A DNA stretch of 64,000 bases from Thalassospira sp. (GTDB lineage Bacteria; Pseudomonadota; Alphaproteobacteria; Rhodospirillales; Thalassospiraceae). The position numbers and the translations under genes are program-made. The first letter of the stretch is position 1. Each line of letters begins with the position of its first letter. The DNA is taken from contig NZ_JAUYHK010000019.1 in the NCBI RefSeq assembly GCF_030690045.1, positions 1 to 64,000 of the forward strand, read 5' to 3'. The notes beneath the pieces are model-generated. The model was not told the DNA's origin. It did no database searches and saw only the letters and a program-made list of their open reading frames with translations. Positions 1 to 64,000 of this stretch are shown in pieces.

Positions 1-1020
1 TGAGGACGTAGCTTCTGTCTCCGATACGATCACGATTGATGTTACCGGTGTGGCTGATGCGCCAACCTTGGAAACTTCCAATGTGTCTGGTAACGAAGAC
101 TCAGCCATTGTACTCGACATTGATGCGGCCCTGACAGATGCGTCGGAAGTTCTGAGCATTACGATTGGCAATGTGCCGGACGGTGCAAGCTTGTCTGCCG
201 GGACGAACAACGGTGATGGTTCATGGTCGCTGACGCCGGATCAGATTTCGGGCCTGACGATTACGCCACCGGCTGATTATTCAGGCTCGTTCGATCTGAG
301 CGTTACCGCGATCTCGGTTGATGGTGAGGACGTAGCTTCTGTTTCCGATACGATTACGGTAGATGTTGCCGGTGTTGCCGATGCACCAATTCTTGCAGTT
401 GGCAATGCATCGGGGGCCGAAGATTCTGCGATAATGCTTGATATCGATGCATCGCTGAGTGATTCCAGCGAAGTTCTGTCTGTGACGATCTCTGGCGTTC
501 CTGATGGTGCAACTTTGTCTGCCGGGACGAACAATGGCGATGGCTCATGGTCGCTGACGCCGGATCAGATTTCCGGCCTGACGATCACGCCACCGGCTGA
601 TTATTCGGGCTCGTTTGATTTGAGTGTCACCGCGACCTCGGTTGACGGTGAAGATGTTGCGTCGGTGTCGGATACGATCACGGTGGATGTTACCGGTGTC
701 GCCGATGCGCCGGTGCTGGATGTCTCCGGTGCCAGCGGCACGGAAGACAGTGCGATAGCACTCGATATCAATGCTGCCCTGACCGATGCATCGGAAGTTC
801 TGAGCATCACGATAGGCAATGTGCCGGAAGGCGCGGTCTTGTCTGCCGGGACGGACAATGGTGACGGTTCATGGTCACTGACGCCGGATCAGTTGTCCGG
901 CCTGACGATTACGCCACCGGCTGATTATTCAGGCTCGTTTGAATTGAGTGTTAGGGCGACCTCGGTTGATGGGGACGACAGTGCTTCGGCAAACGGGACT
1001 GTGACCGTGACAGTCGAAGC
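1..1020 (+). repeat. Tandem 324-bp cadherin-like repeats, first array (3 copies)
   Basis: Direct reading shows a 324-bp period: the GAGGACGTAGCTTCTGT motif near base 2 recurs near 326 and, diverged, near 650. Blocks such as TCATGGTCGCTGACGCC recur in each copy with only synonymous changes, so the copies come from recent in-frame duplication. Each copy encodes about 108 residues of one beta-rich domain. The array continues upstream out of the window. Confidence 0.9.
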
Positions 1021-3838
1021 CGCGGTGATCCCCGGTCAGACGGTGATTGGGGGGAATGGCAAGGATGTGATTGTCACCGGCGATGGTGATGATGTGATCG
1101 ATGCGCGCCATGGCAACGACACGGTGAGTGCGGGTGCCGGAAACGATACCGTTTGGGGAGGCAGTGGCCGCGATACCCTGGACGGCGGAACCGGGAGCGA
1201 CACGCTGTATGGCGGGTCGGGGAATGATATCCTGACCGGGTCGGGGGATGATCTTTTATATGGTGAAAACGGTAATGACCGGATCATCTATACCGTTGAA
1301 AGCGATCAGGAACAGGGGCTGGTGGATGGCGGGCGCGGGACCGACACGCTGGAAATCCATCTGAGCGCGGAACAGCTTGCCGATCCCGATATTCTGGCCG
1401 ATTTGCAGACCCTGCGTGCCCATATGGACGGCAAAAACCAGGAATCACAAATATCACTGTCCGCTTTGGGTGTTGATATTGTCAATGTCGAGAATCTGGA
1501 CATTTTTGTCGATGGCGTTGCCTATGATCCGTTTGCCGAGCAACCGGAACTGACGGCCGCCAATAGTACCGGGACCGAGGATACAGCCATTGCGCTGGAG
1601 ATCGGTGCCGTGTTGAGCGATGCTACGGAAACCCTGGATATTACGATTTTGGGTGTGCCTGAGGGGGCGGTTCTGTCTGCCGGGGTCGATAATGGCGATG
1701 GCACATGGACGCTTGCGCCGGGCGATCTTGAAGGGCTGACCATCACCCCCCCCGACGATTATAGCGGCAGTTTTGATCTGACCGTCCGCGCTACATCGAC
1801 CAGCGGTGCCGACAGCACAAGTGTCAGCGAAACCTTGCAGGTTGAGGTCACCGGGGTTGCCGATACGCCAACGCTGGATGTCGCCGATGCCAGCGGTGCC
1901 GAAGACAGTGCAATTACGCTGGATGTTGATGCCGGTGCGAGCAGCGATCCTTCAGAAACATTGAGCATCACGATTTCGGGCGTACCGGATGGTGCGATCC
2001 TGTCCGCCGGGACCGATAATGGTGATGGGTCATGGTCGTTGGCGCTGGAGGATCTGACGGGGCTGAGCATCACCCCCGTCGGAGATTACAGCGGATCAAT
2101 GGATTTGACCGTGACGGTGACATCGCGCGACGGCGACGACGTCAACAGTGTGTCGGACATCATCACGGTGGTCGTCACCCCCGTTGCCGATACGCCGGAC
2201 CTGTCGGTCGAAGATGCAGCGGGAACAACCGGCAGCGCCATTGCGCTGGATATTGATGCTGCCCTGACCGATCCCGACGAGGTTCTGAGCATCACGATTT
2301 CCGGTGTGCCCGATGGGGCCACCCTGTCGGCAGGGACGCATAATGGCGATGGCAGTTGGGCCCTGACGCCGCAACAGCTGGCAGGCTTAAGCCTGATTCC
2401 GGCGGCCAATTATGTCGGGTCGTTTGAACTGATCGTGGCCGCACAATCACGTGACGGCACGGATACGGCGACCACAACAGCGATTCTGGACGTTACGATT
2501 GAACAGATACAGATCGACCCCGATCAGACCTATTGGGGTGGTGAAAGAGACGACACCATCGTCACCGGTTCGGGAAATGATACCGTTTCGGGCAGTGGTG
2601 GGGATGATACGATTTATACCAATGCCGGAAATGACATCATCTGGGGCGGAAATGGCGAAGATGTGATTTCTGCCGGGGACGGGAATGATTACATCACCGG
2701 CGATGGCGGGGATGACACGATCTGGGCCGGGAACGGCAATGACACCGTGCATGGCGGCGAGGGTGAAAACACGATTTATGCCGGTGAAGGCAATGATTAC
2801 GTCACGGCTGGTAGCAAGGATGACGAAATTTATGCCAGCGGCGGCGATAATTTGATTTATGCCGGTGAAGGCAAAAACACCATCGCCACTGGCAGCGGCA
2901 ACGATACGATTTATGCCGGAAGCGGTGACGATACCATCAATGCAGGCGACGGCAACAACTTCATCCATGCCGGTGAAGGCAAGAACAGTGTGATGTCGGG
3001 CAGCGGCGATGACAGCATCCATACCGGAAGCAAGGATGATTATATCAATGCCGGAGACGGCAATAACCGCGTCGAGGCCGGAGAAGGTAAAAACATCATC
3101 ATAACCGGCAGTGGTAATGACACCATCATGGCAGGCAGCGAGAGCGATACGGTGGCCGCCGGAGCGGGGAACGATGTTGTCGATGTCGGGAATGGTAACA
3201 ATAAGGTTTGGAGCGAAGAGGGCGCAGACTCGATTTCGGGCGGTTATGGTGATGACAGTTTCTTTGGCGGTGCAGGCGATGATTATCTGACCGCGCTGGG
3301 GGGCGATAATTATCTGGATGGTGGAACCGGCAATGACAGGCTGAGCGCCGGATGGGGGCGTGACACAATGTCCGGCGGTGACGGTGATGACAGCCTGGTC
3401 GGCGGGGGCGGTGATGATACCCTGTATGGAGATGGCGGCAATGACACCCTGAACGGGGGGGCTGGCAACGACAAGCTGTTTGGCGGAGCCGGGGACGACA
3501 CCCTGTTTGGCGGGGATGGCAATGATACGTTGCAGGGCGGCATCGGCAATGACGAGATTTACGGCGGCGGCGGGTCCGATCTGTTCATTTTCGGCATGGG
3601 CGATGGATCGGATTATTTCGATGGCGGCAAGGAAGGCTGGTCAACCGATACCATCGAATTGCGCGGGGCCAATGATTCGCAATTAAATGCCGGGGACTGG
3701 ACCCTGACGCTGGATGACGGCAGCATTACCAAAACAAACCACAATTATCTGGAACTCAGCAGCGATTCGTCGGGAACAATCGTCTTTTCCGACGGAAGCG
3801 AGTTGACTTTTAGCAACGTCGAACGTATCGAATGGTGA
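2..3838 (+). CDS. RTX/cadherin-like giant secreted adhesin, C-terminal part (5' end outside window)
   Basis: The frame is open from the window edge, so the start is missing. The visible protein has three near-identical domains of about 108 residues (each ending in a GVADAP-type linker), a short block of nine RTX nonapeptides, a linker of about 85 residues, three more such domains, 39 RTX nonapeptides, and a C-terminal segment of about 80 residues after GGGGSDLFI that ends in NVERIEW. The tandem domains resemble the Ig/cadherin-like repeats of bacterial adhesins. GGxGxDxUx nonads are the Ca2+-binding beta-roll of type I secreted proteins, and the C-terminal segment looks like the uncleaved type I secretion signal. 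The likely role is a surface or released adhesin for biofilm or attachment, which is inference. No T1SS gene is in the window. The partner exporter and N-terminal retention module must lie elsewhere. Confidence 0.9.
1049..1288 (+). repeat. RTX nonapeptide block 1 (9 nonads)
   Basis: Nine GGxGxDxUx-type nonads run from GGNGKDVIV to GENGNDRII, one of them a residue short. They form a predicted Ca2+-binding beta-roll placed between two arrays of cadherin-like domains rather than only at the C-terminus. Confidence 0.85.
1540..2500 (+). repeat. Cadherin-like repeats, second array (3 diverged copies)
   Basis: Three further copies of the same domain (motifs [18 protein letters not shown] and GTTGSAIAL near their starts, period 324-327 bp). 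They are more diverged in DNA than the first array, suggesting older copies or less homogenisation. Confidence 0.85.
2537..3589 (+). repeat. RTX nonapeptide block 2 (39 uninterrupted nonads)
   Basis: I could register 39 consecutive 27-bp units from GGERDDTIV to GGGGSDLFI without an indel. Units 9-24 (2753-3184) show a higher-order period of four nonads, in the order AGEGKN, xGSGND/DD, xGSKDD or AGSGDD, AGDGNN. In them the usual position-6 Asp is often Asn and position 5 is Lys or Asn. Confidence 0.88.
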
Positions 3839-3854
3839 GTTGAAAACAGATTTT

Positions 3855-3890
3855 ATGCCGCTGGGCGCAAAACCCGGCGGCATTACTGGT
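3855..3890 (+). terminator. Possible weak terminator after the RTX gene
   Basis: Inverted repeat ATGCCGC (3855-3861) / GCGGCAT (3877-3883), followed by ATTACTGGTTTTAT. The T-tract is imperfect, so this is only suggestive. Confidence 0.35.
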
Positions 3891-4000
3891 TTTATAGGGT
3901 TAAATGCCCGTGCAGCGATTGACAGCACTGGCGGGAGGCCCTATACAGCGGACCTTGAATTTTATCGGATTACCTTCAGTCAGAAAACGGAGTAAGTGCA

Positions 4001-4135
4001 GTGAAGCGCACCTACCAGCCCAGCAAACTCGTCCGGAAACGTCGTCATGGTTTCCGTTCCCGCAGCGCGACCGTCGGTGGCCGCCGCGTGCTGACCGCAC
4101 GCCGCGCCAAGGGCCGCAAGCGTCTGTCGGCCTAA
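4001..4135 (+). CDS. rpmH: 50S ribosomal protein L34
   Basis: The 44-residue protein starts [10 protein letters not shown] and ends [10 protein letters not shown], which is the full-length, highly basic L34 of the large ribosomal subunit. It initiates at GTG 4001, with an ACGGAGTAAG Shine-Dalgarno sequence about 10 nt upstream. It is followed after 4 nt by rnpA, the near-universal rpmH-rnpA pairing. Identification is secure from sequence and position. Confidence 0.97.
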
Positions 4136-4139
4136 GATT

Positions 4140-4613
4140 GTGACCGTTACGGTGGAGCGCCTGAAAAAACGCGCGGAGTTTCTCCGCGTGGCAGGCACCC
4201 GCCGTAAATGGGTTACACCCGGTCTGATCCTTCAGGGCGCTCCGCGCCCTGTTGGTGATTCCGGAACAACAGAATGCGCCGGACAGGATCGATTCGCCCG
4301 AATCGGTTTTACCGTTACCAAAAAGGTAGGCAAGGCCGTTGTACGCAATCGCGTTCGACGGCGTTTGCGTGCCGTGGCGGATCAGCTTGTCATCGATCTG
4401 GCCGTGCCGGGATGGGATTATGTCGTGATTGGACGGCAGCAAACCATCGAACGCCCGTTTGCCGATTTGATCGATGACATGCGCGCGGCCTTGCAGCGAC
4501 TCCCCGATGCCAAACCTTCTGCACCCTATATGCCACGCCCCCGAAAGGGTCGTGGTGGTAAAGGATCAGGAAAACCGGCAACAGGGAATCCCGTTTCAAG
4601 AGTCCCGTCATGA
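4140..4613 (+). CDS. rnpA: Ribonuclease P protein component
   Basis: The 157-residue basic protein binds the RNase P RNA and helps process the 5' ends of precursor tRNAs. It begins [19 protein letters not shown] at a GTG 4 nt after rpmH. The family signature is visible as [21 protein letters not shown] (residues about 57-77), the RNR motif of the RNA-binding face. The last 30 residues are a Pro/Gly/Arg/Lys-rich tail, as in other alphaproteobacterial versions. The stop overlaps the yidD start (ATGA), implying translational coupling. Confidence 0.95.
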
Positions 4614-4900
4614 GTCCTCTGGCGCGTTTGATGCAATTGGCCGTTCGCGGTTACCAGCTTGTTTTGTCACCCTATATCGGGTGGGGATGCCGTTATCAGC
4701 CGACCTGTTCGGCCTATATGATGGAAGCCCTGGCCCGGCATGGTGCGATAAAAGGCGGCTGGATGGGGTTTAAGCGGATCATGCGTTGCCATCCATGGGG
4801 TGGTCATGGTTATGATCCGGTGCCCGGCTGCAAATGCGGGCAAAAAGAAGCGCCGTCGGACCGGGATGCCGGGTCTTCGGCGCTTTCGTCATGTGGATAA
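4610..4900 (+). CDS. yidD: Membrane protein insertion efficiency factor YidD
   Basis: This 96-residue protein carries the conserved YidD core: [20 protein letters not shown], then [18 protein letters not shown] and [14 protein letters not shown]. It is a small amphipathic inner-membrane-associated protein thought to help YidC-dependent insertion. It lies between rnpA (4-nt overlap) and yidC, its usual place. The last 20 residues after CKCGQKE are poorly conserved. A GC-rich inverted repeat (AGCGCCG / CGGCGCT, about 4849-4885) lies inside the 3' end and could modulate transcription, but it lacks a clear T-tract. Confidence 0.93.
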
Positions 4901-4948
4901 GATCCCGGTAAGGCCATCATGGTCACCGGACGAAAGCGGAAAGAGGCG

Positions 4949-6658
4949 ATGAACGAACAACGTAACCTGTGGATCGCGATTGCAACGTCGGTCGTGATTC
5001 TGCTGGGGTTCCAATTCTTTTTCGCACCCGAACCCAGTGATGCGGTTCGCGAGGCGCAGATCAGCGAAGAATTGGGAGTCAATGGCACCGTACCGCAACC
5101 GTCGGCGACAACCCCGACAGTGCCGGGCATGCCAGCGGTTCCGACCATTAATCGTGACGCCGCCCTTGCCGGTTCGCCGCGCATCAGCATTGATACGCCG
5201 CGGGTCAAGGGATCGATTCGTCTGGTCGGCAGCCTGATTGATGATATTCAGCTTCAGGATTATCGCGAAACCGAAGACGATAACAGCCCGCTGATCCATG
5301 TGCTTAATCCGGCTGGCGGGAATGACGCCTATTTCGCCGAATTTGGCTGGGTCGCCTCGGACCGCAATATTGTTGTCCCCAATAGTGAAACCCAATGGCA
5401 GGCCGACAGCGAAACCCTGACGCCGGAAAATCCGGTGACCCTGTCATGGGATAATGGCGCGGGGCTGGTTTTTGAACGCACGATTTCAATTGATGAAAAC
5501 TATATGTTTTCGGTCAAACAAAGCGTCCAAAATGACAGCGGCAGCAATGTTGTCCTGCATCCCTATGGCCTGATTTCGCGCAAAGGCCTGCCGACAACAG
5601 CCGGGTTTTACATTCTTCATGAAGGCCCGCTGGGCGTGATTGATGGCACCCTGACGGAAATCGACTATGACGACCTGGTCGATTCCAAAGCTGCGAAAGA
5701 ATATAAAACCACCGGTGGCTGGCTGGGTCTTACCGACAAATACTGGCTGGTGGCCCTTGCCCCGACGCAGGACGAAGCCCTGACGGCGCGGTTCAGCCAT
5801 CATCTTGAAAACAATACCGACAAATTCCAGACAGATTATCTGGGCAGCGGGCGCGATATTGCCAGCGGCACATCGGCAACATCGGAAACCCGCCTGTTTG
5901 CCGGGGCCAAGGAAGTCACCCTTCTGGACCAATATGCCGAAGAATACGGGATCACCAATTTCGATCTGGCGATTGACTTTGGCTGGTTTTATTTCCTGAC
6001 CAAGCCGTTCTTCCTGTTTCTGCAATGGCTGAACCATCTGGTCGGGAATTTCGGGGTGTCGATCCTGATCTTTACCGTTCTGGTCAAGGCGGTGCTGTAT
6101 CCGTTGGCGAACAAATCGTACAAATCCATGAGTGCGATGAAAAAATTGCAGCCGCAGATCGTGAAGCTGCGCGAACAGTTCGCTGATGACCGGCAGCGCC
6201 AGCAGCAGGAAATGATGGCGATCTACAAGCGTGAAAAGATCAATCCGGCGTCGGGTTGCTTGCCGATTGTCGTTCAGATTCCGGTGTTCTTTGCGCTGTA
6301 CAAGGTTCTGTTTGTCAGCATCGAAATGCGTCATGCGCCGTTCTTTGGCTGGATTCAGGATTTGTCGGCACCCGATCCGACATCGCTGTTTAATCTGTTT
6401 GGCTTGATTCCGTGGGATCCGCCCCAGATGTTGATGATTGGCGTATGGCCGCTGATCATGGGGGTTACCATGTTCCTGCAACAGAAACTCAATCCGGCGC
6501 CTGCCGATCCGACCCAGGCCAAGATCATGATGTTCCTGCCGTTGATTTTCACCGTCATGCTGGCCAGTTTCCCGGCCGGTCTGGTGATTTACTGGGCATG
6601 GAACAACCTGCTGTCGATCGCGCAACAGCGCTATATCATGTATAAAATGGGGATGTGA
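4949..6658 (+). CDS. yidC: Membrane protein insertase YidC
   Basis: Inserts inner-membrane proteins with or after SecYEG. I chose ATG 4949 (MNEQRNLWIAI), preceded by GGAAAGAGG, because this is the family N-terminus. The first TM helix (ATSVVILLGFQFFF) is followed by a large periplasmic domain (about residues 30-330), and then the conserved 60KD_IMP core with five TM segments beginning near FDLAIDFGWFYFLTKPFF. The core includes NFGVSILIFTVLVKAVLYPL, the cytoplasmic KSMSAMKKLQPQI coiled hairpin and the C-terminal PAGLVIYWAWNNLLSIAQQ. At 569 residues it has the normal Gram-negative length. It sits in the rnpA-yidD-yidC-engB unit. Confidence 0.96.
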   Translation: MNEQRNLWIAIATSVVILLGFQFFFAPEPSDAVREAQISEELGVNGTVPQPSATTPTVPGMPAVPTINRDAALAGSPRISIDTPRVKGSIRLVGSLIDDIQLQDYRETEDDNSPLIHVLNPAGGNDAYFAEFGWVASDRNIVVPNSETQWQADSETLTPENPVTLSWDNGAGLVFERTISIDENYMFSVKQSVQNDSGSNVVLHPYGLISRKGLPTTAGFYILHEGPLGVIDGTLTEIDYDDLVDSKAAKEYKTTGGWLGLTDKYWLVALAPTQDEALTARFSHHLENNTDKFQTDYLGSGRDIASGTSATSETRLFAGAKEVTLLDQYAEEYGITNFDLAIDFGWFYFLTKPFFLFLQWLNHLVGNFGVSILIFTVLVKAVLYPLANKSYKSMSAMKKLQPQIVKLREQFADDRQRQQQEMMAIYKREKINPASGCLPIVVQIPVFFALYKVLFVSIEMRHAPFFGWIQDLSAPDPTSLFNLFGLIPWDPPQMLMIGVWPLIMGVTMFLQQKLNPAPADPTQAKIMMFLPLIFTVMLASFPAGLVIYWAWNNLLSIAQQRYIMYKMGM

Positions 6659-6733
6659 TCCCCGTCACGGGGGCAAAATGCAGATGATATGCGTTTTGCC
6701 CCCGAGGCTTCCCCGGACGGGGGAAGGAAATCG

Positions 6734-7396
6734 ATGACCGAAGAAAAATTGCCGTCGGTGAGCATGATCCCGACACACAGCAACGCACAACTCGAAGCCG
6801 GGCGGTTATTATTTACCCGCCCGATTACCTTTATGCTGGGCGTTGCCAATCTTGATCAGCTTCCGGCAGAAGACAAAACCGAAATTTGTTTTGCCGGGCG
6901 GTCCAATGTCGGTAAATCCAGCCTGATCAACGCCGTAACCGGCCGTCGCGATCTGGCGCGGACCTCCAACACGCCGGGCCGGACCCAGCAATTGAACTAT
7001 TTCGATCTGGACGGTGTGATGAACATCGTCGATCTTCCTGGATATGGTTATGCCCAGGCCCCGAAGGGGATCGTGGAAAGCTGGCAGGACATGATCAAGC
7101 AATATCTGCGCGGCAGGGTAACGTTGCGGCGCGTTTTTGTTTTGATCGATTCCCGGCATGGCTTTAAATCGGCCGATCTGGAAATGATGAAGTTGCTCGA
7201 CAGTTCGGCGGTGTCCTATCAGGTTGTCCTGACCAAGGCGGACAAGCTGAAAACGGGGCAAATGGAAAAACGTATTGTCGAAGTGGTCAATGCCCTGAAA
7301 AAGCATCCGGCCGCCCTGACGCAAATTTTCGCCACATCAAGCGAGAAGAATACCGGCATTGCCGAATTGCGTGCTGAAATCTCGCAATTCGCGTAA
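6734..7396 (+). CDS. engB: Ribosome biogenesis GTP-binding protein EngB/YsxC/YihA
   Basis: TRAFAC GTPase needed for 50S assembly. The G1 motif is GRSNVGKSSLIN, G2/switch I is around TSNTPGRTQQLN, G3 is DLPGYGYA and G4 is TKADK. The start at ATG 6734 (MTEEKLPS) follows GGGAAGGA at a proper distance. An upstream in-frame start at 6689 would add 15 residues rich in Pro and Gly that are not typical. The predicted 220 residues fit the family. The gene lies between yidC and argB, as in many Alphaproteobacteria. Confidence 0.95.
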   Translation: MTEEKLPSVSMIPTHSNAQLEAGRLLFTRPITFMLGVANLDQLPAEDKTEICFAGRSNVGKSSLINAVTGRRDLARTSNTPGRTQQLNYFDLDGVMNIVDLPGYGYAQAPKGIVESWQDMIKQYLRGRVTLRRVFVLIDSRHGFKSADLEMMKLLDSSAVSYQVVLTKADKLKTGQMEKRIVEVVNALKKHPAALTQIFATSSEKNTGIAELRAEISQFA

Positions 7397-7440
7397 ACGC
7401 CGTTACCGGCCAAAATAATGTCTGAATATGGGGAAGCATA

Positions 7441-8370
7441 ATGAATCAGGACAATCTGACCGAAGACGATAATGCGGAATCAAGCGCCTACCGGACGCTG
7501 GCCCGTGCCAAGGTTCTGTCGGAAGCCCTGCCCTATATGCGACGTTATAACGGCCAGAAAATCGTCATTAAATATGGCGGTCACGCCATGGGAGACCCGG
7601 AACTGGCGCGCCTGTTCGCCCAGGATGTGGTGTTGCTCAAACAGGTCGGGATGAATCCGATTGTTGTGCATGGCGGCGGTCCGCAAATCGGTCAGATGCT
7701 GAAGGAACTGGGCATCCAGTCGGAATTTGTCGATGGTTTGCGTGTTACCGACCAGCAGACGATTGATGTTGTTGAAATGGTTCTGGCAGGCAAGATCAAC
7801 AAGGAAATCGTTTCCAATATCAATGCCGCAGGCGGGGTTGGGGTTGGTCTGTGCGGCAAGGATGCCAATCTGATCCGGGCGCGCAAACTGACCCGCACCA
7901 AAAAAGACCCTGAAAGTAATATTGAACGGGTTCTGGATCTGGGATTTGTCGGTGAACCGGTTGAGGTCAACCCGCATGTGCTTGATTGTTTTACCAATAC
8001 AGACATTATTCCGGTAATTGCCCCGATCGGGGTTGGCGATGACGGCCAGACATACAATATAAATGCTGATACGGCAGCCGGTGCGATTGCAAAGGCCGTT
8101 GGGGCTCGTCGTCTTTATATGCTGACCGATGTGAAAGGGATTCTGGACAAGGACAAGAAACTGGTCCGGGATGCCGATCTTGACAGCATTAATGCGATGA
8201 TCGCCGATGGCACCATTCAGGGTGGGATGATTCCCAAAACCGAAACCTGTATGGATGCGGTTTGCAACGGGGTCGAGGCGGCAGTCATCGTAGATGGACG
8301 GGCGCCCCATGCGGTTTTGCTGGAACTGTTCACCGAGCGCGGTGCCGGAACCATGATCCGCGGGAACTGA
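7441..8370 (+). CDS. argB: Acetylglutamate kinase
   Basis: Catalyses ATP-dependent phosphorylation of N-acetyl-L-glutamate, the second step of arginine biosynthesis. The 309-residue protein shows the amino-acid-kinase fold: [13 protein letters not shown] (phosphate loop, Lys), [13 protein letters not shown] (substrate loop), [19 protein letters not shown] and LTDVKGILD. The N-terminal helix of about 30 residues is typical of the hexameric, arginine-inhibited forms, so feedback inhibition is likely (family knowledge). Start ATG 7441 follows GGGGAAGCATA. It is probably transcribed with engB. Confidence 0.97.
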
Positions 8371-8408
8371 CGTCCGATTCGGTTACATATTTGTCATCCG
8401 CTCCGGCC

Positions 8409-8498
8409 TTCTTTTTGTCGCATATTACCTGCATGTCACTGGATATGCGGACAGGGACAAAAAGAAACGCCGTTATTTGCTGTCGTCTGGCAGCAAAT
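8409..8498 (+). promoter_or_regulatory. Structured leader upstream of the diguanylate cyclase gene
   Basis: Two inverted repeats fill the gap after argB. The first is an 11-bp perfect pair TTCTTTTTGTC (8409-8419) / GACAAAAAGAA (8456-8466), with an inner 6-bp pair GCATAT (8420-8425) / ATATGC (8443-8448). The second is an 8-bp perfect pair ATTTGCTG (8475-8482) / CAGCAAAT (8491-8498), ending about 20 nt before the start codon. There is no T-tract, so this is not an obvious terminator of argB. Function unknown. Confidence 0.4.
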
Positions 8499-8518
8499 GG
8501 CGTCACAGGGTCGGAGCG

Positions 8519-9562
8519 ATGAATGTGAGCACCATGGAAACCGAAGGTGATTCCCGCCATTGGGATTATGCGAATGCCACATTGGACATGTTGCGAACGC
8601 ACGGATTGCGGCCCTGCCCGGAATTTTATCATGTGTGGTTCGTGTATCACGCCGATGAAAACCCGGAAGTTCTGCGCGCAATAGACGCCGCCCGCGCCAG
8701 CGGCGAACCGATCAGTGAAGAAACCCTGTTGCGGCTGTATTACCGGTATATTTTTGATCGGCAGGCCGCCAGTTTCCTGCGGCGCGGTATGGATGACTTT
8801 AACGACGTTATCTGTAACAGCGAGGAAACCATCGCGTCGGCCCACAGCGAACTGGGGGCTTATGGCGAGGTTCTGGAGGCCGCCCAAAAGACTTTGCGTA
8901 ACGACAAAAAAACCGGCGAGATCATAGACCGGATCGTTGTGCATACACGGAAAGTGCGGGGTACGGTCGCAACGCTGGGCGAGCAACTGGCGCACTACCA
9001 GCAAAAAATCACCCATTTGCAGCAGGAATTGCAACAAACTCGTGAACGATCCTATACCGACGGCCTGACCGGGGTGTCAAACCGCCTGCATCTTGAAGAA
9101 ATTCTGGCCGAACAATGCCGGACATATGATGAAGACGGAGATTCTACCGAACCGTTTTGCGTGATGATGGTCGATCTTGATCAGTTCAAGCAGATCAATG
9201 ACCGGCATGGTCACCGGATTGGCGACGAGGTGCTGGTGCTGATTGCCGGGATGTTGAAAGCGCACACCAAGGGGCGCGATATTGTGGCGCGTTATGGCGG
9301 TGATGAATTTGTGGTTTTGTTGCCCGATACCCTTCTGGCCGATGCAGAATTGTTGGCCAGTGATATTTGCAGCCGAATTCGCGCCCGCGATATCCGGGCC
9401 AAGGCCAGCGGCACATCTTATGGCAATATGACGATTTCCATCGGGATCGCGCAATATGTGCGGGGCGAAGGACCGTTTTCCCTGATTGACCGCGCCGACG
9501 GTGCGCTTTATCGCGCCAAGGATGCCGGTCGGGATCGTTATTGTGCCGCAGTATCGGGGTGA
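8519..9562 (+). CDS. Diguanylate cyclase (GGDEF)
   Basis: Predicted soluble enzyme making cyclic di-GMP from two GTP. The N-terminal half (about 1-185) is a helical domain (HWDYANATLDMLRTHGLRP...) ending in a coiled coil (about 150-185). The GGDEF domain follows, with YTDGLTGVSNR, MVDLDQFKQIND and the intact active-site loop RYGGDEF. The inhibitory I-site, normally RxxD five residues before the loop, reads KGRD, so product inhibition may be weak. ATG 8519 was chosen (AGGG 8 nt upstream), but GTG 8525 is a close rival behind GGAG. No sensor or TM segment is visible. It is preceded by two strong hairpins. Confidence 0.88.
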   Translation: MNVSTMETEGDSRHWDYANATLDMLRTHGLRPCPEFYHVWFVYHADENPEVLRAIDAARASGEPISEETLLRLYYRYIFDRQAASFLRRGMDDFNDVICNSEETIASAHSELGAYGEVLEAAQKTLRNDKKTGEIIDRIVVHTRKVRGTVATLGEQLAHYQQKITHLQQELQQTRERSYTDGLTGVSNRLHLEEILAEQCRTYDEDGDSTEPFCVMMVDLDQFKQINDRHGHRIGDEVLVLIAGMLKAHTKGRDIVARYGGDEFVVLLPDTLLADAELLASDICSRIRARDIRAKASGTSYGNMTISIGIAQYVRGEGPFSLIDRADGALYRAKDAGRDRYCAAVSG

Positions 9563-9656
9563 TTTGCGTATCTGTCATGGCTGATCCTTGCCGGGAATGC
9601 ATTGGTGATACGGGCGCAGACTTGCATTCAGGGCATCATCGGCGTATGTAACCAGC

Positions 9657-9690
9657 GCCCGGCACGGTTTTGACGATGCCGGGCATTGCC
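9657..9690 (+). terminator. Hairpin after the diguanylate cyclase
   Basis: Perfect 8-bp inverted repeat GCCCGGCA (9657-9664) / TGCCGGGC (9677-9684) in the 175-bp gap before mtaB. It is followed by ATTGCCGTTTGG, so the T-tract is poor. It may be a weak terminator or part of the mtaB leader. Confidence 0.35.
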
Positions 9691-9737
9691 GTTTGGCGAT
9701 ACTTGCAATCACTGATCAGAACCAAAGAAAGCCGGGC

Positions 9738-10985
9738 ATGACAGAGCCGCGTGTCATTACATTTGGATGTCGTCTGAACACCTATGAATCCGAGGTGATG
9801 CGTGACCATGCCAAAAATGCCGGTATTGAGGATGCCATCATCATCAATACCTGTGCTGTCACGACCGAGGCGGAACGTCAGGCGCGGCAAAGCATTCGCC
9901 GCCTGCGTCGCGAAAATCCCAATGCCAAAATCTTTGTGACCGGGTGCGCCGTACAGGTCAATCCCGACAAATTTGCCGGGATGACAGAAATCGACCGGAT
10001 TTTTGGCAATGACGCCAAGATGAAGGCCGAAACCTTTTTTGACGCCGCCCATGAACGGGTGGTGGTCAATGATATCATGTCGGTTCAGGAAACCGCCAGC
10101 CATCTGGTCGCCGGATTTGAAGGCCGCGCCCGCGCCTTTGTCCAGGTGCAGAATGGCTGCGATCATCGCTGCACCTTTTGCATCATCCCCTATGGTCGCG
10201 GCAATTCGCGCAGCGTACCGATGGGCGAGATTGTCAGTCAGGTGCGCGAACTGGTTGCCAATGGCTATGGCGAAGTGGTTCTGACCGGGGTGGATATCAC
10301 ATCTTATGGCCATGATTTGCCCGGCAAACCGACATTGGGGCAGATGACACGCCGTTTGCTGGCCCAGGTGCCGGAATTGCCGCGTTTGCGCATTTCATCG
10401 GTTGATCCGGTCGAGGTCGATGACGATATTTTCCGCATGATTGCCACCGAACCGCGCCTGATGCCGCATATGCATATCAGTTTGCAGGCGGGTGATGATA
10501 TGGTGCTCAAACGCATGAAGCGCCGCCATTTGCGTCAGGATGTGGTCGATTTTTGCAACAAGGTCCGCGATTTGCGCGCCGATGTGACCTTTGGTGCCGA
10601 TATCATTGCCGGGTTCCCGACCGAAACCGATGAAATGGCCGAAAATACCCGCCGTCTGGTCGAGGAATGCGGGCTGATTTATCTGCATGTGTTTCCCTAT
10701 TCCTCGCGGCCCGGCACCCCGGCGGCCAAAATGCCGCAAGTGGCAAAAGATTTGCGCAAACAGCGTGCCGCCGCCCTGCGTGAAACCGGCGACCGGCAAT
10801 TAAACGCCTTTTTGGCATCAAGGGTCGGCATGGTGGAAAACGTGCTGATCGAAAAGGAAAACACCGGCCATACGGAGCATTTTGCTCCTGTTATGGTCAA
10901 CCGCGTGATAGAACCGGGCACAATTGCAAAGGCGAAAGTCACCGGCCTTGAAGATGGTAAACTGATAGCGGAGCTTGTCGGATGA
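9738..10985 (+). CDS. mtaB: tRNA t6A37 methylthiotransferase MtaB
   Basis: Radical SAM enzyme converting N6-threonylcarbamoyladenosine-37 to its 2-methylthio form in tRNAs. Start ATG 9738 gives MTEPRVITFGCRLNTYES, the usual N-terminus. The UPF0004 domain supplies three cluster cysteines (GCRLN, NTCAV, TGCAV), and the radical SAM motif CDHRCTFC (C141, C145, C148) binds the second 4Fe-4S cluster. The RCIIPYGRG-like segment after it and a C-terminal TRAM-like region (about 355-415) complete the family layout. The stop overlaps ftsY (ATGA), so the two are probably cotranscribed. Confidence 0.94.
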   Translation: MTEPRVITFGCRLNTYESEVMRDHAKNAGIEDAIIINTCAVTTEAERQARQSIRRLRRENPNAKIFVTGCAVQVNPDKFAGMTEIDRIFGNDAKMKAETFFDAAHERVVVNDIMSVQETASHLVAGFEGRARAFVQVQNGCDHRCTFCIIPYGRGNSRSVPMGEIVSQVRELVANGYGEVVLTGVDITSYGHDLPGKPTLGQMTRRLLAQVPELPRLRISSVDPVEVDDDIFRMIATEPRLMPHMHISLQAGDDMVLKRMKRRHLRQDVVDFCNKVRDLRADVTFGADIIAGFPTETDEMAENTRRLVEECGLIYLHVFPYSSRPGTPAAKMPQVAKDLRKQRAAALRETGDRQLNAFLASRVGMVENVLIEKENTGHTEHFAPVMVNRVIEPGTIAKAKVTGLEDGKLIAELVG

Positions 10986-11917
10986 ATGAAGAGGTCAAAA
11001 AAAGCTGGTTTTCCCGTCTGACTGACGGGTTAAAACGGTCCTCTTCCAAACTGACCACCGGAATCGCCGATATCTTTACCAAGCGCCGTCTGGATGATGA
11101 GGCGCTGCAAGAATTTGAAGATTTGCTGATTACATCCGATCTGGGCGTTGCCACGGCGGCAAAACTGGGCGCGGAATTGTCGCGCACCCGGTTCGACAAG
11201 CAGGTCGAAGCCGGTGAAATTCAGGAATTTATCGCCGACGAAGTCGCCAAAATCCTTGAACCGGTCGCTATCCCCCTGATGATTGATGCCGGACGCAAAC
11301 CCCATGTTGTGCTGGTGGTGGGGGTTAATGGATCGGGCAAGACAACAACGATTGGCAAACTTGCCAAAACCTATCGGGATCAGGGCCTGAAAGTCATGAT
11401 GGCGGCAGGCGATACATTCCGGGCGGCTGCGGTTGAACAGCTTAAGGTCTGGGGCGAACGTACCGGGTGCCCGGTGATTTCACGCGGTGACGGAGCCGAT
11501 GCTGCCGGATTGGCGTTTGATGCCATCGAACAGGCGCGGCGCGAAGGATATGATCTGTTGCTGATCGATACGGCCGGGCGGTTGCAAAACAAGGCGCATC
11601 TGATGGACGAATTGAAAAAAATCGTCCGGGTGATTCGCAAATGCGATGAAACGGCCCCGCATGATACGCTTTTGGTACTGGATGCCACCACCGGCCAGAA
11701 TGCCCATAATCAGGTGGAAGTTTTTTCCGAAGCCACCAATGTCTCGGGCCTGATTGTCACCAAGCTGGATGGTACTGCCAAGGGCGGGGTTGTTGTGGCG
11801 CTGGCCGAAAAATTTGGCAAGCCGGTGCATGCGATTGGCGTTGGCGAAGCCGCCGAGGACCTCCGCCCGTTCGAGGCCCGGGCCTTTGCCCGCAGCCTTG
11901 CCGGATTGGCGGATTAA
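10982..11917 (+). CDS. ftsY: Signal recognition particle receptor FtsY
   Basis: SRP-family GTPase that docks ribosome-nascent chain-SRP complexes at the membrane. At 311 residues it is essentially the NG domain only: the N domain is about 20-100, then GVNGSGKTTTIGKLA (G1), DTFRAAAVEQL, DTAGRLQNK (G3), TKLDGTAKGG (G4) and a C-terminal GVGEAAEDLRPF. The long acidic A domain of enterobacterial FtsY is missing, as is usual in Alphaproteobacteria. ATG 10982 overlaps the mtaB stop by 4 nt. Its stop overlaps the stop of the convergent lipid kinase by 2 nt, leaving no room for a terminator between them. Confidence 0.96.
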   Translation: MNEEVKKSWFSRLTDGLKRSSSKLTTGIADIFTKRRLDDEALQEFEDLLITSDLGVATAAKLGAELSRTRFDKQVEAGEIQEFIADEVAKILEPVAIPLMIDAGRKPHVVLVVGVNGSGKTTTIGKLAKTYRDQGLKVMMAAGDTFRAAAVEQLKVWGERTGCPVISRGDGADAAGLAFDAIEQARREGYDLLLIDTAGRLQNKAHLMDELKKIVRVIRKCDETAPHDTLLVLDATTGQNAHNQVEVFSEATNVSGLIVTKLDGTAKGGVVVALAEKFGKPVHAIGVGEAAEDLRPFEARAFARSLAGLAD

Positions 11918-13287
11918 TCCCCGGTACTTTTGGTCTCGGCAATCCTGCGCAAATCTGGCAGGATTGAGTCAAACAATACCACCATATCCTGCAAGGCGTT
12001 GCGAATATCATCGGGCAATCCGGTCAGGTCACAGGATGCCATCTGGTGTTGCAGGGGCGTGATCTGGGCGATCAGGCCGGTCGCCAGACGCGGGTCCATA
12101 TTCTCGATCACCCATGACAGGGCACGGTCGCGCAATTCTTCAAGGCTGTGCAAATCCGGGTCGGGGGAGGATGTTGGCAAATCATAGGGCCGCAATCCCA
12201 ATTCCAGACGTCGGTTGATATTGCGCAGGCTGTCGGCGCAATCATGACACAGCGATTTCAGGGCATTGCCTTGTGCCACATCGCGGATTGCGCCCAGACG
12301 AACGGCAAGGTCCTCGGCATCCAGTGTAATGTCATTGATGATATCGGCATGCGCCAACCCGTCGCGGTTGTCCGCCGTGCCGGTAAAGGCCATCGGGGCA
12401 AAGACCGGCAATATGCCGGTTTTCAGCATAAACCGGGCAGGCAGATGGGTGATGATTTCGCCATCGGCCAAAACCGGATGGGCGGTGTCACAGTCGATTT
12501 TTATGTCGGTGCATTCGCGGGTCAGCGCCAGATTGCTGTTGTCGATCGATCCAAACAACAAATCGGCGGCAATATCCATGCCCGACAAGGTATCGACATC
12601 GGCACGGATGGCAAACATGTGCAATTTGCCATCATCCAGACGCTTGCTGTCACGCGGGCGCAGGCCACCACCAAAATACTGACCATTGGTGATGGTCAAT
12701 TGCCGGACCAAAAGTTTTTCAGTTGTTTCGTGGCACGAGATGTCCAGTGCCAACGGGTCCATCTCGTGCCAGCTTTGCCAGTTTGCGACCGCATAACTCA
12801 ACGCCCCGGCCCAGCGTTTCAAATCCGGGTTGATGCGATTACGGGCATCGGCAGGAACCCCGATACTGGCGGCGTTGACAAAACTTTTGTCATTCACCCG
12901 CCCGATATCCAGATGGGCGATCTGACCATTGATGGCGGCCTGGGCAGCCTGAATAGGGTCATCTGGCAGGCACAGGCTGCGGGCAAAATCATTGGCTGTT
13001 CCCATTGGCAGGGCAATCAGAACAACCTTGGCCGTGATCACCGCATCAAGAATGGCATTGATCGTGCCATCGCCGCCGCCCAGGGCGACGATATCGCCCG
13101 GTCGGGTTGCGGTGGTGATGTGTGTGATCATTTCGCCCGGATCGTCACAAAACCGCATTTCGGTTTGATATCCGGCATCCTCAAATACGCCACGCAATGC
13201 TTGCGCACCATCTTCGCGCCAGCGATCCGGTGTTTTGGTCCGGTTTAACAGTAACAACACTTTGCCGGTTAAATCCGAAGCCTTCAC
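11914..13287 (-). CDS. Diacylglycerol/lipid kinase family protein with C-terminal extension
   Basis: The N-terminal part (about residues 1-310) is a DAGK/YegS-type lipid kinase: KVLLLLNRTK, the nucleotide loop ALGGGDGTINAIL, LPMGTANDFARSL and the second-domain motif VLADGEII. The natural lipid substrate cannot be told from sequence. About 150 further residues are predicted helical and match nothing I know, making the protein (457 aa) longer than usual (about 300). I chose GTG 13287 because ACGGAGG lies 8 nt upstream. A longer frame up to 13416 runs through the dps terminator and into dps. It is convergent with ftsY, with overlapping stop codons. Confidence 0.82.
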   Translation of the reverse strand: MKASDLTGKVLLLLNRTKTPDRWREDGAQALRGVFEDAGYQTEMRFCDDPGEMITHITTATRPGDIVALGGGDGTINAILDAVITAKVVLIALPMGTANDFARSLCLPDDPIQAAQAAINGQIAHLDIGRVNDKSFVNAASIGVPADARNRINPDLKRWAGALSYAVANWQSWHEMDPLALDISCHETTEKLLVRQLTITNGQYFGGGLRPRDSKRLDDGKLHMFAIRADVDTLSGMDIAADLLFGSIDNSNLALTRECTDIKIDCDTAHPVLADGEIITHLPARFMLKTGILPVFAPMAFTGTADNRDGLAHADIINDITLDAEDLAVRLGAIRDVAQGNALKSLCHDCADSLRNINRRLELGLRPYDLPTSSPDPDLHSLEELRDRALSWVIENMDPRLATGLIAQITPLQHQMASCDLTGLPDDIRNALQDMVVLFDSILPDLRRIAETKSTGD

Positions 13288-13321
13288 GCGATGATCCTCC
13301 GTCAGGGATATCAGAATAAAC

Positions 13322-13365
13322 ATAAAACCGTCCAAACCCGGCATGATTGTGACACCGGGTTTGGG
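13322..13365 (-). terminator. Rho-independent terminator of dps
   Basis: On the minus strand CCAAACCCGG, a 13-nt loop, then CCGGGTTTGG and ACGGTTTTATGTTT lie just after the dps stop. The strong 10-bp stem with a T-rich tail separates dps from the downstream lipid kinase. Confidence 0.8.
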
Positions 13366-13375
13366 CAAGGCAGGG

Positions 13376-13879
13376 TCAGGAAATGATGGCGCGCAACATC
13401 CATGCTGCTTCTTCATGTACGCCGACCCGTTCTGTCAGCATGTCGGCGGTTTTGACATCATCCACTTCGTCGGCGGCACCAACACCGTCACGCAGAAGGC
13501 AGGCCATTTTTTCATGATCCTCGACCAGTTCCTGCACCATGTCATTGGCGTTGATCAGGGATGTCTGGTCGGTGATGATGGAATCTTCCATCATGGTGGC
13601 AAGGCCGGTCGGTGCGGAAAATCCGATGGCGCGGATGCGTTCGGCCATGTCATCAATCGCCGTATTCAAATCTTCGTATTGTTCTTCGGTCATTTTGTGC
13701 AGCGAATAAAACGCCGGACCGACAACATTCCAGTGAACACCACGAATTTTGGCATATAGCACATGGGACGATCCGACAATTTTCGTCAACATCTGCGCCA
13801 GTTTCTTGCGGTCCTTGCGGTCCACGCCGGATTTGACCGGAAATTCCCTGGCAATGTTCTGCATGCTGCTCTGTGCCAT
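13376..13879 (-). CDS. dps: DNA starvation/stationary-phase protection protein Dps
   Basis: Ferritin-like dodecamer protein that oxidises and stores iron and shields DNA during starvation and oxidative stress. The 167 residues show the Dps ferroxidase signature split across two subunits: KIRGVHWNVVGPAFYSLH followed by DDMAERIRAIG. The N-terminal SVDRKDRKKL-type basic stretch could contact DNA. AGGAG precedes the ATG. An EcfG-type promoter (GGAAC-N16-CGTT) lies about 60-90 bp upstream, and the divergent neighbour has one too. A clear terminator follows. Identification is firm. Confidence 0.94.
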   Translation of the reverse strand: MAQSSMQNIAREFPVKSGVDRKDRKKLAQMLTKIVGSSHVLYAKIRGVHWNVVGPAFYSLHKMTEEQYEDLNTAIDDMAERIRAIGFSAPTGLATMMEDSIITDQTSLINANDMVQELVEDHEKMACLLRDGVGAADEVDDVKTADMLTERVGVHEEAAWMLRAIIS

Positions 13880-13942
13880 TTTCGGCTCCTGTTCGTTATT
13901 TCGGGGTCAATCAGGCGATGTAACCTGATTTCTTAAGGGTAA

Positions 13943-13967
13943 AACGTGCGGTATGGGTGAAGGTTCC
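13943..13967 (-). promoter_or_regulatory. EcfG-type general stress promoter of dps
   Basis: Reading the minus strand: GGAAC (13967-13963), 16 nt, CGTT (13946-13943). This matches exactly the GGAAC-N16/17-CGTT consensus known for EcfG (PhyR-NepR-controlled) promoters in Alphaproteobacteria, and it points at dps 64 bp downstream. Confidence 0.75.
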
Positions 13968-13988
13968 ACAAAATAAACCGCCTTAATG

Positions 13989-14013
13989 GGAACAAATTTT
14001 TCGATCATTCGTT
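13989..14013 (+). promoter_or_regulatory. EcfG-type general stress promoter of the LEA-like gene
   Basis: GGAAC at 13989-13993, 16 nt, CGTT at 14010-14013, an exact consensus match with the start codon 60 bp downstream. It is divergent from the dps promoter, with 21 bp between their -35 elements. Confidence 0.75.
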
Positions 14014-14072
14014 GTGTTATGACAGGCAGTGGCAAAGTAAATGCCATGTCTTAATCAAAAATGGAGGTTGTG

Positions 14073-14525
14073 ATGCTTTATAAGACTGTATTGATGGCTG
14101 GTACTGTTGTGATGTCTCTTGCTGTTGCTGTTCCGGCTTATGCCGATTCCCACAGCGGGACCATGCAGACCGATGATGCCATCAAGTCGGATGCGAAAAA
14201 GGCAGGCAACGCCGCCGAACGTGAATATGAAGAAGCCAAGGAATATGGCTTTGAGCAGAAAGATGATTTTAGTGCATGGGTTGAGGAAAAAACCGCGGCC
14301 CTGGGCCGGAAATATGATGAGGTTTCTGCCGCTGCTGCCGAGCAGAGCGATGAAACTGCTGATGACCTTGCCGAAGCATGGGCCGCGACCAAGGCGAGTG
14401 TGAGTGAATCGCTTGATGATGTTCAGGATTCCTCTGCCGAAACATGGGAAAATGTCAAGGCTGGCACGGTGAAAGCCTTGCAGGATGCTGAACGTGCCCT
14501 GTCGGACGATCCGGCTGCGCAATAA
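14073..14525 (+). CDS. Exported helical (LEA-like) protein, probable stress gene
   Basis: The 150-residue product starts MLYKTVLMAGTVVMSLAVAVPAYA, a clear Sec signal peptide with AYA cleavage site. The mature part is very acidic, Ala/Glu/Asp-rich, lacks Cys and is predicted almost entirely helical. It has loosely repeated segments spaced by Trp and Lys (SAWVEEKTAALG, EAWAATKASVSE, ETWENVKAGTVK). The composition recalls LEA-like or apolipoprotein-like stress proteins, but I recognise no named family. The start is set by GGAGG 5 nt before ATG 14073. The exact EcfG promoter upstream and divergent dps argue for general stress control. Confidence 0.75.
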   Translation: MLYKTVLMAGTVVMSLAVAVPAYADSHSGTMQTDDAIKSDAKKAGNAAEREYEEAKEYGFEQKDDFSAWVEEKTAALGRKYDEVSAAAAEQSDETADDLAEAWAATKASVSESLDDVQDSSAETWENVKAGTVKALQDAERALSDDPAAQ

Positions 14526-14548
14526 CTTCCTTCGGTATGATGAGATTG

Positions 14549-14584
14549 ACGGCCCGCCCGAAAAGGTCGGGCCGTTTGTTTTGA
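14549..14584 (+). terminator. Rho-independent terminator
   Basis: ACGGCCCG (14549-14556) / CGGGCCGT (14568-14575), then TTGTTTTG. Ends the LEA-like transcript before the YqaA-like gene. Confidence 0.85.
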
Positions 14585-14605
14585 TCGGTCCTGAAGGCTG
14601 ATTTT

Positions 14606-15196
14606 ATGACGAATAGTGCGCCAGGATTTGGGGGGCGCCTGAAACAGAGATGGCATGGTATCCGTTCCCGGATGGAAAAACTGGCCGCAGGCCGCAAGGG
14701 GCTGGGCGGGCTTGCCATTGCTTCGTTCCTTGAAACCACCATCATTCCGATCCCGATTGAAATCATTATCGCCCCGCTGATGGCGGTATCGCGCCGTCGG
14801 GGCATGGTGATTGCCAGTGTGACCTTGCTGGGCAGTGTTTTGGGGGCAGTGTTTCTCTATGGGCTGGGGCTGGGCCTGTATGACGAGGTTGTGGCCCCGT
14901 TAATGACAATGTGGGGCGCAGAACAGCAATTTTCAGAAATTGAACAGCGGTTTGCAGAAGGCGGCTTCTGGCTGGTTTTTGTCATCAGCCTGACACCCGT
15001 GCCGATGCAACTGGCCGCCCTTGCCGCAGGGGTGACATCCTATCCGTTCTGGTTGTTCCTGATCGCCATTACCCTGTCGCGGGCGGTGCGGTATTACGGG
15101 CTTTTTGCCTTGATCGCCTTATTTGGTGTCGGCATGGCCCGCATTTTCGAGGGTAAAAAGCTCAAAAAGGCGGATGACAACAGTCATCCTGTCTGA
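14606..15196 (+). CDS. YqaA/DedA-like (VTT domain) membrane protein
   Basis: The 196-residue protein has an amphipathic N-terminus and about four TM segments: GLGGLAIASFLETTIIPIPIE, MVIASVTLLGSVLGAVFLYG, FWLVFVISLTPVPMQLAALA and LFLIAITLSRAVRYYGLFAL. The E-x(5,7)-PIP-E and TPVP re-entrant motifs resemble the YqaA branch of the SNARE-associated/DedA superfamily, members of which act in membrane homeostasis or lipid transport. The substrate is unknown. GAAGG stands 8 nt before ATG 14606. It follows the terminator of the stress gene, so it has its own promoter or depends on readthrough. Confidence 0.78.
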   Translation: MTNSAPGFGGRLKQRWHGIRSRMEKLAAGRKGLGGLAIASFLETTIIPIPIEIIIAPLMAVSRRRGMVIASVTLLGSVLGAVFLYGLGLGLYDEVVAPLMTMWGAEQQFSEIEQRFAEGGFWLVFVISLTPVPMQLAALAAGVTSYPFWLFLIAITLSRAVRYYGLFALIALFGVGMARIFEGKKLKKADDNSHPV

Positions 15197-15225
15197 TTTC
15201 GGCGGCATTTTCGCAAAACAGATTT

Positions 15226-15266
15226 CAAAAAAAACCGCCCGAACATCACAGTCAGACGGTTTTTGG
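15226..15266. terminator. Bidirectional terminator between convergent genes
   Basis: AAAACCG / CGGTTTT stem with an A-run on the left and a T-run on the right, so it can serve both the YqaA-like gene (+) and the ribbon-helix-helix gene (-). Confidence 0.7.
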
Positions 15267-15270
15267 GTGT

Positions 15271-15480
15271 TTATTCCGGTTCGATGCGGAAATCAGTGGT
15301 TGATTTGCCCTCGGTTTCGGGCTCGTCGATGTCTTCGGCAATCAATCCACGACGGATCAATTCGCGAATGGCCGCAGCGCGGGTTGGCATGCGGTGTTGG
15401 AACCGCCAGTCATCAATGAACCTCAGTTCCTCGTCATCGAGCATGATCTGAAGTTTTTCGGTTCTTTTCGGGCTTGCCAA
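15271..15480 (-). CDS. Small ribbon-helix-helix (CopG/Arc-like) protein
   Basis: 69 residues. The core EKLQIMLDDEELRFIDDWRF followed by RAAAIRELIRRGL is a ribbon-helix-helix DNA-binding fold of the CopG/Arc/MetJ type, which dimerises and binds operators. The tail (EDIDEPETEGK) is acidic. It initiates at TTG 15480, with GGAG 6 nt upstream. No toxin gene is adjacent, so it is either a free-standing regulator or an antitoxin-like orphan. The target is unknown. Confidence 0.72.
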   Translation of the reverse strand: MASPKRTEKLQIMLDDEELRFIDDWRFQHRMPTRAAAIRELIRRGLIAEDIDEPETEGKSTTDFRIEPE

Positions 15481-15826
15481 CGGGGGCTCCTTGTGACGGT
15501 CAATCCACCGTTAAAACGGCCTGTAACCTTTGACAGGCCGGGATTTGGAGGATTTTGGAGTAAGTGACGTTATCGCCATTTCTTCCATAAAACAACCAGA
15601 TAACGGCAGTTCTGTTCCTTGAGTGAAATTGGCATTTTACTCAAAATAAATATTATATGTTTGTTGATTATAGTAAGTATTTTGAGGGTATTTCGTTGGT
15701 TGATCATATTGATGATGTTAATAATGTGGCGGATATTCAATATATTACCAAAGTTAAGTACGATATTTTACTTTTAATGCCTTATTTGTTTGTTATGGTT
15801 TTTTCATCCAACAAATGGAGGTTGTG
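15481..15826. other. AT-rich intergenic region upstream of the ECF sigma gene
   Basis: About 345 bp between the RHH gene and the ECF sigma gene, strikingly AT-rich from about 15590 to 15810. It must hold both divergent promoters. I found no GGAAC-N16/17-CGTT motif. A 56-codon open frame (15657-15827, starting MFVDYSKYFEGISL) runs through it and its TGA overlaps the sigma ATG, but it has no Shine-Dalgarno sequence and may be chance. Confidence 0.5.
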
Positions 15827-16354
15827 ATGTCTGACCAAGTTATGAATGAAATTGAAGGTCATATTCCCGCACTGCGTCGCCATGCCTGCCGTTTGACAGG
15901 GGCGATGGATCGGGCTGATGATCTGGTTCAGGATACGCTCGTCAAGGCGCTTAGCAACAGGGACAAGTTCGAGGAAGGCACCAGCCTGAAGGCATGGTTG
16001 CACCGGATTTTGTTCAACACCTTTATTTCGCTGGTTCGCCGGGAGAAAACCCGTGGCGTTCACATGGACTGGGACGATATGGGTGATGTTTACGGACATG
16101 GCGGCAACCAGATAGCACGCCTGCAATTGCGCGATGCTGACCGGGTGCTGCGCGGTTTGCCTGCCCAGGAAAAACAGGCACTGATGCTGACGGCTGTCAA
16201 TGATATGTCCTATCAGGATGCCGCCCGCGAAATGAATGTCGAAGTCGGTACGGTCAAATCCCGTGTCGGTCGGGCCCGCCGCAAATTGCGCGCATCGGTT
16301 GGCATGATTGAAGCGCGCCAGCAGTTTTCGAAGTTTGTTCCGGAGGCCGCGTAA
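15827..16354 (+). CDS. ECF-type RNA polymerase sigma factor
   Basis: The 175-residue protein has sigma region 2 (RRHACRLTGAMDRADDLVQD, then SLKAWLHRILFNTFISLVRR, residues about 15-80) and region 4 (LPAQEKQALMLTAVNDMSYQDAARE, then VGTVKSRVGRARRKL, about 112-160), with no region 1 or 3. This is a group 4 (ECF) sigma factor resembling the EcfG/RpoE-like alphaproteobacterial types. ATG 15827 is 5 nt after GGAGG. Its stop overlaps the next ORF (TAATG), which looks like an anti-sigma factor. Canonical phyR and nepR are not in the window, so whether this is EcfG or a paralogue cannot be decided. Confidence 0.88.
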   Translation: MSDQVMNEIEGHIPALRRHACRLTGAMDRADDLVQDTLVKALSNRDKFEEGTSLKAWLHRILFNTFISLVRREKTRGVHMDWDDMGDVYGHGGNQIARLQLRDADRVLRGLPAQEKQALMLTAVNDMSYQDAAREMNVEVGTVKSRVGRARRKLRASVGMIEARQQFSKFVPEAA

Positions 16355-16632
16355 TGCCCTGCACACTTGCCATTTACGGCAAGGAGGACATCCTTGATTA
16401 TATGTGCGGGGATTTGCCCCCCGAAGAACGGCGCGACATTGAAAATCTTGCGCAAAACGATCCGATGGCGGCCTGCACGATTCGCGAAATCAGGGAACGG
16501 CTGCTGCTGAATCGCCAGCCGGTTGATCTGATGGCCTATCGCCGGTGGCAGAAACTGCATGAACTGGCTGAAAATGCCGGGCTGTTTCAAAATATGTCAG
16601 GTGTAAGATCGATACGTCCGAAAGAGTATTGA
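16354..16632 (+). CDS. Small soluble anti-sigma-factor-like protein
   Basis: 92 residues, overlapping the sigma gene by 1 nt. The segment DILDYMCGDLPPEERRDIEN followed by LAQNDPMAACTIREI matches the look of anti-sigma N-terminal domains (a YxxGxLxxxExxxxExxLxxDP pattern). There is no TM helix, no zinc-binding HxxxCxxC and no NepR-like sequence. Role as partner of the preceding sigma is inferred from overlap and pattern. It could instead be a cofactor of the sigma factor. Confidence 0.6.
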   Translation: MPCTLAIYGKEDILDYMCGDLPPEERRDIENLAQNDPMAACTIREIRERLLLNRQPVDLMAYRRWQKLHELAENAGLFQNMSGVRSIRPKEY

Positions 16633-17029
16633 CTTTAATGACCAATGGTCAGATAAATTATCTGTCGGGGTCGATTGTCTTTTCCCTCAACGTCTAAGAC
16701 CCTTCCCCGCCAGTAGGCCGGAGCTTTGGTTCAGCTCCGGCCTTTTTTTGTCCCGACTCCGGCCCGATTGCCTCCCTGTCGGTTTTTATGACCCTTACCG
16801 GTTCGGCCTGTCTGCCGGAAACTGTCATTTGGAAAATTTGAAAATCCCGCCATGATCACCAGATATAAGGATGATTATAAAAGGTTCTGATGGCTTTGCG
16901 GCATTTTTGCAAAAAGACTGATTTTGTGTCGTGCATGCCGGGGGCGCGCAATTGGGGGTTGCCAGAAGCGGGGCGGGCGGTGATAAATCTCCGGCTCACA
17001 ACAAACAAAAATAAAAAGGAGCACAATTT
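16633..17029 (+). other. Intergenic region between anti-sigma-like gene and amn
   Basis: About 400 bp. It contains the strong terminator at 16715-16750. The remainder up to 17029 should hold the amn promoter and leader; I saw no convincing -35/-10 pair and no structured RNA. AGGAG precedes the amn start. Confidence 0.5.
16715..16750 (+). terminator. Strong rho-independent terminator
   Basis: AGGCCGGAGCT (16715-16725) / AGCTCCGGCCT (16733-16743), then TTTTTTG. Ends the sigma/anti-sigma transcript. Confidence 0.92.
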
Positions 17030-18499
17030 ATGATTTCAGGAACACACGGATCCGTCCGCGATCTTTTTGAATTTACCGATACCGAAAAGGCTCTGGCCCG
17101 CATCCGCGACATTTACGATACGGGTGCCGATGCCGTGCGCGAGGCCTTTGTGCGGTTTGGCAAGGGTCAGCAGACATCGCCTGTGCGCGCCTATTATCCT
17201 TATCTGGGGATCGAGGTTCCGCCGGAAAAACTCCATGTCGAAAGCACGCTTTCCTACGGTGCGCCACGCGATCCGGGGGTATTTGGCACGACCCTGACCC
17301 GGCCCGATATATTTGAACAATATTACCGCGAACAAATCAGCCTTCTGTTGAAAAACCATGATGTGCCGGTGGTGGTTGGCGTCTCGGACCGACCGATTCC
17401 GTTGCCATTCGTTGCCGAAACCGCAACCGACAATATCGGTCCGACCGATATTCGCCAGTTGCAGATGGTGTTCGACATGCCCGATCTGGCGCGCACCGAT
17501 GATGACATCGCCAATGGCGGGCATGATCGCAGTGGTGATATGCCCAAACCGCTGTCGCTGTTTTCCGGCGAACGGGTGGATTATTCGCTGGCGCGGTTGC
17601 GCCATTACACCGCGACAGCACCGGAACATTTCCAGAAATTCGTGCTGTTCACCAATTATCAGCGCTATGTCGATGAATTCATCGAATATGCCAAGGCACA
17701 GCTGGATGATCCCAAAAGCCCCTATATCGCCTTTATTGAACCGGGGCCGTGCATTCATGTGGCGAAAAATGCCCCGAAATCATGGAAGGCCGGTGGCGAA
17801 GCTGTCCGGCAATTGCCGCAGATGCCGTCTTATCATCTGGTGCGCGAAGACGGCCTTGGGCTCACATTGGTCAATATCGGGGTCGGGCCTTCCAATGCCA
17901 AAACCGCAACTGATCATATTGCGGTTCTGCGACCTCATTGCTGGTTGATGCTGGGCCATTGCGCCGGTTTGCGCCGAAGCCAGCTTTTGGGCGATTATGT
18001 GCTTGCCCATGGTTATGTGCGCGATGACCATGTTCTGGATCAGGATTTGCCTCTATGGGTTCCGGTGCCGCCGATTGCCGAAATCCAGGTCGCGCTGGCG
18101 GGGGCGGTGGCAAATGTTACCGGCCTGACCGGCAAGGAAATGAAAGCCCGGATGCGCACAGGCACGGTGGCAACCACCGATAACCGGAACTGGGAATTGC
18201 GATATAGTGAATTGTTTGTCCGCCTCAATCAGGCCCGTGCCATTGCGGTCGATATGGAAAGTGCAACCATCGCTGCCAACGGTTTCCGGTTCCGCGTGCC
18301 GTATGGCACATTGCTGTGCGTGTCGGACAAGCCGGTGCATGGCGAATTGAAACTGCCGGGAATGGCGAATACCTTCTATCGTCAACGCATCGGCCAGCAT
18401 CTTGAAATCGGCCTGCATACGGTCGATACCTTGCGCAATGGTATCAATCAGCTCCATTCCCGCAAATTACGGTCGCTGGACGAACCGGCGTTTCGCTAA
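17030..18499 (+). CDS. amn: AMP nucleosidase
   Basis: Hydrolyses AMP to adenine and ribose 5-phosphate, buffering adenylate pools. The 489-residue length fits the enterobacterial-type enzyme. The N-terminal domain (about 1-180) includes YYPYLGIEVP. The C-terminal nucleoside-phosphorylase-like domain (about 260-489) carries NIGVGPSNAKTATDHIAVLRPHCWLM, GHCAGLR and the catalytic-acid region AIAVDMESATIAANGFRFRVPYGTLLCVSDKP. ATG 17030 has AAAAAGGAG upstream. A terminator follows. Confidence 0.95.
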   Translation: MISGTHGSVRDLFEFTDTEKALARIRDIYDTGADAVREAFVRFGKGQQTSPVRAYYPYLGIEVPPEKLHVESTLSYGAPRDPGVFGTTLTRPDIFEQYYREQISLLLKNHDVPVVVGVSDRPIPLPFVAETATDNIGPTDIRQLQMVFDMPDLARTDDDIANGGHDRSGDMPKPLSLFSGERVDYSLARLRHYTATAPEHFQKFVLFTNYQRYVDEFIEYAKAQLDDPKSPYIAFIEPGPCIHVAKNAPKSWKAGGEAVRQLPQMPSYHLVREDGLGLTLVNIGVGPSNAKTATDHIAVLRPHCWLMLGHCAGLRRSQLLGDYVLAHGYVRDDHVLDQDLPLWVPVPPIAEIQVALAGAVANVTGLTGKEMKARMRTGTVATTDNRNWELRYSELFVRLNQARAIAVDMESATIAANGFRFRVPYGTLLCVSDKPVHGELKLPGMANTFYRQRIGQHLEIGLHTVDTLRNGINQLHSRKLRSLDEPAFR

Positions 18500-18516
18500 A
18501 CCTGTTGGCGTTTCTG

Positions 18517-18556
18517 TGATCCGCTTGCCGTTATGGCAGGCGGATCATTTCTTTTT
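18517..18556 (+). terminator. Rho-independent terminator of amn
   Basis: TGATCCGCTTGCC (18517-18529) / GGCAGGCGGATCA (18535-18547), then TTTCTTTTT. Confidence 0.9.
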
Positions 18557-18560
18557 GGGG

Positions 18561-19982
18561 TCAATTCTGTGATGGATCGGCATCTTGCGGGATGTCGGCG
18601 GGCAGGTTTTCATTTTCAACCCGATCAGGCACCGCAGCCGCAATTCCGGTGACAAAATCCCTGAGGACAAAAGATTCGCGATTGCGGGTCAGACCAAGAC
18701 GGACAATCACCAGGTCCTTTGACGGGATCACCGTCAAGGACTGCCCGTCATGGCCCAGCGCGAAATAGGCATCGTCGGGGATCTGTGGTGTGGCGTCAGC
18801 ACCGGGCAATTGCAACCACCAATGCGCCCCGTAAACGCCATTGGCGGCGGGGGCAGATGTGGTGGCATGGGCAACCCAGCCTTCGGGTAACAGTCGTTGT
18901 CCTTCCCAGATGCCATCTTGCAGGAAAAACTGCCCGATTTTGCCCCATTCCCGCGCGGTGGCGAGCATATAGCTCGACCCGACAAAATAGCCTTCGCTAT
19001 CGGTTTCGATCACCGCCCGGTTCATGCCAAGTGGCCGAAACAGCAATTCATAGGGCAGACGTTGATAGGCGGCGGTGGAGCCTGTCAGATTGCGCATTGC
19101 TGCGGACAGGATATTGGTGGTGCCAGAATTATAGGCCCAGATGGTGCCGGGCGCATGTTCCTGCGGACGGGCTACGGCAAAGGCCGCCGCACTGGGCTGG
19201 GTAAACAGCATCTGCACGACATCGGATAACGGGTTCCAGTAACTTTCATCAAAGGCCAGACCGCCGGTCATCGACAAAAGATTGTCATAAGTGATGGCAT
19301 TGCGCGGATCGGCCGGTTGTCCGCGCCATTCATTGATCAGAACCGGGGTGTCAAGCGAGGGCAGTATGCCTTCATGGCGCATGCGCCCCAACAGAATGTT
19401 AAACACGCTTTTGGTCATCGACCAGCCAGGCAGCGGGGTATTGACGGTAATCCCGTCGTCATAACGTTCGGCAATCACCTTGCCCTGATGCAGGACGACA
19501 ATGGCGCGGCTGCGGCGGCTGGGATGGCTGCCGGGTTCATCCATCGCATCGCTCAGGATGTCATTGAGTTTTTTGCCATCAATGTTTTGTGGCAAGGAGG
19601 CTGTCTGCAACGGCTCTGTCGCAATCTGGCGGATCACCGGCACATTGTTTTGCAGGGCATCGGCCTGTTCCCTGGTGCTGAGCGTACAGCCCAGATGCGG
19701 GCGATAGACGGCAATCCGGGTGCGAAAGCCAAAGGCATGAGCATGTACGCGCTGATGACGCAAATCGACATTGGCGGTAATCAGCGACAAAACCGGATTG
19801 TTATCGGCCAGAACATCTTCGCGCAGGGCGCGTTCTGATGACAGGCGGCTGACGAAAATTGCCGAACACATCATCTTGGCGGTATAGGCGGCCCCGACCG
19901 GTGCCAGCCAGATAAAAAACGCGGAAATAGCCAGCATGCAAAGCAAGATCAATCCGATGAAGATGCCTTTTATCCAGCCCAT
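18561..19982 (-). CDS. Membrane-anchored serine hydrolase, beta-lactamase (class C/AmpC-like) fold
   Basis: N-terminal TM anchor (GIFIGLILLCMLAISAFFIWL) then a periplasmic domain with penicillin-binding motifs: SMTK (SxxK nucleophile, in PGWSMTKSVF), YNSG (YxN) and a C-terminal GHDGQSL region in the place of KTG. Such proteins are esterases, peptidases or unknown hydrolases, and true beta-lactamase activity is not implied. ATG 19982 (MGWIKGI) was chosen because the longer frame adds a basic 19-residue segment before the anchor. 473 residues. Neighbours give no clue to the substrate. Confidence 0.82.
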   Translation of the reverse strand: MGWIKGIFIGLILLCMLAISAFFIWLAPVGAAYTAKMMCSAIFVSRLSSERALREDVLADNNPVLSLITANVDLRHQRVHAHAFGFRTRIAVYRPHLGCTLSTREQADALQNNVPVIRQIATEPLQTASLPQNIDGKKLNDILSDAMDEPGSHPSRRSRAIVVLHQGKVIAERYDDGITVNTPLPGWSMTKSVFNILLGRMRHEGILPSLDTPVLINEWRGQPADPRNAITYDNLLSMTGGLAFDESYWNPLSDVVQMLFTQPSAAAFAVARPQEHAPGTIWAYNSGTTNILSAAMRNLTGSTAAYQRLPYELLFRPLGMNRAVIETDSEGYFVGSSYMLATAREWGKIGQFFLQDGIWEGQRLLPEGWVAHATTSAPAANGVYGAHWWLQLPGADATPQIPDDAYFALGHDGQSLTVIPSKDLVIVRLGLTRNRESFVLRDFVTGIAAAVPDRVENENLPADIPQDADPSQN

Positions 19983-20086
19983 TCGATATCCCTTGCCCCG
20001 CGAAGCGACAAAGGTCGCCCGCTTTGCCAGACAGGTCAAGAGACCGTATGTATAGTTTCATATGCGCGAAGATATGAAAGCAGGAT

Positions 20087-21241
20087 TCACGTGATACGCC
20101 GTTGCCGTATCAGGATCACCGCCATGCCGGTCAGATAAAATCCCGACAGAATAAATGCCGCCCCGCGCCACCCACTGGCATCGGCCATCGCCCCGGTAAC
20201 GGGCGGCAGCAACACCACAAAAATCTCGGCAAATTGTGCCAGCATCCCTTGCAGGGCGGGCATGGATAAATGACGTCCGGCAATACCCGGCAACAAGGCA
20301 AAACAGGTGCCGGCCACCACCCCTTGCGCCAGGTTGAAAAACCCGAGGGTGGCAATAATCCCCATAAGGGAACCGGTCAGAAAAATCGTGGCAATCGATG
20401 CCGCCATCACGATCAACCCGACCATGATCATGGGGCGTCCGGAACGCCCGTGCGCCAGCATTATGCCCGCCCCGATACTGCCCGCAATATTCCCCAGAAT
20501 GGTTGTCACCCCGATGAGGGTGGCGGCAGTTGTCGTGCTGATCGCAAGCCTTTCCACCAGCATGACAGGCATAAAGGTAATGGCGGCCGATGTTGCCCCG
20601 GCAAAAACGCCAAAGGTCAGGGCGACCTGAAGGGCGGCACGCGATGTCAGAACGCCCAGAATGCCCGACATCATCGACCGGTCAAACTGCAAGGACGGAT
20701 TGGGAAACAACAGCAGGCCGGGCAACAGGACAATGACCGGCACACCGGATGCCATCACGGCCACCCGCCAGCCCAGTGTTTCAACAAGACCGGCACTCAG
20801 CCACAATCCCAGCGCAATACCGACCGGCACAAAAGTGCCCCAGATGCTCATGGCGAAGGCAACGATGCGGGCATCACCCAGACGGGTCATCCAACTGGGT
20901 GCAGCCACCACGATCAATAAATAGCCGATACTGGTGATCAGGCGACCGACATAAAGCTGTGCGGTGATATCGGCATTGGAAAACACGATGCTGCCGATTA
21001 TCATCATGCTGCCACCCAGCAGGACCGACTGTTTCAGACCTAGCCGCGATGCCCAGATGCCTGCCGGAATCGCAAACAGTGCCCCGGCAGCCGTGATCAG
21101 GGATGCCACCAGACCGAATTGCGCCTGGTTAAGATCAAAGCCCGCACGTAACGACAGGGCAATCGGCCCCATCAGCCCGACCTGCATCGAGGCCGTCAGG
21201 CCCATGCCATATAATAACAGGATCGCAAAAAAGGGATTCAT
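20087..21241 (-). CDS. MFS transporter
   Basis: About 12 predicted TM segments in 384 residues, in two six-helix halves. The loop 2-3 motif appears as GIWASRLGLKQSVLLG, the usual place for the MFS signature. Helices such as FFAILLLYGMGLTASMQVGL and IAFGLW-type segments with Gly-rich faces resemble drug/cyanate-type MFS proteins, but the substrate cannot be named. ATG 21241 (MNPFFAIL) was preferred. GTG 21259 is an in-frame alternative adding six residues. It lies upstream of the serine hydrolase on the same strand, about 100 bp apart. Confidence 0.85.
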   Translation of the reverse strand: MNPFFAILLLYGMGLTASMQVGLMGPIALSLRAGFDLNQAQFGLVASLITAAGALFAIPAGIWASRLGLKQSVLLGGSMMIIGSIVFSNADITAQLYVGRLITSIGYLLIVVAAPSWMTRLGDARIVAFAMSIWGTFVPVGIALGLWLSAGLVETLGWRVAVMASGVPVIVLLPGLLLFPNPSLQFDRSMMSGILGVLTSRAALQVALTFGVFAGATSAAITFMPVMLVERLAISTTTAATLIGVTTILGNIAGSIGAGIMLAHGRSGRPMIMVGLIVMAASIATIFLTGSLMGIIATLGFFNLAQGVVAGTCFALLPGIAGRHLSMPALQGMLAQFAEIFVVLLPPVTGAMADASGWRGAAFILSGFYLTGMAVILIRQRRIT

Positions 21242-21312
21242 CACAAAGACGCCCGGCACATCAACTGGACGCCGTTTTTAACCGGAAACCCCGCCTTCGT
21301 GCCACGTATGAT

Positions 21313-21900
21313 TTATACGGGCGAGGACACGGGCATAGTGTCATAGCCGGTGGTCAGGCGCACCGCCGTGCCATCGGACAGGAAAAACCGTTCCCACAAA
21401 ATATAACGATCCATGATTGGCATGGGCGGGCCATCGCGACCCGATGTGGCGAAAACAATATGATCGGCCTGATCATCGTGCCAACCCATATCATGCAGGC
21501 TTTTTTCGGCGGCGGCAATTTCAGGGGTGGCAAACCGCCACAGCGATTGCCCCAAAAGATCGTCATCGGGACGTTGCCATTCTTCCTGCCGGGGCAGGGA
21601 AGAACATAACAGGCGATGGCTGCGATCCTCGATCAGATGAACCCGCTGGCGCGACTGGCAGACAAGACGTTTGATCGCCTGATCCAGCCGGAAATTTCGA
21701 TTGCGCGTCATCATGTCCTGCAACAGTTTGTGGTGCAGCGGGGCCGGGTTTTGCTGCCCCTGTTCCCAGCGCGAGACGGTGGCCTGCGTCACGCCCAGAA
21801 TATCGGCAAGGCGATCCTGTTTGATCTCGGATGCGCGGCGCCATTGCCGCAACTGGCGGCCAAATTCGGCATCGGCATCAAGGGGCGGCAGGCGTTCCAT
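21313..21900 (-). CDS. XRE-family transcriptional regulator with C-terminal sensory-like domain
   Basis: 195 residues. The N-terminal helix-turn-helix (residues about 11-60) reads FGRQLRQWRRASEIKQDRLA then DILGVTQATVSRWEQGQQNP, a typical Cro/CI-type fold. The C-terminal half has a PAS-like look (LIEDRSHRLLCSSLPRQ..., SLWRFATPEIAAAE), which could bind a ligand. AAGGAT lies directly before the ATG. It is on the same strand as rsmD (22 nt gap) and upstream of the MFS transporter, which it may control (inference). Confidence 0.78.
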   Translation of the reverse strand: MERLPPLDADAEFGRQLRQWRRASEIKQDRLADILGVTQATVSRWEQGQQNPAPLHHKLLQDMMTRNRNFRLDQAIKRLVCQSRQRVHLIEDRSHRLLCSSLPRQEEWQRPDDDLLGQSLWRFATPEIAAAEKSLHDMGWHDDQADHIVFATSGRDGPPMPIMDRYILWERFFLSDGTAVRLTTGYDTMPVSSPV

Positions 21901-21921
21901 ATCCTTTTCCCGGAAAGGTCA

Positions 21922-22497
21922 TCACACTGTATCGTAAAACCGCATCATTTCAATCTGGCACCGGCCATATTTGCGACTGTCGAGAATTTCCAACCCCGGC
22001 AGGGTGGGGGCCGTGTCCCGCTGGTCGCGTTCGGCCACAATCAGGGTTTCCGCATTGATCCATCCTGCCGCCTTCAGGGCGGCGATGGTGGGCGACAGCA
22101 AATCCTGACCATAGGGGGGGTCCAGAAACACAAGGCTTGCCGGTTGGCTGGCGTGGGGCGGTTTGGTGGCATCGGCCCGACGGGCCTTGGCCTGATCGCC
22201 CAGTTTCAGATCGGCAATATTGCGGCTGATGGTGGCAAGGGCGGCTTCGTCGCGTTCAAAAAATACGGCATGGGTGGCACCACGTGACAAAGCCTCGATC
22301 CCCAGCGCACCGGATCCGGCAAAGGCATCGAGCACCAGCCCGTCATAGACCGGATTGCGCCCGGTATCGTACCAGCGCCCGGCATGGTTCAGAATGTTGA
22401 ACAGCGATTCCCTCACCCGGTCAAGGGTCGGACGAATATCCTTCCCGACCGGAGACGTCAGTACCCGTCCGCGATGGACGCCGCCGACAATACGCAT
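21922..22497 (-). CDS. rsmD: 16S rRNA (guanine(966)-N(2))-methyltransferase
   Basis: SAM-dependent enzyme methylating G966 of 16S rRNA. 191 residues: MRIVGGVHRGRVLTSP at the start, IRPTLDRVRESLFNIL, the SAM loop LDAFAGSGALGIEALSRGA and the catalytic DPPY (VFLDPPYGQD). Length and motif order are exactly those of RsmD. It starts 6 nt after the rluB stop, so it belongs to the amidotransferase-rluB-rsmD unit. Confidence 0.95.
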   Translation of the reverse strand: MRIVGGVHRGRVLTSPVGKDIRPTLDRVRESLFNILNHAGRWYDTGRNPVYDGLVLDAFAGSGALGIEALSRGATHAVFFERDEAALATISRNIADLKLGDQAKARRADATKPPHASQPASLVFLDPPYGQDLLSPTIAALKAAGWINAETLIVAERDQRDTAPTLPGLEILDSRKYGRCQIEMMRFYDTV

Positions 22498-22503
22498 GAC
22501 CGC

Positions 22504-24258
22504 CTAATCCTTTTTGCCGCGAGAAAATCCACCCCGTCCGGCTGCCGGTTTGGCGGCTCCGCCGGACCGGTTGCCCGCCGGGCGATTGCCTTGCGGTTTG
22601 CCGCCTGCGGGTTTGGACGATTCCGGTTTGTTACTTGCGGGTTTATTGCCAGCCGGTTTGCTGCCAAGGGGGCGGTTTCCAGCGGGCTTGCTGCCCAGTG
22701 GTTTGTTACCGAGTGGCTTGTTTCCATCGGGTTTACGCCCATCCGATTTTCGTCCGTCCGGTTTGCTGCCGGGTCGGGCGGGTCGGTTTGAGAAATCCGG
22801 TCGGCTCCGGTTTTCGTCTCGTGTCGACCGGTCAGGTGCATCGCCGCGCCCCTGACGGATGACGCGGTCATTCCGGTCGCCGCGTTCGGGACGTTCGGCC
22901 CGTTCTGCGCCATAGCGGCCCCGGCCTTTGTTGGTCGGGCGCTCGCCGCTGCTTCTGTCCGCATCGCGGTCGTCATTGCCGCGCCACGGTGTGGACCGGA
23001 CGATGCGTTCACCTGATGATACCGGGGCGGTCGGGCGGGTTTTGCCATCCCGGCGGTCGCGCGGGGTACGGTCGTCGCGGCCACCGCGCATATCCTGACT
23101 GTGATACCCTTCGTTGCGGCTGTTGTTGTCGCGATAATCGCGGTTGTCACGATGATTATCGTCTTCCGGGCGATCCCGATCCCGTGCTTCGTCACGGTCG
23201 CGTTGATAGTCGCGTTGTTGCCGGGCTTCACGGGCTTCGCGCGCTTCGGGGCCCCCGCGATTATCCTGCTTGTGTTTGCTTTCGTCGTGCCAGTTTGACG
23301 AACGCGGCAACATCTTGCGTTTCGGCTTGGCGCGGGCGGTGCCGATTTTGGCCCCGGATTGCTTTTCCGATACCTTGCCGGTATCGCCCTTGAAAAACGA
23401 TGACAGTTGTTCCTTCATCACCTTGCCGGTAATTTCATCGACATCGCCCGGTGCCAGATTACCCAGATGGAACGGGCCATAAGACAGCCGCATCAGGCGT
23501 GTGACCGGCCATCCCAGATGTTCCATCACCTTGCGGATTTCGCGGTTTTTGCCTTCGCGCAGCGTGATCGTCATCCAGGCGTTGGAATCTTTTTGCACAT
23601 CGATTTCGGCCTGAATCGATCCATAATGAATGCCGTCAACCGTAATGCCCTTGGCCAGTTCGGCCAGTTTTGATTCGTCAATCCGCCCATGCACCCGCAC
23701 CCGATACCGCCGCGCCCAGCCGGTGGCAGGCAGTTCAAGATACCGCGCCAGTTCGCCGTCATTGGTCAGCAGCAACAAGCCTTCGGAATTCAGGTCAAGC
23801 CGTCCGACCGAAATCACACGGGGCATATAGGGCGGCAAATGTTCAAATACCGTTTCACGGCCCTGTTCGTCGCGATGGCTGGTGACCAATCCGCGTTTTT
23901 TAAACAGACGCCACAAACGCGGCTGTTCTTTTTTCGGCAGGGGTTTGCCATCAATCAGGATGATATCGGCATCGGTGACGGTGGTGGCCGGGCTGTCAAG
24001 CCTGCGGCCATTAAGCCGCACCCGGCCTTCGGAAATCATGCGTTCGGCATCGCGCCGCGAACAGACCCCGGACCGCGCAATGCGTTTGGCAATGCGTTCG
24101 GATTCCAGTTCTTCGGCTTCTGCGTCTTCGTCGATGGCCTCGGGCTCTTCTGCGGCGCTATCAGTATCGGTAAACAGCGCCTCATCGGTTTCCGAGTCGA
24201 AATCGGAATCCGGGGCCGGATCAAGGGCGTCATCGGGGGTTTTGGGGGTGTCGTTCAT
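22504..24258 (-). CDS. rluB: 23S rRNA pseudouridine synthase (RluB family) with long disordered basic tail
   Basis: Residues about 55-110 are an S4 RNA-binding domain (RIAKRIARSGVCSRRDAERM). The pseudouridine synthase domain follows (about 115-290), with the catalytic Asp in GRLDLNSEGLLLLTNDGELA, plus LREGKNREIRKVMEHLG. The remaining roughly 290 residues are low-complexity, rich in Arg, Asp, Asn, Lys, Gly and Pro. They end in a run of about a dozen KPxGN/S pentads, likely a disordered RNA-binding tail. An acidic N-terminal segment (about 1-50) is also disordered. ATG 24258 overlaps the amidotransferase stop (ATGA). RluE/F-type specificity is less likely. Confidence 0.88.
   Translation of the reverse strand: MNDTPKTPDDALDPAPDSDFDSETDEALFTDTDSAAEEPEAIDEDAEAEELESERIAKRIARSGVCSRRDAERMISEGRVRLNGRRLDSPATTVTDADIILIDGKPLPKKEQPRLWRLFKKRGLVTSHRDEQGRETVFEHLPPYMPRVISVGRLDLNSEGLLLLTNDGELARYLELPATGWARRYRVRVHGRIDESKLAELAKGITVDGIHYGSIQAEIDVQKDSNAWMTITLREGKNREIRKVMEHLGWPVTRLMRLSYGPFHLGNLAPGDVDEITGKVMKEQLSSFFKGDTGKVSEKQSGAKIGTARAKPKRKMLPRSSNWHDESKHKQDNRGGPEAREAREARQQRDYQRDRDEARDRDRPEDDNHRDNRDYRDNNSRNEGYHSQDMRGGRDDRTPRDRRDGKTRPTAPVSSGERIVRSTPWRGNDDRDADRSSGERPTNKGRGRYGAERAERPERGDRNDRVIRQGRGDAPDRSTRDENRSRPDFSNRPARPGSKPDGRKSDGRKPDGNKPLGNKPLGSKPAGNRPLGSKPAGNKPASNKPESSKPAGGKPQGNRPAGNRSGGAAKPAAGRGGFSRGKKD
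22565..22770 (-). repeat. 15-bp coding repeats (KPxGN/S pentads) in the rluB tail
   Basis: The minus strand encodes about 12-13 successive pentapeptides such as KPDGN, KPLGN, KPLGS, KPAGN, KPASN. The DNA units are similar but not identical, so this is an older or selected repeat that could vary in length between strains. Confidence 0.75.
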
Positions 24259-24983
24259 TTCGCGGCCTCTGCAATCAGCATATCAAAAATTCTGGAATCC
24301 CCGCTGCTGATATGGAATTCCGGGTGCCACTGCACGCCCAGACAATAACGATAACCGGGGTGTTCGATGCCTTCGATCACACCGTCAGATGCGCGTGAAT
24401 TGATAATCACCCCCGGCCCGACCGTTCCGACCGCCTGATGATGGGCGGAATTGACCGACAAATGCCTGACATCGCCCACAATCCGTGCCAGCAACGTACC
24501 CGGTTCGACACTGACATCATGGCCCGGTTCATTGCGCGGATTGGGCTGTTCATGGGGCAGGCAATCTTCCACGCTATCGGGGATATGCTGGATCAAAGAC
24601 CCGCCCAGAATAACGTTCAACAATTGCTGCCCGCCACAAATACCCAAAACCGGCATGTCGCGTTTCAGCGCGCCTTCGGCCATCGCCCATTCAAACCGGG
24701 TGCGGCGGTCTTTGGTGACGACTGTGCTGTGGCGTTCCTGTGCGCCAAACAATGACGGATCAACATCAAACGCCCCGCCGGTCACCACCAGACCGTCAAT
24801 CAGATCCAGTAAATCAGGCACCAGATCAATTTCGTGGGGCAGGGGCATTGGAATACCGCCTGCGGCGGTAACGGCACCGGCATAATTTTCGCGCAGCGCA
24901 TACCACGGGAATTTGGAATATCCGCCGGGTTGCTCGGAATCAAGGGTAATGCCGATGACCGGCTTTTTGTGTGTTGTGTTCAT
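24255..24983 (-). CDS. Class I glutamine amidotransferase-like (PuuD/peptidase C26) protein
   Basis: 242 residues of the gamma-glutamyl-GABA hydrolase type. The nucleophile elbow is PVLGICGGQQLLNVILGGSL, and the His/Glu pair is GVQWHPEFH. The family removes gamma-glutamyl groups in putrescine catabolism or related pathways. The substrate here is not given by context, since no puu genes are nearby. It overlaps rluB by 4 nt (ATGA), so it is probably the first gene of a unit with rluB and rsmD. It is divergent from tadA. Confidence 0.85.
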   Translation of the reverse strand: MNTTHKKPVIGITLDSEQPGGYSKFPWYALRENYAGAVTAAGGIPMPLPHEIDLVPDLLDLIDGLVVTGGAFDVDPSLFGAQERHSTVVTKDRRTRFEWAMAEGALKRDMPVLGICGGQQLLNVILGGSLIQHIPDSVEDCLPHEQPNPRNEPGHDVSVEPGTLLARIVGDVRHLSVNSAHHQAVGTVGPGVIINSRASDGVIEGIEHPGYRYCLGVQWHPEFHISSGDSRIFDMLIAEAAK

Positions 24984-25137
24984 GGTGGCTGTTTATCCCG
25001 CGGTCGCGCTGCCCGCAACGGCTTAATCTGTGTTATCGTCTGATCGCTTGACCCGACAGGGTCCAGATTGCAATCTTTGTCGGCAAAAGAAAACAGTAAC
25101 CTTGGGCACGCCCAGCCAGACCGGGATGGAATCAGCA

Positions 25138-25590
25138 ATGAGTGCAGACAGTTTCATGGATATGGCACTGGAAGAGGCGCGTGCGGCGGCCCGGCGTGGC
25201 GAGGTGCCGGTGGGGGCTGTTCTGGTCGATTCCGATAGCGGTGAAGTTCTGGCACGGGCTGGAAACCTGACCGAGGAATTGAACGACCCGACGGCGCACG
25301 CCGAAATTCTGGTGATCCGGGCGGCGGCCGGGGCCAAAGGTGAACCGCGTCTGCCCAATTGCGATCTGTATGTGACGCTTGAGCCCTGCCCGATGTGTGC
25401 AGCCGCGATTTCCTTTGCCCGTTTGCGTCGGGTTTATTTCGGGGCCTATGACCCCAAAAGCGGCGGCATCGACCACGGCCCGCGCATTTTTGAAAGCACA
25501 AGCTGCCATCACAGGCCCGATGTTTATGGCGGGATTGGCGAGGTGGAAGCCAGCCGGTTGCTGCGGGAATTTTTCGGGTCTTTACGGTAG
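25138..25590 (+). CDS. tadA: tRNA-specific adenosine deaminase
   Basis: Zinc enzyme deaminating A34 to inosine in tRNA-Arg(ACG). From ATG 25138 (MSADSFMDMALEEARAAARRGE) it is 150 residues, the normal TadA size. The zinc site is THAE-like (PTAHAEILVI, His ligand and catalytic Glu) plus EPCPMCAAAI (two Cys). An in-frame start at 25030 would add 36 residues unlike the family, while GGA lies 7 nt before 25138. It is divergent from the amidotransferase gene. Confidence 0.94.
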   Translation: MSADSFMDMALEEARAAARRGEVPVGAVLVDSDSGEVLARAGNLTEELNDPTAHAEILVIRAAAGAKGEPRLPNCDLYVTLEPCPMCAAAISFARLRRVYFGAYDPKSGGIDHGPRIFESTSCHHRPDVYGGIGEVEASRLLREFFGSLR

Positions 25591-25614
25591 GGCTGGATTC
25601 TTCCTGTGACGGCA

Positions 25615-25640
25615 ATGTCGATAAAAAATAGAATCGACAT
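25615..25640. other. Palindromic site downstream of tadA
   Basis: Perfect 8-bp inverted repeat ATGTCGAT (25615-25622) / ATCGACAT (25633-25640) with a 10-nt A-rich spacer, 20 bp upstream of the EcfG-type -35 element. It could be a weak terminator or an operator. Confidence 0.35.
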
Positions 25641-25659
25641 GGTCGTTTTATCATCCGTC

Positions 25660-25685
25660 GGAACGATAGACTTTAGTTTGCCGTT
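25660..25685 (+). promoter_or_regulatory. EcfG-type promoter upstream of the DASS transporter
   Basis: GGAAC (25660-25664), 17 nt, CGTT (25682-25685), within the known N16/17 spacing. A start site about 7 nt downstream (about 25692) would begin the transcript just before the structured leader. Confidence 0.65.
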
Positions 25686-25705
25686 TTTGCGCCAGATCAT
25701 ATAAC

Positions 25706-25812
25706 GGCTTGATCTTGCAAGGTAAGGTTGCCTTGCGATCACCGCCCATCAGGGCTGGTGGCACTTATAAGATCAAGCCAAGACCAGACAGGACGGCACC
25801 ATGCCCTGTCGG
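25706..25812 (+). ncRNA. Candidate cis-regulatory RNA: three-way junction plus SD-sequestering hairpin
   Basis: P1 is an 11-bp perfect pair GGCTTGATCTT (25706-25716) / AAGATCAAGCC (25769-25779). Inside it P2 is GCAAGG (25717-25722) / CCTTGC (25731-25736), and P3 is CACCGCCC (25740-25747) / GGGC-T-GGTG (25752-25760) with loop ATCA. The P3-P1 joint is GCACTTAT. A further hairpin, CC-A-GACAGG (25784-25792) / CCTGTCGG (25805-25812), takes in the AGG of the Shine-Dalgarno sequence and places ATG 25801 in its loop. This is the architecture of a translational riboswitch. I cannot assign a known class. Confidence 0.55.
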
Positions 25813-27339
25813 CGTATGATGGTGACCCAAATGACCAATGATGCCCCTCCGCGCGGGACGGATTTGTCTACCGCGCCGAAAAAATCCGGGCCGTTCAAAC
25901 CGGGCCTGCTAATTGCAATCATTTCCCTTTTTGCCATCATGGCGCTGCCAACTCCGGAAGGTCTTCCGCTGGCCGGGCAGCGCATGTTGGCAATTTTTGT
26001 TTTTGCTGTGGTGATATGGATCACCGAGGCGCTTGATTATGCGATCAGCGCGGTGGTAATTGCCGCCCTGATGGCGGTGTTGCTTGGCCTGTCACCTGAT
26101 GTGGCCGATCCGGCAACGCTGATGGGAACACCCAAGGGACTTTCCGCTGCCATCAACGGGTTTAGCAGCCGTGCCTTGACACTGGTGGCCGCGGCCTTGT
26201 TCCTTTCTGCCGCGATGACGCTGACCGGGCTGGACCGGCGCATTGCGTTAAATGTGTTGTCGCGTGTCGGATCGAAAACCAGCCATGTGTTGATTGGTGG
26301 TATTGTCGTGGCCACTTTGCTGGCCTTTCTGGTGCCCAGTGCGACGGCCCGTGCGGCGGCGGTGATTCCGATCATGATGGGGATCATTGTTGCCTTTGGG
26401 GCGGGTAAGCAAAGCCGTTTTGCCGGTCTGTTGATCATTACGACGGTTCAGGCCGTCAGCATCTGGAATGTGGGTATCAAGACGGCGGCGGCCCAGAATA
26501 TGGTCGCCATCGGATTTCTACAGCGTGAATTCGGTCTGGATATCACCTGGCTGGACTGGTTCATTGCCGCCGCCCCGTTTTCGCTGGTGATGTCGGTCGG
26601 GCTGTATTTCATCATGATGTGGATGATGCCCCCCGAACATGATGAATTGCCAGGTGGCAAGGAATCGATCACCAAATCCCTGTCGGAAATCGGGCCGATG
26701 AGTGCCCCGGAAAAACGTCTGCTGGCGATTTCGCTGACATTGGTATTTTGCTGGGCAACCGAAGGCATTTTGCACAGTTTTGACAGTTCCACCATCACGG
26801 TGATTGCCGTGGCGTTGCTGTTCCTGCCGGGGATCGGTGTGATGAACTGGAAGGCCGCGAACCCGCAAATTCCGTGGGGCACGATTGTGCTGTTCGGGGT
26901 GGGGATCAGTCTTGGCTCCGCCTTGCTGATGACCGGGGCGGCACCGTGGCTCGCACGGTTCGCGGTGGATCTGTTCGGCCTGTCGGCCTTGGGGCCGCTG
27001 ACGATTCTGGCAGTGCTGGGGGTGTTTCTGATCATCATTCATCTGGGCTTTGCCAGTGCCACTGCCTTGGCATCGGCAATGATTCCAATTGTGATGTCGG
27101 TGTTGCAACAGGTGGAAACGGCGGGCATCAATGCCTTTGGCATGACGATCCTGCTGCAATTCGTCGTTAGTTTCGGCTTTATCCTGCCGGTCAATTCACC
27201 GCAAGGCATGGTGGCGCATGGCACCGGTACCTTTATGGTGCGCGATTTTATCCGCACCGGTCTGGCTCTGACGGTTCTGGCCTATGTGCTGACCCTGATT
27301 TTCGGGGCGACCTACTGGAAATGGTTGGGCCTGATCTGA
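25801..27339 (+). CDS. DASS/SLC13-family anion transporter
   Basis: 512 residues with about 12 TM helices. After a polar N-terminus (about 35 aa) come GLLIAIISLFAIMALPTPEG and QRMLAIFVFAVVIWITEALDY, the usual DASS opening. Two re-entrant substrate regions appear as FLVPSATARAAAVIPIMMG and FASATALASAMIPIVMSVL, matching the S-(N/A)-T motifs of Na+-coupled dicarboxylate/sulfate transporters but with Ala in place of Asn (SAT). The substrate (dicarboxylate, sulfate or other anion) is not determined. ATG 25801 has AGGA 7 nt upstream, inside a hairpin. ATG 25831 is the alternative. A terminator follows. Confidence 0.85.
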   Translation: MPCRRMMVTQMTNDAPPRGTDLSTAPKKSGPFKPGLLIAIISLFAIMALPTPEGLPLAGQRMLAIFVFAVVIWITEALDYAISAVVIAALMAVLLGLSPDVADPATLMGTPKGLSAAINGFSSRALTLVAAALFLSAAMTLTGLDRRIALNVLSRVGSKTSHVLIGGIVVATLLAFLVPSATARAAAVIPIMMGIIVAFGAGKQSRFAGLLIITTVQAVSIWNVGIKTAAAQNMVAIGFLQREFGLDITWLDWFIAAAPFSLVMSVGLYFIMMWMMPPEHDELPGGKESITKSLSEIGPMSAPEKRLLAISLTLVFCWATEGILHSFDSSTITVIAVALLFLPGIGVMNWKAANPQIPWGTIVLFGVGISLGSALLMTGAAPWLARFAVDLFGLSALGPLTILAVLGVFLIIIHLGFASATALASAMIPIVMSVLQQVETAGINAFGMTILLQFVVSFGFILPVNSPQGMVAHGTGTFMVRDFIRTGLALTVLAYVLTLIFGATYWKWLGLI

Positions 27340-27364
27340 GGATTGCGACGATCACGACATAAGG

Positions 27365-27404
27365 AAAAGCCCGCCAGTTCAGTTTTTCTGGCGGGCTTTC
27401 TTCT
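27365..27404. terminator. Terminator after the DASS transporter
   Basis: AAAGCCCGCCAG (27366-27377) / CTGGCGGGCTTT (27388-27399) with flanking A and T tracts, so it could also act on the convergent opgD transcript. Confidence 0.9.
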
Positions 27405-27445
27405 ACTGGCCTTTCAGGTACTTTCTTCTATTGGCCTTTCAGGCC
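27396..27445. repeat. 25-bp tandem duplication at the 3' end of the opgD-like gene
   Basis: Two adjacent copies, 27396-27420 and 27421-27445, share 22 of 25 bases (core TTGGCCTTTCAGG). The inner copy covers the last codons and stop of the opgD-like gene, encoding LKGQ-stop. The outer copy repeats those codons beyond the stop and runs into the terminator. Confidence 0.8.
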
Positions 27446-29032
27446 CGGCAGATGCTGATACATCCATGTTTCGGTCATCGGTTCGCCTGTGCTTTCACGG
27501 CGCAGATACATCCGCATATCGACCGGATCGGCACCATCAACCGTCAGATCAAAAATCGCCCGCCATATCCGCGTGTCGGGGATTGGCTCCGCCTTGATCA
27601 GTGACAATTCACCGCGTGATGCCGATACCTCGACAATCGGATATTCGCCATAGGCAAGGCCGCCCAGAATATCGCCTTCAAAATCGACGACAAATTTGGT
27701 CACCCCTTCCGGGCGCGGTTTGCCGGCTTCGCCCCCCCGACCCAGACGGGTGGCGATGGTCTGTGCCAGTTCCGTCATCGGAAAAGGATGATCGGCCTGC
27801 CAATAGAGCCGGTAATGATAATGGTGGCGCTGCCCGGCTTTGGCCGGTTCGGACGGGACCCAGAAGGCGGCGATATTGTCGTGGATTTCATCATCGGTCG
27901 GGATTTCGATCAGTTGTACCGATCCGGAACCCCATTCGCCCAGTGGCTCCACCCACAAATCGGGGCGGCGGTGATACATCACGCCATCAAGATAATGGTC
28001 AACATCGCGGTCGCGCTGCATCAGGCCAAAGCCCCGCGGATTGGTATCGCCAAAGGCCGAGGCGCGGGTGACTTCCGGGTTGTTCAACTGCCGCCAGATG
28101 CGTTCACCATTACCGGTCCAAAGCGCCAAACCGTCGCTGTCATGCACTTCTGGCCGCCAGTCAAACCGGAACGACCGGTTTTGTTCGGAATACCAGAACA
28201 TGCTGGTCAGCGGTGCAACGCCCAGCCGTTCAATATCCTTGCGCAGGAACAGGAATTTTTCGACCTCCATCGTCACCCCTTCGCCGCGCGTCAGGTAAAA
28301 ACGATAGGCCCCCGTGATGCTGGGGCCATCCAGCAGGGCATAAACCGTTACCGGGTTGGTGTCGTTACGGGCCGGTTCGATGTAAAATTCGGTAAAATCG
28401 GGGAATTCCTCGCCTGTCGGGGTGGCGGTATTGACGGCAACACCCCGTGCCGACAGTCCATACTGGTTAAGCGACCCGATAGCGCGGAAATAGGATGCAC
28501 CCAGAAACGCCACCCAGTCCTGGGTTTTCCAATCGTCGCGTTTGCGCGATTCGTGTAAACGGAACCCGGCAAAACCGATATTTTCCGACAATTTCCGGGC
28601 GACGGCATCTTCGGGCATATCGAAATAATCGGGTTTGTAAATCACCTCGCGGGCAACGCTTTTATCAAGCAAATGCATATGCACCGGTTTCTGAAAATAT
28701 CGGCCCAGATGGAAAAACGTCACCGGATAGATGCCCGATCCATCGGCAAAGGGGGAATGATCGCGTTTGTAATGCAGCTTGCCATGCGCATCATAATCGA
28801 TCTGTTGCAGAATTTCCGGGTCGGGGGCCTTGGGCGCGGCGTAGGGGGCCGCAGCCAGCGTCTCGGCGCGTTTGATCAGGGTTTGGAAATTAAACGGTTT
28901 TGCATCGCCCAGTTCCAGACCGCTTTGCGCGGCAAAGGCCTGTTGCCAAAAGGACAGACCCGGCAGCATGGCACCGGCAACACCGGCGGCGGTGTATTTA
29001 AGGAAATCTCTGCGTTCCACAGAAGTCGTCAT
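27428..29032 (-). CDS. opgD: Periplasmic glucan biosynthesis protein, MdoG/OpgD type (Tat-exported)
   Basis: 534 residues with a Tat signal: VERRDFLKYTAAGVAGAMLP then AFA. The mature part is the MdoG domain (FNFQTLIKRAETLAAAPY, then YRAIGSLNQYGLSARG-like and NPRGFGLMQRDRDVDHYLDG). The family shapes osmoregulated periplasmic glucans, cutting or branching beta-glucans in the periplasm. The twin-arginine signal favours OpgD over the Sec-exported OpgG. No opgH glucosyltransferase is in the window. ATG 29032 was chosen because it places the RR motif at the usual distance. It is convergent with the DASS transporter. Confidence 0.85.
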   Translation of the reverse strand: MTTSVERRDFLKYTAAGVAGAMLPGLSFWQQAFAAQSGLELGDAKPFNFQTLIKRAETLAAAPYAAPKAPDPEILQQIDYDAHGKLHYKRDHSPFADGSGIYPVTFFHLGRYFQKPVHMHLLDKSVAREVIYKPDYFDMPEDAVARKLSENIGFAGFRLHESRKRDDWKTQDWVAFLGASYFRAIGSLNQYGLSARGVAVNTATPTGEEFPDFTEFYIEPARNDTNPVTVYALLDGPSITGAYRFYLTRGEGVTMEVEKFLFLRKDIERLGVAPLTSMFWYSEQNRSFRFDWRPEVHDSDGLALWTGNGERIWRQLNNPEVTRASAFGDTNPRGFGLMQRDRDVDHYLDGVMYHRRPDLWVEPLGEWGSGSVQLIEIPTDDEIHDNIAAFWVPSEPAKAGQRHHYHYRLYWQADHPFPMTELAQTIATRLGRGGEAGKPRPEGVTKFVVDFEGDILGGLAYGEYPIVEVSASRGELSLIKAEPIPDTRIWRAIFDLTVDGADPVDMRMYLRRESTGEPMTETWMYQHLPGLKGQ

Positions 29033-29207
29033 AAAACAGGTTCCGATCAATTTGGAATGTTCGTTATCTTACCCGATAGTGTGGGGGTATTTGGGATAAA
29101 ACATGGCGAATTCAAGGCTGTAATCTCTGCGTTTTGCAGCTTGACGAAAAGCTGATTAAATACAAGCGCAATTGAAAAATACGGCAAGGTCAGGAAGGGA
29201 AACAGGC

Positions 29208-30545
29208 ATGAAGATGTATGATGCCATTGCAGGTCAACCTGATCAGGTCACCATTTTTTCCGAGGCAGAACAAACCGGTTTGCGACTGGCGATCAAGGGG
29301 CGGCTAATTGCCTTGGTGCTGATGGGGGGCTGGCTGATTGCGACACGGTCGGGGAATCTGGAACTCACCCTTCAATATAGCGGTGCGGTCGCGTTTTTTG
29401 CGATTTTGGGCGTTCTGCATTCCCGAATCATCGGAACCCCACGGGATCGTTACTGGATCAAATATCTGTTTATTGCACTCGATATCGGGATTCTTTCCGT
29501 ACTGATTGCCACCCGGCCGATTTATGAAAATGTTGATTTGCCCCAGGCAGTGATTTTCAGAACACCGATTTTTCCGTTCTATTTCGTTATTCTTGGTATT
29601 GCGGCGTTCAGTTTTTCACCCGGGCTTGTGTTGTGGGCAGGCATTTGTGGTGTTGTCGGCTGGCTTGGTGCATTTGGCTATGCCATTCGCGACATGACCC
29701 GGACCTTTGACTGGGGTGATATTGGCAGCAATCCGGATACCGAAACGTTCAAGACTTATTTCTTTAGCCCGGATTTTATAGGAGCCTGGAGCAGGATACA
29801 GGAAAGCGTTATCTTTCTGATTGTTGCCATCCTGATCGCACTGGTAATGTGGCGGGCACGTGTCACGGTCCACCGCCAGATCGCAGCAGAACAGGACCGC
29901 CGAACCATATCCGACATTTTCGGCCAATATGTACCGCCGGCAGTGGCGGAAGTTCTGATTTCGGAACGCGGGGCACTTGCTCCGGTTGAACGTGAGGCGA
30001 CCGTTTTGTTCGCCGATCTGGCAGATTTCACCAAACTGACCGAAAAGATCGGTCCAAAAGGCATTGTCGAGGTTCTCAACACCTATTTCGATGCCGTGTC
30101 ACAGATCATCACCCGCCATAATGGCGTGATTACCCAGTTTCAGGGCGATGCTGTTCTGGCGACATTCAATGTCCCGGTCGAAGATTCCGATCATGCCGGT
30201 TGCGCTTTGCGTGCGGGGCGCGATATCTGCGATCTGGTCGCACAACGTGATTTTGCCGGAATACAAATCCGGACGAGGGTTGGCATTTGTACCGGCATGG
30301 TGATCGCGGGCAGTGTCGGGGGCGGTGGTCGCCAGAATTATACCGTGCATGGTGATACCGTGAACCTTGCTGCCCGGCTTGAAGGAATGAACAAGGAACT
30401 GGGGACCGATATTCTGGTTGCCGCGACCACGGCAGACCGCATTGCCCATCACGGGCTGAAACAAATCGGACAGGTTGATGTGCGCGGGCTTTCAGCGCCG
30501 ATTGATCTGTTCACCTTTGCCCGCACACCGGATGCACAGCCATAA
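29208..30545 (+). CDS. Membrane adenylate/guanylate cyclase (class III)
   Basis: 445 residues. The N-terminal half has about 5-6 TM helices (GRLIALVLMGGWLIATR, YSGAVAFFAILGVL, YLFIALDIGILSVLIA, FPFYFVILGIAAFSFSPGL and SVIFLIVAILIALVMW). The C-terminal catalytic domain (about 255-440) keeps both metal aspartates (LFADLADFTKL and FQGDAVLATF) and the transition-state Asn/Arg (GDTVNLAARLEG). The position usually holding the purine-selecting Lys is Gln (TQFQGD), so nucleotide choice is uncertain. ATG 29208 has GGAAGGG 8 nt upstream. It is divergent from opgD, and its product (cAMP or cGMP) receptor is unknown. Confidence 0.86.
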   Translation: MKMYDAIAGQPDQVTIFSEAEQTGLRLAIKGRLIALVLMGGWLIATRSGNLELTLQYSGAVAFFAILGVLHSRIIGTPRDRYWIKYLFIALDIGILSVLIATRPIYENVDLPQAVIFRTPIFPFYFVILGIAAFSFSPGLVLWAGICGVVGWLGAFGYAIRDMTRTFDWGDIGSNPDTETFKTYFFSPDFIGAWSRIQESVIFLIVAILIALVMWRARVTVHRQIAAEQDRRTISDIFGQYVPPAVAEVLISERGALAPVEREATVLFADLADFTKLTEKIGPKGIVEVLNTYFDAVSQIITRHNGVITQFQGDAVLATFNVPVEDSDHAGCALRAGRDICDLVAQRDFAGIQIRTRVGICTGMVIAGSVGGGGRQNYTVHGDTVNLAARLEGMNKELGTDILVAATTADRIAHHGLKQIGQVDVRGLSAPIDLFTFARTPDAQP

Positions 30546-30567
30546 CACAAGAACGATAAGGCTGTGC
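30534..30567. terminator. Hairpin between convergent cyclase and purD
   Basis: Perfect 8-bp inverted repeat GCACAGCC (30534-30541) / GGCTGTGC (30560-30567) spans the end of the cyclase gene and the short gap. There is no T-tract on either side, so a bidirectional termination role is only possible. Confidence 0.3.
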
Positions 30568-30572
30568 GGATC

Positions 30573-31856
30573 TTAGGACCGTTCCCGCGCCACTGCGCGC
30601 CAGCCAATATCACGGCGGCAAAACCCGTCGGGCCAGTCGATGGCATCCACCCCCTGATAGGCGCGCTGTTGCGCCTCGGTCACGGTTTTCCCTCGTGCCG
30701 TCACGCCCAGAACCCGTCCGCCAATTGCGGTCAGGTCGTCGCCTTGCATTTTGGTTCCGGCATGCAGGACGCGCACGCCGTCAATCGCATTGGCGACCGC
30801 AACGTGTTTGATCACGGTGCCCTTTTGATAGGCTCCCGGATAACCGCGTGCCGCCATTACCACCACCATCGCGGTGTCGTCATGCCATTCCGGCGTCACC
30901 TGATCAAGGGTACCGGTAGCGGCCCCATCCAGAATATCCAGCACATCGGATTTCAGGCGCATCATCAGAACCTGACATTCCGGGTCGCCAAATCGGATGT
31001 TGTATTCAATCAGTTTCGGGTTGCCATCGGCATCAATCATCAGACCGGCAAACAGCACCCCCTTGAACGGGCAACCTTCGGCGGCCATTCCGGCAACCGT
31101 GGGGGCGATGATGTCGCGCATGACTTTGGCTTCGACGTCTTTGGTAAAAACCGGGGCGGGGGAATAGGCCCCCATGCCACCGGTATTGGGGCCGGTATCA
31201 CCGTCGCCCACCGCCTTGTGATCCTGTGCCGCGACCAGCGGGATGAAATTCTTGCCATCGCACACGGCAAAAAACGATGCTTCTTCGCCGGTCAGAAATT
31301 CTTCGATCACCAGTTCTGCCCCGGCGGCACCAAATTTGCCATCCAGCATCGCATCATCAATGGCGGCAAAGGCTTCATCCATCGTCTGGCAAATGGTGAC
31401 ACCCTTGCCCGCGGCCAGACCATCGGTCTTGACGACAATCGGCGCACCGTGGGTTTGCACAAAATCACGGGCGGCATCGCGGTTGGTAAATCGGCCATAG
31501 GCAGCAGTGGGTACGCCAAATTTGGCGACCATATCTTTCATGAATCCCTTGGAACCCTCAAGACGGGCCGCATCGGCGCGACAGCCAAAGGATTTGATCC
31601 CGGCATCATCCAGCGCATCGACCAGTCCCGCCACCAGCGGTGCTTCGGGGCCGACTACCACCAGATCGATTTTGTGATCGCGGGCAAAGGCAACCAGCCC
31701 GTCAGTATCGGTATCGGATATGGCAACGCATTCTGCGCTGTCGCCAATGCCTGCATTGCCCGGCGCACACCACAATTTTGTCAGTCGCGGGCTTTTGGCA
31801 ATCGCCCAGCACAGCGCATGTTCCCGTCCGCCGCCGCCAACAACCAAAACCTTCAT
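30573..31856 (-). CDS. purD: Phosphoribosylamine--glycine ligase (GAR synthetase)
   Basis: Joins 5-phosphoribosylamine and glycine with ATP in step two of purine synthesis. 427 residues: the N-terminal [21 protein letters not shown] loop, then CAPGNAGI, the ATP-grasp core ([30 protein letters not shown]), [10 protein letters not shown] and [10 protein letters not shown]. Length and motif order match the monofunctional enzyme. It is divergent from xseA with a gap of about 140 bp that holds both promoters. Confidence 0.96.
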
Positions 31857-31997
31857 GATGTCTCCTTCGATAACAAACAGTCTGCCTGATAACCTTGATG
31901 GTCCAGATGCGATGAACTAGGCTTGGAAAAGATGATTTCCCCGGCCCGGTTTTTTAGTCCGGATTTTCTGGCGGGCTTGTAACATAAAGTGGACTTG

Positions 31998-33629
31998 ATG
32001 GCGCAAGATTTGTTCGACCCCTTTGCCCCCATGCCGCCAAAATCCGGCAACACACCGGAATTTTCAGTATCCGGTCTTTCGGATGCGCTCAAACGCACCG
32101 TCGAGGATGCCTTTTCCTTTGTCCGGGTGCGGGGTGAAATATCGGGTTTCAAACGTGCCAGCAGCGGGCATTTGTATCTGGCCCTGAAAGACGACAAGGC
32201 GGTTCTGGACGGGGTCTGCTGGCGCGGGGCGGCGGCAAATCTGGGCATTTCACCCGAAGACGGCATGGAAGTCATCGTGACGGGCCGTTTGACGACTTTT
32301 CCGGGTCGCTCGAAATATCAGATCGTGATCGAGACGATGGAAGTGGCGGGCGAAGGCGCGTTGTTGAAATTGCTTGAAGACCGCAAAAAGAAACTTGCCG
32401 CCGAAGGATTGTTCGAGGCGGACCGCAAAAAGCCGATCCCGTTCCTGCCCGATGTGATCGGGATTGTCACCTCGCCAACCGGGGCGGTGATTCGCGATAT
32501 CATGCACCGCCTGCGTGAACGGTTTCCGCGCCGGGTATTGTTATGGCCGGTTCTGGTGCAGGGGCAGGGTGCTGCGGAACAGGTCGCAACGGCGGTGCGC
32601 GGATTTAATGATTTGCTGCCCTATGGGGCCATTCCGCGTCCCGATGTGTTGATTGTGGCACGCGGTGGCGGGTCGCTGGAAGATTTGTGGGCCTTCAACG
32701 AGGAAATCGTCGCCCGTGCCGTTGCCGAATCGGTCATTCCGGTGATTTCGGCAGTTGGCCATGAAACCGATACCACCCTGATTGATTTTGTGTCCGATTT
32801 GCGTGCCCCGACACCGACCGGGGCGGCGGAAAAAGTCGTGCCGGTACGGCTGGATCTGGTCACGCAGATCGATGAAAACGGCATGCGCCTGACCCGTGCG
32901 GTGCGCAGGCTGGGTGGGGAAAAACGTCTGGCGCTGGATGGTTTGATCCGGGGCCTTGGCGATCCGCGCCGTCTGCTGGAAGATCGCGCCCAGATGTTGG
33001 ACAATTGGGCCGAACGCCTGCCGCGCGCCAGCGAAGGCCGCCTGCAACAGGCCCGCGCCCGTTTGAACGAAGCCGCCGCCCGCCTGACCAGCCCGCGTCA
33101 GCAACTTGCCGAAAAACGCGCCCGCCTGGAACAGGCAGGGTTGCGTCTGAATGGCGCGATCCGCACGGTTTTGCAGAAACAGCAATCCCGTTTTGATCGT
33201 GCCTCTGCCGGATTGCGCCCGGCGGATGCCACGCGCAATCTGACCCGTGACAAACGCCAGATCGATGATTTTGGTCTGCGGATGCAGGCGGCGGTGCAAA
33301 ATGTGTTGCAGCGGGAGCAGCAAAATTTGCAACGTTATGACCGGCTGTTGGAAAGTTATTCCTATCGCAATGTCCTGAAACGCGGTTTTGCCGTGGTGCG
33401 CGATGCCGATGGCGGCCTGATTGCCCAGACCAGTGACCTGATTGATCAGCAGACCTATATTCTGGAAATGCAGGATGGTCGGGCGGATATCATTGCCGGG
33501 GCAGGGCGCAGGGGTGATATGCCACCGTCCGGCGATACCGGCGCAAAAAAGACGCCGGACCCCGTGAATATTCCGCGCAAGAAAAAAGCCAGACCGCAGG
33601 ATGATCAAAGGCAGGGGAGTTTGTTGTGA
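31998..33629 (+). CDS. xseA: Exodeoxyribonuclease VII large subunit
   Basis: Nuclease subunit that, with XseB, degrades single-stranded DNA. The N-terminal OB-fold appears as FVRVRGEISGFKRASSGHLY and VTGRLTTFPGRSKYQ. The catalytic domain follows (GIVTSPTGAVIRDIMHRL, DVLIVARGGGSLEDLWAFNE, AVGHETDTTLIDFVSDLRAP). A long coiled coil (about 290-450) and C-terminal YRNVLKRGFAVVRD end it. ATG 31998 (MAQDLFDPF) is preferred; GTG 31989 is in frame. xseB is not adjacent. The stop overlaps the next gene (GTGA). Confidence 0.95.
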   Translation: MAQDLFDPFAPMPPKSGNTPEFSVSGLSDALKRTVEDAFSFVRVRGEISGFKRASSGHLYLALKDDKAVLDGVCWRGAAANLGISPEDGMEVIVTGRLTTFPGRSKYQIVIETMEVAGEGALLKLLEDRKKKLAAEGLFEADRKKPIPFLPDVIGIVTSPTGAVIRDIMHRLRERFPRRVLLWPVLVQGQGAAEQVATAVRGFNDLLPYGAIPRPDVLIVARGGGSLEDLWAFNEEIVARAVAESVIPVISAVGHETDTTLIDFVSDLRAPTPTGAAEKVVPVRLDLVTQIDENGMRLTRAVRRLGGEKRLALDGLIRGLGDPRRLLEDRAQMLDNWAERLPRASEGRLQQARARLNEAAARLTSPRQQLAEKRARLEQAGLRLNGAIRTVLQKQQSRFDRASAGLRPADATRNLTRDKRQIDDFGLRMQAAVQNVLQREQQNLQRYDRLLESYSYRNVLKRGFAVVRDADGGLIAQTSDLIDQQTYILEMQDGRADIIAGAGRRGDMPPSGDTGAKKTPDPVNIPRKKKARPQDDQRQGSLL

Positions 33630-34486
33630 GACGCCAAAATTTCGGATCAATCTGCGCCTGTCTTGTCCTGCTGTTGCTGCCGAATATATCGCAGGCGGCA
33701 GAGCCGGTGTTTGAAGGCCAGTTCATTCAGGGCGGCATTGTCTTCGGGCAAGCCGAACCGGGTTCGTCCATTTTGCTGGATGGGACGGCGATCAACACCG
33801 CCCTTGCCGATGGCAGTTTTATTTTGGGGTTTGCCCGCGATTATAATGGCCCGGCGCAGATCACCGTGCGGGCGGCAAATGGCGGGCAGGAACAGTTCAG
33901 CTATGACATTGCTACCCGCGAATTTGATATTCAGCGCATTGACGGTCTGCCGCCCAAAATGGTCACGCCGGGCCCGGCGGTGCAGGCCCGCATTGCCGAC
34001 GATGCCCGGCAGGCCCGCGAGGCGCGTGTGGCAAGGTTCGATCAGAAATATTTCAAATCGGGGTTTGTCTGGCCAGCTTTGGGCCGCATCAGTGGCGTTT
34101 ACGGGTCGCAACGGATTTTAAATGGCGAACCGCGTGCCCCGCATTGGGGCATTGATATTGCGGTGCCGACCGGAACGCCGGTTTTGGCCCCTGCCGACGG
34201 GGTGGTCACACTGGCCCATCCCGATATGTATTTTTCCGGGGCGACCTTGTTTGTCGATCATGGTTTGGGCATGGTGTCGGCCTTTTTGCATCTGGATCGC
34301 ATCGATGTTACGGTGGGCGATGTTGTGCGGCAGGGCGATGTGATTGCGCATAGCGGGTCTAGTGGCCGTTCGACCGGGCCGCATCTGGACTGGCGGGTCA
34401 ATGTCGGGGATGTCCGGGTCGATGCCGGGTTGTTGGTGCCACCCATGCCGGAACCTGCGCCAGATCAAACAGGGGCAACACAATGA
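33626..34486 (+). CDS. Exported M23-family (LytM) peptidase-like protein
   Basis: Signal peptide (GSICACLVLLLLPNISQA) followed by an N-terminal beta-rich domain (about 25-125) and an M23 domain (about 150-275). The first zinc motif is HWGIDIAVPTGTPV (HxxxD). The HxH motif reads GPHLDW, with Asp in place of the usual second His, an arrangement I believe is common in an alphaproteobacterial subgroup. It is probably a murein endopeptidase or an activator of amidases. It starts at GTG 33626, overlapping xseA by 4 nt, and its own stop overlaps ggt by 4 nt, so all three are likely coupled. Confidence 0.85.
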   Translation: MRRQNFGSICACLVLLLLPNISQAAEPVFEGQFIQGGIVFGQAEPGSSILLDGTAINTALADGSFILGFARDYNGPAQITVRAANGGQEQFSYDIATREFDIQRIDGLPPKMVTPGPAVQARIADDARQAREARVARFDQKYFKSGFVWPALGRISGVYGSQRILNGEPRAPHWGIDIAVPTGTPVLAPADGVVTLAHPDMYFSGATLFVDHGLGMVSAFLHLDRIDVTVGDVVRQGDVIAHSGSSGRSTGPHLDWRVNVGDVRVDAGLLVPPMPEPAPDQTGATQ

Positions 34487-36024
34487 CAGCCAAGGGGGCG
34501 ATTGCCGCCGGACATCCGGTTACCGCACAGGCCGCCGCCGATATTCTGGCGGCGGGCGGCAATGCCTTTGACGCGGTGATTGCCGCCTTGTGGGCGGCGA
34601 CAGTGGCCGAACCGGTTCTGGCATCCCTGGGTGGGGGCGGGTTTTTGATGGCGCGTCCGGCCGGGCAGCCGCCACGTCTTTATGATTTTTTTGCCGAAAC
34701 GCCGCTGGCCAAAAAACCGGCAGAGGTTCTGGAATTTTCCAGTTGCATGGCAACATTTTCGGGCGGGGTAACACAGGAATTTCACGGTGGTTATGGTGCG
34801 GTGGCAACACCGGGCATGGTGGCGGGGATGTTTGCCATTCATCGCGATCTGGGCCGGATGCCAATGTTCGATCTGGCACAACCGGCCATTCTGGCGGCAC
34901 GGCACGGTGTTACGATTGATGCCTTCCAGGCCTATGTAATGACAATCATTCAGCCGCTTTTGGCCTTGTCGGACGAAAGCCGGGCGGCATTCGGTGCGCC
35001 GGGTAAACAGGACAAAGACAGTTTTTCAACCCTTGCCGAAGGGGTGCTGCATCAACAGCCGCAACTGGCCGAAACGATCACTGTTTTGGCGCAATCGGGT
35101 GCGGACGGGTTTTATCATGGTGATATCGGCAAGGAACTGGTCCATGCCTGCCGCGAACAGGGCGGCTATCTGACGGCCGATGATCTGGCGGCCTATCGGG
35201 TTTTGGTCCGCGATCCGGTTCTGGTGGCAGGACGGAGCGGGCGGTTTGTGTTGAATGCGCCGCCTGCGGCGGGCGGCGTTCTGGTAGGGTTCGGCCTGAA
35301 ACTGGCGCGTGAAATGGATATTGGCGATTTTGGCAGTCTGCGCCATATCGACCGTCTGTCGCAAATCCTTGATGCCACCGGTATTGTCCGGCAGCAATAT
35401 GGGGCCAGCCCGACAATCCTGTCCGATGATGTGTGCGAATCCTGGCGCAGCCTGATTGGCGAACGCCCGCTCAGTCAGGATGGCACCACCCATATTTCGG
35501 TGGTCGATCATGACGGCAATCTGGCTGCGGCAACGGTTTCCAACGGGTCCACATCGGGCCGCATGATTCCCGGTACGGGGATTATGCTCAATAACATGTT
35601 GGGCGAACAAGATTTGTCGCCGCAAGGCTTCCATAACTGGCCTTGTGGTGTGCGCATGAGTTCGATGATGTCACCGTCGCTGTATCTGGCATCCGATGGC
35701 CGGGCGGTGGCGCTGGGATCGGGCGGGTCGAACCGCATTCGATCCACCATGTTGCAGGTTTTGCTTAATCTGGATGTGTTTGGCATGTCCCTTGAAGATG
35801 CGATTGCCGCCCCACGTATTCATGCCGAAGGCGGGATATTGTCGATTGAACCGGGGTTTGATCAGGCAATTCTGGATCGGGTGACAATGGAAAACCAGCA
35901 GCGCTGGCAGGAAACCGACATGTTCTTTGGTGGGGTGCATGCGGCGATGGTGTCTGATGGCCGCAAATCGTTCGGTGCGGCGGGGGATTCCCGGCGTAAT
36001 GGCTGTCACATGATTGTCGGTTAA
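34483..36024 (+). CDS. Gamma-glutamyltransferase family protein
   Basis: 513-residue Ntn hydrolase of the GGT family, which cleaves gamma-glutamyl bonds (glutathione and analogues). N-terminal AAGHPVTAQAAADILAAGGNAFDAVIAALWA is characteristic. The autoprocessing and catalytic Thr lies in DGTTHISVVDHDGN (about 330), and the GSGGSNRIRSTMLQ oxyanion region follows. It lacks a signal peptide, so a cytoplasmic location or another export route is likely, unlike E. coli Ggt. A gshA gene lies about 23 kb downstream. The start overlaps the M23 gene. Confidence 0.88.
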   Translation: MTAKGAIAAGHPVTAQAAADILAAGGNAFDAVIAALWAATVAEPVLASLGGGGFLMARPAGQPPRLYDFFAETPLAKKPAEVLEFSSCMATFSGGVTQEFHGGYGAVATPGMVAGMFAIHRDLGRMPMFDLAQPAILAARHGVTIDAFQAYVMTIIQPLLALSDESRAAFGAPGKQDKDSFSTLAEGVLHQQPQLAETITVLAQSGADGFYHGDIGKELVHACREQGGYLTADDLAAYRVLVRDPVLVAGRSGRFVLNAPPAAGGVLVGFGLKLAREMDIGDFGSLRHIDRLSQILDATGIVRQQYGASPTILSDDVCESWRSLIGERPLSQDGTTHISVVDHDGNLAAATVSNGSTSGRMIPGTGIMLNNMLGEQDLSPQGFHNWPCGVRMSSMMSPSLYLASDGRAVALGSGGSNRIRSTMLQVLLNLDVFGMSLEDAIAAPRIHAEGGILSIEPGFDQAILDRVTMENQQRWQETDMFFGGVHAAMVSDGRKSFGAAGDSRRNGCHMIVG

Positions 36025-36034
36025 AAATTCCGGT

Positions 36035-36523
36035 TTATTCGACGTTACGGTCAATCGCACCAATATCAAGCAATGGGGCCGCGTCAATTTTTTCGGCATC
36101 CATCATCGCGGCCACCCGTTGTAGCGATGACAGGATTTGTGTTTTTTCCCAATTCGGCAGGCCGTCAAACTGGCGGATGAATTCTTCGTGCAACAAGGTG
36201 GGCGCACTTGCCAGAATCGTCCGCCCGGCATCGGTCAGAACCGTATTGACCACCCGTTTGTCGCTTGTACTGCGGCGGCGTTCGGCAAGGCCGCGTTCCT
36301 CAAGGCGATTAAGGATGATGGTCACCGTCGCCTGACTAAGCGACACATGATCGGAAATGCGCCGCACCGTAACATTCGACAATCCGTCAATGGCGCGTAA
36401 CACCATGACTTGCGGAATGGTCAGGCCGCAGGCCTTCATCATGCGTTTGGAATGCAGGTCGGTGGCGCGAATGATCTGGCGCAAGGTTACCAATACGTCC
36501 TGCCAGTAAGGCTGTTGTTCCAT
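36035..36523 (-). CDS. MarR-family transcriptional regulator
   Basis: 162 residues. The winged-helix core reads GLTIPQVMVLRAIDGLSNVTVRRISDHVSLSQATVTIILNRLEERGLAERR, with the wing RSTSDKRVVNTVLTDAG, all MarR hallmarks. Flanking helices form the dimer interface. The target is unknown. It is followed at its 3' side by the convergent GGT gene. The next gene upstream on the same strand is a small membrane protein of unknown function, 17 nt away, perhaps in the same operon. Confidence 0.88.
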   Translation of the reverse strand: MEQQPYWQDVLVTLRQIIRATDLHSKRMMKACGLTIPQVMVLRAIDGLSNVTVRRISDHVSLSQATVTIILNRLEERGLAERRRSTSDKRVVNTVLTDAGRTILASAPTLLHEEFIRQFDGLPNWEKTQILSSLQRVAAMMDAEKIDAAPLLDIGAIDRNVE

Positions 36524-36540
36524 ATCCGTCCGGTTCCCGA

Positions 36541-37137
36541 TTATCGGCGCAATGCCCGTGTGGCGATGAAAATCATGGCAAAAATAACCAGCAATGCCAG
36601 TGCGATCCCGCCAATCATAATGGCCTGCTGGGTCCGCAGGTCCCGCTGCGGCTGTTGCCCGACATACACCACGGTCATGCGGCGCAGGCGATCCATGTCG
36701 GCGGTGATATCGTCTTCTTCGGGCATGAAAAGCGACGCTCCGGCCTTTGATAACAAATCGTTGGTCCGGTTCATGCGCGTCACATACAGAACATAGCGTT
36801 CCTCGGTCGCGGCCAGATCGTTTAACGGATTTTGCGTGTTGTCGGGGCGGGAGATGCTGATTTCAACGTCCAGCAAACCAGGTTCTTCAGCATTGACGCA
36901 ATCGGCAAGGGATTTTAGATCGCCATTGCACTCAATTTCGCGCCCCCTGGTTCGGGTCATTGCCTTGCGCAAATGGGCACGCAATTCGGCATCCAGTTCG
37001 GCAATCTTCAGTCGCAATTCACCGGCATCGTCCCGGATTGTTTCATAATCTGCGGCCAATCCCGTTGCCGGGACGATGGCCATCAGCACGAGCCCGGCAA
37101 GCATGATGAAACGGCAGATGGCAAGGGAACGACACAA
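36541..37137 (-). CDS. Exported, C-terminally anchored membrane protein of unknown function
   Basis: About 198 residues. A signal peptide (FIMLAGLVLMAIVPATGLA) is followed by a helical, probably coiled segment (ETIRDDAGELRLKIAELDAELRAHL), a small Cys pair (ECNGDLKSLADC), and a C-terminal TM helix (AIMIGGIALALLVIFAMIFI) with a basic end. It is probably periplasmic, anchored in the inner membrane. TTG 37137 was chosen for the AAGGA 9 nt upstream. GTG 37170 is an alternative with no good Shine-Dalgarno sequence. I do not recognise the family. It lies between marR and the lpxL-like gene. Confidence 0.65.
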   Translation of the reverse strand: MCRSLAICRFIMLAGLVLMAIVPATGLAADYETIRDDAGELRLKIAELDAELRAHLRKAMTRTRGREIECNGDLKSLADCVNAEEPGLLDVEISISRPDNTQNPLNDLAATEERYVLYVTRMNRTNDLLSKAGASLFMPEEDDITADMDRLRRMTVVYVGQQPQRDLRTQQAIMIGGIALALLVIFAMIFIATRALRR

Positions 37138-37203
37138 AGACAGATATCCTTTTTCGCCAGAAAGGCCCACCGTTCAGTAAACGCCAACAGCGTTTCTTTT
37201 CGA

Positions 37204-38103
37204 TTAATTCGGCCAGCGTTTATGCAGCCACAGCCATTGTGCCGGGCGTTCGCGAATCCAGTTTTCCAGCCTCTGATTGACCATCGTCATGATGGTCAGG
37301 ATGTCATCATGACGGTTTTCGGTCTGTGGCAGGACAAGCGGCGGTTCAATGGTCATGCGAAATTGCGTGCCCTTGATACGTTCGACGCGCACCGGCACCA
37401 CCGGACAGTCATATTTGATGGCAAATTGCGCCAATGCCGGGGCGGTCATGGCATCGCGGCCAAAAAACGGCACGGCAATGCCGTTGGACATTTTCTGATC
37501 AACCAGCATGGCGATATGGCCGCCTTTACGCAAAAATGCCGTCATTTTGCGCGCCCCCGGCGCGCCCTTGGGTACCATTTCCCCCTTGAATGCCTTGCGT
37601 GCCTTGACGAAAAGCTGATCGACCCACGGATTGTCGGGGGCGCGATAAACCGCCATCATCGGCAGATCAAGGATGCGGGCGATCAGCATGCTGATTTCCC
37701 AATTGGCAAGGTGACCGGTAAAGAAAATTCCGGCCTTGCCATCCTCTTTCAAAGCCATGCCATGTTCCAGCCCGACAATCTCAAGATGCGGCCCCGGACA
37801 GGCAATATTGCGGACATGCGGAATTTCGGCGGCACTGCGGCCCAGATTTTCCCACATATCGCGCATGATCATCTCGATCTCGGCGGCGGATTTTTCCGGA
37901 AAGGCCCGGATCAGGTTGTTCCGCGCCTTTTTACTTTGACCCAGACGGGGGCCAATCATGCGGGCCATTGCCCCGCCCAGACCCGATGCCGCATCAAGTG
38001 GCAAGATGCGAAACAGCCCATAGGCGCAATAAGCCGCCAGCCCCTGCAAGGGATGGGAAACATATTTTTGCAGTTTTATGCGAAAGATACTGCGTTCAGC
38101 CAT
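37204..38103 (-). CDS. Lipid A biosynthesis acyltransferase (LpxL/HtrB family)
   Basis: 299 residues. An N-terminal hydrophobic segment (about 15-35) precedes the acyltransferase core with TGHLANWE (HxxxxE catalytic motif), VYRAPDNPWVD, GGHIAMLVDQK and VPFFGR. The family adds secondary acyl chains to Kdo2-lipid IVA. The protein's start overlaps the lpxK stop by 8 nt, and it is the last gene of the run msbA-DUF374-waaA-lpxK, which fits late lipid A assembly. Whether it is the lauroyl- or another acyl-specific enzyme is unknown. Confidence 0.9.
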   Translation of the reverse strand: MAERSIFRIKLQKYVSHPLQGLAAYCAYGLFRILPLDAASGLGGAMARMIGPRLGQSKKARNNLIRAFPEKSAAEIEMIMRDMWENLGRSAAEIPHVRNIACPGPHLEIVGLEHGMALKEDGKAGIFFTGHLANWEISMLIARILDLPMMAVYRAPDNPWVDQLFVKARKAFKGEMVPKGAPGARKMTAFLRKGGHIAMLVDQKMSNGIAVPFFGRDAMTAPALAQFAIKYDCPVVPVRVERIKGTQFRMTIEPPLVLPQTENRHDDILTIMTMVNQRLENWIRERPAQWLWLHKRWPN

Positions 38104-39067
38104 GCGTGATTACCGTTTCCATCAAATGCAAAACCGCGGCGCGATCCTGAAATTCAAGACGGACGCGCAACGGGCTTATGCCGTGCCGGTCCGCAACAGG
38201 CAAGCGCATGAAATCTTTTTCCGTCGTCACCAGTATCGCCCTTTGGCTATCTGCATCATGGCGCAATTGCGTCAGTTCGGATGAACTGAAAACATGATGG
38301 TCTGCAAAATCACGCGTGGCAATCATATCGGCCCCGCACGCCCGCAGACTGTCATAAAATTTTGCCGGGCGGCCAATTCCGGCAAAGGCGACAACACGCT
38401 TGCGGGTAAATTCATCGCCATTTTGCGGGGTGATCCTGGCTTTGAAAACCGGCATTTCGGTCGGAAGTTTCGGGCAAAAACCGGTCTGGTCATCCCCGAT
38501 CAGAATAACCGCCCGGACTTTGGCAATACCCTGCTTCAGGGGTTCGCGCATCGGTCCGGCAGGAATCACCTTGCCATTGCCAATGCCATAGGCCCCGTCA
38601 ATCACCGCAAGACTGCAATCCTTGATCAGGGTCGGATTTTGCAAACCATCATCCAGCAAAATCACCCCGGCCCCGGCATCCCGCGCTGCTTGCGCTCCGT
38701 CTGCGCGATTGCGCGCCACCCATGCCGGACCATATTGCGACAGCAATAACGGCTCATCCCCGACATCGGTCGCCGTATCGTGCTTTGGATCAATCCGGTG
38801 CGGGCCGGTTTGGGTCCCGCCATATCCCCGGCTGAGGAAATGGGGATGAATGCCCAGATCGCGCAAAATGTCATAAAGCGCCAGAACGGTCGGTGTTTTT
38901 CCCGCCCCGCCAATGGTGAAATTGCCAACACAAATCACCTTGCCACCGGGATGCCGGGCGGTACTGGTGGCCGTGCGCCAACATGCCCCGGCCCGCCACA
39001 AGAATGACAGGGGCGATAAAAATGTCGCCAACCCGCCATTGGTTTTCCAGAAATCAGGTGCTTGCAT
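38096..39067 (-). CDS. lpxK: Tetraacyldisaccharide 4'-kinase
   Basis: Phosphorylates the 4' position of the lipid A disaccharide at the inner membrane. From ATG 39067 (MQAPDFWKTNGGLATFLSPLS) it is 323 residues. The P-loop is CVGNFTIGGAGKTPTV, followed by FLSRGYGG and DVGDEPLLLSQY, then ILLDDGLQNPTL. The longer frame to 39157 enters waaA and is rejected. It overlaps waaA by 14 nt and the lpxL-like gene by 8 nt, showing tight coupling. Confidence 0.95.
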   Translation of the reverse strand: MQAPDFWKTNGGLATFLSPLSFLWRAGACWRTATSTARHPGGKVICVGNFTIGGAGKTPTVLALYDILRDLGIHPHFLSRGYGGTQTGPHRIDPKHDTATDVGDEPLLLSQYGPAWVARNRADGAQAARDAGAGVILLDDGLQNPTLIKDCSLAVIDGAYGIGNGKVIPAGPMREPLKQGIAKVRAVILIGDDQTGFCPKLPTEMPVFKARITPQNGDEFTRKRVVAFAGIGRPAKFYDSLRACGADMIATRDFADHHVFSSSELTQLRHDADSQRAILVTTEKDFMRLPVADRHGISPLRVRLEFQDRAAVLHLMETVITHG

Positions 39068-40340
39068 GACGATGCCCTGCCTGCAAGATCGGGGTGATGG
39101 CGGACATGGTTCGGTCCAGAACCTCGGCCTTGCTGTTGGCATAGGCCAAGGCCGCATCGGCCAGTTTCTGGCGGGTGGCGGTGTCGGTCAGCAACCGGTC
39201 CAGTTGCCGGGCAAGGTCATCGGCATCGCTGACCGGGCGGCAGGCATGGGCGGCAAACAATTCGCGGCTGATATCGTTGAAATTGCTCATATCCGGGCCA
39301 TGCAAAATCGCACAGCCCAGCCGGGCCGGTTCCAGCGGATTTTGCCCGCCTCCGACGGTCAGGGTTTTGCCGATAAAGCAAATCGGGGCCAGCCGGTAAA
39401 ACAGCCCCATTTCGCCCATCGTATCGGCCAGATAAATATCGGTCTTATCTGTCACCATTTGATCCAGGCTGCGCCGGGTCACCCGCAATCCTGTGGTGGC
39501 CAGTCCGGCATGGATGTCGGCCCCGCGCCGGGAATGGCGTGGCACGATGATTGTCAAAAGGCCGGGATGTTTGGCGCGTAATTGCTGATGGACGGTTGCG
39601 GCAATGCGTTCCTCGCCGTCAAAGGTGCTGGACGCCAGCCAGCAGGGTCGGGCACCAATCTGATTGCGCAAGGCCTTCAGGGCGGACGCATCAACCGGCA
39701 GCGGCAAGGCCGCAAATTTCAGATTGCCGACATTTTCGGCATGGGGCGCACCCAGTTGCGCGAACCGGTCAGTTTCTTCGGCACTTTGCGCCAGAATAAT
39801 GTCAAAACAGGCCAGAACCGGGCGGATAAAGGATGAAAACCGCAAATAACTTTTGAAGCTTCCGGCCGAAATCCGGCCATTCAGCAAGATAATGCGGGTT
39901 CCTGCCTTATGCGCACGGGTCAGGATATTGGGCCAGAAATCGCTTTCCAGCCACAGGGCAACATCCGGGTGCCAGTGGTGCAAAAACCGCGCAACACACA
40001 CCTGCCGGTCAATCGGGATGAATTGGTGAATGACGCCATCGGGCAGGCGGTCCTGCATCAATTGCGCCGATGTCACCGTTCCGGTCGTGACCAGAATGGC
40101 ATAATCGGGGAAATCGCGCCGGATGCGGTCAATCAGTGGCAGGGCGGCAAGGGATTCACCAACACTGGCCCCGTGAATCCACACAAGCCGTCCCTGCGGG
40201 CGCAAGGCACTGGCATGGCCGAAACGCTCGCCAATCCGGCCGGGGTCTTCCTTGCCGCGATTTTTGCGGCGATGCAGGTAAAGATTGACCAGCGGCCCCA
40301 GCAGCCGTGTCGCCATGCGATAGGCATAAAACAGGCTCAT
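39054..40340 (-). CDS. waaA: 3-deoxy-D-manno-octulosonic acid transferase (Kdo transferase)
   Basis: 428-residue GT30 glycosyltransferase adding Kdo to lipid IVA. N-terminal MSLFYAYRMATRLLGPLVNL is the membrane anchor. The donor and acceptor domain carries WIHGASVGESLAALPLI (with the catalytic-base Glu in GASVGE), VTTGTVTSAQL, WLESDFWPN and, in the C-terminal domain, DTMGEMGLFYRLAPICFIGKT and GGGQNPLEPA. It overlaps the DUF374 gene by 4 nt upstream and lpxK downstream. One or two Kdo transfers cannot be told from sequence. Confidence 0.95.
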   Translation of the reverse strand: MSLFYAYRMATRLLGPLVNLYLHRRKNRGKEDPGRIGERFGHASALRPQGRLVWIHGASVGESLAALPLIDRIRRDFPDYAILVTTGTVTSAQLMQDRLPDGVIHQFIPIDRQVCVARFLHHWHPDVALWLESDFWPNILTRAHKAGTRIILLNGRISAGSFKSYLRFSSFIRPVLACFDIILAQSAEETDRFAQLGAPHAENVGNLKFAALPLPVDASALKALRNQIGARPCWLASSTFDGEERIAATVHQQLRAKHPGLLTIIVPRHSRRGADIHAGLATTGLRVTRRSLDQMVTDKTDIYLADTMGEMGLFYRLAPICFIGKTLTVGGGQNPLEPARLGCAILHGPDMSNFNDISRELFAAHACRPVSDADDLARQLDRLLTDTATRQKLADAALAYANSKAEVLDRTMSAITPILQAGHRHAST

Positions 40341-41110
40341 ATCCCGCCATCCGTGCCTGTTGCGCCGGCTGTTTGGGCGGAACGTTTCTGTTTGGGTTTT
40401 TCATCGGGGCTGGCCGGATCAATGATGGGCATACCCAGTTCCCGGTCGCCCTTCTGCCCCAATTGAGTCAGGGCATTTTCAATTTCCTGCCGCTTGGCTT
40501 CCAGCCCGGCATCGTCAAGGCCGCGATCGACATAAATCGGATCGCCCCACAAAAAGACGCCGCGTGAAAATGGAAACGGCAAAATAAACCGGTCCCAGCT
40601 TTTAAACACCTTGCGCCGGGATACGGCATAGCTCAGCGGTATAACGGGCGCCCCCGACATCCGGGCGGCCTGCACCACCCCGTCGGATGCCCGCATGCGC
40701 GGCCCGCGCGGGCCATCGGGGGTAAAGCCGATCACATCGCCGGATTTCAGGGCCTTCAGCATACTGCGCAGGGCCGCCGACCCGCCTTTGCCGGTCGAAC
40801 CGGCAATGCTGTCGATGTCGAAATGTTTGACGGTACGCGAAATGATTTCGCCGTCGCGATGGGCGGAAATCAGCATGTAAAATTTGCGACCCTTGCGGAT
40901 ATCCATCCACGGAAAGGGCATCATCAATAATCGTTGATGCCAGAAGGCCAGAATGAATGGGCGACCGCTTGCCAGAATGTCAGACGGGATATGCGCGCCG
41001 CGTGTTTCCCAGCGCCCGGTGATGCGCACAAAACGCATATATCCCGACGCCAGCCAGCACAGGCCGTTGCGCAGTTCACTGCTTTTGAGAAACCGTTTGT
41101 ACCACCGCAA
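40337..41110 (-). CDS. DUF374 / lysophospholipid acyltransferase-like protein
   Basis: 257 residues. The core is PFILAFWHQRLLMMPF (H near the usual HxxxxD region), then MLISAHRDGEIISRTVKHFD, DVIGFTPDGPRGPRM and APVIPLSYAVSRRKVFKSWDRF, matching the DUF374 family related to LPLAT acyltransferases. The FTPDGPRGP motif is the most diagnostic. It probably acts in lipid A or phospholipid acylation, judging from its place between msbA and waaA. TTG 41110 is the start (5 nt after the msbA stop). The C-terminal 40 residues are polar and may be disordered. Confidence 0.85.
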   Translation of the reverse strand: MRWYKRFLKSSELRNGLCWLASGYMRFVRITGRWETRGAHIPSDILASGRPFILAFWHQRLLMMPFPWMDIRKGRKFYMLISAHRDGEIISRTVKHFDIDSIAGSTGKGGSAALRSMLKALKSGDVIGFTPDGPRGPRMRASDGVVQAARMSGAPVIPLSYAVSRRKVFKSWDRFILPFPFSRGVFLWGDPIYVDRGLDDAGLEAKRQEIENALTQLGQKGDRELGMPIIDPASPDEKPKQKRSAQTAGATGTDGGI

Positions 41111-41115
41111 ATCTG

Positions 41116-42924
41116 TCAGCCCCGGATATCGGTTGCATCCGTAATGTATGAATTTTGTTCCGAGAATTGCAAATTATAGAGATTGGCATAAGCCCCTCCA
41201 AGGGCGAGCAATTCATCGTGGCGACCTTCCTCGATCACCCGGCCATTGTGAATGACACAAATCTTGTCGGCATCAATAATCGTCGAAAGGCGATGCGCAA
41301 TCACCAATGTCGTGCGGTTTTTCATCAATTCGGCAAGGGCGGTCTGGATATGGCGTTCAGATTCGGTATCAAGCGCCGATGTTGCTTCATCCAGCAACAG
41401 GATCGGGGCGTTTTTCAAAATCGCCCTTGCAATGGCAATGCGTTGACGCTGCCCACCTGACAATTTGACACCATGTTCACCCACTACCGTGTCATAACCA
41501 TGTTCCAGCAGGCCGATAAAATCATGGGCGGCGGCATTGCGGGCCGCTTCCTCGATCTCGGCATCGGTCGCTCCGGCGCGGCCATAGGCGATATTGGCCC
41601 GCACCGTATCGTCAAACAGGCTGATTTCCTGGCTGACAAGGGCGGTGGCGTGACGAAGGCTTTCCTGCGTGACATCGGCAATATTCTGGCCGTCAATTTC
41701 AATGCGTCCGGCATCAATATCATAAAAACGCGGAATCAAATTCAGGATCGTCGATTTCCCGGCCCCAGATGGCCCGACAAGGGCAACCGTCTGCCCGGCC
41801 TTGATATCAATTGTGATATCGTGCAGGGCGGTAATTTCGGGATTATAGGAAAAACCGACATGATCAAAGCGGATGGCGCCACCCTGAATTTTCAAAGGCT
41901 TGGCATCGGGCTTGTCGGTAATTTCCGGTTCAATATCCAGAATGGTAAAGACGCGCTGCGATGCGGCCAGACCGGCCTGTAAATTCATATTGATATTGGC
42001 AAGACGCTTGACCGGCTCGTAGGCCAGCAAAAGGGCCGTAATAAAGGAAAAGAAACTGCCCGGATCACTCGCACCATCAATCACCCGGCTTCCGCCATAG
42101 ATGATGATTGTCGTGATGGCCAAACCGCCCAGCGTTTCCATGATGGGGGATGAACGCGCACTGACGGTTTGTGCCTTGAAGCTGAGACTGAAAACAGTCT
42201 CAACGAGTTTTTCCATACGGGAACATTCGTATGGCTCCATGCCATAGGCTTTTACGTGTCGCACCCCCTGAAATGTCTGTTCCAGCAGGGTGGCAAATTC
42301 ACCAATCTGTTCCTGTGTATTGGCCGACACCTTGCGCATGCGTTTGCCCAAACGGGCAATCGGCAAAATGGCCGCCGGAAAGACCGTGAATGCGATGATG
42401 GCCAGTTGCCATTCCTGATAAAACATGACGCCGATCAGAACGAGGGCGGTCAGAAGATCCTTGCCAAAACCGGTCAGGGCCACAGAAACAGCCGCCCGCA
42501 TCGAAGTAATGTCGCTGGTAAATCGCGTGATCAGCTTTCCGGTGTTTGTGCCGTGAAAGAAACCAATATCAAGACGGATGACATGGGCATAAAGTTTGTT
42601 CTGAATGTCGGCAAGAATACGATCGCCCACATAACTCATCAAAACCGATTGCCCGTAATTGGCAAAGCCTTTCAAGGCAAAGGCGGCAAGAACGGCAATC
42701 CCGACGGGGATCAGCATTTCCCGGTTTTGTTTGACAAAGACCTCGTTAATGACGGGGTCCATCAGATAGGCATATCCCCCCGTTGCCGCCGCTGTCAGAG
42801 CCATGCAAATCAGGGCGAGAACAATCTTGCCGAAATAGGGCACCACTGCATCTTGCACAATGCGTTTGACCATGGGCCATGTGGCCCAGTGTTCGGATGT
42901 ATGGTCGATATTCTGTCTGGACAA
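41116..42924 (-). CDS. msbA: Lipid A export ABC transporter MsbA-type
   Basis: 602-residue half-transporter: six TM helices (about 25-315) and an ATP-binding domain (Walker A VGPSGAGKST, Q-loop, signature KLSGGQRQRIAIARAI, Walker B ILLLDEATSALD, and VIAHRLSTI switch His). The family flips lipid A or related glycolipids across the inner membrane. Being first in the waaA-lpxK-lpxL run supports a lipid A role. TTG 42924 has GGAAG 7 nt upstream. Its 5' end is only 170 bp from the divergent kinase-like gene. Confidence 0.93.
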   Translation of the reverse strand: MSRQNIDHTSEHWATWPMVKRIVQDAVVPYFGKIVLALICMALTAAATGGYAYLMDPVINEVFVKQNREMLIPVGIAVLAAFALKGFANYGQSVLMSYVGDRILADIQNKLYAHVIRLDIGFFHGTNTGKLITRFTSDITSMRAAVSVALTGFGKDLLTALVLIGVMFYQEWQLAIIAFTVFPAAILPIARLGKRMRKVSANTQEQIGEFATLLEQTFQGVRHVKAYGMEPYECSRMEKLVETVFSLSFKAQTVSARSSPIMETLGGLAITTIIIYGGSRVIDGASDPGSFFSFITALLLAYEPVKRLANINMNLQAGLAASQRVFTILDIEPEITDKPDAKPLKIQGGAIRFDHVGFSYNPEITALHDITIDIKAGQTVALVGPSGAGKSTILNLIPRFYDIDAGRIEIDGQNIADVTQESLRHATALVSQEISLFDDTVRANIAYGRAGATDAEIEEAARNAAAHDFIGLLEHGYDTVVGEHGVKLSGGQRQRIAIARAILKNAPILLLDEATSALDTESERHIQTALAELMKNRTTLVIAHRLSTIIDADKICVIHNGRVIEEGRHDELLALGGAYANLYNLQFSEQNSYITDATDIRG

Positions 42925-43094
42925 GGAACGGCTTCCGATATGGTTGCGATCAGGCAGGGCAGATATGCCAGATTGTCTGGCAGTTTGCTAGCATGGTCGC
43001 CCTGATACAGCAAGTCAGACGCGCCAGAGACGTTGACATCATTGTCGCCAAATCTCTACAAGCAACCGGTAAAGGGACCGGGGAAATTTCATCC

Positions 43095-43898
43095 ATGACC
43101 GCAGAATTGCGCCAGCTTGTCGAAGATACGATTGCCAGGGGGGTCGGCGCACGGGTATTTCCGTTGCGCTGGCAGGGGCAGCGTGTCTGGGTCAAACAGG
43201 CGGTACCCAACAAGGTCAAAGGATGGCACCGGCTGCAACGCCTGATCGCGACCCTGACCGGCCTTCCGATGTTGCGCCCCACCGTGTCACCCGGCGGTGC
43301 CGCCGGATTGCAGTCCGAAGGGCGTGTCTTGGGCAGTCTTGCTTTGGCCGGGGTGCCGGTGCCGGATGTTATCCTGCAAACCGATGTTTGGCTGGTGATG
43401 GGCGATAATGGTGCGATCTTGCAAAATGTGATCGAGGATGCGGTGCGCGATGGCGACGAGGCGCTTGTCACCGGCCTGATCGAACGGGCAGCGCAGGCAT
43501 TGGCCGGGTTGCATGCAAGGGCGGCGGCACATGGCGCACCTTTGCTTCGCAACATCACGCTACGCGATGCTGGCGATATCGGCTTTATCGATTTTGAAGA
43601 AGACCCCAATGCGCGTATGCCGTTGCCCGATGCACAGGCACGGGATGTCTTGCTGTTTTTGTTTTCGATCCAGCGCGGGTTTAAACGCCGTGCCGATCTG
43701 GTGCGTGCCGGATGGCAGGCCTATCTGACCGCCGCAGGACGCGATGCGCCACAACTCAAACCGGTTGGCAAAGTGGTCCGGTTTCTGGGCCCGGTTTATT
43801 GGCTGTTGCGGCCTTTTCGGCGCTGGCTGGGGACGGATGCCCTGAATGGCATGCTGGCCTATCGCATCCTGCATCATGGCATCCGTCGCCAATCCTGA
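43095..43898 (+). CDS. Kinase-fold protein of unknown substrate, noncanonical catalytic loop
   Basis: 267 residues of the protein-kinase-like superfamily, recalling LPS (Kdo/heptose) kinases and RIO/APH types. VWVKQ holds the beta3 Lys, GLQSEGRVLG the helix-C Glu, and GFIDFEEDP the metal-binding Asp. The catalytic loop reads HGAPLLRNI instead of HGDxxxxN, so the general-base Asp is Ala. The gene is divergent from msbA, which suggests an envelope role such as modifying lipid A or Kdo (inference). ATG 43095 (MTAELRQL) was chosen (GGGGAAA upstream). Earlier in-frame starts overlap msbA. Confidence 0.65.
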   Translation: MTAELRQLVEDTIARGVGARVFPLRWQGQRVWVKQAVPNKVKGWHRLQRLIATLTGLPMLRPTVSPGGAAGLQSEGRVLGSLALAGVPVPDVILQTDVWLVMGDNGAILQNVIEDAVRDGDEALVTGLIERAAQALAGLHARAAAHGAPLLRNITLRDAGDIGFIDFEEDPNARMPLPDAQARDVLLFLFSIQRGFKRRADLVRAGWQAYLTAAGRDAPQLKPVGKVVRFLGPVYWLLRPFRRWLGTDALNGMLAYRILHHGIRRQS

Positions 43899-44963
43899 TT
43901 ATTCAGCGATGCCGACTGCGGTTTCCAGCGGAACACGTGTGGCCTGTTCGCCCTGATATCCGCCGGAAAACGGGGCCAGATTATGTAGAAACTGGTTGGC
44001 GGAATGACGCCAGCTATAGGTCTCTGCCAGTGCCCGTGCATCCTTGCGATCCAGTTTCAGGGCCTCAAGGGCGGCCTGCCGCAAATCGGCATTGATCGCA
44101 CCGGCCTTGCTGCCACGCACGATATCGGCCGGGCCCTGCACCGGAAACACCGCAACCGGTGTGCCCGATGCCATGGCTTCAAGAATCACAAGGCCAAAGG
44201 TGTCGGTCTTGCTGGGAAACACGAAAACATCCGCACTGGCAAAGGCGACTGCCAGATCCTCGCCGGTTTTTTTGCCCAGAAACTGCGCCTTTGGATATTT
44301 TTGTTTCAACTCGTTCAGTTGCGGGCCATCACCGACCACAAATTTGGTGCCGGGCAAATCAAGATCCAGAAAATGGCCGATATTCTTTTCCACGGCCACC
44401 CGGCCAACAAACAGCCAGTGCGGTTTGGGGAAATCGCCAAAACTGGCATCGGGGCGCGGGCGAAACAGGTCCAGATCGACCCCGCGTGACCAGATGTGCA
44501 AATTGCCAAATCCGCGGGCGGCCAGTTCGTCACGCAGGCTTTCGGTTGCGACCATCACCGATTGCGATTGCGCATGAAATTTGCGCATCCCGCGATAGGA
44601 TATTGCCAAGGGCAACCGGGTCCGGGCATGCAGATATTCCGGGAAACGGGTGTGATAGGCAGTGGAAAACGGCAAATTGTTTTTCAGGCAATAGGCCCGT
44701 GCCGCCCGGCCCAGCGGCCCTTCGGTTGAAATATGAATGGCGACGGGCTGCATGGCATCAATCATCCGTGCGAGTTTGCGTTTGGCAAACAGCGCAAGAC
44801 GAATTTCCGGATAGGTCGGGCAGGGGATGGTGGTGAACTGATCGGGTGAAATTACCCGGACATCATGGCCCTGTTCGGAAAGTTCGGTAAGAATGGTTTC
44901 AAGGGTCCGGACCACGCCATTGACTTGCGGCAACCAGGCATCGGTAACGATCAGAATTCTCAT
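43899..44963 (-). CDS. GT4-family glycosyltransferase (mannosyltransferase-like)
   Basis: 354 residues with GT-B fold. N-terminal MRILIVTDAWLPQVNGVVRTL and HISTEGPLGRAARAYCLKN resemble GDP-mannose-dependent alpha-mannosyltransferases (MgtA/PimB-like). The C-terminal donor site carries FVGRVAVEKNIGHFL, VGDGPQLNEL, FVFPSKTDTFGLVILEAMASGTPV (EX7E-like). Product and acceptor are unknown. It starts 4 nt inside the end of the LpxH-like gene (ATGA), so the two are coupled, and it abuts the kinase-like gene's stop convergently with no gap. Confidence 0.86.
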   Translation of the reverse strand: MRILIVTDAWLPQVNGVVRTLETILTELSEQGHDVRVISPDQFTTIPCPTYPEIRLALFAKRKLARMIDAMQPVAIHISTEGPLGRAARAYCLKNNLPFSTAYHTRFPEYLHARTRLPLAISYRGMRKFHAQSQSVMVATESLRDELAARGFGNLHIWSRGVDLDLFRPRPDASFGDFPKPHWLFVGRVAVEKNIGHFLDLDLPGTKFVVGDGPQLNELKQKYPKAQFLGKKTGEDLAVAFASADVFVFPSKTDTFGLVILEAMASGTPVAVFPVQGPADIVRGSKAGAINADLRQAALEALKLDRKDARALAETYSWRHSANQFLHNLAPFSGGYQGEQATRVPLETAVGIAE

Positions 44964-45889
44964 GCGGTTTTTCCAAGCGGGGGCTGACGGCTTTTTCCGG
45001 AATTTTGCCGGATGTCCGGGGTTCGGACAGAACTGCGAAACAGGGACGCCAGACGGCTGATACCCGGAAATGGCAAGGACGGCGGTGTGATGCTGTCGCG
45101 GTCACGGCTTTCACTGCTGTGCGACATTGCCATTTGGCGGATTTCGGCCCAATACAGCAATTCCAGCTTGCCGCTGGCATCTTCGACCAGGGCGGTGCAA
45201 CTTTCGACCCAGTCGCCGTCATTGCAGTATAAAACATCGCCAATCATGCGTTTTTCGGCATGATGGATATGTCCGCATACCACGCCATCCACCTTGCGTT
45301 TGGCGGCTTCGTGGGCGACGGCAGTTTCAAAATCGCAGATAAACTGAACGGCGTTTTTGACCCGGTTTTTCAGATAGGCCGACAAAGACCAATACCCATA
45401 GCCAAGACGACGGCGCAGGGCGTTGAAATAGCGGTTCAGCATGATCGCCAGATTATAGGCGGTATCGCCCAGATAGGCGAGCCATCGGGCATATTTGACC
45501 ACCCCGTCAAATTCATCCCCGTGGATCACCAGCAACCGTTTGCCATCCGCAGTGACATGGATGTCGTTCATTTTGACCTCGACATCGCCAAAGGTCATAT
45601 CGACAAATTCGCGGGCAAATTCATCGTGATTGCCCGGCACAAAAATAACTTTGGCCCCGTTCCGGGCCTTGTCCATGATGGTGGTAATAACGGCGTGATG
45701 GCTTTCGGGCCAGTACCAGCTTTTTTTCAATCGCCAGCCATCAATGATATCGCCGACCAGATAATAGGTGTCGGCCTGCGTTTCGTTTAAAAAATCGATT
45801 AAAAGATCGGCCTGACATCCACGGGTGCCAAGATGCACATCCGAGATCCACACCGTCCGGTAACGCGGTTTCAGCATCATCGCTGTCAT
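44960..45889 (-). CDS. LpxH-like UDP-2,3-diacylglucosamine diphosphatase family metallophosphoesterase
   Basis: 309 residues. Dinuclear metal site motifs in order: WISDVHLGTRG (DxH), VGDIIDGW (GDxxD), FVPGNHDEF (GNHD), VIHGDEFD and VVCGHIHHAEKR (GHxH). It resembles the LpxH/YbbF family but has a longer C-terminal polar tail (after about 265) and sits with a GT4 gene, so the exact substrate may be another UDP- or phospholipid-linked sugar. ATG 45889 was preferred (MTAMMLKP). The upstream 180 bp is AT-rich and holds divergent promoters. Confidence 0.82.
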   Translation of the reverse strand: MTAMMLKPRYRTVWISDVHLGTRGCQADLLIDFLNETQADTYYLVGDIIDGWRLKKSWYWPESHHAVITTIMDKARNGAKVIFVPGNHDEFAREFVDMTFGDVEVKMNDIHVTADGKRLLVIHGDEFDGVVKYARWLAYLGDTAYNLAIMLNRYFNALRRRLGYGYWSLSAYLKNRVKNAVQFICDFETAVAHEAAKRKVDGVVCGHIHHAEKRMIGDVLYCNDGDWVESCTALVEDASGKLELLYWAEIRQMAMSHSSESRDRDSITPPSLPFPGISRLASLFRSSVRTPDIRQNSGKSRQPPLGKTA

Positions 45890-46097
45890 GGCCGCTTCTC
45901 CGTCTCCTGTCACAGGGATGGTTCGGAGACCTGATATTTACCCCCGACCAGTATCTTGATAAAACAAAACGCGCGAATATATAAGTCGTTCACATAAATT
46001 TATTGGTTGTGAAATGATTTTGTTACATATTTACTTTTGTATTGATCCAGTTAACCAAAGAATTATTTCATTTTTATGACAGTTAACGGCGGGTAAT

Positions 46098-47045
46098 GTG
46101 GATAGTAATATTACGATTATTTTCAATCCTCGGGCGGGGGGTAACAAACAACGCCTGTTATCCGCCATATTGCAGCGTGCCGGACTGCATGTTGATTTGT
46201 TGCAAACCACCCATCCCGGCCATGCCCGCGAACTGGCGCGCCAGGTTCGTGCCCGGCAAAAACTGTTTGTGGCAGGCGGGGACGGGTCGCTGAACGAGGC
46301 CCTGAACGGTCTTCTTGATGCGAAACTGGACGGGCATGACATACCGCCGCTGGGCATCATTCCGCTGGGCACGGCCAATGTTCTGGCGGTCGAGGTCGGG
46401 CTGGGCACCGGGGCGGCGGCGGTTGCTGCCTATCTGAATGATCCGGTGCCGGTCTGGGTACGGCCGGGCATGGTCAATGGCCGGGCATTTTTTCTGATGG
46501 TCGGGGTGGGCACCGATGCCGATACGGTCGCCGGGGTGTCCCTGAAACTCAAACGCATGATCGGCAAGGGGGCCTATGTCTGGGAAGGGTTGCGCAATAT
46601 CATTTTCCCCCATCACCGCGATTTCGAGGTCAATATTGGCCGCGATCAGTACCGGGTATCGGGCATGGTGGCGACCCGGGCGGCGCATTATGGCGGCAAA
46701 TTCATCATCGCGCCGGATGCCAGCCTGACCGAAAACAGCCTGCATATTGTCCTGATGCCGGGCAACAGCATTGGTGCTTTGGCACGCTACGGGCTGGCGC
46801 TTACCCTTAACCGGCTGCATGAACAATCCGACGTGACCGTCACCACGACCCAGCATCTGACCATCACCAGCCATTGTGGCCCGGCCCCGATGCAGATTGA
46901 CGGCGAAAGTGCGGGGATGCTGCCCTGTGAAATCAGCCTGTCCCCGTGGCCGGTGCAATTGATGGTGCCGCGCGCCTATGCAAAGGCCGCCGGAATGGTC
47001 GATACCATTCCGGCGGGGACAATGTTGCAGATTGCAGCAGATTAG
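46098..47045 (+). CDS. Diacylglycerol kinase family lipid kinase (YegS-like)
   Basis: 315 residues without extension: ITIIFNPRAGGNKQRLL, the nucleotide loop FVAGGDGSLNEALNGLL, IPLGTANVLAVEVGL and a C-terminal domain with QIDGESAGMLP. Predicted to phosphorylate a lipid such as diacylglycerol or phosphatidylglycerol; the substrate is unproven. GTG 46098 starts it, after GGCGGG. It is the second lipid kinase in the window and does not look like a recent copy of the first. It is convergent with the chemoreceptor gene. Confidence 0.87.
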   Translation: MDSNITIIFNPRAGGNKQRLLSAILQRAGLHVDLLQTTHPGHARELARQVRARQKLFVAGGDGSLNEALNGLLDAKLDGHDIPPLGIIPLGTANVLAVEVGLGTGAAAVAAYLNDPVPVWVRPGMVNGRAFFLMVGVGTDADTVAGVSLKLKRMIGKGAYVWEGLRNIIFPHHRDFEVNIGRDQYRVSGMVATRAAHYGGKFIIAPDASLTENSLHIVLMPGNSIGALARYGLALTLNRLHEQSDVTVTTTQHLTITSHCGPAPMQIDGESAGMLPCEISLSPWPVQLMVPRAYAKAAGMVDTIPAGTMLQIAAD

Positions 47046-47073
47046 ATACCGATACCGTCAGATGCAGGCACCA

Positions 47074-48780
47074 TCAGGCGGCGCGGACACGGGCGATGAA
47101 ACTGTCAACCTCGTTACGCAGGGTGGTCGAGGATTTCGACAACTCCCGTGCGCTTGACAGAACCTGTGTGGCCGCCGACCCGCCATCGGTTGCCGCTTCG
47201 CTGACCTGAACAATGGCGCTGCTGACTTCGGCGGTGCCTGCCGATGCCTGCGAGACATTGCGGGCAATTTCCTGGGTCGCAGCGTCTTGCTGTTCTACTG
47301 CGGATGAAATCGAAGCCGCTGTTTCACGGCTTTCGGAAATAACCGCCGCAATATCGCGGATCGCACTGGCTGTATTGTGGGTAACGTTCTGGACTTCGTT
47401 GATTTGCTCGGTAATGCCTTCGGTTGCCTTGGCGGTCTGATTGGCAAGGTTTTTGACCTCGGATGCGACAACGGCAAAACCCTTGCCCGCTTCACCGGCA
47501 CGCGCGGCCTCAATGGTGGCATTCAGTGCCAGCAAATTGGTCTGCGCGGCGATATCCTGAATCAGATTGACCACTTCGCCGATTTTTTGAACGGACAGGA
47601 CCAGACCTTCGGCTGTTTTTTGTGTTTGTTCGGCATTCTGAACAGCCCGGCTTGAGATATCGGAAGAATGATGGACCTGCTCGCCGATCTCACGCACGGA
47701 GGCAGCCAGTTCTTCGCAGGCGGTGGCGACGGTTTCAACGTTGGTGCTGGCCTGTGTCGCGGCAGCGGCCACCGTGCTGGCCTGTGCGTTGGTTTCTTCA
47801 AGGGTGACGTTCAGCGTTTGGGCGGCGGCTTCCAGTTCGGTGGCTGCCGACGATACGATGGTGACAATCGAACCGATATTTTCCTCAAACTGGTCGGCCA
47901 GCATGTTCATGTTGCGCTTTTTTTCTTCTTCGGCCCGGCGTTCGGCTTCTTCTGCTTCGGCTTCCATCTGTTTGGTGCGGATCATGTTGTCTTTGAAGAC
48001 CTGCATGGTCTGGGCGATGGTGCCGATTTCATCCTTGCGTTCCAGTCCGAAAACCTCGGCGGCAAGATTGCCGGTGGCAAGTTCCCGCAGGGCGGCAACA
48101 ATGCGCCGGATCGGATCGACAATGCCAAAACGCGCAATCATCACACCCAGAAAAGCACCCAATGACAATCCGATGATCGACACAATGATCATCAGGGTGC
48201 TGATGCTGTCATACAGGTCGCTGGCATCCGACAGCAGATTGGTTTGGCGCTGTTCGGCATAAGAGACATAATCGCGGATCGTGTCATTCAGCGAACGGGC
48301 TTCTTCGCGATTTTCCCTTACGGCGGTGACAATTTGTTGCTGGGCGCTGTTCAGGGTGACATCCGCGCCCATCCGGTCCGCCATATCAAGGGCACCCTGC
48401 AAGCCATCAAGATAGCTGTCATAAACCGTTTCGATACGGGTAATCATGGCCAGGCGTTGTGCGCCGGCTGTTGATTTCGTCCCGGCCAGCAGGGTTTCAA
48501 ATTCAGCGCGTTCATGGCTGACGGTGGTTTTCAGATCTGTGATATTTTCCGGGCTGGGATCGGCGGCAATCCGGAATTCCGCACGGTTAAGGGCCGTCAC
48601 AAGCTGGGTCAGGCGGATGCCGTCCATTGCCTCGGTCGCGGCAGTGTTCTGTTCTGCCGCGATATCATGGATTGTTTTTAAGGCATAGATTCCGGTTCCG
48701 GCGACGGTGATGATGACAAGGCCCAATACGGTGATAATGCTGAAGACTTTTGTTGAAATTCCAAATCGGCCAAGATTCAT
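47074..48780 (-). CDS. Methyl-accepting chemotaxis protein
   Basis: 568 residues. TM1 ([25 protein letters not shown]), a periplasmic helical sensor of the four-helix type (about 35-185), TM2 ([21 protein letters not shown]), HAMP ([20 protein letters not shown]) and the long cytoplasmic signalling coiled coil, with the hairpin tip [44 protein letters not shown] conserved. The C-terminus has no CheR-docking pentapeptide, so methylation may need help from other receptors. AGGAAAT precedes ATG 48780. The ligand is unknown. Confidence 0.93.
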
Positions 48781-49361
48781 AATATTAATTTCCTGTGTTT
48801 TGCTATGGACCGCAATCATGGACGGCACGGGTTGAGGAAGGGTCGGGCGTACAGAAAGACGGTATCAATCACAAAAAACCGGAGGCCGATGTTGCGTGAC
48901 TCAAGACCGCAAGCTTTCGCTGCGGGTTGAAATTTGGACACCGGGTAGGGAAAAATGATATGATTCATTGTGTTGGGGCATGTCTTGCCCGGATATGAAC
49001 ATGCCGTGAACGGCAACAGCTGGTTTTCGGTTTTTGTGGGTTTGTAAAGAACATCCCGGTCAGGGATGCTTTTTGCGTTGTCTGAAAGTCAGTCTTTGAC
49101 GGGGCCTGCATAAGGTTCTGTTCCGGAGATGTTTAAGCATTTCGCACCAGTTTGCAGAACGTGACCATTTTTACGGTCTTTTGTATGAGCACTGCCAGAA
49201 TTGTGACCTAATTATTATCCAGATTCAAGGTGAAAATACGAACAAAAGCACATTCAGGGATAATTTTTAGGGCATAGGGACGGTTATAGACGGTTGGGAT
49301 ACAAAATTGAAAAGGCTGTGTGTTTTTGTGGAATTGCTCACTTTGTGTGGGGGCACCTGTC
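48781..49361 (+). other. Long intergenic region between chemoreceptor and XRE regulator
   Basis: About 580 bp without a convincing protein gene. It holds several hairpins: CCGCA..TGCGG (about 48908-48926), GGCATGT..ACATGCC, TGCCGT-GA-ACGGCA, and a terminator-like CATCCC..GGGATG-CTTTTTG. The downstream part up to the XRE gene is AT-rich and presumably its promoter, with a near-tandem GACGGTTA/GACGGTTG pair close to the start. Confidence 0.45.
48970..49075 (+). ncRNA. Candidate small RNA with its own terminator
   Basis: A possible promoter TTGGAC (48934-48939), 19 nt, TATGAT (48959-48964) is followed by a stretch with two hairpins and ends in CATCCC (49052-49057) / GGGATG (49063-49068) plus CTTTTTG. 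That would give a transcript of about 105 nt. No known family was recognised. The spacing of the promoter is long, so confidence is low. Confidence 0.3.
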
Positions 49362-49817
49362 ATGAATGATCTTGCTGGCAGATTGAAATCTGTTCGGGTG
49401 CATCTCCATTTGTCATCCGCGGAAATGGCTAAAAAAGTGGGCTTGCAAAACAGAAAATCGTGGGAGGGATATGAAAAGGGAAGCAATTCACCAAAGGCAG
49501 AAGTGCTGTGCAACCTTGCCCGTTCGGGTATCGATGCCGAATGGTTGCTGACAGGCGAAGGGGAAATGTTGCGATTATTGGCGCAACAACCCGATGATCG
49601 GGATGCTGTCTGTCAGGTCGATGAGGGAATTTTGCGTCTGGTGATTACCGAGGCCGAGAAATTTTATCGGATGCACCATTTGCGCATCCCCCCCGATCAA
49701 TTCGCCAAGGTGATCAGTCTTGGTTATGCAATGATGGCGGGCGAAAAAATCAAGGGTAATGATATCAGCACGGATGCCCTGCATTTTATCATGCGGGCGG
49801 GTCTTCCGGGGCACTGA
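49362..49817 (+). CDS. XRE-family (CI-repressor-like) regulator
   Basis: 151 residues. The N-terminal HTH (LAGRLKSVRVHLHLSSAEMA, KKVGLQNRKSWEGYEKGSNSP, KAEVLCNLARSGIDAEWLLTGEGEM) is the CI-like fold, where the AEWLLTGEGE segment is typical of phage-repressor-like proteins. The C-terminus (about 80-151) is helical and lacks the S24 peptidase of true CI proteins. No phage genes are nearby, so it is a domesticated or free-standing regulator. ATG 49362 was chosen (MNDLAGRL). A strong terminator follows. Confidence 0.8.
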   Translation: MNDLAGRLKSVRVHLHLSSAEMAKKVGLQNRKSWEGYEKGSNSPKAEVLCNLARSGIDAEWLLTGEGEMLRLLAQQPDDRDAVCQVDEGILRLVITEAEKFYRMHHLRIPPDQFAKVISLGYAMMAGEKIKGNDISTDALHFIMRAGLPGH

Positions 49818-49840
49818 CCGGGGCTGGTTTCATATTGTGA

Positions 49841-49880
49841 ACCGGACGGACGGACGGCACACGCCGTCCGTCCGGTTTTC
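49841..49880 (+). terminator. Strong terminator after the XRE gene
   Basis: GGACGGACGGC / GCCGTCCGTCC, extended by ACC/GGT, then TTTTCC (about 49841-49880). The GGAC unit repeats three times in the left arm. Confidence 0.85.
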
Positions 49881-49906
49881 CGGTCATGGTGTTTTACCGA
49901 ATCCTG

Positions 49907-51256
49907 TTACTGACCGGCCACCGTCATGCCATCAATACGCAGGGTCGGGGCATTGGTGCCGTATTTGAAGGTCAGATCATTGGCGACTGTGATCGCCCTG
50001 AACATGTCTTTCAGGTTCCCGGCCACGGTGATTTCGGAAACCGGATAGGCGAGTTCGCCATTTTCAATCCAGTATCCCGACGCCCCGCGTGAATAATCCC
50101 CGGTGACGCCATTCACACTGCTGCCCATCATTTCGGTGATGTAAAGTCCCTGTTTGATATCACCAATCAGGTCTTTGGGGGCAATCGTGCCCGGTTCCAT
50201 ATACAGATTGGTGGTCGATGGCCCAGGCAGGCTGCCGGCACCCCGCGCCGCATGGCCGGTTGATTTCAGGCCCAACTGCCGGGCGGATCGCAAATCCATG
50301 ATCCAGCTTTGCAAAACACCGTTTTCCACCAGATTGCGTTTGCCATTGGCAACACCTTCGGCGTCAAACGGTTTGGACCGCATGCCCCGGCGGCGATGCG
50401 GATCGTCAACAATGGTAATTTCCGGGGCAAAAATTTCGGTCCCCATCGCCTTTAACAGGAAACTGGTGCCGCGTGCGATGGCGGCACCATTGATGGCCGA
50501 TGACAAATGCCCGGCGATGGAGCCGGAAACGCGCGGATCAAAAATCAGGGGCAATTGCGCACTTTTGACCTTGCGCGGATTGAGGCGGCGCAGGGTTTTG
50601 GCGGCGGCCGAACGGCCAATTTCGGCCGGATCGCGCAAATCGGTGGAAAAGACCGCGCTGTCATAATCATAATCGCGTTCCATTCCCGTGCCGGTCCCGG
50701 CCAGAACCGCCACCGAAATATGACAGCCGCTGCTTTGATAGGTGCTGACAAAACCGTTGGTTGCGGCCAGCGTGATCTGATGACGGCCCCATCCGGCGTC
50801 CGATCCTTCGGAATTGGTGATACCCTCAACAGACCGCGCTGCATCTTCGCAGGCGCTGGCCCAGGCAATCATCTGATCCTGGGTGACTTCGCCCGGTTCG
50901 CATAATTCAAGGGCATCAATGTCAAACCCGGTGGCAAGTTCCGACGAATCGGCAATGCCGCAAAACGGGTCTTCCGGCGCATTTTGCGCCATGGCAACGG
51001 CCCGTTCGACCAGTTCATTCAGGGCATCGTCGCTGGTGTCCGATGACGAAACAACCGCCTGCTGCTTGCCGATCAGAACCCGTAACCCCAGATCGGCCCC
51101 TTCGGACCGTTCGAGCTTTTCCAGCTTGCCCAGTCGCTGCGATATTGAAAGCGACGTTCCTTCGACATAAACGGCATCGGCGTCATCGGCCCCAGCCTTT
51201 TTGGCGCGGGCCAGCAAATCAAGAATACGGTCAGGCGACATGTCGGTTTTGGGCAT
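49907..51256 (-). CDS. pmbA: TldE/PmbA-family metallopeptidase subunit
   Basis: 449 residues from ATG 51256 (MPKTDMSPDRILDLL), with AAAAGGAA upstream. Family regions visible: RLGKLEKLERSEGADLGLRV, SGSIAGHLSSAINGAAIARG, FDAEGVANGKRNLVENGVLQSW and MEPGTIAPKDLIGDIKQGLY, SSVNGVTGDYSRGASGYWIENGE. TldD-TldE heterodimers unfold and cleave small peptides, with the zinc carried by TldD. TldE (PmbA) lacks the HEAxH motif, and this protein also lacks it. tldD is not in the window. Confidence 0.92.
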   Translation of the reverse strand: MPKTDMSPDRILDLLARAKKAGADDADAVYVEGTSLSISQRLGKLEKLERSEGADLGLRVLIGKQQAVVSSSDTSDDALNELVERAVAMAQNAPEDPFCGIADSSELATGFDIDALELCEPGEVTQDQMIAWASACEDAARSVEGITNSEGSDAGWGRHQITLAATNGFVSTYQSSGCHISVAVLAGTGTGMERDYDYDSAVFSTDLRDPAEIGRSAAAKTLRRLNPRKVKSAQLPLIFDPRVSGSIAGHLSSAINGAAIARGTSFLLKAMGTEIFAPEITIVDDPHRRRGMRSKPFDAEGVANGKRNLVENGVLQSWIMDLRSARQLGLKSTGHAARGAGSLPGPSTTNLYMEPGTIAPKDLIGDIKQGLYITEMMGSSVNGVTGDYSRGASGYWIENGELAYPVSEITVAGNLKDMFRAITVANDLTFKYGTNAPTLRIDGMTVAGQ

Positions 51257-51399
51257 GAAAATTCCTTTTGTGCAAAAATGCCTTTCCCCGTTATAGGCAG
51301 ACCGGACCGGTTTCGCAAAGGGCAAGCAGATAAAACCCCAACATTGAACCCGTTGAGCGACTATAATCTGTTTGGAACCACTATCAGGAGACGCAAGAG

Positions 51400-51966
51400 A
51401 TGCGAGGCATAACAGGGGTGGCGATTATTGCAGGCGGCATGGCGCTTGCCGGTCCGGTTATTGCCAGTGATGCCCTTGAACCAGAGATTCAGGAATCGGT
51501 TGCGCCGGAATCAGCCCAACCGGCAACATCGGGCGATCTGTATCGTGAAATGCGGATTCAGGGCGGGCAAAACGCGGCGCGCAACCGTCATCAGGTGCTG
51601 GTGGGGGATTTTACCTGTGATGGCGTCAATGATCAGGTTGCAGGCTGGGTGGATCGCGACAATCCCGAAGGCCCCTTTTTCGCCCTGCTGTTTGTGACCG
51701 GCCATAAGGGGAAGATGCAATCGGAAATGAAACTGATCCCGTTTGCGCAATCCGAACAATATGCCCTGTGCGTCGATGATGAAACGGCCCCGCCGGTGCT
51801 GAGCTGGCAAATCGTGCCGACCGAATATGTGGCCGATGTGCTGGGCGATCCGGGGTTATGCAACATTGCCGTCCGGGTTGATGATTTCATGTGCGATGCG
51901 CCACAATTTTTCTGGTCAAACGATGCAACGCAAGATGGCGAGCATTGGGCTTTCTACCGGAATTAA
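51400..51966 (+). CDS. Exported protein of unknown function
   Basis: 188 residues with a signal peptide (GITGVAIIAGGMALAGPVIA). The mature protein has a Pro/Glu-rich linker (about 25-45) then a compact domain with four Cys (FTCDGVNDQ, YALCVDDE, GLCNIAV, FMCDAPQ), likely two disulfides. I do not recognise the domain. CAGGAG lies 9 nt before the ATG. A perfect TATAAT at 51362-51367 could be the -10 element. Confidence 0.7.
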   Translation: MRGITGVAIIAGGMALAGPVIASDALEPEIQESVAPESAQPATSGDLYREMRIQGGQNAARNRHQVLVGDFTCDGVNDQVAGWVDRDNPEGPFFALLFVTGHKGKMQSEMKLIPFAQSEQYALCVDDETAPPVLSWQIVPTEYVADVLGDPGLCNIAVRVDDFMCDAPQFFWSNDATQDGEHWAFYRN

Positions 51967-52027
51967 AACAGAGCCTGTCTGATGCTATTCTGCGCATAAA
52001 TTTTGCGTATTTTTTATGGAGGTTATT

Positions 52028-52288
52028 GTGGGCATTGTGCATGCTGTATCATCCCGAAAGGCAACAAATGTCAGTCTGGACAGCGACCTTCTGAAAGAGG
52101 CACGTGCACTTGGCATCAATATCTCACGCAGTGCCGAAACCGGTTTGCGCGAAGCCGTTGCAAGGCGACGTGCCGAAATCTGGAAAGAACAAAATCGAGC
52201 GGGAATAGAGGCGAGCAATGCCTATCTGGAAAAACATGGCATTCCGCTGTCGTCGCATCGGAAATTCGATGATGGGTTCGCTGGATGA
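52028..52288 (+). CDS. CcdA-family antitoxin-like protein (orphan)
   Basis: 86 residues. The RHH-type N-terminus (ATNVSLDSDLLKEARALGIN) and C-terminal toxin-neutralising tail (RRRAEIWKEQNRAGIEASNAYLEKHG then PLS) are CcdA hallmarks. GTG 52028 has GGAGG 5 nt upstream. A functional CcdA should be followed by ccdB, but no ORF resembling CcdB (about 100 aa) is present in the 75 bp up to the convergent ubiD or on either strand. It is therefore a solitary antitoxin or the relic of a module, perhaps now a regulator. Confidence 0.75.
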   Translation: MGIVHAVSSRKATNVSLDSDLLKEARALGINISRSAETGLREAVARRRAEIWKEQNRAGIEASNAYLEKHGIPLSSHRKFDDGFAG

Positions 52289-52322
52289 ATGTGCGCGATA
52301 TGGGTATTCAGAGCGTCTGGAC

Positions 52323-52346
52323 GGCATCCTGAGCAGTCAGGATGCC
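52323..52346. other. Perfect inverted repeat between ccdA-like gene and ubiD
   Basis: GGCATCCTGA (52323-52332) / TCAGGATGCC (52337-52346), a 10-bp stem with a GCAG loop, between convergent genes. No T-tract, but it could stall or stabilise transcripts. Confidence 0.5.
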
Positions 52347-52363
52347 TCCTATCGTTCTCCCAA

Positions 52364-53890
52364 TCATTCCCGCCAAATCTTCTTGCCGCTGCCCGGCAGG
52401 CCATAGCGATCCCATTTCTGATCGACGCGATCCACAATCCCCTCATCCATGCGGATTTTCTCGCCCCATTCGCGGTGGGTTTCGGGCGGCAGCTTGTTGG
52501 TGGCATCAAGGCCCAGTTTGCCGCCAAGTCCGCTTTCGGGCGATGCGAAATCCAGATAGTCAATCGGGGTATCGGTGACGGTGGTAATGTCGCGCACCGG
52601 GTCCATGCGGGTTGAAATCGCCCACATTACGTCTTTCCAGTCGCGCACATCAATATCGTCATCCACCACAATGACAAATTTGGTATACATGAATTGCCGC
52701 AAAAACGACCAGACCCCCATCATCACGCGCTTGGCATGGCCCGGATAGGCTTTCTTCATCGATACCACGGCAATGCGATAGGAACATCCTTCGGGTGGTA
52801 GCCAGAAATCGGTGATTTCGGGGAATTGTTGCTGCAAAAGTGGCACAAATACATCATTCAACGCCTCGCCCAGAACCGAAGGTTCATCTGGCGGTCGGCC
52901 GGTAAAGGTCGAAAGATAGATCGGGTTTTTGCGCATGGTGATGGCGGTGATGGTAAAAATCGGGAATTCCTCGACCGAATTGTAATAACCGGTATGGTCG
53001 CCATAAGGGCCTTCGGGGCCATATTCATCCAGCGAAACATAGCCTTCCAGCACGATCTCCGCCGTGGCAGGCACCTTGAGCGGCACGGTCTTGCAATCCA
53101 CCAGTTCGACCTTTTCCCCGCGCAGCAATCCGGCAAACTGATATTCCGACAGCGTATCGGGAACCGGGGTGACGGCGGCCAGAATGGTGCCGGGATCGGC
53201 CCCCAGAACCACTGCGGCCGGAAGCGGTTCGCGCTTTTTGTCTTTCCAGCGCGCATGATGTTGCGCCCCGCCGCGATGTTTGAGCCAGCGCATCAGGGTG
53301 GTGTTTTTGCCCGTCACCTGCATGCGGTAAATGCCAAGGTTAAAAACATCGCGCTTGTCGCCGTCTTTTTCCCCGGCGCTGGGGCCTTGTGTCACCACCA
53401 GCGGCCAGGTGATCAGCGGGGCCGGTTCGCCGGGCCAGCAGGTCTGGATCGGCAATTTGCCAAGGTCGATGTCATCGCCCTGAAGGACGATTTCCTGACA
53501 GGGGGCCTTTGTCACCGTTTTGGGTTTCATCGCCATCACGGTTTTCGCCAGCGGCAGCATCGAAAAGGCTTCGCGCAAGGACCCAGGCGGTTCGGGCTGT
53601 TTGAGAAACGCCAAAGTTTCGCCGACTTCGCGCAATTCTTCGGGTTTGCGGTTCATCCCGGCGGCCACCCGGTCCACCGTGCCAAACAGATTGACCAGAA
53701 CCGGCATGTCGTATTTGCGGCCATCCTCGCCAATGACATTTTCAAAAATCACCGCCGGGCCGCCTTCGGCCAGCAGGCGCGTCTGGATTTCGGTCATTTC
53801 CAGAACCGGCGATACCGGTTCGGTAACGCGGACCAGCCGCCCGGTTTTTTCCAGTTCATCAATGAAATCGCGCAAGGATTGGTAAGACAT
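52364..53890 (-). CDS. ubiD: UbiD-family decarboxylase (3-octaprenyl-4-hydroxybenzoate decarboxylase)
   Basis: 508 residues from ATG 53890 ([19 protein letters not shown]), like E. coli UbiD. The family needs prenylated FMN made by UbiX, which is not in the window. Conserved stretches: [72 protein letters not shown] and [12 protein letters not shown]. It acts in ubiquinone synthesis, and ubiA lies 1.5 kb downstream on the same strand. Earlier in-frame starts (to 54013) overlap the region before the DUF4170 gene and are rejected. Confidence 0.92.
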
Positions 53891-54097
53891 GGCACCTGAC
53901 GGGTCTGGGACAATTGAAATACATTTGTTGTCTTTCATACGCCGACGGCCTGCAATCGACAACCGGGCAGGATGCTGCAATGCATAATTTATCGGTTTTG
54001 GTTGGCCGCGCATTTCTGTATACAGGGGGCATCATGAGTCACACAGGCCCACAATGTCTGGCTCGCAGAATTCACATCAGGAACGAAGGACGCACAG

Positions 54098-54454
54098 ATG
54101 GCCAAATACTGGGTTATCGGGGGCACCTATCAGGATACCGGGTTTGACAAACCGGTTGGCGACGAAGCCCGCATCGGCCCGTTTGACAGCTTTGAAGATG
54201 CGGAAAAGCATTGGTCGAAAATGGCATGGCAGTCGGTGGACGATGCCAATTCCCGTTACCGGATCGAACGCGACGAGGAATACTGGGTGGTTGGCGGTGA
54301 ATATGAAAACACCGATTTCGACAAGCCGGTCGGCGGTGCCGAAGAACGCCACGGCCCCTTCGCCAGTTTCGCCGAGGCCGAAAAGGAATGGTCGCGACTG
54401 GCATGGCAGAATGTTGATAACTGCAATTGCCGCTATCGCGTTACCGAAGGCTGA
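54098..54454 (+). CDS. DUF4170 protein, internally duplicated
   Basis: 118 residues formed of two similar halves: residues 1-57 (MAKYWVIGGTYQDTGFDKPVG...) and about 60-116 (EYWVVGGEYENTDFDKPVG...), each with GPFxSFxxAEKxWSxxAWQxVD and ending in CRYR or SRYR. This is the DUF4170 domain found in Alphaproteobacteria, function unknown. GAAGG precedes ATG 54098. It has its own terminator and stands alone between ubiD and the methyltransferase gene. Confidence 0.88.
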   Translation: MAKYWVIGGTYQDTGFDKPVGDEARIGPFDSFEDAEKHWSKMAWQSVDDANSRYRIERDEEYWVVGGEYENTDFDKPVGGAEERHGPFASFAEAEKEWSRLAWQNVDNCNCRYRVTEG

Positions 54455-54479
54455 GCAGGTCAGATAATCTGAAAATATG

Positions 54480-54511
54480 AATGGCGGCATCACATGGTGC
54501 CGCCATTTTGC
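54480..54511 (+). terminator. Terminator after the DUF4170 gene
   Basis: AATGGCGGCA (54480-54489) / TGCCGCCATT (54498-54507), then TTG. Confidence 0.75.
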
Positions 54512-54635
54512 ATGATATTGGATGGTGTTGCTGTTACTGGCCGTTTACCGGAGTCGGAATCATCATCTCACCTCCCTGATATGGGTCAACCCGATAAGGG
54601 TGACAGGCAGTGGTGGGCTTGTAAAGCCTTGCGGA

Positions 54636-55346
54636 TCAGGCATCCCGATCGGGCAAAAGCTGCCAGACGCGGGTAAATTTGGTATCGACATCCTCAACCG
54701 CAATATCAACCGGCACGTCATAGGTTTCCAACTCGTCAATATTGCGGGTCGGGGCATAGGTCCGGCCCGGATCGGCAAGGATGACGGTGGTGCCAAGGCG
54801 AGCTTCGTCCATTAACCAGGTCAGAATCGCATTCGCCATGGTTTGCTGGTAACAGACATCCCCGGCAAAAATCACGTCCCAGCGCCGGGTGGTGCCGGTG
54901 GTGCCGACCAGATCATCGGTCAGGGTGTCAAAGGCCACCTTGTTGCGCGTCGCATTCAGGCGCGTTGCCGCAATCGCCACCGGATCAATGTCATTGGCGG
55001 TGACATGGCCCGCCCCGGCCATCACGCACGCAATCGCCTGCATGCCGCCGCCGCACGCGAAATCCAGCACATTCTTGCCGCGCACCAGTTCGGGATGATC
55101 CAGAATATAGCGCGCAATCGCCTGCCCACCGGGCCAGGCAAAGGCCCAATAGGGCGGCGGGATATCCATCACGCCCAGCATATCCTCGGTCGCCTGCCAC
55201 AGCGGGGTGATATGGGTCGCCAGATACATGTCGATTTCCGGGGTCAACGGCACCCGTGCGGGAATGGTGAAAACATCAATCAGATCGGTAAAGCGCGGAT
55301 CATCAATTGCGGGCGCGAACGCATCGGCAAAGACATTGTCATTCAT
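54636..55346 (-). CDS. METTL20-like protein lysine methyltransferase
   Basis: 236 residues. The Nnt1/METTL20 signature PPYWAFAWPGGQAIARYILDHPELV precedes the SAM site VLDFACGGGMQAIACVMAGA and VTANDIDPVA, then DVIFAGDVCYQQ. In characterised relatives (human METTL20 and its Agrobacterium homologue) the substrate is the beta subunit of electron transfer flavoprotein. That assignment here is by family resemblance. ATG 55346 starts it. It lies between ubiD/DUF4170 and ubiA, on the minus strand. Confidence 0.87.
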   Translation of the reverse strand: MNDNVFADAFAPAIDDPRFTDLIDVFTIPARVPLTPEIDMYLATHITPLWQATEDMLGVMDIPPPYWAFAWPGGQAIARYILDHPELVRGKNVLDFACGGGMQAIACVMAGAGHVTANDIDPVAIAATRLNATRNKVAFDTLTDDLVGTTGTTRRWDVIFAGDVCYQQTMANAILTWLMDEARLGTTVILADPGRTYAPTRNIDELETYDVPVDIAVEDVDTKFTRVWQLLPDRDA

Positions 55347-55443
55347 TCACAGCCACCCATCACCTTTTCGGCATTGCGTCAGCATCTCCTGACTGCCGGG
55401 GCTTACGGCCTTTAGGGGCGGCTGGCAAGCGGGATTGCTGCGT

Positions 55444-56373
55444 TTACCTCGCCAGACCGGCAATCACAATCGCGGCCAGCACCAGCAACCCGAAATCCCG
55501 GTTCGATTTGAATCGTTTCAGGCAATTGGCAGCATTGTCAATTTGCACGGTGCGGACCTGCCAGACCAGATGCAGGCAGGCCACCGCCAGCAACGGGAAA
55601 TAAACCCAATGCATCCCCGCCAACCCGCCCGAAATTGCCAAAAGCGCGGTGGTGACGCAATAAAATCCCATCACCCATTGCGGGGTGGCATCGCCAAGGC
55701 GCAGGGCCAGCGATTTAAGACCGATCTTGCGGTCATCTTCCTTGTCCTGATGGGCATAAATCGTGTCATAGCCCAGCGTCCAGAAAAAGCCCGCGACATA
55801 CATCACAATCGCGGCCGGGGCGACGTCACCGGTCACGGCGGCCCAACCGACCAGCGCCCCCCAGTTAAAGGTCAGGCCCAACACAGCTTGCGGCCAGTAT
55901 GTGATACGCTTCATAAACGGATAGGTGATGACCAGTGGCAATGAACAAATGCCGACAATGATCGCCTCGATCCGGAATTGCACCAGTACCAGCAACCCGA
56001 TCAGCAGCAATACCCCCAGAAAGACCATCGCCTGCCAGACATTGACCTGACCGGATGGTAACGGGCGGGTGGCGGTGCGTTCAACCCGGCCATCGAAATT
56101 GCGATCCGCCAGATCATTGACCACGCATCCGGCCCCGCGCATGATGATTGCGCCAATCGCAAACCACACCATCATCAGAATGTCGGGCGCACCATTCGCG
56201 GCCATGGCGGTCGCCCACCAGCAGGGCAGCAACAAAAGCCATGTGCCAATCGGCCGGTCCAGCCGGGCGAGTTTCAAATAAGGGCGCACCGATGCGGGCG
56301 CAAAGCGGTCGATCCAGCCATCTTGCGGCATGTCGTTTTTCGGAGTGTGTAAAGGCTGGTTGACCTGTGCCAT
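55444..56373 (-). CDS. ubiA: 4-hydroxybenzoate polyprenyltransferase
   Basis: 309 residues with about eight TM helices. The two aspartate-rich motifs are NDLADRNFDGRVERTATRPL and GYDTIYAHQDKEDDRKIGLKS. It attaches the polyprenyl tail to 4-hydroxybenzoate in ubiquinone synthesis. ATG 56373 has AAGG 6 nt upstream. A longer frame to 56427 would overlap the divergent rsmE start. ubiD, the next pathway enzyme, is on the same strand downstream but separated by a METTL20-like gene and DUF4170 on the other strand. Confidence 0.94.
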   Translation of the reverse strand: MAQVNQPLHTPKNDMPQDGWIDRFAPASVRPYLKLARLDRPIGTWLLLLPCWWATAMAANGAPDILMMVWFAIGAIIMRGAGCVVNDLADRNFDGRVERTATRPLPSGQVNVWQAMVFLGVLLLIGLLVLVQFRIEAIIVGICSLPLVITYPFMKRITYWPQAVLGLTFNWGALVGWAAVTGDVAPAAIVMYVAGFFWTLGYDTIYAHQDKEDDRKIGLKSLALRLGDATPQWVMGFYCVTTALLAISGGLAGMHWVYFPLLAVACLHLVWQVRTVQIDNAANCLKRFKSNRDFGLLVLAAIVIAGLAR

Positions 56374-56425
56374 AATGACCTTATGTAACGCCTTGCAAAT
56401 ATCTGCTTTTTTCCCAGGGACCGTC

Positions 56426-57226
56426 ATGACCGAAGAATTACCCCGCGCCCGGCAGCGACTGTTTGTTCATCACGCCATTTTGCCCGGCGGCGAGATTGCG
56501 CTCAGCCCTGAACAATCTCATTACCTTGAACATGTCATGCGGCTCAAGCCCGGAACGGCAATTAAAATATTTAACGGGCTGGACGGCGAATGGCGGGCGA
56601 CCATTACCGAACTGCGCAAAAAGACCGGCATCGTCACCGCCGAAACCCGGTTGCGAGAACAGGTGTTTGAAAACGGGCCGATTTTGGCCTTTGCACCGAT
56701 CAAAAAACAACGTCTGGATTTTCTGATTGAAAAGGCGGTTGAAATGGGGGCCAGCAGTTTGCAGCCGATCCTGACCGCCCATACGATCACGGGCAAGGTG
56801 CGGCTGGATCGGCTGCATGCGCAGGTGATCGAGGCCGCCGAACAGTGCGAACGCCTGACCATTCCCGAAATTCATCATCCGGTGAAATTGTCTGACTGGT
56901 TGGCAAACTGGCCGGAAAACAGCCATTTATTGTTCTGCGATGAAACCGGCGGCGGCTCACCAATTGGTGATGTGCTGTCTCGGCTCTTGGCAAAGGACGC
57001 TGGCTCGGCTATCGACAATGTTAATGTTGTCAACCATGCACTCGTGATTGGACCCGAAGGCGGATTCGCCCCTGATGAGATCGACCGGATAAAACGCCAG
57101 CCCTTTGCCACGCCGATCAGCCTTGGCCCCCGTATCTTGCGGGCGGAAACCGCGGCGATTGCGGCTTTGGCGGTGTATCAGGATCGCATCGGCGACTGGA
57201 CCGCACGCCCCGTCACGAGAGATTAG
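56426..57226 (+). CDS. rsmE: 16S rRNA (uracil(1498)-N(3))-methyltransferase
   Basis: 266 residues ([22 protein letters not shown]). The PUA-like N-terminus with [12 protein letters not shown] is followed by the SPOUT knotted domain with [30 protein letters not shown], typical of RsmE. ATG 56426 has AGGGA upstream. An in-frame start at 56330 would overlap ubiA. It lies 11 nt before gshA, so the two are probably one operon, a neighbourhood common in Alphaproteobacteria. Confidence 0.95.
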
Positions 57227-57237
57227 GGAATATCTGT

Positions 57238-58608
57238 ATGTCAGTTAGTGCCGCCACGGGCGATGCGCCGATCATTGAAGGCCGCCGCCAGCTTGTCGAA
57301 TGGTTCGAATCCGGTAACAAACCCAAACGCGATTGGGCGATTGGCACCGAACACGAAAAATTCGCTTTTACCAAAGAAGATCTGCGCCCGATCCCTTATG
57401 AAGGGCCGCGTGGCGTCAAGGCACTGCTGACCGGATTGCAGGCCCGGTTTGACTGGGAACCGATCATTGAAAACGGCAATGTCATTGCGCTTGCCAAGGA
57501 TAAATGTTCGGTGTCGCTGGAACCGGGCGGGCAGATTGAATTGTCCGGTGCGCCGCTGAAAAATATTCACCAGACCTGCGGCGAAGTGCATCAACATCTG
57601 TTTGAAATCCGCGAAATCTGCGCCGATCTTGACATCGACATGATCGGCATCGGCCATCAACCGAAATGGTCGCGCGACGATACCCCCTGGATGCCCAAGG
57701 GCCGTTACGAGATCATGCGCAATTATATGCCCAAGGTCGGGTCGATGGGCCTTGATATGATGCTGCGGACCTCGACCATTCAGGTCAATCTGGATTTCGC
57801 GTCCGAGGCGGATATGGTCAACAAGTTCCGCACCTCGCTGGCCTTGCAGCCGGTGGCAACTGCCCTGTTTGCCTCATCCCCTTTTGTCGATGGTAAACCC
57901 AGCGGCTTTTTGTCGTCGCGGTCCCATGTCTGGACCGATACCGACCCGGACCGGTGTGGCATGTTGCCGTTTGTGTTTGAAGACGGGTTCGGGTTTGAAC
58001 GGTATGTCGATTACATGCTTGATGTGCCGATGTATTTTGTCTATCGCGATGGCAAATACATCAATGCGGCGGGCAAATCGTTTCGCGATTTCATGGCCGG
58101 AAAACTTGATGTGATGCCGGGCGAACGTCCGACCCTTAATGACTGGTCGGATCACATGACCACCGCCTTTCCCGAAGTCCGTTTGAAAAAGTTCCTTGAA
58201 ATGCGCGGGGCCGATGGCGGGCCGTGGAAACGCATTTGTGCATTGCCGGCCTTTTGGGTGGGATTGCTGTATGATGATGCCGCCCTTGCTGCGGCATGGG
58301 AACTGGTGGCTGATCTGACCCCGGATGAACGCGATGCCCTGCGCAATGACGTGCCGAAACTGGGCCTGAAAACGCCGTTTAAAAACGGCACCTTGCAGGA
58401 TCTGGCCAAAGACGTGGTGGCCGTGTCAAAACAGGGCCTTAAAAGCCGGGCGCGGCTGGACAGTTATGGCGATGATGAAAGCCATTTCATCGAAGGTCTG
58501 GAAGATGTTGCCGAAAGCGGTCGCACTTTGGCCGAAGAATTTCTTGATTTGTATGAAACGCGCTGGAACGGGTCGGTGGACCCGGTTTTTCGCGAATATG
58601 CCTATTGA
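57238..58608 (+). CDS. gshA: Glutamate--cysteine ligase (plant/alphaproteobacterial type)
   Basis: First enzyme of glutathione synthesis. 456 residues of the GshA/GCS2 type found in plants and Alphaproteobacteria rather than the E. coli type. [16 protein letters not shown] (metal-binding Glu), [40 protein letters not shown] and [19 protein letters not shown] are diagnostic. The plant enzyme has redox-active Cys; the role of Cys here is unknown. A GGT family gene is 23 kb upstream. Followed by a strong terminator. Confidence 0.95.
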
Positions 58609-58616
58609 TGACAATC

Positions 58617-58650
58617 GGGGCGGTGGGTAAAACCACCGCCCCGCCTGTTT
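58617..58650 (+). terminator. Terminator of gshA
   Basis: GGGGCGGTGG (58617-58626) / CCACCGCCCC (58633-58642), then GCCTGTTTTC. Confidence 0.85.
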
Positions 58651-58678
58651 TCAGGAATGATAAAAGGATAACCGCCTG

Positions 58679-58990
58679 ATGAAAGCCAACCGTTGCGAAA
58701 CCATGAAGGATGTCCGCGCCAATGTGGACCGCGTTGACCGGTTGCTGGTGGCCCTTTTGGCGGAACGGTTAAATTACATCGAACAGGCCGCCCGCATCAA
58801 ACCGTCCCGCGATGCGGTCCGTGATGAGGACCGCATCGAAGACGTGATTGCCAAAGTCCGCGCCCAAAGCCGGATTGACGGATTTGATCCCGACATCGCC
58901 GAACGTCTGTGGCGGTCGATGATGGAAGATTTCATCGATCACGAATTCATCACATGGGATGATTTGCGGGATCGTCAAACCAGTTCCTGA
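58679..58990 (+). CDS. Chorismate mutase (AroQ class)
   Basis: 103 residues, all-helical AroQ fold: DVRANVDRVDRLLVALLAERLNYIEQAARIK supplies the first active-site Arg and the Lys, and RDEDRIEDVIAKVRAQS the next. Converts chorismate to prephenate for Phe and Tyr. The size fits the stand-alone type, though PchB-like (isochorismate pyruvate lyase) proteins look similar. It starts 70 bp after gshA, and its last 41 bp overlap the end of the convergent glpD. Confidence 0.85.
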   Translation: MKANRCETMKDVRANVDRVDRLLVALLAERLNYIEQAARIKPSRDAVRDEDRIEDVIAKVRAQSRIDGFDPDIAERLWRSMMEDFIDHEFITWDDLRDRQTSS

Positions 58991-60455
58991 CCGCCGCAAT
59001 ATCCTGTTTCGCCATGCCAAGGCCCAGCTTGCTGCGTCGCCACAACACGTCATCGGTATTTGTCGCCCATTCGGTGCGCACCAGAAACCGCAATTCGGCG
59101 TCATACAGGCCGGGGGCAATTTCCGGCCCCAAATCTGCGATGTTTTGGGCATCGGGTGCAATATCATGCAGTCGGGTGCCATAACTGCGGGCCCAGCGTG
59201 CCCGGATCGATGATGGCACCCACGGCAATTTGTCGCCAAGATGCCGCACAAAGCCGTCAAAATCGCCATCGGGAATATCGCCGCCCGGCAAGGTCGCCGA
59301 TGCCGTCCATGTCGGGGCGTGATTGTCCAGATACGGGCACAGTTTTGCCAGCGCATGTTCGGCCAGCCTGCGATAGGTGGTGATTTTCCCGCCATAAATC
59401 GACAGCAAGGCCGGTTTGCCATTGCCGCCGGTATCAAGATCAAACACATAATCGCGGGTCACGGCCGAGGCATTGTTGTTGCGGTCATCATAAAGCGGCC
59501 GCACGCCGGAATAATGCCAGACAACCTGATCGCGGGTCGCAGGCGTTTTGAAATAACCATTCACCAGATCCAGCAAATAGCCGATTTCGCCTTCGGTAAT
59601 TTCAACCTTGGCCGGATCGGCATCATAGGGGACGTCGGTGGTGCCGATCAGGGTGTAGTCATTCTGATAGGGGATGGCAAAGGCAATGCGGCCATCGCCA
59701 TTCTGGAAAATATAACAATGATCGCCGTCATAAAGACGTGGCACGACAATGTGACTGCCCTTGACCAGACGCAACCCCGCCGCCGCCCGGTTGATCCCGG
59801 CACTGCTGACGATTTCCGATACCCACGGCCCGGCAGCATTGACCACGGCGCGCGCTGTAACGGTATGGGTGCCGATATCATCGGCAAGTGTGGCGGTCCA
59901 CAGATCATCACCGCGCAACAGGGTGGTGCAACGGGTGCGGGTTTTGATTGCCGCCCCGCGGGCCTGCGCATCCAGCGCATTGAGAACCACAAGGCGGGCA
60001 TCATCGACCCAGCAATCGGCATAGGAAAAGGCAGTGGTATATTTGTCTGCCAATGGCGCGCCTTCGATGCTGCCCGGCAGCGACAATTTACGCGATCCCG
60101 GCAGTTTCTTGCGGCGGCTGAGATGGTCATACAAAAACAGACCGGCGCGCAACATCCATTGCGGGCGCAGACCGCGATGATGCGGCAAAACAAAGGTCAG
60201 CGGCCAGATAATATGCGGGGCAGCGGCCAGCAACACTTCGCGTTCCTGAAGGGCTTCGCGCACCAGCCGGAATTCGTAATGTTCAAGATAACGCAATCCG
60301 CCATGAACAAGTTTGGTACTGGCCGACGATGTGGCGGATGCCAGATCGTTTTTTTCAACCAGCAGCACAGAAAGGCCGCGTCCGGCGGCATCACGGGCAA
60401 TACCGGCCCCGTTGATGCCGCCGCCGACGACCAGAAGGTCGTAAGGTTCAGACAC
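58950..60455 (-). CDS. glpD: Glycerol-3-phosphate dehydrogenase (FAD, GlpD type)
   Basis: 501 residues: the FAD-binding MSEPYDLLVVGGGINGAGIARDAAGRGLSV, SSASTKLVHGGLRYLEHYEFRLV, GTHTVTARAVVNAAGPW and C-terminal domain YGGKITTYRRLAEHAL. Membrane-associated enzyme oxidising glycerol 3-phosphate to dihydroxyacetone phosphate, with ubiquinone as acceptor. GTG 60455 starts one nt after the stop of the phnE-like gene, so it is the last gene of the phnDCEE operon. No glpK, glpF or glpR is present. Its 3' end overlaps the chorismate mutase gene on the other strand. Confidence 0.93.
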   Translation of the reverse strand: MSEPYDLLVVGGGINGAGIARDAAGRGLSVLLVEKNDLASATSSASTKLVHGGLRYLEHYEFRLVREALQEREVLLAAAPHIIWPLTFVLPHHRGLRPQWMLRAGLFLYDHLSRRKKLPGSRKLSLPGSIEGAPLADKYTTAFSYADCWVDDARLVVLNALDAQARGAAIKTRTRCTTLLRGDDLWTATLADDIGTHTVTARAVVNAAGPWVSEIVSSAGINRAAAGLRLVKGSHIVVPRLYDGDHCYIFQNGDGRIAFAIPYQNDYTLIGTTDVPYDADPAKVEITEGEIGYLLDLVNGYFKTPATRDQVVWHYSGVRPLYDDRNNNASAVTRDYVFDLDTGGNGKPALLSIYGGKITTYRRLAEHALAKLCPYLDNHAPTWTASATLPGGDIPDGDFDGFVRHLGDKLPWVPSSIRARWARSYGTRLHDIAPDAQNIADLGPEIAPGLYDAELRFLVRTEWATNTDDVLWRRSKLGLGMAKQDIAAVRNWFDDPANHPM

Positions 60456-60456
60456 G

Positions 60457-61281
60457 TCAGATCACCTTTTTTCGCAACCAGGCGGCCAAAGCTTCGCCAA
60501 TGATCACCAGAACAATGATCGCCAGCAAAATGGTGGCCACGGTTTGCCAGGCAAAGGTATCAATCGCACCTTGCAGAACGATGCCGATCCCGCCAGCCCC
60601 GACCAAACCCAGAACCGTACTTTCGCGCAGGTTAATGTCCCAGCGCAGGATGGAAACGGCAAAGAAGGTTGGCATGACTTGCGGCACAACACCGTAAATC
60701 AGGATTTTAAAACGGGATGCACCAACGGCCTCAAGGGCCTCAATTGGCGCACGGTCAATTTCCTCGATCGCCTCGCCCAGCAATTTGCCGATAAAGCCGA
60801 TCGAACGGAAAATAATCGCCAGAATACCGGCCATCACGCCGGGGCCGAAAATCGCCACAAACAGCAACGCCCAGATGATGGTGTTGACCGACCGCGACGA
60901 TACCAGAATAAACCGGCCAATCCACAGCGTCACCTTGTTGGGGGTGGTGTTCTGGGCGGCAATCAGGGCAATCGGCAGGGATAGAAACACGGCAAAAAAC
61001 GTCGCAATCGTTGCGATATTGATGGTTTCAAGCAACGTGATGGCGATCATTTCCCATTGATCAAGCGATGGCGGATACATGCGGCCAAACAGATCGCCCA
61101 TCTGCTGGGGCGCATCCCACAGCCACGGCCAGATGATATTGATGGTTGATAACGACCAGACCGTAGCCAGTACGATCCCGCCAAACATGGCAAAGCGTAG
61201 CCAGCGTTGTTTGGGAGTATGGCGGGACCATTCGCGATGTGCGATGGCGTCCGGCCCGGAATGTTGAGACGTGGTTACCAT
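60457..61281 (-). CDS. phnE: Phosphonate-type ABC transporter permease (PhnE), second copy
   Basis: 274 residues from ATG 61281 (MVTTSQHSGPD), GGAGG upstream. About six TM segments and the EAA-type motif (GEAIEEIDRAPIEALEAVGASRFKILIYGVVPQ), the site that contacts PhnC. Overlaps the other permease by 7 nt. It is about as long as its partner but clearly diverged, so they form a heterodimeric channel rather than a recent duplication. Confidence 0.92.
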   Translation of the reverse strand: MVTTSQHSGPDAIAHREWSRHTPKQRWLRFAMFGGIVLATVWSLSTINIIWPWLWDAPQQMGDLFGRMYPPSLDQWEMIAITLLETINIATIATFFAVFLSLPIALIAAQNTTPNKVTLWIGRFILVSSRSVNTIIWALLFVAIFGPGVMAGILAIIFRSIGFIGKLLGEAIEEIDRAPIEALEAVGASRFKILIYGVVPQVMPTFFAVSILRWDINLRESTVLGLVGAGGIGIVLQGAIDTFAWQTVATILLAIIVLVIIGEALAAWLRKKVI

Positions 61282-62087
61282 ATGTTCCTCCGGATCCGGC
61301 CGCTGATGGCTTCGCTGATCAGGATCACGCCGATAATGCACAGCGTAATCGCCAGCGCGAAGTCATAGTCATAGCGCCGAAAGGCATTCATCAGGGTCGA
61401 GCCGATACCACCTGCCCCCACAATCCCGACCACCGCCGATGCGCGCAGATTGCTGTCAAGCTGATAGATCGCAAGACCGATCTGGCGCGGCATGATTTGC
61501 GGGATAACGGCATAAAGCATGGTGATAAAGGTCGCCCCTCCGGCGGCCCGGATGGCTTCGACCTGCCCCCAGTCGATTTCTTCAATCCGTTCGGCCAGCA
61601 TTTTGGCAACGAACCCGATGGAATAGAAGATCAGGGTCAAAATCCCGGCCAGCGGACCAAAACCCACCGCCTTGACGAACAGGATGGCAACAATCACCGG
61701 GTGGAAACTGCGCGCGATGATGATGATGGCGCGCCCGATATGATAAAGCCATTTCGGCGCGACATTGGATGCGGCGGCAAAGGCAATCGGCACGCTCAGC
61801 AACACGCCAAACAGGGTGGATACAATGGCGATCTTGATGCTTTCAAGAAAACCCTGAATCACCAGTTCACCCCGGATGAATTCCGGCGGAAACGCTCCCT
61901 TGAAGATGCGAATGGCGCGTGGAATGCCTTGTTCGATACGGTCCCAGTCAAAGGGCAGGCTGGTAATCGCCCACCAGACATAGGCCAGCACCCCGATAAT
62001 CACCGTCCAGCGCACCACCGGATTGGCGATGAAAGACGGTTTTTTCCAGGTGCGATGGCCCGTTGGTTTTTCAACGGAACTGGTCAT
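61275..62087 (-). CDS. phnE: Phosphonate-type ABC transporter permease (PhnE), first copy
   Basis: 270 residues, six TM segments, EAA-like loop (AERIEEIDWGQVEAIRAAGGATFITMLYAVIPQIMP). Start overlaps the phnC stop by 1 nt (TAATG). Together with its neighbour it forms the transmembrane part of a phosphonate, phosphite or related organophosphate importer. Confidence 0.92.
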   Translation of the reverse strand: MTSSVEKPTGHRTWKKPSFIANPVVRWTVIIGVLAYVWWAITSLPFDWDRIEQGIPRAIRIFKGAFPPEFIRGELVIQGFLESIKIAIVSTLFGVLLSVPIAFAAASNVAPKWLYHIGRAIIIIARSFHPVIVAILFVKAVGFGPLAGILTLIFYSIGFVAKMLAERIEEIDWGQVEAIRAAGGATFITMLYAVIPQIMPRQIGLAIYQLDSNLRASAVVGIVGAGGIGSTLMNAFRRYDYDFALAITLCIIGVILISEAISGRIRRNIW

Positions 62088-62881
62088 TATGATACGGCCT
62101 CGCGCTGCAAGTCGGCCTCACCGGTTTCGCCGCGTTCTTCGGCAGGAACCCCGGCATAGATTTCTTCCATGGCGTCATGGGTCAGATCGACGGGCAGGCC
62201 ATCAAAAATGATGCGGCCAAACCGCATGCCGACGATGCGCTGGGTATATTCCTTGGCCTCGGTCACATTATGGATATTGATCAGGACCGGCAGATGCAAT
62301 TCCGAGGCAAGGGCGCGCAACAATTCCATGATCTGCCGTGATGTTTTTGGATCAAGGGACGCGGTCGGTTCGTCTGCCAGCAGGATTTCAGGTTCCTGCA
62401 TCAGGGCGCGCACAACGCCCACACGCTGGCGCTCACCGCCGGATAATTCATCGGCGCGTTTGTTGGCGTAATGGGCAATACCGACACGTTCCATCAATTG
62501 AAAGGCGCGGTCGATGTCATTTTGCGGAAAATTGCGGGTCACAGCACGCCATGTCGGCACATATCCCAGGCGACCCGACAAAACATTTTCCATCACCGTC
62601 AGGCGGTTGATCAGGTTAAATCCCTGAAAAATCATCCCGATGCGCCGACGTGCCAGACGTAACCCGGTGCCCGAAAGCGTTGTCAGTTCGGTGCCGTTAA
62701 GGTCAATCGACCCGGATGTCGGTTCAACCAGCCGGTTGATGCAGCGCAAAAGCGTGCTTTTGCCTGCCCCCGATGCGCCGATAATGGCAACGACGCTTTC
62801 GCCGGGAACTTCAAGATTGAGATTCTTGAGGACGGGCTCGTCCTTGCCATAGCGTTTGACCAGATCTTTGATACGCAGCAT
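62087..62881 (-). CDS. phnC: Phosphonate-type ABC transporter ATP-binding protein (PhnC)
   Basis: 264 residues: Walker [19 protein letters not shown], signature [20 protein letters not shown], Walker [14 protein letters not shown], and [23 protein letters not shown] near the switch His. Matches PhnC in length. About 70 bp after phnD, with a terminator-like hairpin in between. Confidence 0.93.
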
Positions 62882-62892
62882 GAAGCTACCCC

Positions 62893-62929
62893 GAAAAAAG
62901 ACTGCCGGGACCCAAACGATCCCGGCAGG
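62893..62929 (-). terminator. Attenuator-like terminator between phnD and phnC
   Basis: Minus strand: CTGCCGGGA (62928-62920), a 9-nt loop, TCCCGGCAG (62910-62902), then TCTTTTTTCGG. It would end most transcripts after phnD and let a fraction read through to phnCEE-glpD. Confidence 0.8.
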
Positions 62930-62948
62930 ATGTCATTGAAACAAAGGA

Positions 62949-63971
62949 TTACTTCAGGTTGTCCGGGGTGTATTTCACACCGTTGGCAGCCTGAATGTCA
63001 CGGATCACCGACCAGTTGTCCTTGTAATTGATCGGGACAAACTTCGAGACGCCCTTGAATTCCTCGCCCAGCGCAGTGCCCTTCATGTCGAAGGTAAAGA
63101 AGGCTTCCTTGATCTTTTCAACCAATGCCGGATCAAGATTGTGGGCATAGTTAAACGAGGTGGTCGGGAAACGGGCGGTTTCGTAAATGATTTTCACTTC
63201 TGCCGGATCATAAAGATCGCGCTGTGCCATCCGCTCGACAACTTCGGATGCGACCGGGGCCGCCTCGTAGTCACCGGCAACCACACCCAGCATCGACTGG
63301 TCATGCGACCCGGAATAAACGACTTCGTAATCGGTGTCGGGCACGATGCCAAGGCCCGGGAACAGGGCGCGCGGTGCCAGATTGCCGGAATTCGAGGTCG
63401 GCGAAGTATGCGCAACCCGTCTGCCTTTAAGGTCGGCCAGTTCGTTAATGCCGCTGTCAACACGGGTGTAAAGCTGCAAGGTGTAACCAAAATTGCCTTC
63501 GTCATTGCCCATCAGGGCAAACGGAACCGCACCGGCAAGATTGACGGCAAACGGGGTCGGCCCGGTCGAGAAACCGGCAACATGCAGGCGGCCTGACCGC
63601 ATGGCTTCGACTTCTGCCGAATTCGACTGCACGGCAAAGAAATGCACATCCTTGCCGGTAACTTCGGCCAGATGGTCGATAAAGGGCGACCAGATGTCGG
63701 CATAAACCGCCGGGTCTTCAACCGGGGTATAGGCAAAAACCAGCGTATCGGGATTGACCAGCTGATCTGCTGCCGGGGCATCGGCAACCAGATCACCATC
63801 TTCATCGCAATACATCATGTCCAGATCGCCGCGTGAAATGCAATCGGCCTGCGCCTGGGCAGAGGAAGGGGCAAATCCAAACATGCCAATGGCAGCCAAA
63901 AGCGTTGTGACCTTCAGACTGTTGGAAAGATTGATATGTTGGAGTCCGGATTTTTTCAGTTCTGAAAACAT
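62949..63971 (-). CDS. phnD: Phosphonate/phosphite-type substrate-binding protein (PhnD)
   Basis: 340 residues. Signal peptide about 1-41 (LLAAIGMFGFAPSSAQAQA). The mature part starts with an unusual acidic, Cys-containing segment (DCISRGDLDMMYCDEDGDLV) before the PhnD fold: LVFAYTPVEDPAVYADIWSPFIDHL, GRLHVAGFSTGPTPFAVN, and the anion-loop region VAHTSPTSNSGNLAPRALFP. The SPTSNSGN loop differs a little from E. coli PhnD (TDPxSTSGN type), so substrate choice (phosphonate, phosphite or other) is open. No C-P lyase is in the window. The first gene of the operon. AAAAAGG precedes its ATG; any Pho box lies outside. Confidence 0.9.
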   Translation of the reverse strand: MFSELKKSGLQHINLSNSLKVTTLLAAIGMFGFAPSSAQAQADCISRGDLDMMYCDEDGDLVADAPAADQLVNPDTLVFAYTPVEDPAVYADIWSPFIDHLAEVTGKDVHFFAVQSNSAEVEAMRSGRLHVAGFSTGPTPFAVNLAGAVPFALMGNDEGNFGYTLQLYTRVDSGINELADLKGRRVAHTSPTSNSGNLAPRALFPGLGIVPDTDYEVVYSGSHDQSMLGVVAGDYEAAPVASEVVERMAQRDLYDPAEVKIIYETARFPTTSFNYAHNLDPALVEKIKEAFFTFDMKGTALGEEFKGVSKFVPINYKDNWSVIRDIQAANGVKYTPDNLK

Positions 63972-64000
63972 GAATTCTTGACCTTTTTCCCTGTGAACGG

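Follow-up and report, generated by a model that had tools for sequence, protein, structure and literature searches.

A stable three-way junction behind an ECF-type promoter motif 5' of a DASS-family symporter gene in Thalassospira, tentatively read as a passive structured leader

The region 5' of a gene for a DASS-family sodium/anion symporter in Thalassospira sp. harbors a three-way junction whose predicted fold exceeds chance and which directly follows an ECF/EcfG-type promoter motif. It lies in a 64-kb stretch of DNA, hereafter called the window (64,000 nt), of a genome of 4.23 Mb in 23 contigs. The best explanation, tentative at a rough probability of 0.42, is that of a passive structured 5' UTR, specific to this lineage, which stands behind an ECF-type stress promoter and acts passively or does nothing important. 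A translational riboswitch, as proposed in a sequence-only reading of this DNA, was not supported: there was no homologous leader at six orthologs or in samples of the genus, order and class, no match in Rfam and no alternative fold that ties the closing stem to the Shine-Dalgarno sequence, and the hairpin thought to mask that sequence is probably positioned 5' of the start codon. The locus contains the following features:

25609-25646, plus strand: inverted repeat 3' of a tadA-like gene, a possible terminator (TTT after the stem; not called by the terminator scan)
25660-25685, plus strand: ECF/EcfG-type promoter motif GGAAC-N17-CGTT (sequence, pattern match)
25678-25705, plus strand: rival sigma70-like promoter TTGCCG-N16-TATAAC, read from the sequence by eye; transcription from it would begin at about 25712, within the P1 5' strand
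25706-25779, plus strand: three-way junction of P1 (25706-25716/25769-25779), P2 (25717-25736) and P3 (25740-25760), from sequence and folding
25784-25812, plus strand: hairpin P4 around AGGA and ATG 25801, probably 5' of the working start codon
25831-27339, plus strand: DASS-family sodium/anion symporter gene (PF00939, TIGR00785; ortholog-consistent start ATG 25831, reading frame open from ATG 25801)

The DASS protein scored above the curated cutoffs of both models (PF00939: 357.5 bits, cutoff 27; TIGR00785: 243.3, cutoff 198.6). The upstream neighbor of the leader and of the DASS reading frame (25801-27339) is a tadA-like deaminase gene (25030-25590), which with a score of 104 remained below the cutoff of 150 of the NCBIfam TadA model. 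If the inverted repeat at 25609-25646 is a terminator, it would possibly split the tadA-like gene from the DASS unit. Further upstream, a 584-aa reading frame on the minus strand (22504-24258) looks by eye like a pseudouridine synthase whose tail, rich in R, D, G and K, is very long and of low complexity.

The 11-bp perfect closing stem and the two hairpins that it encloses, as described in the sequence-only reading, are all present and can be read directly from the sequence. P1 is formed by GGCTTGATCTT (25706-25716) and AAGATCAAGCC (25769-25779), 11 bp without mismatch and with Watson-Crick pairs only. P2 (GCAAGG/CCTTGC, 25717-25722/25731-25736) has an 8-nt loop, which the folding program shortens to 4 nt by lengthening the stem to 8 bp, and P3 (CACC-GCCC/GGGC-T-GGTG, 25740-25760) carries an ATCA loop and a single bulge. 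In the computed fold the pairing probabilities were about 0.95 for P1, 0.98 for P2 and 0.99 for P3. Downstream of the junction, P4 is built from CC-A-GACAGG (25784-25792) and CCTGTCGG (25805-25812), with ATG 25801 inside its loop. A candidate leader-peptide reading frame starting at TTG 25715 is open for 34 codons and has no other support.

That such stems are hard to explain by chance held when the fold was compared with shuffled sequences, even after allowing for the picking of the best place, and the margin is not huge. The segment 25692-25840 reached -59.2 kcal/mol, its shuffles -41.4 on average (z = -4.7). In plus-strand shuffles of the window, none of 22 reached the -20.6 of the leader (mean of the best folds -15.6, sd 1.6, extreme -19.0). 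Six two-strand shuffles likewise did not reach the leader's -21.1, the best of them coming within 1 kcal/mol (-20.3, followed by -20.0 and -19.7). Once corrected for GC, 5 of the 21,312 segments of 74 nt on the two strands of the window matched or surpassed the leader; they belong to two other loci. No place in the window other than these two, 49825-49898 and 6637-6710, has a GC-corrected fold that outdoes the leader's, and at the former a perfect inverted repeat of 14 bp is present. Taken alone, a perfect inverted repeat of 11 bp is not rare in the window; with loops of up to 80 nt, 15 pairs of at least 11 bp were found at 14 places, that of the leader included. Measured over 139 nt, the leader gave z = -3.7 from ATG 25801 and z = -5.0 from ATG 25831. 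The first value was nearly matched by 2 of 16 other folded DASS leaders, both from Pseudomonas (-3.6 and -3.4). These two (L042 and L046) were the ones below -3, and three more (L034, L040, L045) lay between -2 and -3, with folds that differ from the one described here. DASS leaders from the genus (L005, L007, L009, L010, L035) ranged from -1.6 to -0.3.

Relatives of the leader were searched in genome samples of increasing breadth. The genus sample holds one genome per species, some of them near-identical at the compared loci, so that its rows are not independent, and the samples at genus, order and class level overlap. Leader DNA matched in 2 of 29 genus genomes, namely its own genome, where it is single copy, and a 33-nt stretch of G012, with no other copy. 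The G012 match (L003) was rejected as a leader homolog, as it lies inside a coding sequence, by eye one for riboflavin synthesis. R1, a covariance model built for the three-way junction from a single sequence entered twice, which limits its reach to near relatives, recovered the window's own copy and no other credible one. It was run on 29 genomes of the family (E up to 1), 317 of the order (E up to 0.05) and 385 of the class (E up to 0.02); the stricter filters at order and class level lose weak matches. Its extra weak matches (three in the family, one in the order, one in the class) were antisense in coding sequence where examined. Those of L078 and L080, within a 252-aa reading frame, of L081, within a 457-aa reading frame, and of L084, within a gene encoding a CobS N-terminal domain, were taken as chance, as was that of L079 on the basis of an alignment to R1 identical to that of L078.

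DASS orthologs with 75-78 percent identity are encoded in six other genomes of the genus, and R1 had no match in any of their leaders. The same was true for the 19 DASS loci searched alongside the window, three of which are places represented twice; L006 is the same place as L034. The intergenic DNA of the six orthologs did not align to the leader region above shuffles, which says little at this distance because the intergenic DNA of the dps region, described below, aligns in only one of these six genomes (G009); elsewhere among the six, alignment is limited to the start of the gene, though the dps promoter boxes are kept in all six. The distance from the tadA-like gene to the DASS start is 240 nt here (to ATG 25831). 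In L007 and L035, the loci whose alignment reaches the end of tadA, it is 88 and 89 nt, and the longer spacing here is consistent with an added segment in this genome. The tadA gene before DASS aligns only in part in L035 (116 nt) and almost not at all in L009 and L010; a remnant similar to its end can be made out by eye in the latter two. This neighbor seems lost or broken in all three. That the leader is unlike known riboswitch classes was borne out by Rfam, which gave no match at the gathering score in the window and none at E up to 10 in 25560-25860. Phage and plasmid collections contained no leader match at E up to 1e-5, and no viral contig carried the exact P1 arms at a gap of 40-60 nt. 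A mobile hairpin or MITE was ruled out by the single genomic copy and by flanks with no clear target-site duplication by eye. Among the papers searched, none joined a riboswitch with the DASS family, and those that mention both Thalassospira and riboswitches did not deal with this leader, judging by titles and abstract openings. Within the genomes searched, the unit of promoter and structured leader is, judged by sequence, specific to this lineage.

The same results allow a reading in which the dyad has no function at the RNA level: inserted or scrambled DNA may have left it behind, or its fold may come from the tail of the distribution, in a fast-evolving intergenic region. We regard this as unlikely, though it comes second among the explanations considered. 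The single copy in one genome, the failure of the orthologous intergenic regions to align and the two-strand shuffles that come so close argue for it, as do the exclusively Watson-Crick pairs of P1 and an opposite strand that is nearly as stable (-37.5 compared to -39.9). Against it speak the placement between a promoter motif, which the dyad directly follows, and a gene, the failure of all 22 plus-strand shuffles to reach the same stability, and a single copy that, with no clear target-site duplication, is unlike a mobile hairpin.

The EcfG-type promoter claimed in the sequence-only reading was confirmed insofar as the GGAAC and CGTT boxes are exact at 25660-25685 and the promoter class is conserved at dps in the genus. 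The -35 and -10 elements are those of general stress promoters of Alphaproteobacteria as quoted from two sources: the spacer of 17 differs from the 16 of the EcfG-class consensus GGAAC-N16-CGTT given in PMC7083833, and fits the motif GGAAC-N17-20-GTT given in PMC6599016. Genome-wide, the motif was not enriched, with 71 sites compared to about 64 expected by simple arithmetic and 241 in a backwards control, and since this count is near chance a single GGAAC-CGTT site is weak evidence. Of these 71 sites, 30 could be placed with a rough gene caller: 6 were correctly oriented 5' of a gene, 1 was otherwise intergenic and 23 were in coding sequence. Sites were also seen at L082, at 4028 (minus strand) and 5627 (plus strand), 5' of genes that by eye encode TRAP-type transporter subunits and flank a MocR-like regulator gene. 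Two further features of the window bear on the promoter:

13943-14013, both strands: divergent GGAAC-N16-CGTT sites between dps (13376-13879, minus strand) and a gene for a small exported protein (from 14061, plus strand)
15815-16354, plus strand: ECF sigma factor gene with matches to PF04542, PF08281 and PF22029 (PhyR_sigma2)

Both promoters of the dps region (N16/17) were kept in 25 of 25 Thalassospira loci, own included, while their spacers diverge; the loci (L091-L115) include some from near-identical genomes, and 4 of the 29 genomes yielded no locus. Sites of 26 nt, as at the leader, occur among these conserved promoters as well (L106, L107, L112, L113). The conservation of the class at dps and the placement of the 30 located genome sites render the leader promoter more credible, and we consider GGAAC-N17-CGTT a credible promoter of the DASS leader. 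It was absent 5' of the DASS gene in all six genus orthologs, both with GGAAC-N15-18-[CG]GTT and with a looser pattern. Since both dps promoters are present in these same six genomes (L096, L099, L106, L107, L108, L110), a shared DASS promoter should have been visible there.

The ECF sigma factor gene is located between the dps region and the DASS locus, 10 kb from the leader, and its product is the likely reader of the GGAAC/CGTT promoters. At least one PF22029-type protein was found in each of the 29 genus genomes, and in the own genome this sigma factor is the only one. The NepR model, which does match in Caulobacter, had no match in the own genome at E up to 0.001. With the sigma factor as the sole PF22029 protein and NepR not detected, a canonical PhyR-NepR-EcfG circuit does not emerge from these searches, and because of the latter the promoter is named ECF/EcfG-type rather than EcfG. 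Directly 3' of the sigma factor gene (region 15815-16632), a 92-aa reading frame shows a resemblance to anti-sigma factors that is below cutoff only.

The sigma70-like promoter TTGCCG-N16-TATAAC was omitted by the promoter scan, which requires a T at the last position of the -10 element. It is central to an explanation at the level of DNA, in which CTTGATCTTGCAAG (25708-25721) and the inverted CTTGATCTTATAAG (25764-25777) would form an operator pair that binds a repressor just 3' of TATAAC (25700-25705), perhaps with looping. The -10-like TATAAC adjoins the first arm, the arms are 16 nt long and 88 percent complementary, both show outer symmetry (CTTG/CAAG or CTTA/CAAG), and dyads containing TTGATC are visible by eye before some ortholog genes (L009, L010, L045, L046). 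However, no other exact copy of an arm (14-mer) exists in the genome and copies with one mismatch were as frequent as in a backwards control (3 each). The directly adjacent genes examined include no regulator, the nearest by eye being an HTH reading frame at 21313-21900, and P2 and P3 would be left unexplained. We hold an operator pair to be improbable, and less probable than the absence of any RNA function.

The position of the start codon bears on whether P4 could mask the Shine-Dalgarno sequence. In the six genus orthologs (L005-L010) an ATG is found exactly 26 residues before the conserved GL, counting these in. The matching ATG in the window is 25831, preceded by GGTGA at 25821-25825; in L005 the 26-residue ATG is preceded by AGGAG. 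Since L005 and L010 have a further in-frame ATG upstream, the choice of start is not forced. A simple codon score picked 25816, which is likewise downstream of P4, and ATG 25831 lies 19 nt beyond the P4 end. These comparisons point to ATG 25831 rather than 25801 as the working DASS start. If either 25831 or 25816 is right, P4 would mask no working ribosome-binding site, because both are downstream of it. Of the proposed Shine-Dalgarno-masking hairpin, the structure itself with AGGA and ATG 25801 thus stood, whereas the working Shine-Dalgarno sequence is probably elsewhere.

Constrained folding of the presumed transcript 25692-25900 revealed no mutually exclusive fold that ties P1 to the Shine-Dalgarno sequence or the start. 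The probability of P4 was 0.60 with P1 free and 0.81 with the 5' strand of P1 blocked, and 0.94 in the shorter transcript 25692-25840. Unpaired probabilities of the four AGGA bases were 0.01/0.21/0.63/0.44 with P1 free compared to 0.01/0.28/0.86/0.59 with P1 blocked, i.e. the A and the first G are mostly paired either way and the last two bases become somewhat more open. Pairing of GGTGA and ATG 25831 changed by at most 0.03. According to the folding, an early hairpin (25694-25699/25710-25715) can form during synthesis and is then displaced by P1.

A riboswitch or other sensing leader, responding to a ligand, an ion or temperature and controlling DASS translation, could draw on the displacement of this early hairpin as the chain grows, on the two AGGA bases that open when P1 is blocked and on the stable multi-helix junction in the leader of a transporter gene. 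Junctional riboswitches of the purine and c-di-GMP-I type consist of a closing P1 and two hairpins. The leader shares with them a P1-closed three-way junction in a transporter 5' UTR, and differs in having no Rfam match even at E 10, no core conserved across genomes, with no credible relative in any sample, and no alternative fold linked to the ribosome-binding site. Blocking of P1 leaves P4 closed and the pairing at ATG 25831 unchanged, and P4 is upstream of the ortholog-consistent start. Such a leader is very improbable here. Slightly more remote still is its particular form as a recent, lineage-specific sensing RNA under the general-stress ECF promoter, which would couple the uptake of dicarboxylate or another anion to a stress signal via a fold not in Rfam. 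The least probable of the explanations is a stress-induced small RNA that spans the junction and stops short of the gene, which would suit a compact stable fold right after a promoter, but 25560-25860 contains no terminator-like site, no T run follows P1, and searches at genus and family level found no homologs.

The passive structured 5' UTR is ranked above the absence of RNA function, followed by the operator pair, the sensing leader and the small RNA. In the passive UTR, a general-stress ECF sigma factor would read GGAAC-N17-CGTT, and the DASS message would start at about 25692. Its 5' UTR of about 139 nt (to ATG 25831) would include the stable three-way junction, which would occupy about 75 nt from roughly the 15th base. 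Close to the 5' end, this invariant fold may space or protect the message, with a possible effect on message life, or have no important role; it would not be a ligand-gated switch on the Shine-Dalgarno sequence. The exceptional fold, the P1 probability of 0.95, a promoter class that is real in the genus and a P4 that is not opened by blocking P1 argue for the passive UTR. The motif that is not enriched genome-wide and the promoter and leader that are missing at the six orthologs count against it, and so does TATAAC, which abuts P1, as a start from this element would drop the 5' strand of P1. Elements that stabilize a message at its 5' end usually sit closer than about 14 nt to that end, and the start of P1 about 14 nt from the presumed end is a further point against the passive UTR. 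In ompA-type leaders, 5' stem-loops stabilize bacterial messages. The leader described here resembles them in its stable predicted fold, unconditional and close to the presumed 5' end. It differs in the roughly 14 nt between the predicted start and P1, which leave the end not tightly paired.

The case shows how orthologous leaders, ortholog starts and constrained folding can put to the test a convincing riboswitch-like drawing made from a single sequence. If the junction is only a structured 5' UTR, it would have little significance beyond the DASS gene. The GGAAC/CGTT promoters that are kept around dps across Thalassospira loci, in a group where NepR was not found in the genome studied here, may inform the stress response of the group more generally.
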